From Victivallales bacterium (GTDB lineage: Bacteria > Verrucomicrobiota > Lentisphaeria > Victivallales > UBA1829), in contig JAEEQN010000029.1 of the NCBI GenBank assembly GCA_016285345.1, positions 1-40,711 on the forward strand: a stretch of 40,711 nt of DNA, read 5' to 3'. The position numbers and the translations under genes are program-made. The notes beneath the pieces are model-generated. The model did no database searches. It was not told where the DNA came from and was given only the letters and a program-made list of their open reading frames with translations. Positions 1 through 40,711 of the stretch are shown here, in pieces (positions within the stretch are counted from its first letter, which is position 1; every line of letters starts with the position of its first letter).

Positions 1-259
1 TGCTCGGGTGTTTCGCGTAGGAAACGCCGTTCAGGTTCGAGGTCACGCGGAGCGTCTGCCCTTTGTCGCCGAAGACCTCGATGTTTTTCGTGAGATTTCC
101 GGCCTTGATCTGAAGTCCGGCGTCGGTCGCCTTGTACTCGAATGCGTCGTCGGCGGACACGGTTCCGGCGGCGAGCGCGGCGAGTGCGCACAGGAACGCT
201 GCCGTGTGCATCCGGACGAATCCGGGCATGGGCACATGTTGTTTTTTGCGGAACGTCAT
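1..259 (-). CDS. Secreted protein, N-terminal part only (runs off the left edge)
   Basis: An open frame reads leftward from ATG at 259-257 off the window edge, giving 86 codons. The start has an AAAGGAG Shine-Dalgarno about 11 nt upstream. The N terminus is basic (MTFRKKQHVPM), followed by a hydrophobic stretch (TAAFLCALAALAAG) and a likely signal-peptidase site after TVSA, before DDAFEYKATD. The mature start (DAGLQIKAGNLTKNIEVF, then LRVTSNLNGVSYAKHPS) is beta-rich. It would suit the N-terminal sandwich domain of a glycoside hydrolase such as GH31 or GH36, but too little is present to assign a family. A promoter overlapped by an inverted repeat lies upstream (332-364), so expression is probably regulated. 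The signal peptide is clear; the enzymatic role is a guess. Confidence 0.7.
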   Translation of the reverse strand, partial: MTFRKKQHVPMPGFVRMHTAAFLCALAALAAGTVSADDAFEYKATDAGLQIKAGNLTKNIEVFGDKGQTLRVTSNLNGVSYAKHPS

Positions 260-335
260 ACGGAATCTGGCTCCTTTCGTGGAAAGTTGAGTTGATTGGA
301 ACGTGTTTCGTGTCGGTAATCGTTTCTTTCGCTTA

Positions 336-364
336 ACACTACCACGCGTTAAGAATAAAGTCAA
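336..364 (-). promoter_or_regulatory. Sigma-70-type promoter of the leftmost gene, overlapped by an operator-like inverted repeat
   Basis: On the minus strand, TTGACT (364-359) is separated by 17 bp from TAGTGT (341-336). An inverted repeat, CTTAAC (332-337) and GTTAAG (348-353), covers the -10 box and part of the spacer. This is the expected position for a repressor that blocks RNA polymerase. The boxes and the repeat are visible; the regulator is unknown. Confidence 0.5.
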
Positions 365-370
365 ACAGAT

Positions 371-416
371 GTCCGTAAAAATCCGCTATTATCTGAAATA
401 ATCCAGTTTTACGGAC
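371..416. repeat. 46-nt nested inverted repeat
   Basis: GTCCGTAAAA (371-380) and TTTTACGGAC (407-416) are perfect 10-nt inverted arms. Inside them ATTAT and ATAAT can pair again around a short loop. The site lies just upstream of the promoter of the leftmost gene. It could be a binding site for a large regulator or a structured RNA segment. No gene explains it. Confidence 0.5.
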
Positions 417-435
417 GTTACAAAAACGTTAAAAA

Positions 436-475
436 GACGGCCCCGCCCAAAAACACGGAAAAGAGCGGAGCCGTC
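436..475 (-). terminator. Intrinsic terminator-like hairpin facing left
   Basis: The arms 436-446 and 465-475 pair at 10 of 11 positions around an 18-nt loop. Read on the minus strand, the stem is followed directly by five T residues (435-431) and then by more T-rich sequence. No convincing minus-strand gene lies upstream of it, between here and glnN, so it may end an antisense or small RNA transcript. Confidence 0.45.
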
Positions 476-505
476 AAGTCTGTGTCCGGCAGTCCGGAGC
501 ATGTC

Positions 506-534
506 GTGCCGGGAGCAGAAGGCGGCCCCGGCAC
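506..534. repeat. GC-rich hairpin in the glnN upstream region
   Basis: GTGCCGGG (506-513) and CCCGGCAC (527-534) form a perfect 8-bp stem with a 13-nt loop. With the structures at 371-416 and 436-475 it makes a run of three hairpins in 165 nt of non-coding DNA. I looked for hallmark motifs of 4.5S/SRP RNA, tmRNA, RNase P RNA and 6S RNA and did not find them. Confidence 0.4.
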
Positions 535-696
535 AAAGACATCTCCCAGCGGGTGCGAGGAAGAACCCGGATTGCGGAAAGAACCAGATATTTGATTTGA
601 AGCATAACGCATGCCAGTTTTTGCGGAAAAAGCGCCGCACACGGCTTTTGCGTGAAAAAGACGCAAAGAAATGATGAAAAAGGATGCGTCCGCCAC

Positions 697-724
697 TGGA
701 AATCCTGTAAAAGCAGGGTATATT
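697..724 (+). promoter_or_regulatory. Possible distal sigma-70-type promoter for glnN
   Basis: TGGAAA (697-702), a 16-bp spacer and TATATT (719-724) face glnN. The -10 box equals the one seen before several genes in the window, but the -35 box is weak. If real, it would give a basal transcript with a roughly 195-nt leader in addition to the sigma-54 transcript. Confidence 0.3.
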
Positions 725-784
725 ATTATGATATGTCCGCGGTTTCTGCCGAAAAGCATGCCGTTTCGATGTCCGGGAGGCGCA

Positions 785-800
785 TTTTTGTTTACAAAAA
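785..800. promoter_or_regulatory. Palindrome, candidate enhancer site upstream of the sigma-54 promoter
   Basis: TTTTTGT (785-791) and ACAAAAA (794-800) are perfect inverted arms around TT. The site lies about 100 bp upstream of the predicted sigma-54 start, where activators of this promoter class bind. A second candidate, TTTGCGT (647-653) with ACGCAAA (661-667), lies further upstream. Neither resembles the enterobacterial NtrC consensus. Confidence 0.3.
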
Positions 801-834
801 ATGTGAATCCGACTGGAATGTTTACGTTTTGTGT

Positions 835-853
835 AAAACCGGAATCCGGTTTT
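835..853. promoter_or_regulatory. Perfect palindrome next to the sigma-54 promoter
   Basis: AAAACCGG (835-842) and CCGGTTTT (846-853) are perfect 8-nt arms with the 3-nt spacer AAT, ending 15 bp before the -24 box. This could be an operator, or a small terminator-like hairpin that shields the sigma-54 start from upstream read-through, since four T residues close the stem. Confidence 0.4.
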
Positions 854-868
854 TGCCTGAAACAAAGT

Positions 869-884
869 TGGCACGGGATATGCT
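869..884 (+). promoter_or_regulatory. Sigma-54 (RpoN) promoter of glnN
   Basis: TGGCACGGGATATGCT matches the -24/-12 consensus TGGCACG-N4-TTGCW at every defined base except one (A for T at the first base of TTGC). The GG and GC dinucleotides are at the canonical spacing. The predicted start is near 895, about 33 nt before the glnN ATG. Sigma-54 control of glutamine synthetase is classical for nitrogen-regulated genes, which supports the call. Confidence 0.75.
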
Positions 885-927
885 TCAAAGCGGCAGACAA
901 CCTCAACAACCCAAGGAGTTGGACAGT

Positions 928-3063
928 ATGAGCTATCTGAACAGGATCAACGCGATCAACGCGGTCGCAGAGTTCCCCGCATCGGAACCCGCGCCCGCAG
1001 CCCCCATCGAACCCGATCACAACTACGCGGAAGACGTCTTCGACGCCGCCTCCATGCGCGAGTATCTGCCGAAGGACATCTGCGGCAAGTTGCTCGCGAC
1101 CATCGAGACCGGAGCGCCGCTTGACGTTGATATCGCCGCCGACGTGGCCCACGCCATGAAGAAGTGGGCTCTCGAACGCGGCGCGACGCACTACACGCAC
1201 TGGTTCCAGCCGCTGACCGGATCGACCGCCGAAAAACATGACGCTTTCCTTGAGATCAAGGACGGCAAGCCCATCCAGTCCTTCTCCGGCAAGAACCTGA
1301 TCGTCGGCGAACCGGACGCTTCCAGCTTCCCGTCGGGCGGCATCCGTTCTACGTTCGAGGCGCGCGGCTACACCGCCTGGGATCCGACCAGTCCGGCGTT
1401 CATCAAGCGCCACGGCAACGGCGCCACGCTGTGCATCCCGACCGCGTTCTGCGCGTACACCGGCGAAGCGCTCGACAAGAAGACCCCGCTGCTGCGTTCC
1501 ATGCAGGCGCTTTCCGTCGCGACGAAGCGCCTCATGAAGTGCTTCAACCTGCCCGAGGAAAAGGTCGAGATCACGCTCGGCGCGGAACAGGAATATTTCC
1601 TGATCGACAAGCATTTCTACCTCATGCGCCCGGACCTCGTCCAGACCGGCCGTACCGTGTTCGGCGCGCCTCCGGCGAAGCACCAGCAGCTTGAGGATCA
1701 CTATTTCGGATCCATCAAACTGCGCGTGCTGAACTTCATGACCGAGGTCGAAAACGAACTCTGGAAGCTCGGCATCCCGGCGAAGACGCGCCACAACGAA
1801 GTCGCGCCCGCCCAGTTCGAGCTCGCGCCGATGTTCGAGGAAGTCAACCTCGCGTGCGACCATAACATGCTCATCATGGAAGTGCTCCGCCAGGTCGCCG
1901 GGCGCTACGGTTTCGTCTGCCTGCTCCATGAAAAGCCGTTCGCGGGCGTGAACGGTTCCGGCAAGCACAACAACTGGGCCGTTTCCTACGGCAAGACCAA
2001 TCTGCTCAATCCGGGCAGCGATCCGCGCCAGAACGCCATCTTCCTGACCGTGCTCTGCGCGATCATCGAGGCCATCGACAAGCATGCCGACCTTCTCCGC
2101 GCCACCGTGACCGGAGCGGGCAACGACCACCGCCTCGGCGCGAACGAAGCGCCGCCGGCCGTCATCTCCATGTACCTCGGCGACCAGCTCGCCGACGTGA
2201 TCGATCAGCTCGAGCACAACGAGGTCAAGACCAGCCGCAGCGCGGGCGCCATGCGCATCGGCGTCGACACGCTCCCGCCGCTCCCGAAGGACGCGACCGA
2301 CCGCAACCGCACCAGCCCGTTCGCGTTCACCGGAAACAAGTTCGAATTCCGCGCGCCCGGCTCCAGCCAGTCCTGCGCCGGGCCGAATACCGTCCTGAAC
2401 GTGATCATTTCCGAGGCGTTCGAGCGTATTGCCTCCGTGCTGGAGAAGCTCCCGAAGAAGGACTTCCACGACGGTCTCCAGAAGGAACTCCGCAAGATCA
2501 TTCGCACGCACAAGCGCATCATCTTCAATGGCGACGGCTATGCCGACAACTGGCTGAAAGAAGCCGCGAAGCGCGGCCTGCCGAACGCCAAGACCACGAT
2601 GGACGCGCTCCGCTGCCTCACCGCGCCCGCAAACGTGAAGATGTTCGAGAGGTACCATGTCTACACGAAGCGCGAGCTCGAATCCCGCTACGAAGTCTTC
2701 CTCGAGGACTACCACCGCAGAATCCATATCGAGGGCGAAGTCGCGCTCGAAATCGCCACGAGCATGATCTATCCCGCCGTCGCGCAGGAATATGCCAAGC
2801 TCGCCGCCGCGGCCGCCGCTGGCAAGTCCGCCGGACTGAAGGGCGGCGTGAAGACGCTGTCCGCTTCCGCTTCCGACCTCGGCGCGAAGCTCGACGAGCT
2901 TAAGGTGAAGACCGATGCCCTCCGCAAGGCGCTCGGCGGACTCCACGAGGAAATCCTCGCCGCGATGGCCGATCTGCGCGTGACCGTCGACTCCATCGAG
3001 AAGAACGTCTCGGACGAAAGCTGGCCGCTGCCGAAGTACCGCGAAATGCTCTTCGTGTACTGA
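928..3063 (+). CDS. glnN: Glutamine synthetase type III (GSIII, GlnN)
   Basis: This enzyme makes glutamine from glutamate, ammonia and ATP in the cytoplasm. The 711-aa length fits the GSIII class (about 700-730 aa) and not GSI or GSII (about 350-470 aa). Characteristic GSIII stretches are ALERGATHYTHWFQPLTG near residue 90, the metal-binding GAEQEYFLID near 220, VAPAQFELAP near 295 and GKHNNWAVSYG near 345. The C-terminal 80 residues are Ala/Lys/Leu-rich and probably helical. The open frame extends upstream to 652, but ATG 928 is chosen because AAGGAG lies 9 nt before it, homology begins there, and the sigma-54 promoter lies inside the upstream part. The gene is monocistronic, with a strong terminator downstream. 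The sigma-54 promoter implies nitrogen control. Confidence 0.95.
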   Translation: MSYLNRINAINAVAEFPASEPAPAAPIEPDHNYAEDVFDAASMREYLPKDICGKLLATIETGAPLDVDIAADVAHAMKKWALERGATHYTHWFQPLTGSTAEKHDAFLEIKDGKPIQSFSGKNLIVGEPDASSFPSGGIRSTFEARGYTAWDPTSPAFIKRHGNGATLCIPTAFCAYTGEALDKKTPLLRSMQALSVATKRLMKCFNLPEEKVEITLGAEQEYFLIDKHFYLMRPDLVQTGRTVFGAPPAKHQQLEDHYFGSIKLRVLNFMTEVENELWKLGIPAKTRHNEVAPAQFELAPMFEEVNLACDHNMLIMEVLRQVAGRYGFVCLLHEKPFAGVNGSGKHNNWAVSYGKTNLLNPGSDPRQNAIFLTVLCAIIEAIDKHADLLRATVTGAGNDHRLGANEAPPAVISMYLGDQLADVIDQLEHNEVKTSRSAGAMRIGVDTLPPLPKDATDRNRTSPFAFTGNKFEFRAPGSSQSCAGPNTVLNVIISEAFERIASVLEKLPKKDFHDGLQKELRKIIRTHKRIIFNGDGYADNWLKEAAKRGLPNAKTTMDALRCLTAPANVKMFERYHVYTKRELESRYEVFLEDYHRRIHIEGEVALEIATSMIYPAVAQEYAKLAAAAAAGKSAGLKGGVKTLSASASDLGAKLDELKVKTDALRKALGGLHEEILAAMADLRVTVDSIEKNVSDESWPLPKYREMLFVY

Positions 3064-3098
3064 TTCTCAGCTGTTTCAGCTCAAATCTGAAAACGATC

Positions 3099-3136
3099 CC
3101 GGCCGTTCCGCAAATCCTGTGGACGGCCGGTTTTTC
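3099..3136 (+). terminator. Intrinsic terminator of glnN
   Basis: CCGGCCGT (3099-3106) pairs perfectly with ACGGCCGG (3123-3130), and two further C-G pairs follow across a one-base bulge. Five T residues (3131-3135) come directly after the stem. It lies 36 nt after the glnN stop. Confidence 0.85.
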
Positions 3137-3209
3137 CGTTTCATGACGTGTTACATGGATAAGAATCAAAAAAATTTAGAAAAATAACCGTTCAAGACGC
3201 CAAACTGGT

Positions 3210-3237
3210 TTGCATTTTTCAATTGACGTGATATATT
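3210..3237 (+). promoter_or_regulatory. Promoter of the GspC-like gene
   Basis: TTGCAT (3210-3215), a 16-bp spacer and TATATT (3232-3237) lie about 50 nt before the start codon. The -10 box is the one used repeatedly in this window. Confidence 0.5.
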
Positions 3238-3284
3238 GAAGCAAGAAGAAATCAGAACCGCCCCTTCCCAAGGAGTCCTCCGCT

Positions 3285-4235
3285 ATGAAATTCATGCTGA
3301 TCGCTCTGAACGTTTTACTTGTCGCAGCCGTCGCCCATCTCGCCTGGACGTATTCGTCCGAGCCGCTTACGTTTGCCTCGACGTCGAAAAAATTCTCGCC
3401 CGCCAAGCTGGAACGGAAGCGGACGACCGCGACCGTGAAACGTGTCGAGAAGAATCCGCTGGATTCCCCCGAAGTGACGGAAAAGAAGATCGCCGCCGTG
3501 CTGGACCGCAATATATTTAAAACGGAACGCGTGCCCGATGCGCCCGCGAACAAGAACGCCCAGCGGAACAATCAGCAGATCCGCGCGGACATGAGCCTGG
3601 TCGGTACATACGTCATCGGCGACTCCCTCGGCGCGATCATCCTCCAGCGGCTTCAGGGCAATTCCCAGCAGCAGTTGAAGGCGCTCCAGCAGAAAGAATA
3701 CGAACAGTATGCGCTGTCCTCCACCCGCGTGACCGATCCGAAGAAGAAAGCGGCGGCCGCGGCGGAAGCGGACGAGGACGCCGAAGAGAAGAAAGAGACC
3801 GGGGAACGCGATGCGGAAAAGGATCCCAGGCAGATCGTCATCGTCGGCGGCAGCCCCTCGATCTCCGCGAACAACGTGTTCCGTCAGCATCTGAAAGTCG
3901 GCGATACCACCGTGAACGGCTACAAGCTCGAAGAAGTGACCCGTACCTCCGCCGTGCTCACCAAGAACAACGAACGGATCGAACTTACATTGCTCACTCC
4001 GTCCGAGGCCAACAACATGACCCGTCAGCAGCGCAACAACAATAATAACAATCAGAACAAGAACAATAACAACCAGAACAACAATAACAACAATAACCGG
4101 AACCAGCAGAACAATAACAACCGGAACAACAATAACAACAATAATCGGAACCAGCAGAACAATAACAACCGGAATAACAACAATAACAACAACCGGAACA
4201 ACAATAACAACAACTGGAATCGGGACTGGTTCTGA
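3285..4235 (+). CDS. GspC-like type II secretion protein with a poly-asparagine tail
   Basis: This 316-aa protein has one N-terminal membrane segment (residues 4-21) followed by a basic linker. Two blocks then resemble the GspC homology region: VLDRNIFKTE with MSLVGTYVIGDSLGAIIL (about 75-125), and FRQHLKVGDTTVNGYKLEEV with TSAVLTKNNERIELTLL (about 204-245). GspC links the inner-membrane platform to the secretin in type II secretion. An Ala/Glu/Lys-rich insert (about 150-180) separates the two blocks. Residues 251-310 are 48 Asn out of 60, ending in WNRDWF. AAGGAG precedes ATG 3285. No other secretion-machine gene is adjacent; the only other related gene in the window is the pseudopilin at 17701-18591. 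The GspC assignment rests on fold-level resemblance and is moderately sure; the tail is unusual. Confidence 0.65.
   Translation: MKFMLIALNVLLVAAVAHLAWTYSSEPLTFASTSKKFSPAKLERKRTTATVKRVEKNPLDSPEVTEKKIAAVLDRNIFKTERVPDAPANKNAQRNNQQIRADMSLVGTYVIGDSLGAIILQRLQGNSQQQLKALQQKEYEQYALSSTRVTDPKKKAAAAAEADEDAEEKKETGERDAEKDPRQIVIVGGSPSISANNVFRQHLKVGDTTVNGYKLEEVTRTSAVLTKNNERIELTLLTPSEANNMTRQQRNNNNNNQNKNNNNQNNNNNNNRNQQNNNNRNNNNNNNRNQQNNNNRNNNNNNNRNNNNNNWNRDWF
4035..4214 (+). repeat. Asn-codon repeat tract, 48-nt period, inside the GspC-like gene
   Basis: This is 180 nt of mixed AAC/AAT codons. The unit RNQQNNNNRNNNNNNN (16 residues, 48 nt) starts at 4098 and again at 4146, followed by a partial third copy. 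Such a tract is prone to slippage, so its length may differ between strains. It is coding and in frame, not a CRISPR array. Confidence 0.85.
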
Positions 4236-4256
4236 TCCCGTCCAGTTGCGATTCAG

Positions 4257-4322
4257 GCCGGAGAACGGAAACGGCAGGCGGCGCCGGTCGCTTGAGTTGA
4301 TTTCGGATTCTCCGGCTTTTTT
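4257..4322 (+). terminator. Terminator-like hairpin after the GspC-like gene
   Basis: GCCGGAGAA (4257-4265) pairs perfectly with TTCTCCGGC (4308-4316), followed by TTTTTT (4317-4322). The loop is long (42 nt), so efficiency is uncertain. The next start codon is only 12 nt after the T run and has no clear Shine-Dalgarno, which is an unusually tight arrangement. Confidence 0.55.
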
Positions 4323-4334
4323 ATTCTCCCCGCC

Positions 4335-5765
4335 ATGAAACTCCGCTTTCTGATATTCCTGATCGTTTCGACCGTATTCGCCTTTCTGCTGGCGAAACAC
4401 GACGTGACGCACGTCGGGATCGAGACGTCGCGGTATTCGACGGTCGAGTCCGTGCTGGAACGCGGCACGTTCGCAATCGACGACAGTTTTTTCACGACCC
4501 CTGACAAGTGCGAACGCAACGGGCATTTTTACGGCGACAAGCCGCCCCTGCTGACGTTCTGCGCGATCGCATGGGGACGTGTGCTGAAGTGTTTCGGCGT
4601 GCGGTATCTGGAGGGGGACTACTGCCGCACGGTTTACCTGACCGGCGTGCTGACATTTATCCTTTCCTGCTTCACCGGATGGTTCTTTTACCTCGGACTG
4701 ATGCGGCGGCCGCGGATGCCGGAAAACTACCGGATCGCGATGTCCGTGCTGTCGGTCGTCTCCACGCTCGTGCTGTCCTATGCCGTCACGCTGAACAATC
4801 ACACGGTATGCGCGGCGGTGCTGATGGGGCTGATCCTGCTGCTGGAACGCTGCGAGGAGACCGGACTGACGCGTCTGCGCGCATTCCTGGCGGGCGTCCT
4901 GACCGGACTGATCCTGAACCTGGAGTTCGTGACGGGCGGCGTGCTGGGGATCGCGGTGTTTATCTTTGTCCTGACTTCGGTTTCGCCGCGCCGGATCGAA
5001 AACGCCCTGATGTACGCGGTCGGCGCGGGCCTGATGATCCTGCTTGAGGCGGGGATGAACATGCTTTCCTACGGTTCGCCTTTGCCGCTGTATCTCTTCA
5101 CGCACAAGCCGTCATTCGCGGAGAAAAACTACCTGACTTATGCCTTTAATATCCTGTTCGGATTCGAGGGATTCTTCCTGTACATGCCGGCTCTGCTGTT
5201 CGCCGGATTCGCCTGCGGCTCGGAACGCATGCGGCACGACCGGGTCTTTGTGTACATGATGGCCTCGACGGTTGCCGCGATTATCCTTTACATCGTCGGT
5301 ACGTCTGACTTCGGCGGCTGGTGCTACGGCTATCGCTTCCTGATCCCGTTCGCGCCTGTGTTGCTGTACTACATCGCGATCTGGTTCGGACGTCCCCGTC
5401 CGCGCCTGAAACGCTGGCACCTCTTCCGCCTGGCGCTGATTTGGGGTGTCGTGTTCTCCATTGTGGGCGTGATGAACCCGTGGAACGCCGGATACGAGGG
5501 ATCGAGCACCCCGAAGAACGCCCTGCCGAATCACTTCAAAAACGGTTTCCTCGCCAACGCGTTCGTGTTCTGCTGGCAGGTCTCGCCGAACTCCGCGCTC
5601 ACGCAGTTCTTCATGGACCGCGTCTACGGGCGGGAATACGCCATGCTGTATCTCCTGATGGAGCTGAACAACCGCAACGACCACGCCGGGCTTCAGCGCG
5701 TCATGGAACAGCTCCGGGGGGATATTGAGGAAGCGGCGGGCATGCCGGAAAACGCGCCGGAATAA
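4335..5765 (+). CDS. Polytopic membrane protein, GT-C (ArnT/PMT-like) glycosyltransferase candidate
   Basis: This 476-aa protein has about ten hydrophobic segments, beginning with LRFLIFLIVSTVFAFLLA at residues 3-20. The first outer loop contains IETSRYSTVESVLERGTF, then NGHFYGDKPPLLTF. This mirrors the loop of ArnT/PMT-type lipid-linked sugar transferases, where D/E-x-x-R-Y and a (D/E)KPPL motif follow the first membrane segment. The C-terminal 35 residues are soluble and acidic. The start at 4335 fits the first membrane segment but lacks a good ribosome site. It could instead be a related membrane protein without transferase activity. Its neighbours do not suggest a pathway. Confidence 0.55.
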   Translation: MKLRFLIFLIVSTVFAFLLAKHDVTHVGIETSRYSTVESVLERGTFAIDDSFFTTPDKCERNGHFYGDKPPLLTFCAIAWGRVLKCFGVRYLEGDYCRTVYLTGVLTFILSCFTGWFFYLGLMRRPRMPENYRIAMSVLSVVSTLVLSYAVTLNNHTVCAAVLMGLILLLERCEETGLTRLRAFLAGVLTGLILNLEFVTGGVLGIAVFIFVLTSVSPRRIENALMYAVGAGLMILLEAGMNMLSYGSPLPLYLFTHKPSFAEKNYLTYAFNILFGFEGFFLYMPALLFAGFACGSERMRHDRVFVYMMASTVAAIILYIVGTSDFGGWCYGYRFLIPFAPVLLYYIAIWFGRPRPRLKRWHLFRLALIWGVVFSIVGVMNPWNAGYEGSSTPKNALPNHFKNGFLANAFVFCWQVSPNSALTQFFMDRVYGREYAMLYLLMELNNRNDHAGLQRVMEQLRGDIEEAAGMPENAPE

Positions 5766-5786
5766 CCATTGTCCGTGCCATGACGC

Positions 5787-5835
5787 CATGCGCCGGAAAA
5801 CGAGCGCGGGAAGGTCGCGCGCGGGCATGTTTTTT
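5787..5835 (+). terminator. Terminator between the membrane protein gene and lysS
   Basis: Outer arms (from CATGC at 5787 and ending in GCATG at 5829) enclose a second GCGCG/CGCGC stem. Six T residues follow (5830-5835). The T run ends 2 nt before the lysS -35 box, so terminator and promoter abut. Confidence 0.55.
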
Positions 5836-5837
5836 CC

Positions 5838-5866
5838 TTGAAAAAACAGGGTTCAAGGTGTATATT
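5838..5866 (+). promoter_or_regulatory. Promoter of the lysS operon
   Basis: TTGAAA (5838-5843), a 17-bp spacer and TATATT (5861-5866) form a near-ideal housekeeping promoter. The predicted start is about 36 nt before the lysS ATG. Confidence 0.7.
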
Positions 5867-5909
5867 ATATTTTCCGCTTAATCCCATCTTTTGACGAAGG
5901 AACAGACTC

Positions 5910-7409
5910 ATGTCCGACGAAATCATCTCCGCAGAAGCCGAGCAGAAGCAGCTCGACGATATTTTCTCCCAGCGCAAGGCGAAAGCCGAAGAACTCCGTG
6001 CCGCGGGCATCGCCCCGTACGGCGTCTTCGTGGACAACATCATCCCGACGACCGAAGCGCGCGCGAAATACGTGCCGGACGTGGAGAACACCGAACTCGT
6101 GACCGTCGCGGGCCGCATCATGACGTTCCGCGTGATGGGCAAAGCGACGTTCCTGCACATCAAGGACCAGCACGGCAGCCTCCAGCTGTACGCCCAGCGC
6201 GACCTGCTCGGCGAGGAGGAATACAAGCGCTTCAAACGCCTCGATCCGGGCGACATTATCGCCGCCTCCGGCCACATGTTCGTGACGAAGACCGGCGAGA
6301 TCACGCTGAAGATGCACTCCTACACGATGCTCTCGAAATCCCTGCGTCCGCTGCCGGAGAAATTCCACGGCCTGACCGATATGGAACAGCGCTACCGCCA
6401 GCGTTACCTCGACCTCATCATGAACGACGAAAGCCGTTCCCTCTTCTTCAAGCGCATCCGGATCATCCGCGAAATCCGAAACTTCCTCGAATCGCGCGGA
6501 TTCCTGGAGGTCGAGACTCCGATGCTCCAGTACATCCCCGGCGGCGCCGCCGCCACGCCGTTCAAGACGCATTACAACGCGCTGGACTGCGACATGTTCA
6601 TGCGTATCGCGCCGGAACTCTACCTGAAGCGCCTCCTGGTCGGCGGATTCGAGAAGGTGTACGAGCTGAACCGCAACTTCCGCAACGAAGGCATCGACCG
6701 CCGCCATAACCCCGAATTCACCATGATCGAGATCTATCAGGCGTTCGGCAACTGCGAGACCATGATGGAGCTCATCGAGAGCATGGTCACGACCATCGCG
6801 CAGAAGGTGTTCGGGACCCTCCAGATCAAGCTCCCCGGCGACAAGGTCATCAACCTGGAACGCCCGTGGCGGCGCGCTCCGTACCGCGACCTCGTCCGCG
6901 AGCGCACGGGCCGTCAGGACTGGTTCGAGCTTCCGCGCGAAGAGAAATACAAACTCGCGAAGGAACTCGGCGCACAGGTGATGCCCGACTGGACCGACCT
7001 CGAGATCACGCATGAAATCTACGAAAAGCTGATCGAGCACACGCTCATCCAGCCGACCTTCGTCACGCGTCTCCCCGCCGAACTCGTCCCGCTCGCCAAG
7101 AAATGCGCCGACGATCCCGAAAGCGTGGACGTGTACGAGCTCGAGATCAACGGACAGGAAATCTCCCCCGGCTATTCCGAGCTCAACGACCCGATCGACC
7201 AGCGCAAGCGCTTCATGGAACAGGTCACGCTGTCCGGCAAGGACCCCGCGCAGGCGGTCGACGAGGACTTCCTCACCGCGCTCGAATACGGCATGCCTCC
7301 GGCGGGCGGCATGGGCATCGGCGTGGACCGCCTCGTCATGCTCCTGACCGGCACGGAATCCATCCGCGACGTCGTGCTCTTCCCGCAGCTCAAGCCGCGC
7401 CAGAACTGA
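5910..7409 (+). CDS. lysS: Lysyl-tRNA synthetase, class II
   Basis: This enzyme charges tRNA-Lys with lysine in the cytoplasm. The 499-aa length is typical. The N-terminal OB-fold anticodon-binding domain (about 60-165) includes VAGRIMTFRVMGKATFLHIKD. Class II motif 1 is in the region with FLEVETPMLQ, motif 2 is ELYLKRLLVGGFEKVYELNR then FRNEGIDRRHNPEFT, and motif 3 is GMPPAGGMGIGVDRLVMLLTG (positions about 7289-7354). AAGGA precedes ATG 5910. It is the first gene of a three-gene run with purO (67-nt gap) and the helicase gene (19-nt gap). Confidence 0.96.
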   Translation: MSDEIISAEAEQKQLDDIFSQRKAKAEELRAAGIAPYGVFVDNIIPTTEARAKYVPDVENTELVTVAGRIMTFRVMGKATFLHIKDQHGSLQLYAQRDLLGEEEYKRFKRLDPGDIIAASGHMFVTKTGEITLKMHSYTMLSKSLRPLPEKFHGLTDMEQRYRQRYLDLIMNDESRSLFFKRIRIIREIRNFLESRGFLEVETPMLQYIPGGAAATPFKTHYNALDCDMFMRIAPELYLKRLLVGGFEKVYELNRNFRNEGIDRRHNPEFTMIEIYQAFGNCETMMELIESMVTTIAQKVFGTLQIKLPGDKVINLERPWRRAPYRDLVRERTGRQDWFELPREEKYKLAKELGAQVMPDWTDLEITHEIYEKLIEHTLIQPTFVTRLPAELVPLAKKCADDPESVDVYELEINGQEISPGYSELNDPIDQRKRFMEQVTLSGKDPAQAVDEDFLTALEYGMPPAGGMGIGVDRLVMLLTGTESIRDVVLFPQLKPRQN

Positions 7410-7476
7410 GCCCGTTTCCTCCTCACGCATTTCCCAAACAATGACAACCTTTTTCAAGTCTGAAAGGACCACGACC

Positions 7477-8112
7477 ATGTATCTCGGACGAATCGTCTGC
7501 GCCGGCATGACCCGCGACGGCAAACCCTGCGCGGCCTACCGCGTCTCCTCCCGTTCCTTCCCGAACCGCAGCGCCAAGCTCATCGCCGGCAAGATCGCCA
7601 TCCTGCCCCGCGCAGGGTTCGAAAGCGACCTGGCGAAGAACCCCTATATCGCCTACAACTGCATCCGCCTCTCCGGTGCGGTCGCCCTCGCCACGAACGG
7701 TTCCCAGACCGACCCGATCATCGAGAAGATCGCCATGGGCGTGCCGCTGCGCGACGCCTTCGCGTCCTGCCTGCTCGCGATGGACTATGAAAAAGACCAG
7801 CTGAACACGCCCCGCGTGGCGGCGGCCGTCGACGCCAAGGCCGGAAAGCTCGTGCTCGGCATCGTCCGCTGCGACGCCATCCTCGTGCGCGAATACCCCT
7901 GCGTCCCCGGCGAGCTCCGTTTCGTCTCCACCTACACGCTTGACCATCCGTGCGGCGACAATGTGGACGACAAGTTCGACGCGGCCGACGCCCCGGCGAT
8001 CTGCAACTACGTGATCGGCGGCGGCCGTTTCGCCGAATTCGAGAACGCCGTGACTGCGGCGTCCGCCGTCTGGGACGGCCTCACGTTCCAGCTGGCGGCG
8101 CAGGACGCGTAA
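7477..8112 (+). CDS. PurO-type IMP cyclohydrolase family protein
   Basis: This 211-aa protein has the opening MYLGRIVCAGMTRDGKPCAA, then YRVSSRSFPNR, followed by VALATNGSQTDPI. These are hallmarks of the IMP cyclohydrolase-like family first described as archaeal PurO, which closes the purine ring (FAICAR to IMP). Homology starts at MYLGR, and AAAGGA sits 8 nt before ATG 7477, so the 12-residue upstream extension to 7441 is rejected. It lies between lysS and the helicase gene, apparently cotranscribed. The family is usually archaeal; bacteria normally use PurH. Whether it replaces PurH or serves another cyclohydrolase-like role here cannot be told from the window. Confidence 0.75.
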   Translation: MYLGRIVCAGMTRDGKPCAAYRVSSRSFPNRSAKLIAGKIAILPRAGFESDLAKNPYIAYNCIRLSGAVALATNGSQTDPIIEKIAMGVPLRDAFASCLLAMDYEKDQLNTPRVAAAVDAKAGKLVLGIVRCDAILVREYPCVPGELRFVSTYTLDHPCGDNVDDKFDAADAPAICNYVIGGGRFAEFENAVTAASAVWDGLTFQLAAQDA

Positions 8113-8131
8113 GCCATAGGGAATCCCGTCC

Positions 8132-10222
8132 GTGCCCCTCATGCGCGACTGCATGTCCGGACTGAATCCGGAACAGAAGGAAGCGGTTCTTCAGATCGAA
8201 GGACCGCTCCTCGTCCTTGCCGGCGCAGGCACGGGCAAAACGCGCGTCATCACGTCCCGCATCGCGCACATGATCGAGGAGGGCATCCCGCCGGAACAGA
8301 TCGCGGGCATGACCTTCACGAACAAGGCCGCGGCGGAGATGCGCGAACGCGTCGCCGCGATGGTGCCCGGTTCGGCCGCCGACAAAGTCACGCTCGGCAC
8401 GTTCCACTCGTTCTGCGCGCGCATCCTGCGGCGCGACATCGCGTTCGCGGGCAATTACAATTCCAACTACAGCATCCTGGACGAAAGCGATCAGGTCGGC
8501 ATCATCAAGCAGGCGTCCGCCGAGCTCGGATTCGGCAAGGACGAGATACCGGCGAAGGAAGTCGCGGCGTTCATCGGACGCTGCAAGAACCAGATGCAGT
8601 TCCCCACCGACGTGACATCGGGCGGCAACGACGCGTTTCTGGCGATCTACGAACGCTACCAGCAGATTCTGGAGCTTCAGAACGCGCTGGATTTCGACGA
8701 CCTGCTGTTGCTGGTCCTGAAAATCTTCAAGGAACAGCCGGAATGTCTGGCGCACTATCAGGACCGGTACCGCTATCTGCTGGTCGACGAGTATCAGGAC
8801 ACCAACGCCGCCCAGCTCAAACTGCTCCAGTATCTCACGCAGTTCCGGCAGAACATCTGCGTGGTCGGCGACGACGACCAGAGCATCTACGCATGGCGCG
8901 GCGCCGACGTCGGAAACATCCTGAACTTCCCGACCTATTTCCCCGGGGCGCGGGAGATCAAGCTCGAACAAAACTACCGGTCCACCAACAACATCCTCCG
9001 CGCCGCGAACAGCGTCATCTCCCATAACGGCGCGCGGTTCGACAAGAGCCTGTGGTCGACCAAGGGCGACGGCGAGGAGATCAAGCTCGCGCAGCTGGAG
9101 GACGGCGACGCCGAGGCGGAATTCGTCTACAATATGATGGAGCACATCATCGCCGCCAACCCCGACTACTGCTACCGGGATTTCGCGGTTCTGTACCGTT
9201 CGAACTACCTCTCGCGCACACTGGAACAGGTCTTCCACTCCAATAATATACGCCCGCGCATCATCGGCGGCCAGGAGTTTTTCCAGCGCAAGGAGGTCAA
9301 GGACGCCGTGGCATACCTGAAGCTCGTGCTGAACAAGCGCGACGACCAGAGCCTGCTGCGCGTGATCGGCGTACCCCCGCGCGGCATCGGCGACAAGGCG
9401 GTCATGCGCCTGCGCAATCTGCGGAAGGCGGCGAACACCCCGATGCAGGAACTCCTCACAGAATCCGCGTTCACCGAATCCGTCACGAAGGCCGCAGCGA
9501 ACTCGGCGGCGAATCTGGCGGCCGCGGTCCGGAAGGCGCGCGAGGCGTTCTCCACACCCGGCGGTCTCGCCGAAAAGGTCACGGACTACCTCGAAGAGGT
9601 CGGCTATCTGAACGGATTCCTGAAGATCTACCGCGACACGGAAGAGGCGAAAAACCGCCAGGACAACGTGCTGGAATTCATCAATTCCATCTCCCAGCTC
9701 GAATACAACCAGCCGCCCGGAAGCGATCCGCTGACCATCGGCGATCTGCTCGAACGGTTCTCCCTCATGGACGACAACGACCGCACGAAGGACGACAACG
9801 AGGACAACCGCAACGCGCCGGTCTTCTCCACCGTCCACGCCGCGAAGGGGCTGGAATTCCCCATCGTCTTTGTGATCGGCATGGAGGAGGGGCTCTTCCC
9901 GCACGAACGCGCCATGGAGGAGTCGTCGCGCGGGGTCGAGGAGGAACGCCGTCTGTGCTATGTGGCGATCACCCGCGCCCGCGAACAGCTCGTCCTCACG
10001 CTCGCCCGCAAGCGCTTCAAGTACGGCGAATATGAGATGCACAAGCCGTCGCGCTTCCTTCAGGACCTCCCGGACGAGCTCGCCAGCCGTCTCCAGTCGC
10101 AGGACGACCTGATCCCGCGCATGAACGAGGACGAACAGCGCGCGGCGTTCGAAGCCGTGCTGGAGGACCTCCGCCGAAAGATGAAGGAAAAAGGCTTCTT
10201 TCGCAACGGCGGCGACTTCTGA
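8132..10222 (+). CDS. pcrA: UvrD/PcrA-family DNA helicase (superfamily 1A)
   Basis: This ATP-driven 3'-5' DNA helicase acts in repair and replication-fork maintenance. Its 696 aa carry all SF1 motifs in order: I AGAGTGKTRVI (about 32-42), Ia FTNKAAAEMRERV, II LLVDEYQDTNAAQ, III VGDDDQSIYAWRGAD, IV LEQNYRST, V STVHAAKGLEFPIVFV with GMEEGLFPHERAM, and VI RRLCYVAITRAREQLVLT. GTG 8132 is chosen because AGGGA lies 9 nt upstream; ATG 8153 (MSGLNPEQK) is the alternative and fits the family N terminus equally well. The C-terminal extension is short. UvrD, PcrA and Rep cannot be separated with confidence by eye. Confidence 0.9.
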   Translation: MPLMRDCMSGLNPEQKEAVLQIEGPLLVLAGAGTGKTRVITSRIAHMIEEGIPPEQIAGMTFTNKAAAEMRERVAAMVPGSAADKVTLGTFHSFCARILRRDIAFAGNYNSNYSILDESDQVGIIKQASAELGFGKDEIPAKEVAAFIGRCKNQMQFPTDVTSGGNDAFLAIYERYQQILELQNALDFDDLLLLVLKIFKEQPECLAHYQDRYRYLLVDEYQDTNAAQLKLLQYLTQFRQNICVVGDDDQSIYAWRGADVGNILNFPTYFPGAREIKLEQNYRSTNNILRAANSVISHNGARFDKSLWSTKGDGEEIKLAQLEDGDAEAEFVYNMMEHIIAANPDYCYRDFAVLYRSNYLSRTLEQVFHSNNIRPRIIGGQEFFQRKEVKDAVAYLKLVLNKRDDQSLLRVIGVPPRGIGDKAVMRLRNLRKAANTPMQELLTESAFTESVTKAAANSAANLAAAVRKAREAFSTPGGLAEKVTDYLEEVGYLNGFLKIYRDTEEAKNRQDNVLEFINSISQLEYNQPPGSDPLTIGDLLERFSLMDDNDRTKDDNEDNRNAPVFSTVHAAKGLEFPIVFVIGMEEGLFPHERAMEESSRGVEEERRLCYVAITRAREQLVLTLARKRFKYGEYEMHKPSRFLQDLPDELASRLQSQDDLIPRMNEDEQRAAFEAVLEDLRRKMKEKGFFRNGGDF

Positions 10223-10351
10223 TCCCTTCATCCGTTTCTGTTTTCCCTTTACTCGCTTGTTTTCCCTTTGTCTTTTTTCGGGACGGTTTGTCGTATTCTG
10301 TCTTGTAATTTGAAAAAGAGAAAGTCCCCGGACTGTTTCCAATTCGGGGGT

Positions 10352-10398
10352 CACACGGAGTGTGTTTCGGTTGTGCTCCGCCTCGCGAGAGCACGAGG
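10352..10398 (+). repeat. Two-hairpin repeat element, divergent copy
   Basis: Hairpin 1 is CACAC-GGA-GTGTG (10352-10364). The linker TTTCGG and TT follow, then hairpin 2, GTGCTC (10373-10378) with GAGCAC (10389-10394), then GAGG. The layout matches the element at 10474-10523: a stem with a 3-nt loop, a linker ending CGG, two bases, and a stem opening GTGC and closing GCACG. The stem sequences differ but still pair. Confidence 0.45.
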
Positions 10399-10421
10399 GA
10401 GGGCGATTCGATGTAAAGAGA

Positions 10422-10462
10422 AGCCCCCGCAGTCATTTCTGATTGCGAGGGCTGTGTTTTTT
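10422..10462 (+). terminator. Terminator between the convergent helicase and macroglobulin genes
   Basis: AGCCCCCGCA (10422-10431) pairs with TGCGAGGGCT (10444-10453) with one mismatch, followed by GTG and six T residues (10457-10462). On the minus strand the same stem is followed by a weaker T-rich stretch, so it may also stop transcripts of the macroglobulin gene. The rest of the 10223-10534 gap holds two copies of the hairpin repeat and no gene. Confidence 0.7.
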
Positions 10463-10473
10463 GTGCCCGAGCG

Positions 10474-10523
10474 GGAGGCGGGGCCTCCACTGCGGTTGTG
10501 CGCGGCTATGCGCGCGCACGGGG
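10474..10523 (+). repeat. Two-hairpin repeat element, copy 1 (50 nt)
   Basis: Hairpin 1 is GGAGGC-GGG-GCCTCC (10474-10488). ACTGCGG (10489-10495) and TT follow. Hairpin 2 is GTGCGCG (10498-10504), an 8-nt loop and CGCGCAC (10513-10519), and GGGG closes the element. It has the same length and layout as the element at 38718-38767, with different loops and a compensated base pair in hairpin 2. Confidence 0.7.
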
Positions 10524-10534
10524 CGCTGAATGCA

Positions 10535-13500
10535 TCATTCCGAGATCACGAAGATGTGCTGGTCGGAGTTGCACTTCAGCTCGGGGGCGTAGACGCCGCT
10601 GCCGCCGGCGGGGAGGGCGATGAAGCGTCCGGGGAGCTGCGCCCGCATCCGGTAGAACACGTTGGAATCGCCGCGCGCCATGTTGCGGAGGTAGAACTTG
10701 GCGCCGCGTTCGCGGTATTCGCGGTAGATGGGGGCCTTTCCGGTCCAGTCGTAGCCGCTGACGGGCTTTTCGAACTCGAATCCGGCGGGCATGCTGTCGG
10801 CGAAGCAGACGTAGTCGTAGTCGTTCTTCGCGGTGGAGATCAGCTCGACCTCGACGAGTTCGCCGGGGCGGATCACGTCGCCGGACTTCAGCGGGACGCG
10901 TTTGTACTTGTCGCGCTTGAGGGTCTGGACGGAGCCCTGGAGGCCCGCTGCGAGCGCTTCCTGCACTTCGGGCACGAGGCGGTAGTAGTTGCGCTTGATC
11001 TTCATCTCAAGCCCGGCGGGTTCGATCTCGTCCTCCAGCGTGAAGTAGTTCAGCATGGAGTTCATGTAGAGGACGCCGGGTCCGTCGATGGAGATTTCGA
11101 GCTTGTGGTCGCCGGAGCCGAGGGCGTCGGGCTTGGCGAGCGCGACGAACGGGCTGTCCCACATGGAGGTCTTGTCGACGTGGAAGCTCTTGATCTCCTT
11201 GCCGTCGAGGCTGACCTTCACGTTCATGTCGGGGGCGTCTTCGCCTGCGGTCCTGATGTAGCGGGCGAGGCTGCGGACGACCGCGCCGACTTCGCGGTTG
11301 CTGTTGCGCCACGGCGAATTGCGGATGTTCGTGACGAGGTAGTTCGCGAGCTTGCGGGCGTTCGGGTCGGACGGATCGTTGTCAAGCAAGAGGTCCAGAT
11401 ACGCGGCGTTGGTCTCGTTCTCGTTGCCGTACCAGAAGAACCGGCATCCGGCGGGGATGTTGAGGTAGGAGGTCTGGTTCTCGTCGTCGACCATGCGGAA
11501 CTGTGTGAGGTTGCGGACGACCATGGCGCGTTCCTCGGACTTGGGATCGAGCGCGAGGCCGAGCATGGCGAGTCCGTACGGGGCGAGCTGGTCGCGGAGT
11601 TCGTAGAGGAATCCGTTCAGTTCCTTGTCGGGCTTGCCCGCCTTGGCGAGGACGCGTGCAACGAGGGCGTCGGTGTTGGAGACGCCTTTGTGCTTGCGGA
11701 TCTCGGCGACACGTTCGGCGGCGTGCGCCTGGAGCCAGCCGATGCCGCGGTTCATGGCGCTGTCGACGGTCTTGTCGCCGAACGCGCTGACGTCAAGCAG
11801 GGCGTCCACGACGTAGGCGGTGGTGTCCGCGAAGGAGATTTCGCGGTATCCGCCGAACCAGCCCCAGCCGCCGTCGGAGTTCGCCATGGTGAGGATCATC
11901 TTCAGATTCTCGGCCATGACGCGGTTGAACGTCTTGGCGTCGAACGACGGATCGACCTTGCCGTCCTTCCAGCAGTATTTCTCCATATATTCGGTATAGA
12001 GCTTGTCGCGGGAAGTCTTCGCCGGGTGGACGGTGTCGAAGCTCACGCCGAGCTTGGCGAGGGCGTTCTTCGCCGCCATGGAGGGCACGAAGCGGTTCAC
12101 GACGCCGAACACGGTGGCTTCGCCGTCGGCCGCGAGATAGGGCAGGAGTTCGACCATCGCCATCGCCGCGCCGGGTGCGAGGTTCACGGTGAGGAACGTC
12201 GTTTCGGGCTTGCGCTGTTCCGGAACCTTCAGCGTGACGGACGCGGACTTGTTGTCCTTGTCGAGGTAGGCGAAGTTGTTCACCTGCTTGTCGATGCCCT
12301 TCACGAGGACGGGCAGGGCGAGCTGGAGCGCGTCGTCTTCGTCGCCGGCCTTCACGGAGAGCGTGATCTTGCTTTCGCCGACCGCCTTGGCGTTCAGCGT
12401 GAACGGGCACGCGGTGTGGCTTCCGGCCTTGACGGTGATGGTCGCGTTGTTCTTCAGGGTCATGGTGTTGACCGTGTCGCCTTCGACCGTGAGCGTGACG
12501 TTCGCGGTGACGTCCTTTTCCGTGTAGTTGTGGACGTTCGCGACGGCGTTCACGCTGTCGCCGTTGACGAGGAAGCGCGGGAGCTCGAGGCGGGCGATGA
12601 GGTCCTTGCTGACGACGAATTCGGAGTCGCCTTCGCCGACCTGTGTGTCCGCGGTAAGGGACCACACGTGGACCTTCCACGTGGTGAGGTTGTCAGGAGC
12701 CGGGACGTCGATGGTGGTCTGGCCGTTTTCGTCGAGCTTCACGAGTCCGGCGAAGAACGCGGCGTCGAGGAAGTTGGAGCGGACGAAGGAATCGCCGCCC
12801 GCGCCGTCCATGCCTCCGGCCTCGGCCTCTTCCGCCATAGCCATAAGACCGTTCGCGGAACGCGCCGCGCCCATGGCTTTCATCTGCGGACGCGCGGATG
12901 CGGGCATCGGCATGGCTTCGTCCATCGCCATGTCGGCGGATTCCATCGCGGCGCCAAAGGAGTTCATGGCCGCGCCGCCGCCGAAACCGCCCATGCCGCC
13001 AACCGCGCCGCCTCTGCGGACCGCGCCGCCCGCCATGCCGTCGGCTTTATAGAACACGATGTCGTCGTCAAAGCTCTCGTAGCCGAGCGAGAAGGGAATG
13101 ATGCGCCCGTTCATCGCGAGGTTGTCGTGCATGTAGTGGACGCCGGGTCTCGGGTTGTTGCGGAGCGTGGTGTTGTAGTTCAGGTTCCAGTCGTTGTTCG
13201 CGTAGTAGGAGCGCTTCCAGTTCCAGAAGAAGGCGTTGATCGCCGGAATGCGGCTGGACGCGATGGCATCAAGGGACTTGTCGTAGACGGTGAGCGTGAC
13301 CGCGCCCGTGACGGGCTTGCCGTTGCCGTCCTTGACGGTGATCGTCATCGGGACATTCTGGCGCGGCTTGACGGCCTTCTTCGGGCCCGCGATGTCGACG
13401 TCGAGCATCTTTGAGATCGGCGGGACGGCGATCATCTTGGAGAGTTCCTGCACCTCGCCGTTGCCGACCGCGACCACGGAGACGTAGGTATTCGGGCGGT

Positions 13501-16500
13501 CGCCGGGGAGGAAGTCCAGCTTGAACTCGTGGGAGTATTCCTTTTCGCCGAGGCGGACGCACTGGTACTCGGTCTCGCGTTCCTGGCGCGTGAAGAAGTA
13601 GAGGGTCGCGCCGGGCTTCTTCATGGAGACGAGGATGCTGGCGGATTCGCCAGGGACGTACTCGCTCTTGTCGGTGGTGATCTCGAGCGGGAGCGTGCTG
13701 AAGAGGTCGCCGGACTTGTCGAAGCCCGCGACGAAAAGCGGATAGGAGCCTTCGCAGGTCACGGGGTTCTTTTCGTCGGCCTTGATGGAGGCGTCGGACG
13801 TGATGCTGGAGACGACTTCGTAGACGCCCTGGCGGTCGATCACGAAGCTCACGCCGTTCTCGTCGCCCGCGGTCACGTCCATGACCTTCACGGGCTGGCC
13901 GACGCGGTGCGGGACGCCGTTGGCGTCGAGGTCGCGCAGGTAGATGGAGACTTTGCCTTTTCCGGCGACGGGCTTGCCGTCTGGCGTGGTGGCCTTCACG
14001 ACGAGCGTGACGGGCTTGCCGGTGCGGGCGAATCCGGACTTCGCTACGGCGGAGACGTAGAAAGGCTGCGCGGCGGTCACGACGGAGCCGGAGCCGCTGA
14101 CCACGCGGTTGGACTCATCGGTGACTTCGGCGTCGATGATGTAACGGAAGTCGAGGTTGCCGAAGCGGCGCAGGGCGTCGCCGGTGTCGATCGGGACGGT
14201 CAGGAATCCGTCGTCGTCCGCGGTGCCTTCGGCCTCGGTGATGAGGTCGCGGCCCCAGGTGACCTGGCGGATGCTCTCGTCGCGGTAGGCGGTGGAGCAG
14301 ATCCAGTAGCCTTCGCCGAAGAGCCAGTCGAAGCGGCCGCGGAACGGGAAGACGCGGCGCGCCTGTTCGCGGTGGACTTTGTACTTGATCTTCGCGCCGG
14401 ACATGGGCGCGCCGAAATAGTATTTCGCCTGGATCTTCGCCTCGAAGATGCCGCCGGTCTTCACCTGCGTTTCGGGCATTTCGACTTCAAGCAGATATTC
14501 CGGCTTCTTGTATTCCTCGACGGAGAACGAGACGCCTCCGTTGCCGGTGTTCAGGTTGAAGCTGCCGAGGGAAACGTCATCAGGGAGCTTGAATTCGCCG
14601 GTCGCCGCCGCGAGCAGGGGATCGCCGGAGACGTTTTCTTCATACAGCTTCTTGCCGCGGGCGTCGGTTCCAGTGAGCTTCAGCTTGTAGTCGGCGCGCT
14701 TTTCCGGAGCCTTCTCGTCGTAGGAGGCACGACGGGTGTAGACGGTGTACTTCACTGTGTCGCCGGGACGGTACACGGGACGGTCGGTGATCACGTAGTC
14801 GCGGTCGCGTTCGTAGAAGCGGCCCGCGTTCATGGTGGAGTAATAGGCGTTCGGGAGGAAGGTGAGGCCGTCCTCGGACTCGGAGAGGATGAGCGTGCGG
14901 TCGTTCAGACGCTCGGGGAAGATGACCGCGCCATCCTTGCCGGTCGTGACCTCGAACTCCTTCACGATGATGCGGTAGCGCCGTCCGCCGAATTCGGCCT
15001 GATTGCGGTTGTTGGCGTATTCCGTCCGGTAGTTCATGATCTTGAGCTTGCGGTCGGCGAGCGGCGCGCCGGTTTGGGAATCATTGAGCGTGAGGAAACG
15101 GCCCTTGGTCACATTTTCCTTGGTGAGGATTTCGGGAGTGATCCAGACGAGGTTTTCGTGCCAGGCGTCGGCGGAATAGGTGCCCTCGGAGCCTTCGGGG
15201 AGGGTGCGGACGATGTACGCGCCGGGCTCGGTGATGGGCAGCGGGACTTCCGTGTCGGTCTCCCAGTGGTGCGGTTTCGGCTTCACGTCGAACGTGAATT
15301 CGGTGAGCTTTTCGCCGATGGCGGGCGCCCAGCCTCTGTAGCCGGGGTCGAGCTGGTAGGCGTCGTTCGTGCGGTAGGACTCGTCGCCGCCCTCGCGGAG
15401 GCTCTTCAGCATGATCTCAACGGCCTTCTTCGCGTCGGCCTTCGTGACGACCGCGCGGACCTTCGTGGTGTTGCGGCTGTGGTACGCCAGGACGGGCTTC
15501 GAGCCGTACGGGACGACCTGGAGGCTCTGGGTAGTGCCCCAGTTGCAGAGGATCTGCTGGACCATTTCGTTGTCGCCGGCCTTCTTGAACCAGTCGGCGG
15601 CGCTTTCGTACTGCATGCGGGCGAGGTAGAGCCCGCCGAGCTGGGACGCGGCCTGCTGCTTGTAAAGTCCGGCCTTGTCGTCGTTGGCGAGTTCCTTGAA
15701 GATGCGGAAATAGCTGAATTCCTCAGGGAGGGCGATCTTGCGGACGCCGTCGGCGAGCTCGGCGACAGTCTCGACGTCCTTCATGTCATAGAGGAAATCG
15801 CGGTACTTGTCGGAGGTCTGGTATTCGTTGCGGACGCTCCAGTTGATCTGCGAGAAATCGAACTCGTTGGCGAGGAAGGACGCCCATTCGTATTTGCTGC
15901 GGTAGTCGCCGAGCGCGATCGCCTGTTCGAACGCCCAGCGGACGCGTTCGCCGTCGCTTTTCGCGGAGGAGAAATCCTTCGGGCAGGAATAGAGGACCGG
16001 GGAGCCGTCCTTGTTGACCGGGGGACGCGAGGAGCTGCCGAAATCGCCCTCGTCGTAGTCGGGGAGGTCGGTCAGGTCGGTGAGCGTCTGGAGCTTGTAG
16101 GACTGCCCGTCGGTGTGGCCGCGGAGGAGCAGGGCGGCAAGCGTGCGGTAGAATTTGATCTGCAACGGCTTGGAAACGTTCTTCGCCTCTTCGGACGCGG
16201 ACGCCATGAACCGGAGGTTCTGCACGCGGTCGCGTTCCGTGCTGTACACGCGGCGTCCGGCGTTGCCGCGGTTGGCTCCGCGCGTGAACGTGTTGTTGAA
16301 GAAATAGCCGTAGGTCGTGACGGATGCGTTGAACTCGGCGGCGAGGGAGACGTTCTTCGGGAAGCGCGCCGTCACGAATGCGTAGGCGTCGTCGTATTCC
16401 TTCACGCGGTTGTTGCGGACCAGGCTGGTGCGGTACATGCTCCAGATCGGGCCGACGGCTTCGCTCTGGGACTTCGCGGGAATCGCCTCCAGCGCGGCGC

Positions 16501-16723
16501 GCGCGGCATCGGCGGATTCCTTGAAATTGCCCTGTTCCATGAGCTTGCGGATCTTGGCGATCGTCTCTTTTTCGGCGGGAGTCTGCGCCGTTTCGGCCTG
16601 TGCCTCGGCGTCGGTCTGCGGATTCTGCGGCCGACGGCGGCCCTGCGCCATTGTGTCCTGCGTGGCGAGGAGCGCCGGCAGGATGATCGCCGCGGTCAGG
16701 AGGAAGCGGATGTTTCGGTTCAT
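10535..16723 (-). CDS. Giant secreted alpha-2-macroglobulin family protein without thioester
   Basis: This 2062-aa protein has a signal peptide (residues 1-26, cleavage after TMAQ; no lipobox Cys). An N-terminal helical, TPR-like region (about 50-400) is followed by macroglobulin beta-domains, including the family hallmark VITDRPVYRPGDTVKYTVY near 645. A Met/Gly/Ala-rich segment (about 1225-1312) lies exactly where the protease bait region sits, before VRSNFLDAAFFAG. Where thioester proteins have LPY..YGC(T/A)EQ, this one has LPYLAADGEATVF near 1525, so the Cys-Gln thioester is absent. SDGGWGWFGGY near 1615 marks the helical thioester-like domain, and SMPAGFEFEKP near 1985 the receptor-like C terminus. 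The likely role is trapping foreign proteases outside the cell, here by a non-covalent mechanism. AAAGGA lies 8 nt before the ATG. Confidence 0.88.
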   Translation of the reverse strand: MNRNIRFLLTAAIILPALLATQDTMAQGRRRPQNPQTDAEAQAETAQTPAEKETIAKIRKLMEQGNFKESADAARAALEAIPAKSQSEAVGPIWSMYRTSLVRNNRVKEYDDAYAFVTARFPKNVSLAAEFNASVTTYGYFFNNTFTRGANRGNAGRRVYSTERDRVQNLRFMASASEEAKNVSKPLQIKFYRTLAALLLRGHTDGQSYKLQTLTDLTDLPDYDEGDFGSSSRPPVNKDGSPVLYSCPKDFSSAKSDGERVRWAFEQAIALGDYRSKYEWASFLANEFDFSQINWSVRNEYQTSDKYRDFLYDMKDVETVAELADGVRKIALPEEFSYFRIFKELANDDKAGLYKQQAASQLGGLYLARMQYESAADWFKKAGDNEMVQQILCNWGTTQSLQVVPYGSKPVLAYHSRNTTKVRAVVTKADAKKAVEIMLKSLREGGDESYRTNDAYQLDPGYRGWAPAIGEKLTEFTFDVKPKPHHWETDTEVPLPITEPGAYIVRTLPEGSEGTYSADAWHENLVWITPEILTKENVTKGRFLTLNDSQTGAPLADRKLKIMNYRTEYANNRNQAEFGGRRYRIIVKEFEVTTGKDGAVIFPERLNDRTLILSESEDGLTFLPNAYYSTMNAGRFYERDRDYVITDRPVYRPGDTVKYTVYTRRASYDEKAPEKRADYKLKLTGTDARGKKLYEENVSGDPLLAAATGEFKLPDDVSLGSFNLNTGNGGVSFSVEEYKKPEYLLEVEMPETQVKTGGIFEAKIQAKYYFGAPMSGAKIKYKVHREQARRVFPFRGRFDWLFGEGYWICSTAYRDESIRQVTWGRDLITEAEGTADDDGFLTVPIDTGDALRRFGNLDFRYIIDAEVTDESNRVVSGSGSVVTAAQPFYVSAVAKSGFARTGKPVTLVVKATTPDGKPVAGKGKVSIYLRDLDANGVPHRVGQPVKVMDVTAGDENGVSFVIDRQGVYEVVSSITSDASIKADEKNPVTCEGSYPLFVAGFDKSGDLFSTLPLEITTDKSEYVPGESASILVSMKKPGATLYFFTRQERETEYQCVRLGEKEYSHEFKLDFLPGDRPNTYVSVVAVGNGEVQELSKMIAVPPISKMLDVDIAGPKKAVKPRQNVPMTITVKDGNGKPVTGAVTLTVYDKSLDAIASSRIPAINAFFWNWKRSYYANNDWNLNYNTTLRNNPRPGVHYMHDNLAMNGRIIPFSLGYESFDDDIVFYKADGMAGGAVRRGGAVGGMGGFGGGAAMNSFGAAMESADMAMDEAMPMPASARPQMKAMGAARSANGLMAMAEEAEAGGMDGAGGDSFVRSNFLDAAFFAGLVKLDENGQTTIDVPAPDNLTTWKVHVWSLTADTQVGEGDSEFVVSKDLIARLELPRFLVNGDSVNAVANVHNYTEKDVTANVTLTVEGDTVNTMTLKNNATITVKAGSHTACPFTLNAKAVGESKITLSVKAGDEDDALQLALPVLVKGIDKQVNNFAYLDKDNKSASVTLKVPEQRKPETTFLTVNLAPGAAMAMVELLPYLAADGEATVFGVVNRFVPSMAAKNALAKLGVSFDTVHPAKTSRDKLYTEYMEKYCWKDGKVDPSFDAKTFNRVMAENLKMILTMANSDGGWGWFGGYREISFADTTAYVVDALLDVSAFGDKTVDSAMNRGIGWLQAHAAERVAEIRKHKGVSNTDALVARVLAKAGKPDKELNGFLYELRDQLAPYGLAMLGLALDPKSEERAMVVRNLTQFRMVDDENQTSYLNIPAGCRFFWYGNENETNAAYLDLLLDNDPSDPNARKLANYLVTNIRNSPWRNSNREVGAVVRSLARYIRTAGEDAPDMNVKVSLDGKEIKSFHVDKTSMWDSPFVALAKPDALGSGDHKLEISIDGPGVLYMNSMLNYFTLEDEIEPAGLEMKIKRNYYRLVPEVQEALAAGLQGSVQTLKRDKYKRVPLKSGDVIRPGELVEVELISTAKNDYDYVCFADSMPAGFEFEKPVSGYDWTGKAPIYREYRERGAKFYLRNMARGDSNVFYRMRAQLPGRFIALPAGGSGVYAPELKCNSDQHIFVISE

Positions 16724-16868
16724 GGGAAAATCCTTTCTCTGATGGTCCGGAGGCCCCGGCGCGGCGGGTAAGATGAAGCGGCCCGCACCGTGCGGAAAGC
16801 AGCCGGACGATGAAAAATGATGGTTGATTTCTGGATGCTTCTGACAATTAGACGTGAAAGATAAAGAA

Positions 16869-16896
16869 ATCTTAGCGTAAAATCACGAAAAATCAA
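16869..16896 (-). promoter_or_regulatory. Promoter of the macroglobulin gene
   Basis: On the minus strand, TTGATT (16896-16891), a 16-bp spacer and TAAGAT (16874-16869) lie in the 185-nt gap after the upstream gene. The resulting leader is about 135 nt and GC-rich near the start codon, with TCCGG/CCGGA arms that could fold. Confidence 0.6.
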
Positions 16897-16908
16897 GTTT
16901 TTTTCGGA

Positions 16909-17682
16909 TTATTCTTCGTTTTTTTCGATTCTTTCTTCGTTTTCGTCGTCGATATCGTCAGAATCATTGTCCGTGTCTTTGTCCGCATCTCTGTCCGCGC
17001 TCCGGTCCAGTTCTTCGCGCGGCTGCGGTTCGCCGGCGGATTTCAGGATGCGGATCACGGTGTTCACGTCGCGCGGATCGAACATCAGGAGCAGGTGGCC
17101 GTCTTCATCGGGTTCGATGCGTTTGAACGCCGAGAGAGCGGTACGCGTGGAATCGACCCCCATTGCCATCAGCTCAAGCTTTTTTGCCGCGTAATTCAGT
17201 GCGGCGCGCGGCATCGGCACTTTTCCGATGGAGCCTTGTCCGGGGATGAGCGTGAGATCGCCTTCATCGACAATCGGTGAGACTTCGACTGAGATGTTGG
17301 CGGCACGCCCGGAGGAAACCGGCATGGAATAATGCAGCTGAAGCCGACCGGCGTCCCAGACCACCGCATACGGCAGGGACTGCGTTTCAGGTCGGATGGA
17401 TTTTGCGATCTCGGCGTTCAGCAGCGTCTGCACTTCGTTTTGCGAAAGCTTCAGGACCGCGGTTTCGACCACGCGCCCTTCCTTGTCGACCAGCGAACGC
17501 GCCAGACGGGTGATGACGCTCGCGATCACGCCGGTATCTCCGCTGTCGAATTTCGGAGCGGGGTAGGACACCGGAGCGCCGATCGCGAGGAGAAAAAGTG
17601 TAAGAATGAGGAAGATCGTGACGATCAGGAGAACAAGGAATACTTTCAGAAATCTGGAAAAACAGCCTTTTCCCGACGCCAT
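16909..17682 (-). CDS. Membrane-anchored protein of unknown function with acidic C-terminal tail
   Basis: This 257-aa protein has a short basic N terminus, then one long membrane segment (about 11-34, VFLVLLIVTIFLILTLFLLA). An extracytoplasmic domain (about 40-215) contains LSQNEVQTLLNAEIAK and a pattern of amphipathic beta strands. The last 40 residues are almost all Asp, Glu, Arg, Lys, Asn and Ser. The architecture recalls the YpmS/DUF2140-type anchored proteins, but the resemblance is weak. It follows the pseudopilin gene by 18 nt, so the two are probably cotranscribed. No function is assigned. Confidence 0.75.
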   Translation of the reverse strand: MASGKGCFSRFLKVFLVLLIVTIFLILTLFLLAIGAPVSYPAPKFDSGDTGVIASVITRLARSLVDKEGRVVETAVLKLSQNEVQTLLNAEIAKSIRPETQSLPYAVVWDAGRLQLHYSMPVSSGRAANISVEVSPIVDEGDLTLIPGQGSIGKVPMPRAALNYAAKKLELMAMGVDSTRTALSAFKRIEPDEDGHLLLMFDPRDVNTVIRILKSAGEPQPREELDRSADRDADKDTDNDSDDIDDENEERIEKNEE

Positions 17683-17700
17683 GATACGATTATCCCTGTA

Positions 17701-18591
17701 TCATTCGTTGTCGTCGTCGAGGCGCATGGACCAGTAGTTGCCGGCGTTCCAGCGGCTGAGCCCCTGGTCCTTGCGGATGGTGGCGCGCGGATACATGTTC
17801 TTCACATGGCCGTCGGCGAACGCGTAGTTCCACATCTTGCTGTGGAGCGTGGTCGTGGCCATGTCGAAGGAGGAGCTGCCGCTGGCCGATTCGTCGCCGC
17901 CCCATTGTTCGGACTGCTGGGACGGGCAGGAGATGGAGGACCACCACGCGGAGAAGAATCCGGTGCGGTTGGAACGGTCGTGCGTCGCACGCGGGACGTA
18001 TTCCACAAAATAGATCATGCGGGAGGGCATCGGGATCTTGCCGTAATTGAGGCCGACCCAGTATCCCATGCCGTCGTTGCTGTCGTTGCAGATGGACTGG
18101 CCGCCGATCTTGTCGCCGACTTTTTCGTCGTTGGTGGTGCTGCCGCCGGGGGAATGATTCATGGCGTAGGTTCGAATGGGGAATCCGGTGGAAACGTTCG
18201 TGTTGCGCGGATATTTGTCGGCGGGGCACTGGAAGAGCTTGATCGAGGTGAATCTGTCCTCGCCCTTGCAGTTCGGCACACCTCTGGTCCCGAAGTCCAG
18301 ATCGCTCATCGGGGTGTATTTCAGGATCAGGCGTTCCCACAGGGAATCGTTGTTGCCGCCGCCGGATTTCGCGGGCGTGACGTATTTCGTGTCGCCGACG
18401 TACTGAAGCGCACAGACCATCAGCTGCTTCATGTTGCTGGCGCATCCGGCCAGATAGGCGCTGCGTCTGGCGGACTGAAGCGCGGGCAGAAGCAAAGCGG
18501 CAAGGATCGCGATGATCGCGATGACGATCAGAAGTTCGATCAGGGTAAAGCCTCGGAACGTGCAAATGGTGCTGCTGTTTGTGCGTTTCAT
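17701..18591 (-). CDS. Pseudopilin with type IV prepilin leader and H-X9-DG C terminus
   Basis: This 296-aa protein begins with a prepilin peptidase signal: a basic leader, then [20 protein letters not shown], with cleavage expected between Gly and Phe and methylation of the Phe. The hydrophobic helix is followed by a globular domain ([19 protein letters not shown] and beyond). The C terminus carries [12 protein letters not shown], an exact H-X9-D-G motif known from large pseudopilin families of Lentisphaerota and Planctomycetota. GAGGAG precedes ATG 18591. It would assemble in the inner membrane or periplasm through type II secretion or type IV pilus-like machinery. It is first in a two-gene operon with the anchored protein at 16909-17682. 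Confidence 0.92.
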
Positions 18592-18625
18592 GGGTGTAGC
18601 TCCTCAGTTCGTGGGTCTTTATTAT

Positions 18626-18654
18626 AATTTATTTCAAGCGAAAAGAAAAATCAA
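18626..18654 (-). promoter_or_regulatory. Candidate promoter of the pseudopilin operon
   Basis: On the minus strand, TTGATT (18654-18649), a 17-bp spacer and TAAATT (18631-18626) lie about 35 nt before the start. An overlapping TATAAT (18626-18621) is a better -10 box but has no good -35 at the right distance. Confidence 0.45.
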
Positions 18655-18685
18655 GATTTCGAAACGGGGAAAACGGCGGTTTTTG

Positions 18686-18718
18686 ACGTTATTTAACGAA
18701 AAGAAACGTTAATAACGT
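18686..18718. repeat. Long inverted repeat between divergent genes
   Basis: Left arm ACGTTATTTAACG (18686-18698) pairs with CGTTAATAACGT (18707-18718) around AAAAGAAA, with one bulged T. It lies about 30 bp upstream of the pseudopilin -35 box and well upstream of the reductase promoter. The ACGTTA element also occurs twice at 414-430. It is probably an operator. The rest of the 18592-18932 gap holds only the two promoters. Confidence 0.5.
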
Positions 18719-18844
18719 GAAATAAGCTCAAAAAGGAAGAATGAAACTCCTATGCGGCAAAGGAATCCATACGGTGTCTTTCCATGTTAAAGACCGCGGC
18801 TGCTTTTTTGTTCGCAGTTTTTTTGTTTTTTCTGAAAAAAACAC

Positions 18845-18874
18845 TTGACAGGAGGCGCACCTGTGTGCTATGGT
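18845..18874 (+). promoter_or_regulatory. Promoter of the aldo/keto reductase gene
   Basis: A consensus TTGACA (18845-18850) is followed after 18 bp by TATGGT (18869-18874); TATAAA overlaps at 18874-18879 but is too far from the -35. An AGGAG ribosome site precedes the gene at about 18921. Confidence 0.55.
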
Positions 18875-18932
18875 ATAAATAGTTGAATCCCGAAACAAAT
18901 CCCCCTACACCGGCAATACAGGAGAAACACCC

Positions 18933-20090
18933 ATGGGAAAATACCTCGGCGAAGAGATTCCGAAACTCGGATTCGGCATGATGCGTCTGCCGAAAAACGG
19001 CGAAGCGATCGACATCGAAACGACCAAAGTCATGGTCGACAAATTCCTTGCCGCGGGTTTTACCTATTTCGATACCGCGTGGATTTACCAGGGCAGCGAG
19101 GATGCCACGCGCCGTGCGCTGGTGGAGCGTTACCCCCGGGAGAGTTTCCAGCTCGCGACGAAGAACGCGGCATGGGTCGACGACAAGACGCGCGAGGCCG
19201 CGATCGCCCAGTTCGAGACGTCGCTGAAACGCCTCGGGACCGACTACATTGATTTTTACCTGCTCCACAACCTCGGCGACACGCGCACCGACCTCTTCGA
19301 GGAAATCGGCATGTGGGATTTTGTGCTGGAACAGAAGAAGCTGGGCCGGATCCGGCACGTCGGGTTCTCGTTCCACTCCACCGCCGACCAGCTCGACGCG
19401 ATCCTCACGAAGCACCCGGAAGCGGAGTTCGTGCAGCTCCAGATCAACTATGCCGACTGGGACCACAAGTTCATCCAGTCGCGCCTGAACTACGAGGTCT
19501 GCCGCAAACACAATGTGCCGGTCATCATCATGGAACCCGTGAAGGGCGGCATGCTCGCGACGCCGCCGGAATCCGTCGTAAAGATACTCCGCGACGCGAA
19601 TCCCGGCATTTCCCCGGCCGCGTGGGCGATCCGGTTCGGCGCGAGCCTGCCGGGCGTGATCACGGTGCTGTCCGGGATGAGCACGCCGGAGCAGATGGAC
19701 GACAACCTGAAGTCGATGAAGGGATTCAAGGCGCTGACCGAGGCGGAAAAGGAGACCGTTTTCAAGGCGCAGGAAGCGCTCGCCAAAGTCCCGATGATCC
19801 CGTGTACATCATGCGATTACTGTGCAAAGGTCTGCCCGATGAACATCGGCATCTCCGGCACGTTCAACGGACGGAACCTGCTCACGCTGTACAGCAACGT
19901 GGAGAGCGCGAAGGTACAGATCTTCTGGGCGGTCGCGAATCTGGGCAAGAAGGACGCCGTGGAGTGCATCGGCTGCGGCAAGTGCGAGGAAGTCTGTCCG
20001 CAGCACCTCGAAATCCGCAAACTGCTCACGGAGGCTGCGAAAGCGTTTGACCAGCAGAAGAGTTCGGAAACTGACGCAAAAAAAGAGTAA
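18933..20090 (+). CDS. Aldo/keto reductase with C-terminal two-cluster ferredoxin domain
   Basis: This 385-aa protein has an aldo/keto reductase TIM barrel (about 1-275). LGFGMMRLPKNG opens it, FDTAWIYQGSE holds the catalytic Asp and Tyr, LATKNA the Lys and FYLLHNLGD the His. The C terminus has two C-x2-C-x2-C-x3-CP motifs: CTSCDYCAKVCP (about 291-302) and CIGCGKCEEVCP (about 349-360). These predict two [4Fe-4S] clusters. Such fusions are common in anaerobes and probably move electrons between NAD(P)H and an iron-sulfur partner; the substrate is unknown. AGGAG lies before ATG 18933. Its stop is 3 bp from the stop of the convergent alkD gene. Confidence 0.92.
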   Translation: MGKYLGEEIPKLGFGMMRLPKNGEAIDIETTKVMVDKFLAAGFTYFDTAWIYQGSEDATRRALVERYPRESFQLATKNAAWVDDKTREAAIAQFETSLKRLGTDYIDFYLLHNLGDTRTDLFEEIGMWDFVLEQKKLGRIRHVGFSFHSTADQLDAILTKHPEAEFVQLQINYADWDHKFIQSRLNYEVCRKHNVPVIIMEPVKGGMLATPPESVVKILRDANPGISPAAWAIRFGASLPGVITVLSGMSTPEQMDDNLKSMKGFKALTEAEKETVFKAQEALAKVPMIPCTSCDYCAKVCPMNIGISGTFNGRNLLTLYSNVESAKVQIFWAVANLGKKDAVECIGCGKCEEVCPQHLEIRKLLTEAAKAFDQQKSSETDAKKE

Positions 20091-20093
20091 GGA

Positions 20094-20855
20094 TCACTTG
20101 CTCAGGAAAGCTTTGCGTTCCGATTCGGGGTAATGCTCAATCGCGTACCTGAGGGTGGTGCGCGACATGGATGCCTTGTTTTTCTCCAGATAGGCGGTCA
20201 GCGCGGCGCGGTCGCGTTTGCCGATTTCGCGGAGCATCCAGCCGCAAGACTTGTGCATGAGGTCGTGCGGATGCGGCAGGAAACGGTCCACCATGCGGAA
20301 CGGTATTTCCAATTGATTCGCGCGGATGAACGGGAACATGGAGAGGACGGCGATGCGTTCTTCCCAGAGATGACCGGACGCGGCGAAACGTTCCAGGGTG
20401 TCCGCGCCGTGTTCGAACGCGTACGCTCCCGTGATGCCGGGGGCGGTCAGGTCGACCAGATCCCAGTTGTTGACGTAGCCGTGCCGGGCGAGTTCAGCAT
20501 AGTGCTTGAATATGGTGGCACGTTCCTTCTCGCCAGTCTTTTTCGATTCATAACGCCCCAATAGGATGAGCAGAGCGCAGAGACGGACCTCGTGCCACTC
20601 GGAATGCGCGGCGCGGACGGCTTCGCGGACAGGGAGGTCCCGGAACGCCTTCGCCGTCCGACGGGTCACCGGGTTTTTGCAGCCGAGGAACCTGTCGCCT
20701 TCTCCGTACTGCCCTGGTCCGGTCTTGAAGAAACGCTGAAGGATTTCGGCGTCGGCGGGATTCGCCTGCGCGAGCATGACGTGTTCGAGGTCGGCGGCAG
20801 TGGCGTTTGCGCCGGAATCGGTTGGAAATAGGGGCGTGTTCATGTGCTGGATCAT
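20094..20855 (-). CDS. AlkD-like DNA alkylation repair protein (HEAT-like repeats)
   Basis: This 253-aa protein resembles DNA-7-methylguanine glycosylases of the AlkD family, which remove bulky or cationic alkylated bases. Visible features are helical repeats, VRLCALLILLGRY, NNWDLVDLTAPGITG (the family's W-D-x-V-D signature), ERIAVLSMFPFI and the basic C-terminal LHK/HKSCGWMLRE-type stretch. ATG 20855 overlaps the rsmE stop as ATGA; ATG 20843 is an alternative 4 codons later. It is the last gene of the leuS operon. No terminator separates it from the convergent reductase gene. Confidence 0.85.
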   Translation of the reverse strand: MIQHMNTPLFPTDSGANATAADLEHVMLAQANPADAEILQRFFKTGPGQYGEGDRFLGCKNPVTRRTAKAFRDLPVREAVRAAHSEWHEVRLCALLILLGRYESKKTGEKERATIFKHYAELARHGYVNNWDLVDLTAPGITGAYAFEHGADTLERFAASGHLWEERIAVLSMFPFIRANQLEIPFRMVDRFLPHPHDLMHKSCGWMLREIGKRDRAALTAYLEKNKASMSRTTLRYAIEHYPESERKAFLSK

Positions 20856-21571
20856 GCTGATGCGAGACGTCCGGCGAGGAACGACAGCGCGAATTCGACG
20901 CGGAGGATATGCGGGCCGAACGTGACGGGCGCGTAGCCGTTGGCGCGGAACGCGGCGACTTCCTCGGGCGTGAATCCGCCTTCGGGACCAATCGCGAGCA
21001 CGACTTTTCCGGGGAGGGCGACGGGGCAGGGCGCGGCATCGACGGGATGCCCGATGATCGCGGTCGCGCCGTCCGTAAGCTGCGCGGATAATCCCGAGTT
21101 GAAGAACTCGCGGAGGGACCGTACGAAAGTCAGCTCCGGCAGGACGGTCGTGCAGCCCTGTTCCAACCCCTCGATCAGCACGGATCGGATCGCGTCCGGG
21201 GCCATGCACGAACTCGTCCAGTAGCTTTTTTCCGTCTTCGCGGCATGGAAGAATACGGCACGGCGGATGCCGGACGATGCGATGAAGTGGAGCGTCTTCT
21301 TGAAACTCTGCGGACGGGGCAGGGCGATGACGGGGAGGATGTTCGACGGCGGGGGCGGCGGATTGGATGTATCCTCCAGCTTGAGCCGGGCGGAATGCCG
21401 GGTCGATTCGAGGATGCGCGCCGTGCCGATGCCGCCGCCGAGAATGCCCGCGCGGATCGTGTCGCCGGGCTTGGCATGGAGGATGCAGAAGATGTGTTCG
21501 GCGTGCTCGCCGCCGACCGTGAACTCGCGTTCGGGCGACAGGTCGCGTTCCTCGACGATCAGCAGGTTCAT
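20852..21571 (-). CDS. rsmE: 16S rRNA m3U1498 methyltransferase RsmE
   Basis: This SPOUT-class enzyme methylates N3 of U1498 in 16S rRNA using S-adenosylmethionine. The 239-aa length is typical. An N-terminal PUA-like part (LSPEREFTVGGEHAEHIFCI) precedes the knot region, with ALPRPQSFKKTLHFIASSGI, KTEKSYW, AIGPEGGFTPEEVAAF and GPHILRVEFALSFLAGRL. The usual RILRTETA is HILRVEFA here, a small departure in the knot. ATG 21571 overlaps the coaC stop as ATGA, and its own stop overlaps the alkD start, indicating translational coupling. Confidence 0.92.
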   Translation of the reverse strand: MNLLIVEERDLSPEREFTVGGEHAEHIFCILHAKPGDTIRAGILGGGIGTARILESTRHSARLKLEDTSNPPPPPSNILPVIALPRPQSFKKTLHFIASSGIRRAVFFHAAKTEKSYWTSSCMAPDAIRSVLIEGLEQGCTTVLPELTFVRSLREFFNSGLSAQLTDGATAIIGHPVDAAPCPVALPGKVVLAIGPEGGFTPEEVAAFRANGYAPVTFGPHILRVEFALSFLAGRLASA

Positions 21572-22110
21572 GCGGAGAGAATCTTCTGAACTGCTTCGAG
21601 GATGTCGGCGGGTTCCGCCATGCGTCCCTTGCCGGACGTGCCGCAGGCGAGGTGCCCGGTGTCGGGCCCGACGGTGCGGACGCCGAGCTTGTCGACGAGC
21701 TTCGCGAGATTGTCTTGCACGATCGGACTGGCCCACATGTGCTCGTTCATGGCGGGCGCGAGGAGAACCTTTCCGCGGAACGCCAGCGCCGTGGTCGTCA
21801 GGGCGTCGTCGGCGATGCCGGACGCGAACTTGCCGATGAAGTTGGCGGTGCAGGGCGCGACCACAAGCAGATCGGCCCACTCCGCCCAGTCGACATGTTC
21901 CGGGCGCGGCTGATATTCTTCAAAGAGGTCGGTCAGGACGCGGTTTTTCGAGAGCGTGAGGAATATCTGCGAGGAGATGAGCTGAAGCGCGTTCGCTGTC
22001 ATAACGACGCGGAGGTCGAATCCTGCGGAAACGAGCTTGGAGCAGAGGTCGGCGGCCTTGTAGGCGGCGATGCCGCCGGTGACGCCGAGGATGATGTGTT
22101 TGCCGTTCAT
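21568..22110 (-). CDS. coaC: Phosphopantothenoylcysteine decarboxylase, stand-alone CoaC flavoprotein
   Basis: This step of coenzyme A synthesis decarboxylates 4'-phosphopantothenoylcysteine, using FMN. The 180-aa protein has the flavoprotein start GVTGGIAAYKAADL, the catalytic-His region EHVDWAEWADLLVVAPCTAN, APAMNEHMW (substrate-binding Asn) and LACGTSGKGRMAEP (active-site Cys). In most bacteria CoaC is fused to CoaB; here the frame ends after the decarboxylase domain, so CoaB must be encoded elsewhere. GGAG lies 7 nt before the ATG, and gmk ends 18 nt upstream. Confidence 0.9.
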   Translation of the reverse strand: MNGKHIILGVTGGIAAYKAADLCSKLVSAGFDLRVVMTANALQLISSQIFLTLSKNRVLTDLFEEYQPRPEHVDWAEWADLLVVAPCTANFIGKFASGIADDALTTTALAFRGKVLLAPAMNEHMWASPIVQDNLAKLVDKLGVRTVGPDTGHLACGTSGKGRMAEPADILEAVQKILSA

Positions 22111-22128
22111 GTGCGTACTCCGTGGTTG

Positions 22129-22758
22129 TCAGACGGTGCGTCTGCGTTTCGGATTGTTGCGGAGGCCGAGGATGAGTTCGGTGAATTCCCGGACCGCCCG
22201 GTCGAGGTCGTCGTTCACGATGATGTGGTCGTATTCGCCCGCGTGTTCCATCTCGCCCTTCGCGTTGGCGAGGCGGCGGAGGATGGACTCCTCGGTCTCG
22301 GTGCCGCGCGCCCGGAGGCGGCGTTCCAGCTCCTCGAACGAAGGCGGCATGATGAAGATGAACTCGCACGCCTCGCAGAATTCGGAGGCGTCGGAACAGA
22401 GCGCGCGGAGCTGCGCCGCGCCCTGGACATCGATGTCAAGCAGGACGTCAATCCCGCGCTGAATGCGGCCGAGCAGTTCGGATTTGAGTGTGCCGTAGCA
22501 GTTCCCGTGTACCTCGGCGTGTTCCGCGAACGCGTTTTCTGCGACGAGCGCATCGAATTTCTCGCGGCTGATGAAATAGTAGTCGCGTCCGTCGACCTCG
22601 CCGGGGCGCGGCTGGCGCGTGGTGCAGGATACGGAGAATTCGATTCCGCCGAGGCCGCCGATGGCGGCTTTGTAGATGGAGGATTTGCCGGAACCGCTTG
22701 GCCCGGAGAGGATCAGGATCATGCCGGTGCGGTCCGGTGCGTCGGATAGGGTGTTCAT
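22129..22758 (-). CDS. gmk: Guanylate kinase
   Basis: The enzyme phosphorylates GMP to GDP with ATP. The 209-aa protein has the P-loop LSGPSGSGKSSI, the GMP-binding TTRQPRPGEVDGRDYYFISR, LLDIDVQGA and FIMPPSFEELERRLRARGTE with the lid region. ATG 22758 overlaps the glycerate kinase stop as ATGA; ATG 22722, directly before ILILSGPSG, is an alternative start with less coupling. It is in the middle of the leuS operon, a common position next to coaC/coaBC genes in bacteria. Confidence 0.95.
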   Translation of the reverse strand: MNTLSDAPDRTGMILILSGPSGSGKSSIYKAAIGGLGGIEFSVSCTTRQPRPGEVDGRDYYFISREKFDALVAENAFAEHAEVHGNCYGTLKSELLGRIQRGIDVLLDIDVQGAAQLRALCSDASEFCEACEFIFIMPPSFEELERRLRARGTETEESILRRLANAKGEMEHAGEYDHIIVNDDLDRAVREFTELILGLRNNPKRRRTV

Positions 22759-23891
22759 GAGCGTGATGTGTGCTGGAAAAGCCTGGCGGCGTTGACCGCC
22801 GTGAAATACAGGTCGTCCGCGCCCGCCGCCATGGCTTCCTTGAGCGTGCGGCGTCCGGTGGACGCGCTGAAGGCGAAATCGTAGGTCTTTGCGAGTTCTT
22901 CCGGTGTACCCTCGACCGCGCCGGAAAGCAGCAGGACGGGGATGCCTTCGCGGTGCGCGGCGTCGGCGACCGCGCAGCAGAGCTTGCCTTCGGCGGTCTG
23001 CGAATCCGTGCGGCCTTCGCCGGTCACGACGAGGTCCGCGCCCTTGATCTGTCTGCGGAACGAAATCGCGTCGAGGATGAGTTCCGCGCCGGATTTCGGC
23101 TGTGCGCCGCAGAACGCTCGGAGCCCCGCGCCGAGGCCGCCCGCCGCGCCGTCGCCGGGCATTTCCTTCGGCAGCAGCATGGACTGGCGTTCCCAGACGG
23201 TGAAGAGATGGCGGAGGTTGAGGTCGAGTTTCGCGACCATGTCGGGCGTGGCGCCCTTCTGCGGTCCGTAGACCTGCGCCGCGCCGAACGGGCCGGACAA
23301 CGGATTGCGGACATCGCACGCGGTCGTGATGCGCGTTTCATGGAGGCGTACATCGGCTCCGGCGACGGCGATTCGGTGGAGCATGTGAAGCGCGCCGCCG
23401 CCCCGCGGGATGTCGCGTCCGCCCACATCGAGCAGGCCGTATCCGAGCGCCTGCGCCATGCCCGCGCCGCCGTCGACCGTGGCGGACCCGCCGAGGCCGA
23501 TCAGGATGTCGCGGACGCCGAGGTCCAGAATGGCGCGGATGACTTCGCCCGTGCCGTAGGTCGTGGCGGTCATCGGGTCGCGTTTGACCGGTTCCACAAG
23601 GTAAAGCCCGCTGGCGGAGGACATCTCGAAAACGGCGGTAAGCCCGTTGTTGATGAGCGCGAATTCCGCCTGGACGGGCTTGCCGTCCGGCCCGGTGACC
23701 GTGACCGTATGGATCTCGCCGTGCAGAGCGTCGGCCAGCGCGCGCGTCATGCCTTCGCCGCCGTCGGATACCGGCACGGAAACGAGTTCGGCGTCCGGCA
23801 TGACAGTGCGGAAGGCTTTCTCAAGGACACGACACACGGTCGAGCTTTTCATGCACATCTTGAATTTGTCGGGCGCGAACACGATCTTCAT
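22755..23891 (-). CDS. Glycerate 2-kinase (GarK/GlxK family)
   Basis: This 378-aa enzyme phosphorylates glycerate at the 2 position with ATP, feeding glycolysis as 2-phosphoglycerate. Family features are APDKFKMCMKSSTV at the N terminus, VPVSDGGEGM (active site), GLGGSATVDGGAGMAQALG near residue 135, FGAAQVYGPQKGA, and DLVVTGEGRTDSQTAEGK near 285. AAGGAG lies just before ATG 23891, and the upstream dehydrogenase gene ends 2 nt away. Pairing with a dehydrogenase suggests oxidation of a small polyol or aldehyde and phosphorylation of the product, but the substrate is not shown. Confidence 0.93.
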   Translation of the reverse strand: MKIVFAPDKFKMCMKSSTVCRVLEKAFRTVMPDAELVSVPVSDGGEGMTRALADALHGEIHTVTVTGPDGKPVQAEFALINNGLTAVFEMSSASGLYLVEPVKRDPMTATTYGTGEVIRAILDLGVRDILIGLGGSATVDGGAGMAQALGYGLLDVGGRDIPRGGGALHMLHRIAVAGADVRLHETRITTACDVRNPLSGPFGAAQVYGPQKGATPDMVAKLDLNLRHLFTVWERQSMLLPKEMPGDGAAGGLGAGLRAFCGAQPKSGAELILDAISFRRQIKGADLVVTGEGRTDSQTAEGKLCCAVADAAHREGIPVLLLSGAVEGTPEELAKTYDFAFSASTGRRTLKEAMAAGADDLYFTAVNAARLFQHTSRS

Positions 23892-23893
23892 GG

Positions 23894-25102
23894 TCAGAGC
23901 TCCTTCTTGAGAATTCCGGAGATGATTTCGGCGGCGTTTTCCGGGGAGACCGGACGCGGGGCCGAGGCGAGTTTCATCGGATTCTTGACGGCGTCGGCGG
24001 CGATCCTGTCGATCATGGCGGCGTCGAAGCAGGGCAGGGCGGAGAGTTTCGTCACACCGGCGTATTTCGCGATGAAGGCCGCGGCAGCGTTCACGACGTC
24101 CTCCGGGGTCTTCTGTTTCGCTTTCGACGGGAAGATGTCCGCGAGCAGCATGGTGCGTTCCGCGACGGCTTTTTCCGCGAGGTAGTAACGCCAGAAGGGC
24201 GGCAGGAGCATCGAGGCGGCGATCCCGTGCGGGATCTGTCCGTAGAACGAGAAGCTGCCGAGGTGCGGGAGCGAGGTCGGACGGTCGGCGATCATCATGC
24301 CGCCGATGGTCGCGGCGGCACAGAGGCGTTCGCGCACGATGACGTCGTTCGGGTCGCGGAAGGCGAGCGGGAGATTGTTGCAGATAAGGCGGACCGCATA
24401 GACCGCGTTCCGGTTCGTGGCGAACTTCGTTTCCGGCGAACCGGTGTTCAGGAGTGATTCGATGTTGTGCGTGAGGGCGTCCAGCGCGGTCGCGGCGGTG
24501 AGGCTGTCGGACATGGAGCGTCCGTAGTACGGGTCGATCAGGGCCATGCGCGGCACGATCTGTTTGTCGGCGATGAGGCGTTTCACGCCCGCTGCACGGT
24601 CGACGATGTTCGAATACGGCGTGACCTCGGATCCGGTTCCCGCGGTGGTCGGGATCGCGATGATGCGTTTGAATTCCTTCCCGGGAAACTTTTCGGTGAT
24701 TCTATTTGAGCCGAAAAGCTCGGAGACGTCCATTCCGGTCTGGTACGCGGCCCAGGCGGCTTTCGCGGCGTCGATCACGCTGCCGCCGCCGATGGCGACG
24801 ACTTCCGAGCACTTGCTCTGGTTCAGCGCGTCGATGATGCGCGCGACGTCGTCCAGGTCGGGTTCCGCCGGGATGTCGCACACGAGGCGGGACTCGAATT
24901 CATAGTGGAGCACCATATTCGTCATGTCGGCGCGCGCGCCGGACTTTGCGAGGGAGTTGCCTCCGGCCACGAACGTGACGACGGGTTTGTCCTCGGCGAG
25001 CAGGAATTCGGCGGAAAGGTCGGTGAGGACGCCGGGGCCGAGGTCGATGCAGACCGGTTCGTAATGCTCGAACAGTTCAATGTAATCTTGATCGGAGTTC
25101 AT
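23894..25102 (-). CDS. Iron-containing (group III) alcohol dehydrogenase
   Basis: This 402-aa NAD(P)-dependent dehydrogenase has the nucleotide-binding VVAIGGGSVIDAAKA, IAIPTTAGTGSEVTPYSNI, the metal ligands in TALDALTHNIES (Asp, His), SLPHLGSFSFYGQIPHG (two His) and a helical C-terminal half. All four expected metal ligands are present. It starts 7 nt after leuS ends and is followed 2 nt later by glycerate kinase, so all three are cotranscribed. The alcohol or aldehyde substrate is unknown. A group III dehydrogenase fits an anaerobic lifestyle. Confidence 0.92.
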   Translation of the reverse strand: MNSDQDYIELFEHYEPVCIDLGPGVLTDLSAEFLLAEDKPVVTFVAGGNSLAKSGARADMTNMVLHYEFESRLVCDIPAEPDLDDVARIIDALNQSKCSEVVAIGGGSVIDAAKAAWAAYQTGMDVSELFGSNRITEKFPGKEFKRIIAIPTTAGTGSEVTPYSNIVDRAAGVKRLIADKQIVPRMALIDPYYGRSMSDSLTAATALDALTHNIESLLNTGSPETKFATNRNAVYAVRLICNNLPLAFRDPNDVIVRERLCAAATIGGMMIADRPTSLPHLGSFSFYGQIPHGIAASMLLPPFWRYYLAEKAVAERTMLLADIFPSKAKQKTPEDVVNAAAAFIAKYAGVTKLSALPCFDAAMIDRIAADAVKNPMKLASAPRPVSPENAAEIISGILKKEL

Positions 25103-25109
25103 AGTCGGA

Positions 25110-27668
<2,559 letters not shown>

Positions 27669-27720
27669 GATTCGGGGATTCTCCGGTTATATTGGGGTTC
27701 TTGGAAAAATAGTCCATAGA

Positions 27721-27749
27721 AATATAGAACGCCTGCGCGCGTTTTGCAA
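27721..27749 (-). promoter_or_regulatory. Promoter of the leuS operon
   Basis: On the minus strand, TTGCAA (27749-27744), a 17-bp spacer and TATATT (27726-27721) predict a start near 27714 and a leader of about 46 nt. No T-box or peptide-leader structure is evident in so short a leader. Confidence 0.65.
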
Positions 27750-27771
27750 GCTCAATTCCCATTTTCCCGAT

Positions 27772-27802
27772 AAAAATCCCCGCGCCGTTTCCGGAGCGGG
27801 GA
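27772..27802 (-). terminator. Terminator of the glycosidase operon
   Basis: On the minus strand, TCCCCGC (27802-27796) pairs perfectly with GCGGGGA (27783-27777) around a 12-nt loop, followed by a T run (27776-27772). It lies about 60 nt after the stop of the GH51 gene and just upstream of the leuS -35 box. Confidence 0.8.
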
Positions 27803-27863
27803 CGGTGAATACAGGTCGTATGAGACTTATGTTCCTTGTTCGCCCTATGGGGCAGGGCGGAGG

Positions 27864-30488
27864 TTACTTGACCGGGAAGCTGAGGACGGTAAGGGAGTAC
27901 GGCTTGAGCGCGAGCGCGGTGCTGCTGTCGAGCGTGACGGTCTCCGGTTCGGCGGGACGCACGTTCACGTCGGCGGGTTTGCCGGAAAGCACGGTCATCG
28001 TGGCGTTTACCTGGGACGGAACAAGGTTGTCGAGCTTCAGCGTGGTCTTTACCTCAAACGGGAGCAGGTTCACGATCTTGACCGTGGCGGTGTTCGTTTT
28101 ACTGTCGATCACGCAGGACGACGCGAACCGCTTCAGCAGAGGGGCGTTTCTGTCGTTGTCCGGGAGCGCGCGGCCATCGTTGTTCAGGAGTTTCGCGGTG
28201 GTGCGCGCGTACTTGTCCCCGGCGTTGTTGCCGAAGAGGTTCTGGACGTAGTATCCGGTGGTCGGCTTGACCTGGGTATTGTTGAAGTAGATGAGGTCGG
28301 GATTCCACTGCGTGTCGCCCTCCTTCGCGAGGAGCGGGGCGTAGGAGGACATCGCCACCACGTCGCCGTTGCGTTCGAGCGAGAGCATGTAGATCGCCTC
28401 GGAGAGCGCGGTCTCGATGGTGCTGGTGCGCGGTCCGTTGTGGCTGGCATATTCGCCGAGGTAGACGCGCGTGCCGCCGCGCAAGTAGGTGTCGTAGAAA
28501 TGCTGGTTGTTCAGGAACCAGCCGGGCGACTGGTAGTAATGCTCGTCGACGATCGGGATGCCGAGCTTGCGCGCGAGCGCCCAGCCGTCCTCGTAGTCGG
28601 AGCCCTCGCAGAACGGCCCGACGGTGCCGACCACGGTGATCTCCGGGTATTTGGCTCGGATGGCCTTGAAGATCATCGTGAAGCGTTCCTTGAAGACGTC
28701 GCCGATGAGGTCCTCGTTGCCGATGCCGATGTATTTCAGATTGAACGGTTCGGGGTGTCCGGCTTCCGCGCGGACCTTGCCCCATTTGGAGTCAGCGGGA
28801 CCGTTCGCCCATTCGATCAGGTCCAGCACCTCCCGGATGTACGCGCCCATCTCGTCCATCGGGATGCCGCCCTGCTGGCCTTTGCCGCCGCGCGAGGAGT
28901 TCTGACAGGGGACGCCCGCGGGGAGGATCGGGAGCGGTTCCGCGCCGATGTCCTCGCAGAACTGGAAATACTCGAAGTAGCCGAGCCCGGCGGACTGGTG
29001 GTAGCCCCAGATGTTGGACTGCGGCACGCGCGCCTCCAGCGGGCCGACGGTGCGGTTCCAGCGGTACATGTTCCCGAGGCCGTTGCCGTGCGCCACGCAG
29101 CCTCCGGGGAATCGCACGAAACGCGGCTTGAGGTCGGCGAGCGCCTGCGCGAGGTCGGCGCGGAGGCCGTTCCTGCGGTTCTTGAACGTCTTTTCGGGGA
29201 AGAGCGAGACCATATCGAGGGCGAGTTTGCCGCCGATCGGTCTCAGCGACAGTTTGCCGCGGTCCGTGCTTGATTTTGCGGTGAACTTCAACTCGGTCTT
29301 AGTCCACTCTTTTCCCTTCACTTCGAAGGACTGGACACCGATGATCTCATTGTGCTCGCCGAGCAGACTGACGAACAGTCCGGTTTCGCCGCCGTCCGGG
29401 CATTTCGCGAAAATACTGAGGAGATACGTCTCACCCTCGCGGAAGACCATGCCGCGGAAGCCGTCGTTGACGAGTGCGGCGTTATTGCCTTCGGGGGCGT
29501 CCAGCGCGAGGTAGTGCGGATTGTTCTTGTGGATGGGATCATCGGTCGCGACGGTCGGGTTCAGCTCCTTCGGGACGTTCCAGCCGGTGAGGGCGTTCCA
29601 TCCGCCGTGGTCGAGGTCGTTGAACTCGAAATCGCGGTTGCGGACGAGTTCGGCGTACAACCCGCCGTCGGCGGAGTAGTTGATGTCCTCGAAGAAGATG
29701 CCCCAGAGGAGCGGACTGATGCTCTTGGTGCGTCTCAGGTCGACGGAGATCTCGGCGGTGCGGGAGACGTCCTTGAGACTGTCCGGCAGGTCCGTGATGC
29801 GCTCGCGGTTCTGTTCGCCTTTCCTGTCGGCCTCCGCCTTCGCGGCGAGGATGCCGTCAAGCTCCGCCTTCGTGACTCTCACGATGCAGCCTTTCCATTC
29901 GCGGTCGCCGAGCTTGACGATCGGGGTGTATTTCAGATGTGCAGGGGAGATTTCTACATGGGAAAAATGCTTGAAATCCCGCGTGGAGAGGGTTTCTCCG
30001 TTCAGGCTATGCTGCCTTTCATCCTGCCACTCGATGTAATACTCCCCTGAATCTGAATCAAAGAAGATGAACGGCGCGTAGCCGCGCGGCGCTTTTCCCA
30101 TGGGGTAGTAGTTCTGCACGTGCCAGTGGACCAGATCGGGCGAGGACGTGAGCGCGAACACCGGATCGTCCGGGTTCGGCGTGAAGATGCAGTACCACAT
30201 GCCGTTTGCCTTGTCATGGAAAAGATACGGATCGTGCATCTTCTTCTCCGCGCCCCAGGTGCCGTAGTCGCTGCTCAGCCAGCCGTGGTCGATCACGTGC
30301 CAATCAAATTGTGCCGCATCATCTGAGCCGTCGGCGTTCCATGCGTAGTACAGGCGGTTGTCGCGTTCGTACGCGAAAAGATTAATGCCGGGCTCGAGGG
30401 GTTTGGCGAGTTCGAGTGCGTCCGAGGTCGCTGCGAACGATGCGGAGAGGAAAGCGGCGGCTGCGAAGATGCGATGGAAGAGCTTCAT
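27864..30488 (-). CDS. Secreted GH43-like/GH51 fusion, predicted alpha-L-arabinofuranosidase
   Basis: This 874-aa protein has a signal peptide (1-24, cleaved around SFAATSDA). Residues about 40-215 form a partial GH43-like beta-propeller (MHDPYLFHDKANGMWYCIF, FFDSDSGEYYIEW). From about 245 it is GH51: ISPLLWGIFFEDINYSADGG, a carbohydrate-binding beta-sandwich insert (about 290-430), RFVRFPGGCVAHGNG, IGIGNED with the predicted acid/base Glu592, and VYLGEYASH with the predicted nucleophile Glu679. A C-terminal beta domain follows. GH51 enzymes release terminal arabinose from arabinan or arabinoxylan. The N-terminal module is too short for a full five-bladed propeller and may bind rather than cut. 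The gene starts 45 nt after the GH43 gene ends and has only a weak ribosome site. Confidence 0.85.
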   Translation of the reverse strand: MKLFHRIFAAAAFLSASFAATSDALELAKPLEPGINLFAYERDNRLYYAWNADGSDDAAQFDWHVIDHGWLSSDYGTWGAEKKMHDPYLFHDKANGMWYCIFTPNPDDPVFALTSSPDLVHWHVQNYYPMGKAPRGYAPFIFFDSDSGEYYIEWQDERQHSLNGETLSTRDFKHFSHVEISPAHLKYTPIVKLGDREWKGCIVRVTKAELDGILAAKAEADRKGEQNRERITDLPDSLKDVSRTAEISVDLRRTKSISPLLWGIFFEDINYSADGGLYAELVRNRDFEFNDLDHGGWNALTGWNVPKELNPTVATDDPIHKNNPHYLALDAPEGNNAALVNDGFRGMVFREGETYLLSIFAKCPDGGETGLFVSLLGEHNEIIGVQSFEVKGKEWTKTELKFTAKSSTDRGKLSLRPIGGKLALDMVSLFPEKTFKNRRNGLRADLAQALADLKPRFVRFPGGCVAHGNGLGNMYRWNRTVGPLEARVPQSNIWGYHQSAGLGYFEYFQFCEDIGAEPLPILPAGVPCQNSSRGGKGQQGGIPMDEMGAYIREVLDLIEWANGPADSKWGKVRAEAGHPEPFNLKYIGIGNEDLIGDVFKERFTMIFKAIRAKYPEITVVGTVGPFCEGSDYEDGWALARKLGIPIVDEHYYQSPGWFLNNQHFYDTYLRGGTRVYLGEYASHNGPRTSTIETALSEAIYMLSLERNGDVVAMSSYAPLLAKEGDTQWNPDLIYFNNTQVKPTTGYYVQNLFGNNAGDKYARTTAKLLNNDGRALPDNDRNAPLLKRFASSCVIDSKTNTATVKIVNLLPFEVKTTLKLDNLVPSQVNATMTVLSGKPADVNVRPAEPETVTLDSSTALALKPYSLTVLSFPVK

Positions 30489-30533
30489 GGTCGGTTCTTT
30501 CGTTGTGCTTGGGGCGGAGAAAATGAACTTATG

Positions 30534-32480
30534 TCAGAGGGTCGGGACGACTTTTTTGATGGAGCCGTCGGGATTGAATTCGAGCTTGTCGATGCAGACT
30601 TCGCGATGGAATCCCGGTCCCTCCATGACCTTGCCGTTCTGCCACGCGAACCTGTGGTATACGATGCGCCATTCGTCGTCCGCGCCGCGGACCTTCAGGA
30701 TCTGGTGGTGTCCGGTGCCGAGGATGCCGCGCGACACGTCCTTTTCGATCACGACGTTGTCGCGCGGAACAGTGAGGTCGCCGAGCGGGGAATCGGCGGT
30801 GGCGTAGCGGACATGGTAGTTCGGGCTGCCGGTGTCGTCGACGGACCAGCTGAAATAATACTTGCCGTCGCGGTAGATCACGTTCGTGCCCTCGCGGAAG
30901 GTGCGGCCGGGCTGGAACACCTTCACGGTGTCGCGTTTCACGCTGAGCATGTCGTCGGCGAGCTCGCCGCCCGCCATGTAGCCGTTGCCCCAGTAGAGGT
31001 AATACTTGCCGCTCACGGGGTCGTGGAAGACGTCCGGGTCGATCTCCTGCCCGCCGCGCACGCCAGCGGGCTTGAAGTCGACGATGGGCTTGCCGGTGTC
31101 GACGAACGGTCCGAGCGGATCGTCCGCGACCGCGACGCCGACGCATTTGCGTCCGTCGCCCTTCAGCGCGCCGCAGAAATAGAAGTAGTATTTATAGGAG
31201 CCGTCGGGCTGCTTGCGTTCCATGATGCACGGGGCCCAGGCATTGCCGTCGGACCACTTCACGTCCTCGCCGAGCGTCAGGATGGTGCGCTCGAATTTCC
31301 ACGTCTTCAGGTCGTCGGAGGAGAACACCTGGAAATCCTTTCCGCCCCAGCCGGCGAATCCGTCGTGCGTGGGGTAGATGTAGTATTTGCCGGTCTTCTC
31401 GGAGTAGAGCGTGCCGGGGTCGGCGTAGAACGCCTCGATGATCGGGTTGTTCTGCCGCGGGAGCTCGAATTTCTCCGGCTTGCCCCATTTCTTGAGGACG
31501 GCGTCCAGCTCGGACCGCGCGATGGAGACCACGCTGCCGTGGCGCGCGTGGAAGTCGACGGAGAAATCGCCCTGCGTGAACGTCTTCATGTCCTTCGTCT
31601 CGGCGAAATACCAGCGTCCGTCGCGGAAGAGGTCGCCCATGAAGACGTACGTGTCGGTGTTCACGAGCGGATACACGCTGGAGCCTTCGATGGCGAATCC
31701 GGGATCGAGCTTGTAATCGGGTTCCGGGTCTTCCCATTTGCCGGGGAAGAGGGTGTCGGAGATGACTTTCTCCTTGCCGCAGTAGAACATGTGGTACCGG
31801 CCGCGGAAGCGGATGATGTCGGCGTCGAGCACGTGCACGCCGGGCTTGCCGAACATGTACATCGGCTCTCCCTCGAGGTCCGTGAAATCGTCGTTCGCGT
31901 ACACGCCGTACATCCTGTTGACGCCGCCCTTGAACATCAGCGCCACGTAGATCAGATACCGTTTCGCCGCCGGATCGTAGATGGTCTGCGGCGCCCACAC
32001 GTGTAGGACGTCCTGAATGCCGGGCATGTTCGGGAAACGCTCGGGGAAATGGATCGCCTTGGCGGACCAGTTGACGAGGTCGTCGGACTTCAGGAGCACG
32101 AGGCCGCGGTTGGAGTCCCAGCCCTTCGACGAGGTCATGTCCGTGGCGACCATGTAGAATCCGCCGTCCTCGTTGCGCATGATGTGCGGATCGCGGACGC
32201 TCCCGGTGCGCGCGAACGTCTTCGCGTCCAGCACGGGCTTGTCTCCGTTCAGCGCGAAGAAATGGCGTCCGTCGTTGCTGACGGCGAACCGGATCTGCTC
32301 CTGGTCCGGGTTGTTCCCGGTGAAGTAGGCGAAGAGATAGCAGGTGCGGTCCTTCGCTGCGGGTTCGGGGTAGGGCTTCTCCGCGGACGCCGTGAGGGCG
32401 AGCCCGACGGCGCAGAGCGAGGCGAGGGCGAGTTTGCGGAGGGCGGCGGAACGAGTGGCGAGGGAGGAACGGATGGACAT
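30534..32480 (-). CDS. Secreted tandem GH43-family glycosidase (two beta-propellers)
   Basis: This 648-aa protein has a signal peptide (1-33, cleavage at LTASA before EKPYPEP). Two GH43-like propellers follow. The first (about 40-330) contains SVRDPHIM, HVWAPQTIYDPAAKRYLIY and AIEGSSVYP. The second (about 350-640) contains EAFYADPGTLYSEKTGKYY, DGNAWAPCIMERK, EIDPDVFHDPVSGKYYLYWG and REGTNVIYRDGKYYFSW. Each shows the Asp/Asp/Glu positions expected of an inverting GH43 site, so both may be active. Likely substrates are arabinan or xylan side chains. ATG 32480 has AGGAG 7 nt upstream, so the 30-codon extension to 32570, which runs through the promoter, is rejected. It is the first gene of the glycosidase operon. 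Confidence 0.87.
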   Translation of the reverse strand: MSIRSSLATRSAALRKLALASLCAVGLALTASAEKPYPEPAAKDRTCYLFAYFTGNNPDQEQIRFAVSNDGRHFFALNGDKPVLDAKTFARTGSVRDPHIMRNEDGGFYMVATDMTSSKGWDSNRGLVLLKSDDLVNWSAKAIHFPERFPNMPGIQDVLHVWAPQTIYDPAAKRYLIYVALMFKGGVNRMYGVYANDDFTDLEGEPMYMFGKPGVHVLDADIIRFRGRYHMFYCGKEKVISDTLFPGKWEDPEPDYKLDPGFAIEGSSVYPLVNTDTYVFMGDLFRDGRWYFAETKDMKTFTQGDFSVDFHARHGSVVSIARSELDAVLKKWGKPEKFELPRQNNPIIEAFYADPGTLYSEKTGKYYIYPTHDGFAGWGGKDFQVFSSDDLKTWKFERTILTLGEDVKWSDGNAWAPCIMERKQPDGSYKYYFYFCGALKGDGRKCVGVAVADDPLGPFVDTGKPIVDFKPAGVRGGQEIDPDVFHDPVSGKYYLYWGNGYMAGGELADDMLSVKRDTVKVFQPGRTFREGTNVIYRDGKYYFSWSVDDTGSPNYHVRYATADSPLGDLTVPRDNVVIEKDVSRGILGTGHHQILKVRGADDEWRIVYHRFAWQNGKVMEGPGFHREVCIDKLEFNPDGSIKKVVPTL

Positions 32481-32561
32481 GGGCGATCTCCTGTGTGGAA
32501 CGGCGGACCGGAATCGTGCCGCGCCGTTCGGTGTTGCGTGGTTGACCGGGCGATTTTCCAT

Positions 32562-32590
32562 AATATACATTAGTACCGGAAGGAAATCAA
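32562..32590 (-). promoter_or_regulatory. Promoter of the glycosidase operon
   Basis: On the minus strand, TTGATT (32590-32585), a 17-bp spacer and TATATT (32567-32562) predict a start about 75 nt before ATG 32480. Confidence 0.65.
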
Positions 32591-32599
32591 GGCGCGGGA

Positions 32600-32870
32600 C
32601 GTGTTTTTATACGGAAATGACGGAGAAACCCGATGCCGCGCGTTAGGGGTAGCGTTGCCTCCGAGGCCCGTCGCGACGCCCGTTTTATGCTCGGACCGGT
32701 CGAATGATAATAGAACAAATAGGACCAATAGGAAAGGGCGTTCAGAAAAACTTTTCTTATTCGTCCCATTCGTCCTGTCTCACAGCATACGCCCTCCCGG
32801 CAGTTGATCGCTTTTTTTGAGGTGTGCAAAAAGAAAGTTTGTGTTTTTTTTGCAGGCACTTTTTTTTAGC
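32600..32870. other. Intergenic region with palindromes and short oligonucleotide repeats
   Basis: No gene is supported here. The stretch holds CGTCGCGACG and GCCTCCGAGGC palindromes, and AGGGCGT (near 32737) with its inverted partner ACGCCCT (near 32791) about 50 nt away. It also holds imprecise tandem repeats of an AATAGGACC-like unit (about 32707-32733) mirrored by ATTCGTCCC-like units (about 32760-32776). The right third has long T runs. It marks the left border of the accessory island. Confidence 0.5.
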
Positions 32871-32898
32871 TTGATTTTTTATGAGATTATGATATTGT
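32871..32898 (+). promoter_or_regulatory. Promoter of the lipoprotein gene cluster
   Basis: TTGATT (32871-32876), a 16-bp spacer and TATTGT (32893-32898) lie about 58 nt before the first lipoprotein start. An AT-rich stretch precedes the -35 box. Confidence 0.5.
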
Positions 32899-32955
32899 AA
32901 TACTTGAAAATGACCGAACCGGAATCAACAACACCAATTCCGCAGGAGAAATAAC

Positions 32956-34086
32956 ATGAAACACAAAACAGCCTGGATCATTTCTTTGATCGCGATACCG
33001 TTTCTCGCGGCGGGGTGCGTCCTGCTCGCGCAGACGAAAGACGAAAGCCGGGGCGGACAGGACGAGAAGGTCAGAGCCGAGACCAGGATGGCTGACGAAC
33101 AAAGCCGGATCGACGCTGCGAAATTCGATCTTCAGTTCACCATCACGGACGCAGACGGCAAGCCGCTGAACGGCGTCACGATGGAGCTTGAACGGAAACG
33201 TCCGAGAATCCCTCTGTTAAGCGGCGAATGGGAAAAAAAGACCGAGAAGAAGACGGTCGATTCCAAATTCCGCATTCAGGAAAAAGGCTGGACGGGGCTT
33301 GATCTCCGTTTCCTGAAAGACGGCTACCATCTGGAACAATGCAAGTTCGATATCAATATCCTGGATAAAGATAAATCAAAGTTGTCGATGCGACGGGAAA
33401 TCCAGGTCAAAATGTCCGAAAAGAGTCCTCTTCCTTCTTTGTTCGGGGGTGGCGGTGTATTGTCATATAATATTGAAAATGGTAAAAGAGATATCCTTGA
33501 TATCGATATTTTCCCAAAAAAAGCAGGAAAGAAGACTGCTGATCTGAAAAAGAAAGAAGAAATGAAGAGCGAGGAAGACGAAGAGAATGAGGAAGACGAG
33601 GATATCGAGGATGAAATAATCAAGGATCCCCATATTATTTCAATTGACTCAAAGGCCAAGCCGGCAACCGTATTATATATGGAAATTGACTTCAGGAGAG
33701 ATAAGGACGGCAGCATTGTCTATGATACGGCCGATACGAAAGGGGTTGCCAAACCGGCCTCATGTATTGTTCGATTCTGCTCCGACGATCCTGGTGATGG
33801 ATTGCTGTTTGTTTCCAAAGTGGAGTCCCCGAAAAGTTGGGAAGCCGAAAAAGAACTTACAACCGCCCCGGAGATGGGTTATAAAAATGAAATTGCAATT
33901 GACCTTGGAGAAAAGAATAAAAAATTCTACGTGTTTTGTTATATAAAACAAGGTGACCATTACGGAAAAGCAAGGCTTGGGCCGGTGTATATTCAGGAAG
34001 AAAAGAATAAGATCCAGCTTGTCAAAATGAATGTAAAAGTTTCATTCAACACGCTGGAAGGCGACCACAACGTAAGGTCTTATTAA
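32956..34086 (+). CDS. Lipoprotein with carboxypeptidase-regulatory-like beta domain, unknown function
   Basis: This 376-aa protein has a type II signal peptide: MKHKTAWIISLIAIPFLAAGC with the lipobox LAAGC (Cys21). Residues about 55-150 resemble a carboxypeptidase-regulatory or transthyretin-like fold (FTITDADGKPLNGVTMEL, VDSKFRIQEKGWTG, FLKDGYHLEQCKF). An acidic-basic segment (about 185-225) is rich in Lys and Glu/Asp, followed by a C-terminal domain of unknown type. AGGAG precedes the ATG. Its 5' part is GC-rich and its 3' part AT-rich (68% GC at 33001-33060, 35% at 33481-33540). The first 150 residues are paralogous to the next gene product. Function is unknown; it is probably on the cell surface. 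Confidence 0.8.
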   Translation: MKHKTAWIISLIAIPFLAAGCVLLAQTKDESRGGQDEKVRAETRMADEQSRIDAAKFDLQFTITDADGKPLNGVTMELERKRPRIPLLSGEWEKKTEKKTVDSKFRIQEKGWTGLDLRFLKDGYHLEQCKFDINILDKDKSKLSMRREIQVKMSEKSPLPSLFGGGGVLSYNIENGKRDILDIDIFPKKAGKKTADLKKKEEMKSEEDEENEEDEDIEDEIIKDPHIISIDSKAKPATVLYMEIDFRRDKDGSIVYDTADTKGVAKPASCIVRFCSDDPGDGLLFVSKVESPKSWEAEKELTTAPEMGYKNEIAIDLGEKNKKFYVFCYIKQGDHYGKARLGPVYIQEEKNKIQLVKMNVKVSFNTLEGDHNVRSY

Positions 34087-34111
34087 TTCAAAATACCCTT
34101 TCACTATTTTG

Positions 34112-34149
34112 AGGAGAAATAACATGAAACGCAAAACAGCCTGGATCAT
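34112..34149 (+). repeat. Duplicated translation-initiation block (38 nt) shared with 32944-32981
   Basis: AGGAGAAATAACATGAAAC followed after one variable base by CAAAACAGCCTGGATCAT occurs at 32944-32981 and 34112-34149 with a single mismatch. It covers the ribosome site, start codon and first residues (MK-KTAWII) of two adjacent genes. This points to recent tandem duplication or gene conversion. Confidence 0.85.
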
Positions 34150-35581
34150 CGCCGCGATCATCGTTTTAGGTGTGCTCGCAGTCATCTTTGTGCTGGTGCA
34201 GGCATACAGATCGATCCTCATCGAGGGGACGATCACGGACGATCAGGGAAATGCCATGAACGGGGTTTCCGCCTATGTGACCATTTCACGCAAAAAAGCG
34301 GGATGGTACGTCGGGACAAAAGAACTCGAGGAGACCGTCGATTCCTCCTTCCGTTTCGAGGGGAAAGGCGACGCTGTCTTCGTCGTTTTCGCCAAAAAAG
34401 GATACGCTCCGGGGCAAATCCAACTTGACCGCGAGCGCGGCAGCCAAGTGCTCCGGCGCGACCTTCGCATCGTCATGAAGGAACTGACGCCGGAAGAACT
34501 GGAAAAACGTTTTTTCAGGACGATCTACGAATGGAGTCAACTTGATGTCTACATCGACGCAGGGGAAAAAATGCCCACGACCGAGGACCAGCTTGAGCGT
34601 TTGCGCAAGAATTTCGGGCTTGAAAAAAGCGATATGACGGATCTTTTCGTGAAAGCGATTCGGGAAGGCGTCGATACCGGCATTGACATCCCTGACAGTG
34701 GCGAAGAAGAAGTCGGGAGGATCATCACGAATCCCTTCGGCATTCCTGACCCGCCCGATGTCGATTTTTCGGATGGCGTCGATACTGGCGAGGATATTCT
34801 CGCCGAAGATCATTTCGTCGACGATGAGGACGAGGAATACCGGATTAGCCCTCCCGACGATCTTTCCGGAATCGAAACGAAATCGGAGAAAAGGTCGCTC
34901 AGAGAACGGTATTTTTCTGCAATGCGTTATCTTCAGTATTATCCGCCGCCTCAGCAGCAGTTTTTGGAATTGATCCGGAAAGCAGTCGAACTGGAGCCGG
35001 AGTCCGCGGACACGCTCATTCTCTCTTATACGAAGGCGTACCCGGATTGGGTGTTCGATGACGGAACGATCCTTGAATTGACCGGCAAAAGCGACATGGA
35101 AGAGTTTAATCTTCGCGAGGCCGGCTCCGATTTGCGGATACAAGTTCGTCAGGAAAAGGACGAGGCCCGCAGGAAAAAGCTTCTTGACAAGGCTTTCGAA
35201 TGGGCCTTCCAGGATGACAAGATCAAAATCTTTTATGAATTGGATAGGCTTTTGCTTGATGGCTACGATAAGGATTACGCAACGAATCCCGGACGAAAGC
35301 TCCAGTTGGAAAAGGATTTGAAGCGTCATGAGGAAGCAGAGATTTATGACTGGGTTTACCGCCGGACGAAATATGCTCTGGAGCATTTCGGCGAGGGGAA
35401 CGAAGCGCTTGAAATGTTGTACAAGATGGATACGGACCCCAAAAGGTGGGATGGTGAATGGGAACGTGCCGAGCGTAAAAGACGGATAAGAGAGAGTATA
35501 GAAGAGTGGAAGAAGGAGGGAAACGATCCGTCGTATATTTTTTCTGAAAAGTATCTCGAAGAAATATACAGCGATGAATAG
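34124..35581 (+). CDS. Membrane-anchored paralogue of the preceding lipoprotein, unknown function
   Basis: This 485-aa protein starts at ATG 34124, set by GAGGAG 8 nt upstream; the frame is open a few codons further. Residues 1-27 are an uncleaved signal anchor (MKRKTAWIIAAIIVLGVLAV) without a lipobox Cys. Residues about 32-125 match the neighbour's N-terminal domain: IEGTITDDQGNAMNGVSAYV, TVDSSFRFEGKG, FAKKGYAPGQIQ, LRRDLRIVMKEL. The remainder is unrelated to the neighbour: an acidic proline-bearing linker (about 190-265), then a helical, charged C-terminal half with repeat-like Glu/Arg/Lys segments. GC content stays nearer the genome average than in the flanking genes. No function is assigned. 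Confidence 0.8.
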   Translation: MKRKTAWIIAAIIVLGVLAVIFVLVQAYRSILIEGTITDDQGNAMNGVSAYVTISRKKAGWYVGTKELEETVDSSFRFEGKGDAVFVVFAKKGYAPGQIQLDRERGSQVLRRDLRIVMKELTPEELEKRFFRTIYEWSQLDVYIDAGEKMPTTEDQLERLRKNFGLEKSDMTDLFVKAIREGVDTGIDIPDSGEEEVGRIITNPFGIPDPPDVDFSDGVDTGEDILAEDHFVDDEDEEYRISPPDDLSGIETKSEKRSLRERYFSAMRYLQYYPPPQQQFLELIRKAVELEPESADTLILSYTKAYPDWVFDDGTILELTGKSDMEEFNLREAGSDLRIQVRQEKDEARRKKLLDKAFEWAFQDDKIKIFYELDRLLLDGYDKDYATNPGRKLQLEKDLKRHEEAEIYDWVYRRTKYALEHFGEGNEALEMLYKMDTDPKRWDGEWERAERKRRIRESIEEWKKEGNDPSYIFSEKYLEEIYSDE

Positions 35582-35639
35582 ACTCCATCTTTCCTCACCA
35601 CCCCCAGCCGACTAACCCCGACACCACGGAGGATACAAC

Positions 35640-37201
35640 ATGAAACACCGAGTTTTTCTAATCGCGATCGCGCTATGCGCCGTGGTCCTGGCTCTGAATA
35701 TTGCAAGTTGCGGAGAAGACGACGCCGCCCCGAAACAGACGGCCCCCGTCAAACAGTCGGAACGTGATACATCGTCCGCGCCGGTACAGTCCGGAGCCCG
35801 TCCGGACCTCAACGATCCCGAACAGAGAACTGGACAGAATGTGAAAGATCATCTCAAAGTATTGTATGAATCCGCCAATATTATTGTTACAATTACGCCA
35901 CCAGATATCAATCAATTCAGTGAAGGTAATATTCAATTGCTTGATAAATCGAAACAAAATAAAAAATTATGGGAAATGGCAATTCCAAGTCAAATGGAAT
36001 CAGGAACAGGGGCCGGGGCTATAAAATCAACGGCGTTTTTTGAAGATAATAAACGCGGATTTTTCTATGCTGCTATTATCCGCAATGAGCTTTTTCCTGA
36101 AATAGTTATTCTTAAAATTGATTCAAAGAATGAAACAGTAAGCGAATCAAAGTTTGCCAGTCCTTTTCTCCCGGACTTGCCATTTAAAAAGATGAAATTG
36201 GATGTGGTCCAAAATATTGTTTTTTTATCTGTCACATATATTGACAATAAGCATCAGGAATCTGCTATAGATATTTCTTCTGGTTTTAACAATATGATGT
36301 TGAATGAGAGACATGGAAAATATCCATTATCTAAAGACGCGGGGGCTGCCGTTAATCCATCGCCTGAAGAAATGGAACGGAGACAAGCTGAGTAATTAGC
36401 GAATCTACCGAAAGATAACATTTTTACCGATGACGAGTTTAAAGCTCTGTTTCCCGAGGTTGAATATGATAAAATTGCCGATTTATACGAGCGTGGCATG
36501 GCTTATGATTGGGATGAAAAATTCTCCGATGCGATGAAATGCTTTGAGCAAGACTCATCATTAAAGTCGAAATTTATGTTGGCAATGTATTACAAAACCG
36601 GCAGACCTGATATTCCAAAAGACTCTGTCAAGGCTAATGCTGTCTTTAATGAGATAATTGGAGATGTCAGTAATCAGTCCGCCCCCACTCCTGAAATGTT
36701 ATGCATAGCCGGACGCGCCTGCATGGAATTTGTTTCAACAGAATTTTTGAAACACAAGAGTATCAAAATAAAGCGAATAACTTCTTCAAAGAATCCATTA
36801 AGCAAGGATATGCTGCTGCCGCTTTTTATCCTCAATATTACATAAGAAACAATGGTAAGTTTCAACCTCGGGAATTACTTGAAATAGCAAACAAAAACAA
36901 CTGTTTGGACACTGAAGTGTTAGCCGCGGGGTTGGCATTATTGCGGAATCCTGCCTTTGAGAATTATCGCAACAAACAAGAAAACCTGTTAACCATCAAA
37001 AAGGGTATTCAAGCACACATCCCATTGGCGGAATATATCATTGGCGAATTATTCTATCTTGATGCCGCAAATCCTGATCTTGCATTAAAGCCGAATCGAG
37101 AACTGGCGTTATTCTGGATGAAACGTGCCGCGAATCATGGAGAAGCGGATGCCATAGAGCTTTTACGGCAAAATCCCACTTTAAGGCCATTTAACCGATG
37201 A
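35640..37201 (+). pseudogene. Broken lipoprotein gene with Sel1-like repeats (in-frame stop plus frameshift)
   Basis: The first part (35640-36395, 251 aa) begins MKHRVFLIAIALCAVVLALN with lipobox IASC and a GGAGG ribosome site. Reading on in the same frame past TAA at 36393-36395 gives LANLPKDNIFTDDEFKALF and a further 100 codons. The frame is then lost near a run of five T residues (36744-36748). Adding one T would join it to the frame ending at 37201, which contains YQNKANNFFKESIKQGYAAA and a C-terminal Sel1-like repeat (LALFWMKRAANHGEADAIEL). A CAA to TAA change would explain the stop. The intact protein would be about 520 aa. GC content falls from 65% (35761-35820) to 27% (35941-36000). 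Two sequencing errors are an alternative, but two independent lesions favour decay. Confidence 0.75.
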
Positions 37202-37350
37202 CGAACGTAATTTTCAACAGCGGCTTTATCGGCTTTTTGATTTGCGTGTTGCTCTTTGCTGTCGCACGGCGGCACTGGCTATCGCTATCCGCTGTGTGTG
37301 GGTGTTGCATAAAACTATATTTGCGATGGCGGAATTCAAAGAAAAGCTGA
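37198..37350 (+). CDS. Possible 50-aa membrane peptide coupled to the broken gene
   Basis: ATG 37198 overlaps the stop of the preceding frame as ATGA. The peptide MTNVIFNSGFIGFLICVLLF continues AVARRHWLSLSAVCG and ends at 37350. It has one hydrophobic segment and a basic C terminus. No strong ribosome site is present. It may be a real small membrane protein or chance. Confidence 0.2.
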   Translation: MTNVIFNSGFIGFLICVLLFAVARRHWLSLSAVCGCCIKLYLRWRNSKKS

Positions 37351-37574
37351 TTCCGTCGGCTCTGCCGAAGGAACTTCCGACGGTGCCGGCGAAGTTCCTG
37401 ACGGGAGCCTGCATGACGCGCTCGGAGGACCTGTGGGTCACGGCAGAGGCGGGCGGCGTCTGGAACGCGCCGAACAGAAGACTGAGCGTATTCGGGAACA
37501 GTAGAAGAAGCTTTGCCGCTGATATCGGCTTCCGGCAGCGAAAAAACGGCGATGACGTTCCGAAAACGACTTGA
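37326..37574 (+). pseudogene. Probable gene remnant
   Basis: An open stretch in the phase of 37326 reads FKEKLIPSALPKELPTVPAK, then LTGACMTRSEDLWVTAEAGG. GC content here returns to the genome level. DLWVTAEAGGVWN is reminiscent of one blade of a beta-propeller protein. It has no ribosome site, no complete domain, and runs into low-quality sequence after 37452. I regard it as debris from a lost gene. Confidence 0.25.
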
Positions 37575-37599
37575 CTTTTTCCTGTTCCGGTCGTAAATT
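37571..37599 (+). promoter_or_regulatory. Promoter of the MNT/HEPN toxin-antitoxin operon
   Basis: TTGACT (37571-37576), a 17-bp spacer and TAAATT (37594-37599) lie about 45 nt before the antitoxin start. An AGGGA ribosome site follows near 37634. The operon therefore has its own promoter. Confidence 0.6.
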
Positions 37600-37644
37600 A
37601 TAGACAATGAATCGAGAACGCGTTTTACACAGGGAATCCGAATC

Positions 37645-37935
37645 ATGTGCCAACTCGACAGACTGCGCAGTTTAAGAAGCGAGATCTACGAGATCGCCAG
37701 AAAGCACAAGGCCGCCAAGGTCTATGTGTTCGGTTCCTGCGCCCGTAAGGAAGAGACCCCCGGCAGCGACGTCGACTTCCTCGTTGAATTGCAAAACGGT
37801 GCCTCTTTGTTCGACCTGATGGATATGCAGGACGAATACGAATCTCTTCTGAAATGCAAGGTCGATGTCGTCTCAAGGCGCGGACTCAATCCGTATCTTC
37901 GCGACGATGTGCTCAAAGAGGCCGTCGCTTTATGA
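37645..37935 (+). CDS. Minimal nucleotidyltransferase, MntA-type antitoxin
   Basis: This 96-aa MNT-fold protein has an intact GS-x10-D-x-D motif: G30-S31, then D42-V-D44 (GSCARKEETPGSDVD), and a third acidic residue, D74, in KVDVV. In characterised MntA-HepT (type VII) pairs the nucleotidyltransferase silences the HEPN toxin by adding AMP to a Tyr of its R-x4-H-x-Y motif. All three catalytic Asp are present, so it is predicted active. The stop overlaps the start of the HEPN gene as ATGA, giving tight coupling with antitoxin first. Its first half is clearly paralogous to the C-terminal domain of the next gene product. Confidence 0.9.
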   Translation: MCQLDRLRSLRSEIYEIARKHKAAKVYVFGSCARKEETPGSDVDFLVELQNGASLFDLMDMQDEYESLLKCKVDVVSRRGLNPYLRDDVLKEAVAL

Positions 37936-38573
37936 AAAAGCACAACGACGCATTCTTTCTTCTGAACATCGTCGATGCTTTGTCCGACATCCTGTTTTAT
38001 ACTTCCTGCTCAGAAGAACAGTTCCTGATCGAGATCATGCGTCAGGATGCGGTTGCCCGGAAATTCGAGAATCTGGGTGAGTCCGTAAAGAATCTTTCCG
38101 AAGGTTTCCGTGCGGATCATCCGCAGATACCATGGTCTCACATCGCGCGATTCCGGGATATCCTGTCGCATCACTATTTCGGCGTTGACCAGAAAGCCGT
38201 CTGGAATATCGCCCGGACAGATGCGAAAGAAGCATATCAGGCCATCACGCTTCTTGAAGAGCATGTCAACGCTTTGAATGAATTCAACCGGAAACAGAGG
38301 GAAAAGGTCGAAGAACTGCGTCAACGGAAAAACGAGATTTACGAAATCGCCCACAGACACAAGGCAACCAAACTGTATGTGTTCGGTTCCAGTTCAAGAC
38401 AAAACGACCTGAACTTCGTCGCGGAGTTCAAAGATGCGTCTTTGCTTGATCTCGGCGCGCTGACAAACGATCTGGAAGCGTTCCTTGACCGGAAGATTGC
38501 CGTGTTTCCTCTTCAGTCTTTGAAGGATTATTCGTTTGGCGACCGTATCCGCAAGGAAATGGAACTTCTGTAA
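37932..38573 (+). CDS. HEPN (HepT-type) toxin fused to a degenerate MNT domain
   Basis: This 213-aa protein has two parts. Residues 1-120 are a HEPN domain of the DUF86/HepT type, with helices FLLNIVDALSDILFYTSC and AVARKFENLGESVKNLSEGF. Its RNase motif is R75-DILS-H80-H81-Y82, so R-x4-H-x-Y is intact with Tyr82 as the expected AMP acceptor. Residues about 127-213 repeat the MNT fold: NEIYEIAHRHKATKLYVFGS matches SEIYEIARKHKAAKVYVFGS of the upstream protein. The loop after G152-S153 is five residues shorter, the D-x-D is D159-L-N161, and the third Asp is Ala190 (KIAVF). The domain should not transfer nucleotides. ATG 37932 is set by the ATGA overlap. HepT toxins are normally about 110-150 aa, so the extension is unusual. 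Confidence 0.88.
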   Translation: MKKHNDAFFLLNIVDALSDILFYTSCSEEQFLIEIMRQDAVARKFENLGESVKNLSEGFRADHPQIPWSHIARFRDILSHHYFGVDQKAVWNIARTDAKEAYQAITLLEEHVNALNEFNRKQREKVEELRQRKNEIYEIAHRHKATKLYVFGSSSRQNDLNFVAEFKDASLLDLGALTNDLEAFLDRKIAVFPLQSLKDYSFGDRIRKEMELL

Positions 38574-38691
38574 CAGCATCCGCTTCTTAATGCCCCGATC
38601 AGGCGAAGAATCGCCGTCTCGCGCGCGGGATAATGTGCGAGAAACTCTATAAAAAGAGAGGGAATAGACTGGTTATTTCCGGAAAATGCTG

Positions 38692-38697
38692 TATATT
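38692..38697 (+). promoter_or_regulatory. Probable -10 box of the rpiB-glyA transcript
   Basis: TATATT (38692-38697), overlapping TATTAT (38694-38699), matches the -10 used elsewhere in the window. The best -35 candidate, TGGTTA (38670-38675), is poor. A start near 38705 would place the hairpin repeat at 38718-38767 in the leader. The rest of the 38574-38861 gap holds a small GGCGA/TCGCC hairpin (38602-38615) and no gene. Confidence 0.4.
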
Positions 38698-38717
38698 ATA
38701 TGGGTCTGTTTTCGTTT

Positions 38718-38767
38718 GGAGGCAGCGCCTCCACTGCGGCAGTGCCCGGCTCCGATCGGGCACGGGG
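38718..38767 (+). repeat. Two-hairpin repeat element, copy 2 (50 nt)
   Basis: Hairpin 1 is GGAGGC-AGC-GCCTCC (38718-38732), then ACTGCGG (38733-38739) and CA. Hairpin 2 is GTGCCCG (38742-38748), an 8-nt loop and CGGGCAC (38757-38763), closed by GGGG. The length and spacing are identical to the copy at 10474-10523. The fifth pair of hairpin 2 is C-G here and G-C there, a compensatory change. It lies between the toxin-antitoxin operon and rpiB-glyA, probably in the rpiB-glyA leader. Confidence 0.7.
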
Positions 38768-38861
38768 AAGCCTTTCTTTCGCCGCGGAACTGTGATTAAA
38801 CGGAAACGGACACGATCATGCATTTTTCAACGGCAAACAGCCAATCAATAAGGAAACACAA

Positions 38862-40583
38862 ATGAACAAGATCACGGACTGGTACGGCTCCAAGGGGCTG
38901 ACCATGGGCATCGCCGCCGACCACGGCGGATTCGAACTGAAAGCGAAACTCATCCCGTTCCTCGAAGGCAAGGGATTCACCGTGAAGGACTTCGGCCCCA
39001 CGGTGTATGATGCCGGGGACGATTACTCGGTGTTCGGATCCGCGATGGCGAAGGCCGTCTCCAAGGGCGAAATCCAGCTTGGCATCCTGCTCTGCCGCAG
39101 CGGCGCGGGCATGGTCATCACGGCCGACCGTTTCCACGGCGTCCGCGCCGTCGTCGCGTTCTGCAAGGAGAACACCAAGGCCAGCCGCGAGCACAACTGT
39201 TCGAACGTGCTGGTCATCCCCGCCGACTACATGGACGAGGCGAAGATGAAGGAGCTCATCGAGACCTGGCTCTCCACCCCGTTCTCCGGCGACGCCCGCC
39301 ACGTGCGCCGTCTGGAAATCCTCGAAAAGCGCACCTACGACGACATCGCGGCGGTCCGTTCCGCCGACCCGGAGATCGCCGCGCTGATCGACAAGGAAGC
39401 CGACCGCCAGTTCAACGGCATCGAGCTCATCGCCTCCGAAAACTTCACGAGCACGGCCGTCCGCGCCGCCCAGGGCTCCGTCCTGACCAACAAGTACGCC
39501 GAAGGCTATCCGCGCAAGCGCTACTACAACGGCTGCGAATTCGTCGACGAGGTGGAACAGCTCGCGATCGACCGCGCGAAGGAACTCTTCGGCGCCGAAG
39601 CCGCGAACGTGCAGCCCCACGCGGGCAGCCAGGCGAACATGGCGGTGTATTTCGCGCTGCTGAACCCCGGCGACACCGTTCTCTCCATGAGCCTCGACCA
39701 CGGCGGCCACCTCACGCACGGCCATCCGATGAATTTCAGCGGCAACCTCTTCCACATCGTGCCCTACGGCGTCTCCGCCGAGACCGAGCGCCTCGACTAC
39801 GACGAGATCGAACGCCTCGCCATGGAGCACAAGCCCCGCATGATCCTCGCCGGCGCGTCCGCCTATCCGCGCGCCATCGACTTCGCCCGTCTGCGCCAGA
39901 TCGCCGACAAGGCGAACGCCTTCCTCTTCGTCGACATGGCGCACATCGCCGGCTTGGTCGCCGCCGGCCTGCACCAGAACCCGGTCCCGTACTGCGACGT
40001 CGTCACCACCACCACGCACAAGACCCTCCGCGGCCCGCGTTCCGGCCTCATCCTCTGCAAGGAAAAATACCTCAAGGCGATCAACTCCAAAGTCTTCCCC
40101 GGCCTCCAGGGCGGCCCGCTCATGCACGTGATCGCCGCGAAGGCCATCTGCTTCAAGGAAGCGATGTCCCCCGAATTCAAGGCGTACCAGCAGCAGATTG
40201 TGAAGAACGCCTCCACGCTCGCCGCCGCGCTCGCCGACAAGGGATTCCGCATCGTTTCCGGCGGCACCGACAACCACCTGATGCTCGTCGACCTGCGTCC
40301 GCGCCACGCCACCGGCAAGGAGATCGCCACCGCCCTCGACAAGGCCGCGATCACGGTCAACAAGAACATGATCCCGTTCGACCCCGAAAAGCCGTTCGTC
40401 ACCAGCGGCATCCGCATCGGCACGCCCGCCGTCACCACGCGCGGCATGAAGGAGCCGGAAATGCTCCGCATCGCCGACTTCATCGACCGCGCGGCCGCCG
40501 CGAAGGACGATGACGCCGCGCTCGCCGCCATCCGCGCCGAGGTGATCGACTTCTGCGCCGACTTCCCGATGCCGGAATTCTGA
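38862..40583 (+). CDS. Fused ribose-5-phosphate isomerase B and serine hydroxymethyltransferase
   Basis: The single 573-aa frame has two enzymes. Residues 1-155 are Rpi[33 protein letters not shown] with Cys78 at the usual catalytic position, and [16 protein letters not shown]. RpiB interconverts ribose 5-phosphate and ribulose 5-phosphate. Residues about 160-573 are Gly[65 protein letters not shown] with the PLP Lys387, and [13 protein letters not shown]. GlyA converts serine and tetrahydrofolate to glycine and methylene-tetrahydrofolate. There is no internal stop, start signal or frame change at the joint. AAGGAA precedes the ATG. serS follows 22 nt later, so serine metabolism and serine charging are linked. 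Confidence 0.92.
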
Positions 40584-40605
40584 GCTGAAACTGGAGAATT
40601 CGAAC

Positions 40606-40711
40606 ATGCTTGACATCAAATTCGTACGCGAGAACCCGGACGCCGTCCGCGAGAACATCCGCAAGAAATTCCAGGACGGCAAGCTCCCGCTCGTCGACAA
40701 GGTCCTGGAGC
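40606..40711 (+). CDS. serS: Seryl-tRNA synthetase, N-terminal fragment (runs off the right edge)
   Basis: ATG 40606 has GGAG 9 nt upstream and opens MLDIKFVRENPDAVRENIRK, the standard start of the SerS coiled-coil tRNA-binding arm. Thirty-five codons are visible before the window ends. It is 22 nt after the rpiB-glyA stop with no terminator between, so the two are probably cotranscribed. Confidence 0.88.
   Translation, partial: MLDIKFVRENPDAVRENIRKKFQDGKLPLVDKVLE

Follow-up and report, generated by a model that had tools for sequence, protein, structure and literature searches.

The window, by which we mean the whole 40,711-nt stretch of Victivallales bacterium DNA analysed here, carries an operon that by its sequence is a variant of the HepT/MntA (type VII) kind of toxin–antitoxin system, restricted so far to one genus, in which the HEPN toxin bears a pseudo-antitoxin domain. 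The antitoxin itself, an MNT protein, is encoded separately and is intact. The most likely role of the dead MNT domain, proposed here with some reserve, is to dock on and hold the toxin, with the free MNT protein AMPylating it separately. The coordinates of the parts are collected in Table 1.

Table 1. Features of the MNT/HEPN operon, in window coordinates.
Feature	Position	Strand	Remarks
Promoter-like site TTGACT-17-TAAATT	37571..37599	+	Weak by itself: 1 found versus a mean of 1.3 in shuffles
MNT antitoxin gene, 96 aa	37645..37935	+	Intact GS-x10-DVD and D74; PF01909, 7.4e-16; type I lineage
Fused toxin gene, 213 aa (HEPN and non-catalytic MNT domain)	37932..38573	+	PF01934, 1.9e-20
HEPN domain, residues 1-115	37932..38276	+	R75-x4-H80-x-Y82 intact
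Connecting helix, about residues 116-131	38277..38324	+	Continuous helix 109-131 in the predicted model
Pseudo-MNT domain, residues 124-213	38301..38570	+	Groups with type II MNT lineage
Decayed catalytic loop G152-S-x5-D159-L-N161	38385..38414	+	Five residues missing; second Asp is Asn
Helix alpha2 of pseudo-MNT, residues 171-185	38442..38486	+	Counterpart of the HEPN-docking helix in solved MNTs
Ala190 codon, position of third catalytic Asp	38499..38501	+	

An earlier note on this DNA had described an intact MNT protein overlapping a HEPN protein with an intact motif and a second MNT-like part, and this arrangement was confirmed by the open reading frames and by the matches to PF01909 and PF01934. 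The two genes are joined by an ATGA overlap, the MNT antitoxin gene lying upstream. A free intact MNT precedes the fused toxin at all seven distinct loci for which DNA was available (the window, the phage copy, G000:C28, G002, G005, G009, and G011). Comparison of upstream sequences by eye showed that a TAAATTATAG-like stretch recurs ahead of many modules in the genus. The gene upstream of the operon (36498-37201) consists of several overlapping ORFs in the window and is part of a single 658-aa ORF in the sister species G008 (L155 4580-6556). On the other side, the operon is adjoined by a 573-aa ORF (38862-40583), which we take to be RpiB fused to serine hydroxymethyltransferase. Protein P0085 shares its start with this ORF, carries PF02502, and joins an RpiB-like N-terminus to part of the pseudo-MNT at a common VFGS; it is probably a chimera that assembly made from two parts of this locus.

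Relatives with the same HEPN–MNT order, for which the earlier note had proposed a search, proved to be numerous. A protein search with the fused toxin yielded 24 rows including the query, and a profile search yielded 84, comprising 49 clusters with at least 75 residues of the C-terminal domain, eight with part of it, and 27 with none. The fused proteins were divided into group A (213 aa, including that of the window), group B (218 aa), group C (219 aa, including that of a second fused gene, G000:C28, which the same genome carries at another place and which is 43% identical), and three singletons; these group names, like the MNT types I and II used below, were coined in this analysis. The HEPN residues R75, H80, and Y82 are invariant across the 20 rows of the group A alignment (A1). 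Among named genomes, four of 80 loci (kept from 99 confirmed ones) are fused: L061, L062, L063, and L065. Two of them are labelled as sheep-rumen Lentisphaeria and two as 'uncultured bacterium' RUG isolates. To judge from its genus mates, the bacterium of the window is likely from the rumen. Six further loci (L064, L067, L069, L076, L106, and L123) match both toxin parts yet have a separate MNT ORF. A phylum-wide survey, which scored the best candidates per genome (seven in most) at E ≤ 1e-15, placed the fusion in three of 387 genomes, only in the genus of the window, as judged by the range matched. In the set of 100 related genomes, fusions were present in five, all among the 13 genomes of that genus. 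Within this genus the fusion is frequent, and none was found outside it in the searched genomes; it is therefore recurrent and not unique. A HepT-like protein with a C-terminal extension of about 70-90 residues, not MNT-like by eye, was seen in genome G029 (L015/L176, 1501-2139) and in P0071.

The last 90 residues of the toxin match MNT proteins by sequence and model as an MNT without catalytic residues. A Pfam scan of the C-terminal domain on its own gave no match, and the MNT-fold assignment therefore rests on the match to the neighbouring MNT, on PADLOC profiles, and on predicted structure. The PADLOC profile PDC-S09 matches both the free MNT (2.3e-33) and the dead domain (1.2e-12). The predicted model of the C-terminal domain matches solved MNT structures, and both halves of the toxin match the partners of the same solved HEPN–MNT complexes; a sequence search of the fused toxin against the sequences of solved structures returned no matches. 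The dead domain of group C has a well-modelled fold (pLDDT 87.2), and the fused-toxin models reached pTM values of 0.68 and 0.62, which do not fix the relative placement of the two domains. The second MNT fold that the earlier note had read from the letters is thus supported by the predicted structure and the PADLOC matches, though not by Pfam.

The loss of catalytic residues from this domain, also claimed before, is nearly general. Two kinds of standalone MNT, type I and type II, can be told apart in the lineage, and the free antitoxin of the window belongs to type I. The catalytic set (G30/S31/D42/D44/D74) is complete in 29 of 29 of these proteins, which were collected by similarity to the live antitoxin, so that decayed ones may be missed. 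They were drawn from 65 standalone MNT ORFs with E ≤ 1e-12 to the antitoxin of the window; the other 36, from other organisms, were left out, five of them forming the outgroup of the MNT tree. Among 54 fused entries with a full C-terminal domain (49 protein clusters and five genomic copies, two sets that may overlap), the catalytic set is complete in one, P0028, and incomplete in 53. In the window, GS-x5-DLN and Ala190 stand in place of the motif of an active MNT. Group A has lost D44 and D74 and has the loop deletion in 19 of 19 members. Group B has lost the Ser and D74 and has Glu for D44 (5/5); in Shewanella oneidensis, according to the available text of PMC7641770, changing Asp to Glu at both motif Asp abolishes modification. 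In group C, D74 is lost in 27/27, and Ser is replaced by Glu in 26/27 and by Gly in the remaining one. Because group A decayed through a loop deletion and groups B and C through other replacements, at least two independent catalytic losses are likely from the aligned residues. The apparently live fused MNT of P0028 suggests that the fusion did not start out non-catalytic. Group A has a conserved loop of its own (QNDLNF in most members), keeps the first Asp in 19/19, and keeps GS in 12/19, as might be expected if the domain had been put to a new use apart from docking, such as sensing a trigger by binding a nucleotide, RNA, or a phage product. We consider such a use very unlikely, given that GS has become GA in the other 7/19, that the Ser is lost throughout groups B and C, and that no ligand signature was found in the domain.

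The dead domain is under purifying selection. By the Nei–Gojobori method, its dN/dS between the window and the phage copy, where 41 differences are synonymous and 26 non-synonymous, is 0.074; the 10 pairs compared within group C give 0.086-0.158, and the values for the comparison parts are 0.027-0.087 (HEPN) and 0.050-0.105 (free MNT); synonymous distances often exceed 1, which makes single values rough, and all lie far below 1. It is scarcely credible that the domain is a relic, either an unused, drifting read-through tail or an assembly artefact. Drift would agree with the different ways in which the groups lost their catalytic residues, with truncated or frame-broken copies, and with the somewhat faster change of the group C domain (faster than HEPN in 10/10 pairs and than the free MNT in 8/10). 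Against it stand the dN/dS values of 0.07-0.16, the length of exactly 213 aa in 13 of the 19 group A relatives (P0003-P0021), the well-modelled fold of group C, and the same architecture in five genomes and on phage contigs. A fusion by chance or through faulty assembly was also rejected, on the basis of the relatives, the alignment, and dN/dS. As for the altered copies, the group C toxin of G005:C3 (L152 9438-10386) has its N-terminal part in another frame, and the internal Met with which the remainder of that toxin begins is also the start of the metagenomic proteins P0059 and P0060. In P0019 and P0021, the group A HEPN is followed by another tail instead of the pseudo-MNT; both are single-member clusters on contigs shorter than 0.9 kb, in which truncation and assembly error are indistinguishable.

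Conservation was compared by region. Between live type I and type II MNTs, the catalytic loop with strand b2 is 71% alike and helix alpha2 37%. Against live MNTs, the corresponding values are 26% and 39% for group A, 31% and 26% for group B, and 33% and 34% for group C. Between dead domains, the loop and alpha2 are 6% and 28% identical for A–B and 17% and 39% for A–C, where strand b1 (49%) exceeds alpha2; for B–C, they are 44% and 40%, with 53% at the C-terminus, and the pattern is absent. On these identities, alpha2 is at or near the live level in groups A and C and lower in B, and the loop has lost over half of its identity in each of the groups. Selection does not account for the whole contrast, because recombination of the 5' halves of live MNTs inflates the loop identity of 71%. 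The conservation of alpha2 supports docking over catalysis as what the aligned sequences have kept. Resemblance of alpha2 to that of live MNTs after the loss of catalysis might also be expected of a competitor, a domain that takes the docking site of the free MNT, slows AMPylation, and eases release of the toxin, for example in phage infection; the match of the free MNT to a candidate-defence profile (PDC-S09) and the carriage of the operon by phages also fit. A toxin that hinders its own antidote must stay controllable, however, and the sequence bears no sign of how; we rate competition as distinctly unlikely.

According to the docking proposal, the dead MNT domain would be a tethered, non-catalytic module holding the toxin in an inhibited, MNT-like complex. 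By analogy with solved relatives, the HEPN domain is a predicted ribonuclease toxin, the dead domain would dock through alpha2, perhaps on a HEPN subunit of its own chain or on one next to it, and the separate live MNT would switch the toxin off by AMPylating Tyr82. In the available text of PMC11586414, the alpha2–HEPN interface is common to all three solved HEPN–MNT complexes, the alpha4 helix adds affinity in other systems, and an MNT without alpha4 modifies inefficiently, presumably owing to weaker binding. Judging from their length (90-96 residues), both the free antitoxin and the dead domain are probably without alpha4. An attached non-enzymatic partner could be useful here precisely because the 96-aa antitoxin probably lacks the helix that strengthens binding elsewhere: it would keep the HEPN oligomer ready for modification and would prevent free, active HEPN from appearing when antitoxin runs low. 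It is unlikely that the domain is instead a built-in partial antidote, which would cover the active-site cleft of the HEPN dimer it belongs to and lower toxicity without the free MNT. It is conserved and in cis, and alpha4 of MNTs elsewhere enters and blocks the HEPN cleft (PMC11586414, available text), but it ends about where the free MNT does and so probably shares the absence of alpha4; moreover, the intact free MNT kept at 7/7 loci would be needless beside a sufficient antidote. Holding, docking, and partial antidote are not separable by sequence, and docking or holding fits the conservation pattern best.

The origin of the fused gene was addressed by phylogeny, identity, and C-terminal length. 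In the MNT tree, the group A dead domain and the fused MNT of P0028 (a long branch whose exact place is unsure) are placed together with type II (98/99 support). Over its 3' half, the group A domain shares 37% identity with type II and 26% with type I. After V73, 24 residues follow in group A (19/19) and P0028, as in 14 of 16 type II proteins, and 23 in groups B and C, P0029, and P0052, as in 13 of 13 of type I. Since the tree, the 3' identity, and the C-terminal length all indicate type II, the group A dead domain did not arise as a copy of the antitoxin beside it, and the earlier idea of a second copy of the cognate antitoxin has to be given up for this group, where the domain belongs to the other MNT lineage. 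The accompanying idea of an origin from two tandem MNT–HEPN modules gained support from genome G024, of another genus of the family, in which MNT-I, HEPN-I, MNT-II, and HEPN-II lie in tandem (L154, G024:C35, 1505-2923), with MNT-II beginning 94 bases after HEPN-I and HEPN-II broken between two frames. From such an order, HEPN-I could have fused to MNT-II, with loss of HEPN-II, to give the fused gene. The first 45 residues of the two MNTs of this tandem are identical, pointing to gene conversion between them. A single clade of fusions was not rejected either in the HEPN tree (p-AU 0.704; 11 fragments or distant rows left out) or in the MNT tree (p-AU 0.237); the C-terminal length hints at two fusions, though the trees allow one.

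Compared with the class I HEPN/MNT (type VII) systems HepT/MntA of Shewanella oneidensis and Aphanizomenon flos-aquae, the operon has the same gene order (MNT first, with the HEPN gene adjoining), the same GSX10DXD and RX4HXY motifs, and the same Pfam domains, PF01909 and PF01934, as expected of class I. HepT, however, is a single HEPN domain, whereas here a dead MNT domain is added, and the free MNT is only 96 aa long. The NCBIfam models NF047751 (HepT_toxin) and NF047752 (MntA_antitoxin) gave 30.5 and 48.8 bits, below the 60-bit cut-off, and by these scores the pair is kin of the two equivalogs rather than a member. The Legionella pneumophila HEPN–MNT pair (PMC11586414; PDB 8xeh, 8xeo) likewise has a short MNT without alpha4 and docks by alpha2, as would be the case here; it differs in that its antitoxin binds HEPN tetramers 1:4 and in that the available text describes no fusion. 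The MNT–HEPN fusions of Anantharaman et al. 2013 (PMC3710099) are also single polypeptides, with DUF86 'occasionally fused to MNT', but in the available text their HEPN part typically lacks the RNase residues, whereas here HEPN is intact and MNT is dead. The present fusion inverts the reported route, in which the fused HEPN part dies. With PADLOC PDC-S09, a candidate defence system, the likeness lies in the profile matches of the free MNT and the dead domain, and a role in defence is putative here. An intact HEPN fused to a dead MNT was not described in the literature searched, which included the available text of PMC7641770, PMC11586414, PMC3710099, and PMC2701414, with most subscription papers falling outside it. 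In the available text of PMC7641770 and PMC11586414, the shares of binding and AMPylation in HEPN/MNT control are not settled; a toxin with its dead MNT in cis and its live MNT in trans, together with the live-looking fused P0028, offers a natural separation of the two.

Besides its place on the chromosome, the operon also occurs as phage cargo. Six IMG/VR contigs, of which five are nearly identical where compared and one is 95% identical, carry it with a toxin 82% and an antitoxin 90% identical to those of the window, on the strand opposite to the phage genes. In L142, genes for the tape measure, the major tail protein, head decoration, and the major head/protease are among them. The operon there has the major tail protein gene on one side and, on the other, a gene that matches no PHROG (4399-4890) and that we guess from its place to be tail-chaperone-like. 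The cargo status follows from the gap between these two genes, measured between matched ends: 1040 bases in L142 and, around an unfused MNT/HEPN pair, 783 in G007:C79, versus 11 (G009:C193), 11 (G005:C12), 38 (G030:C117), 43 (G030:C149), 93 (G007:C78), and 101 (G030:C79) bases in related clusters. No close relatives of P0035 (group C) or P0022 (group B) were found on viral contigs, and the INPHARED phage records gave three weak matches (25.6-35.8% identity), none spanning 80% of the query.

At the same chromosomal place, the sister species G008 has a type II MNT/HEPN pair. The flanks are 97% identical from 38637 onward and 93% upstream (36357-37221), with one extra gene between in G008. Homology is also present at 37507-37790 (93%; L155 7980-8262), taking in the promoter region as well as the first half of the MNT gene; it stops within the antitoxin gene and returns about 60 bases past the toxin stop. 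Modules appear to be swapped as cassettes, with a putative crossover in the conserved 5' half of the antitoxin gene. A broader scenario is possible, if doubtful: a HEPN lineage would have taken in an antitoxin of foreign lineage, the enzyme would have been killed at least twice and the docking helix kept, leaving two layers of control, a permanent non-enzymatic hold by the attached domain and an enzymatic lock by the separate MNT, and phages would have spread the module between their tail genes.

A second cargo site was observed directly before the tape measure gene in six tail clusters: L162 (G009), L163 (G005), L164 (G007), L165 (G004), L167 (G007), and L148 (G030). In L162 and L164 the site holds PIN_3 and RelB (Pfam); L163 has similar ORFs and L165 a comparable PIN ORF, whereas L167 has a HigB-like gene with an HTH gene and L148 an MNT/HEPN pair. 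The phage tail cluster gives the impression of a landing site for toxin–antitoxin pairs. In L148 (G030:C79, 3563-5855), some 2.3 kb of sequence interrupts the major tail protein gene and contains a 535-aa ORF, presumably a group II intron reverse transcriptase.
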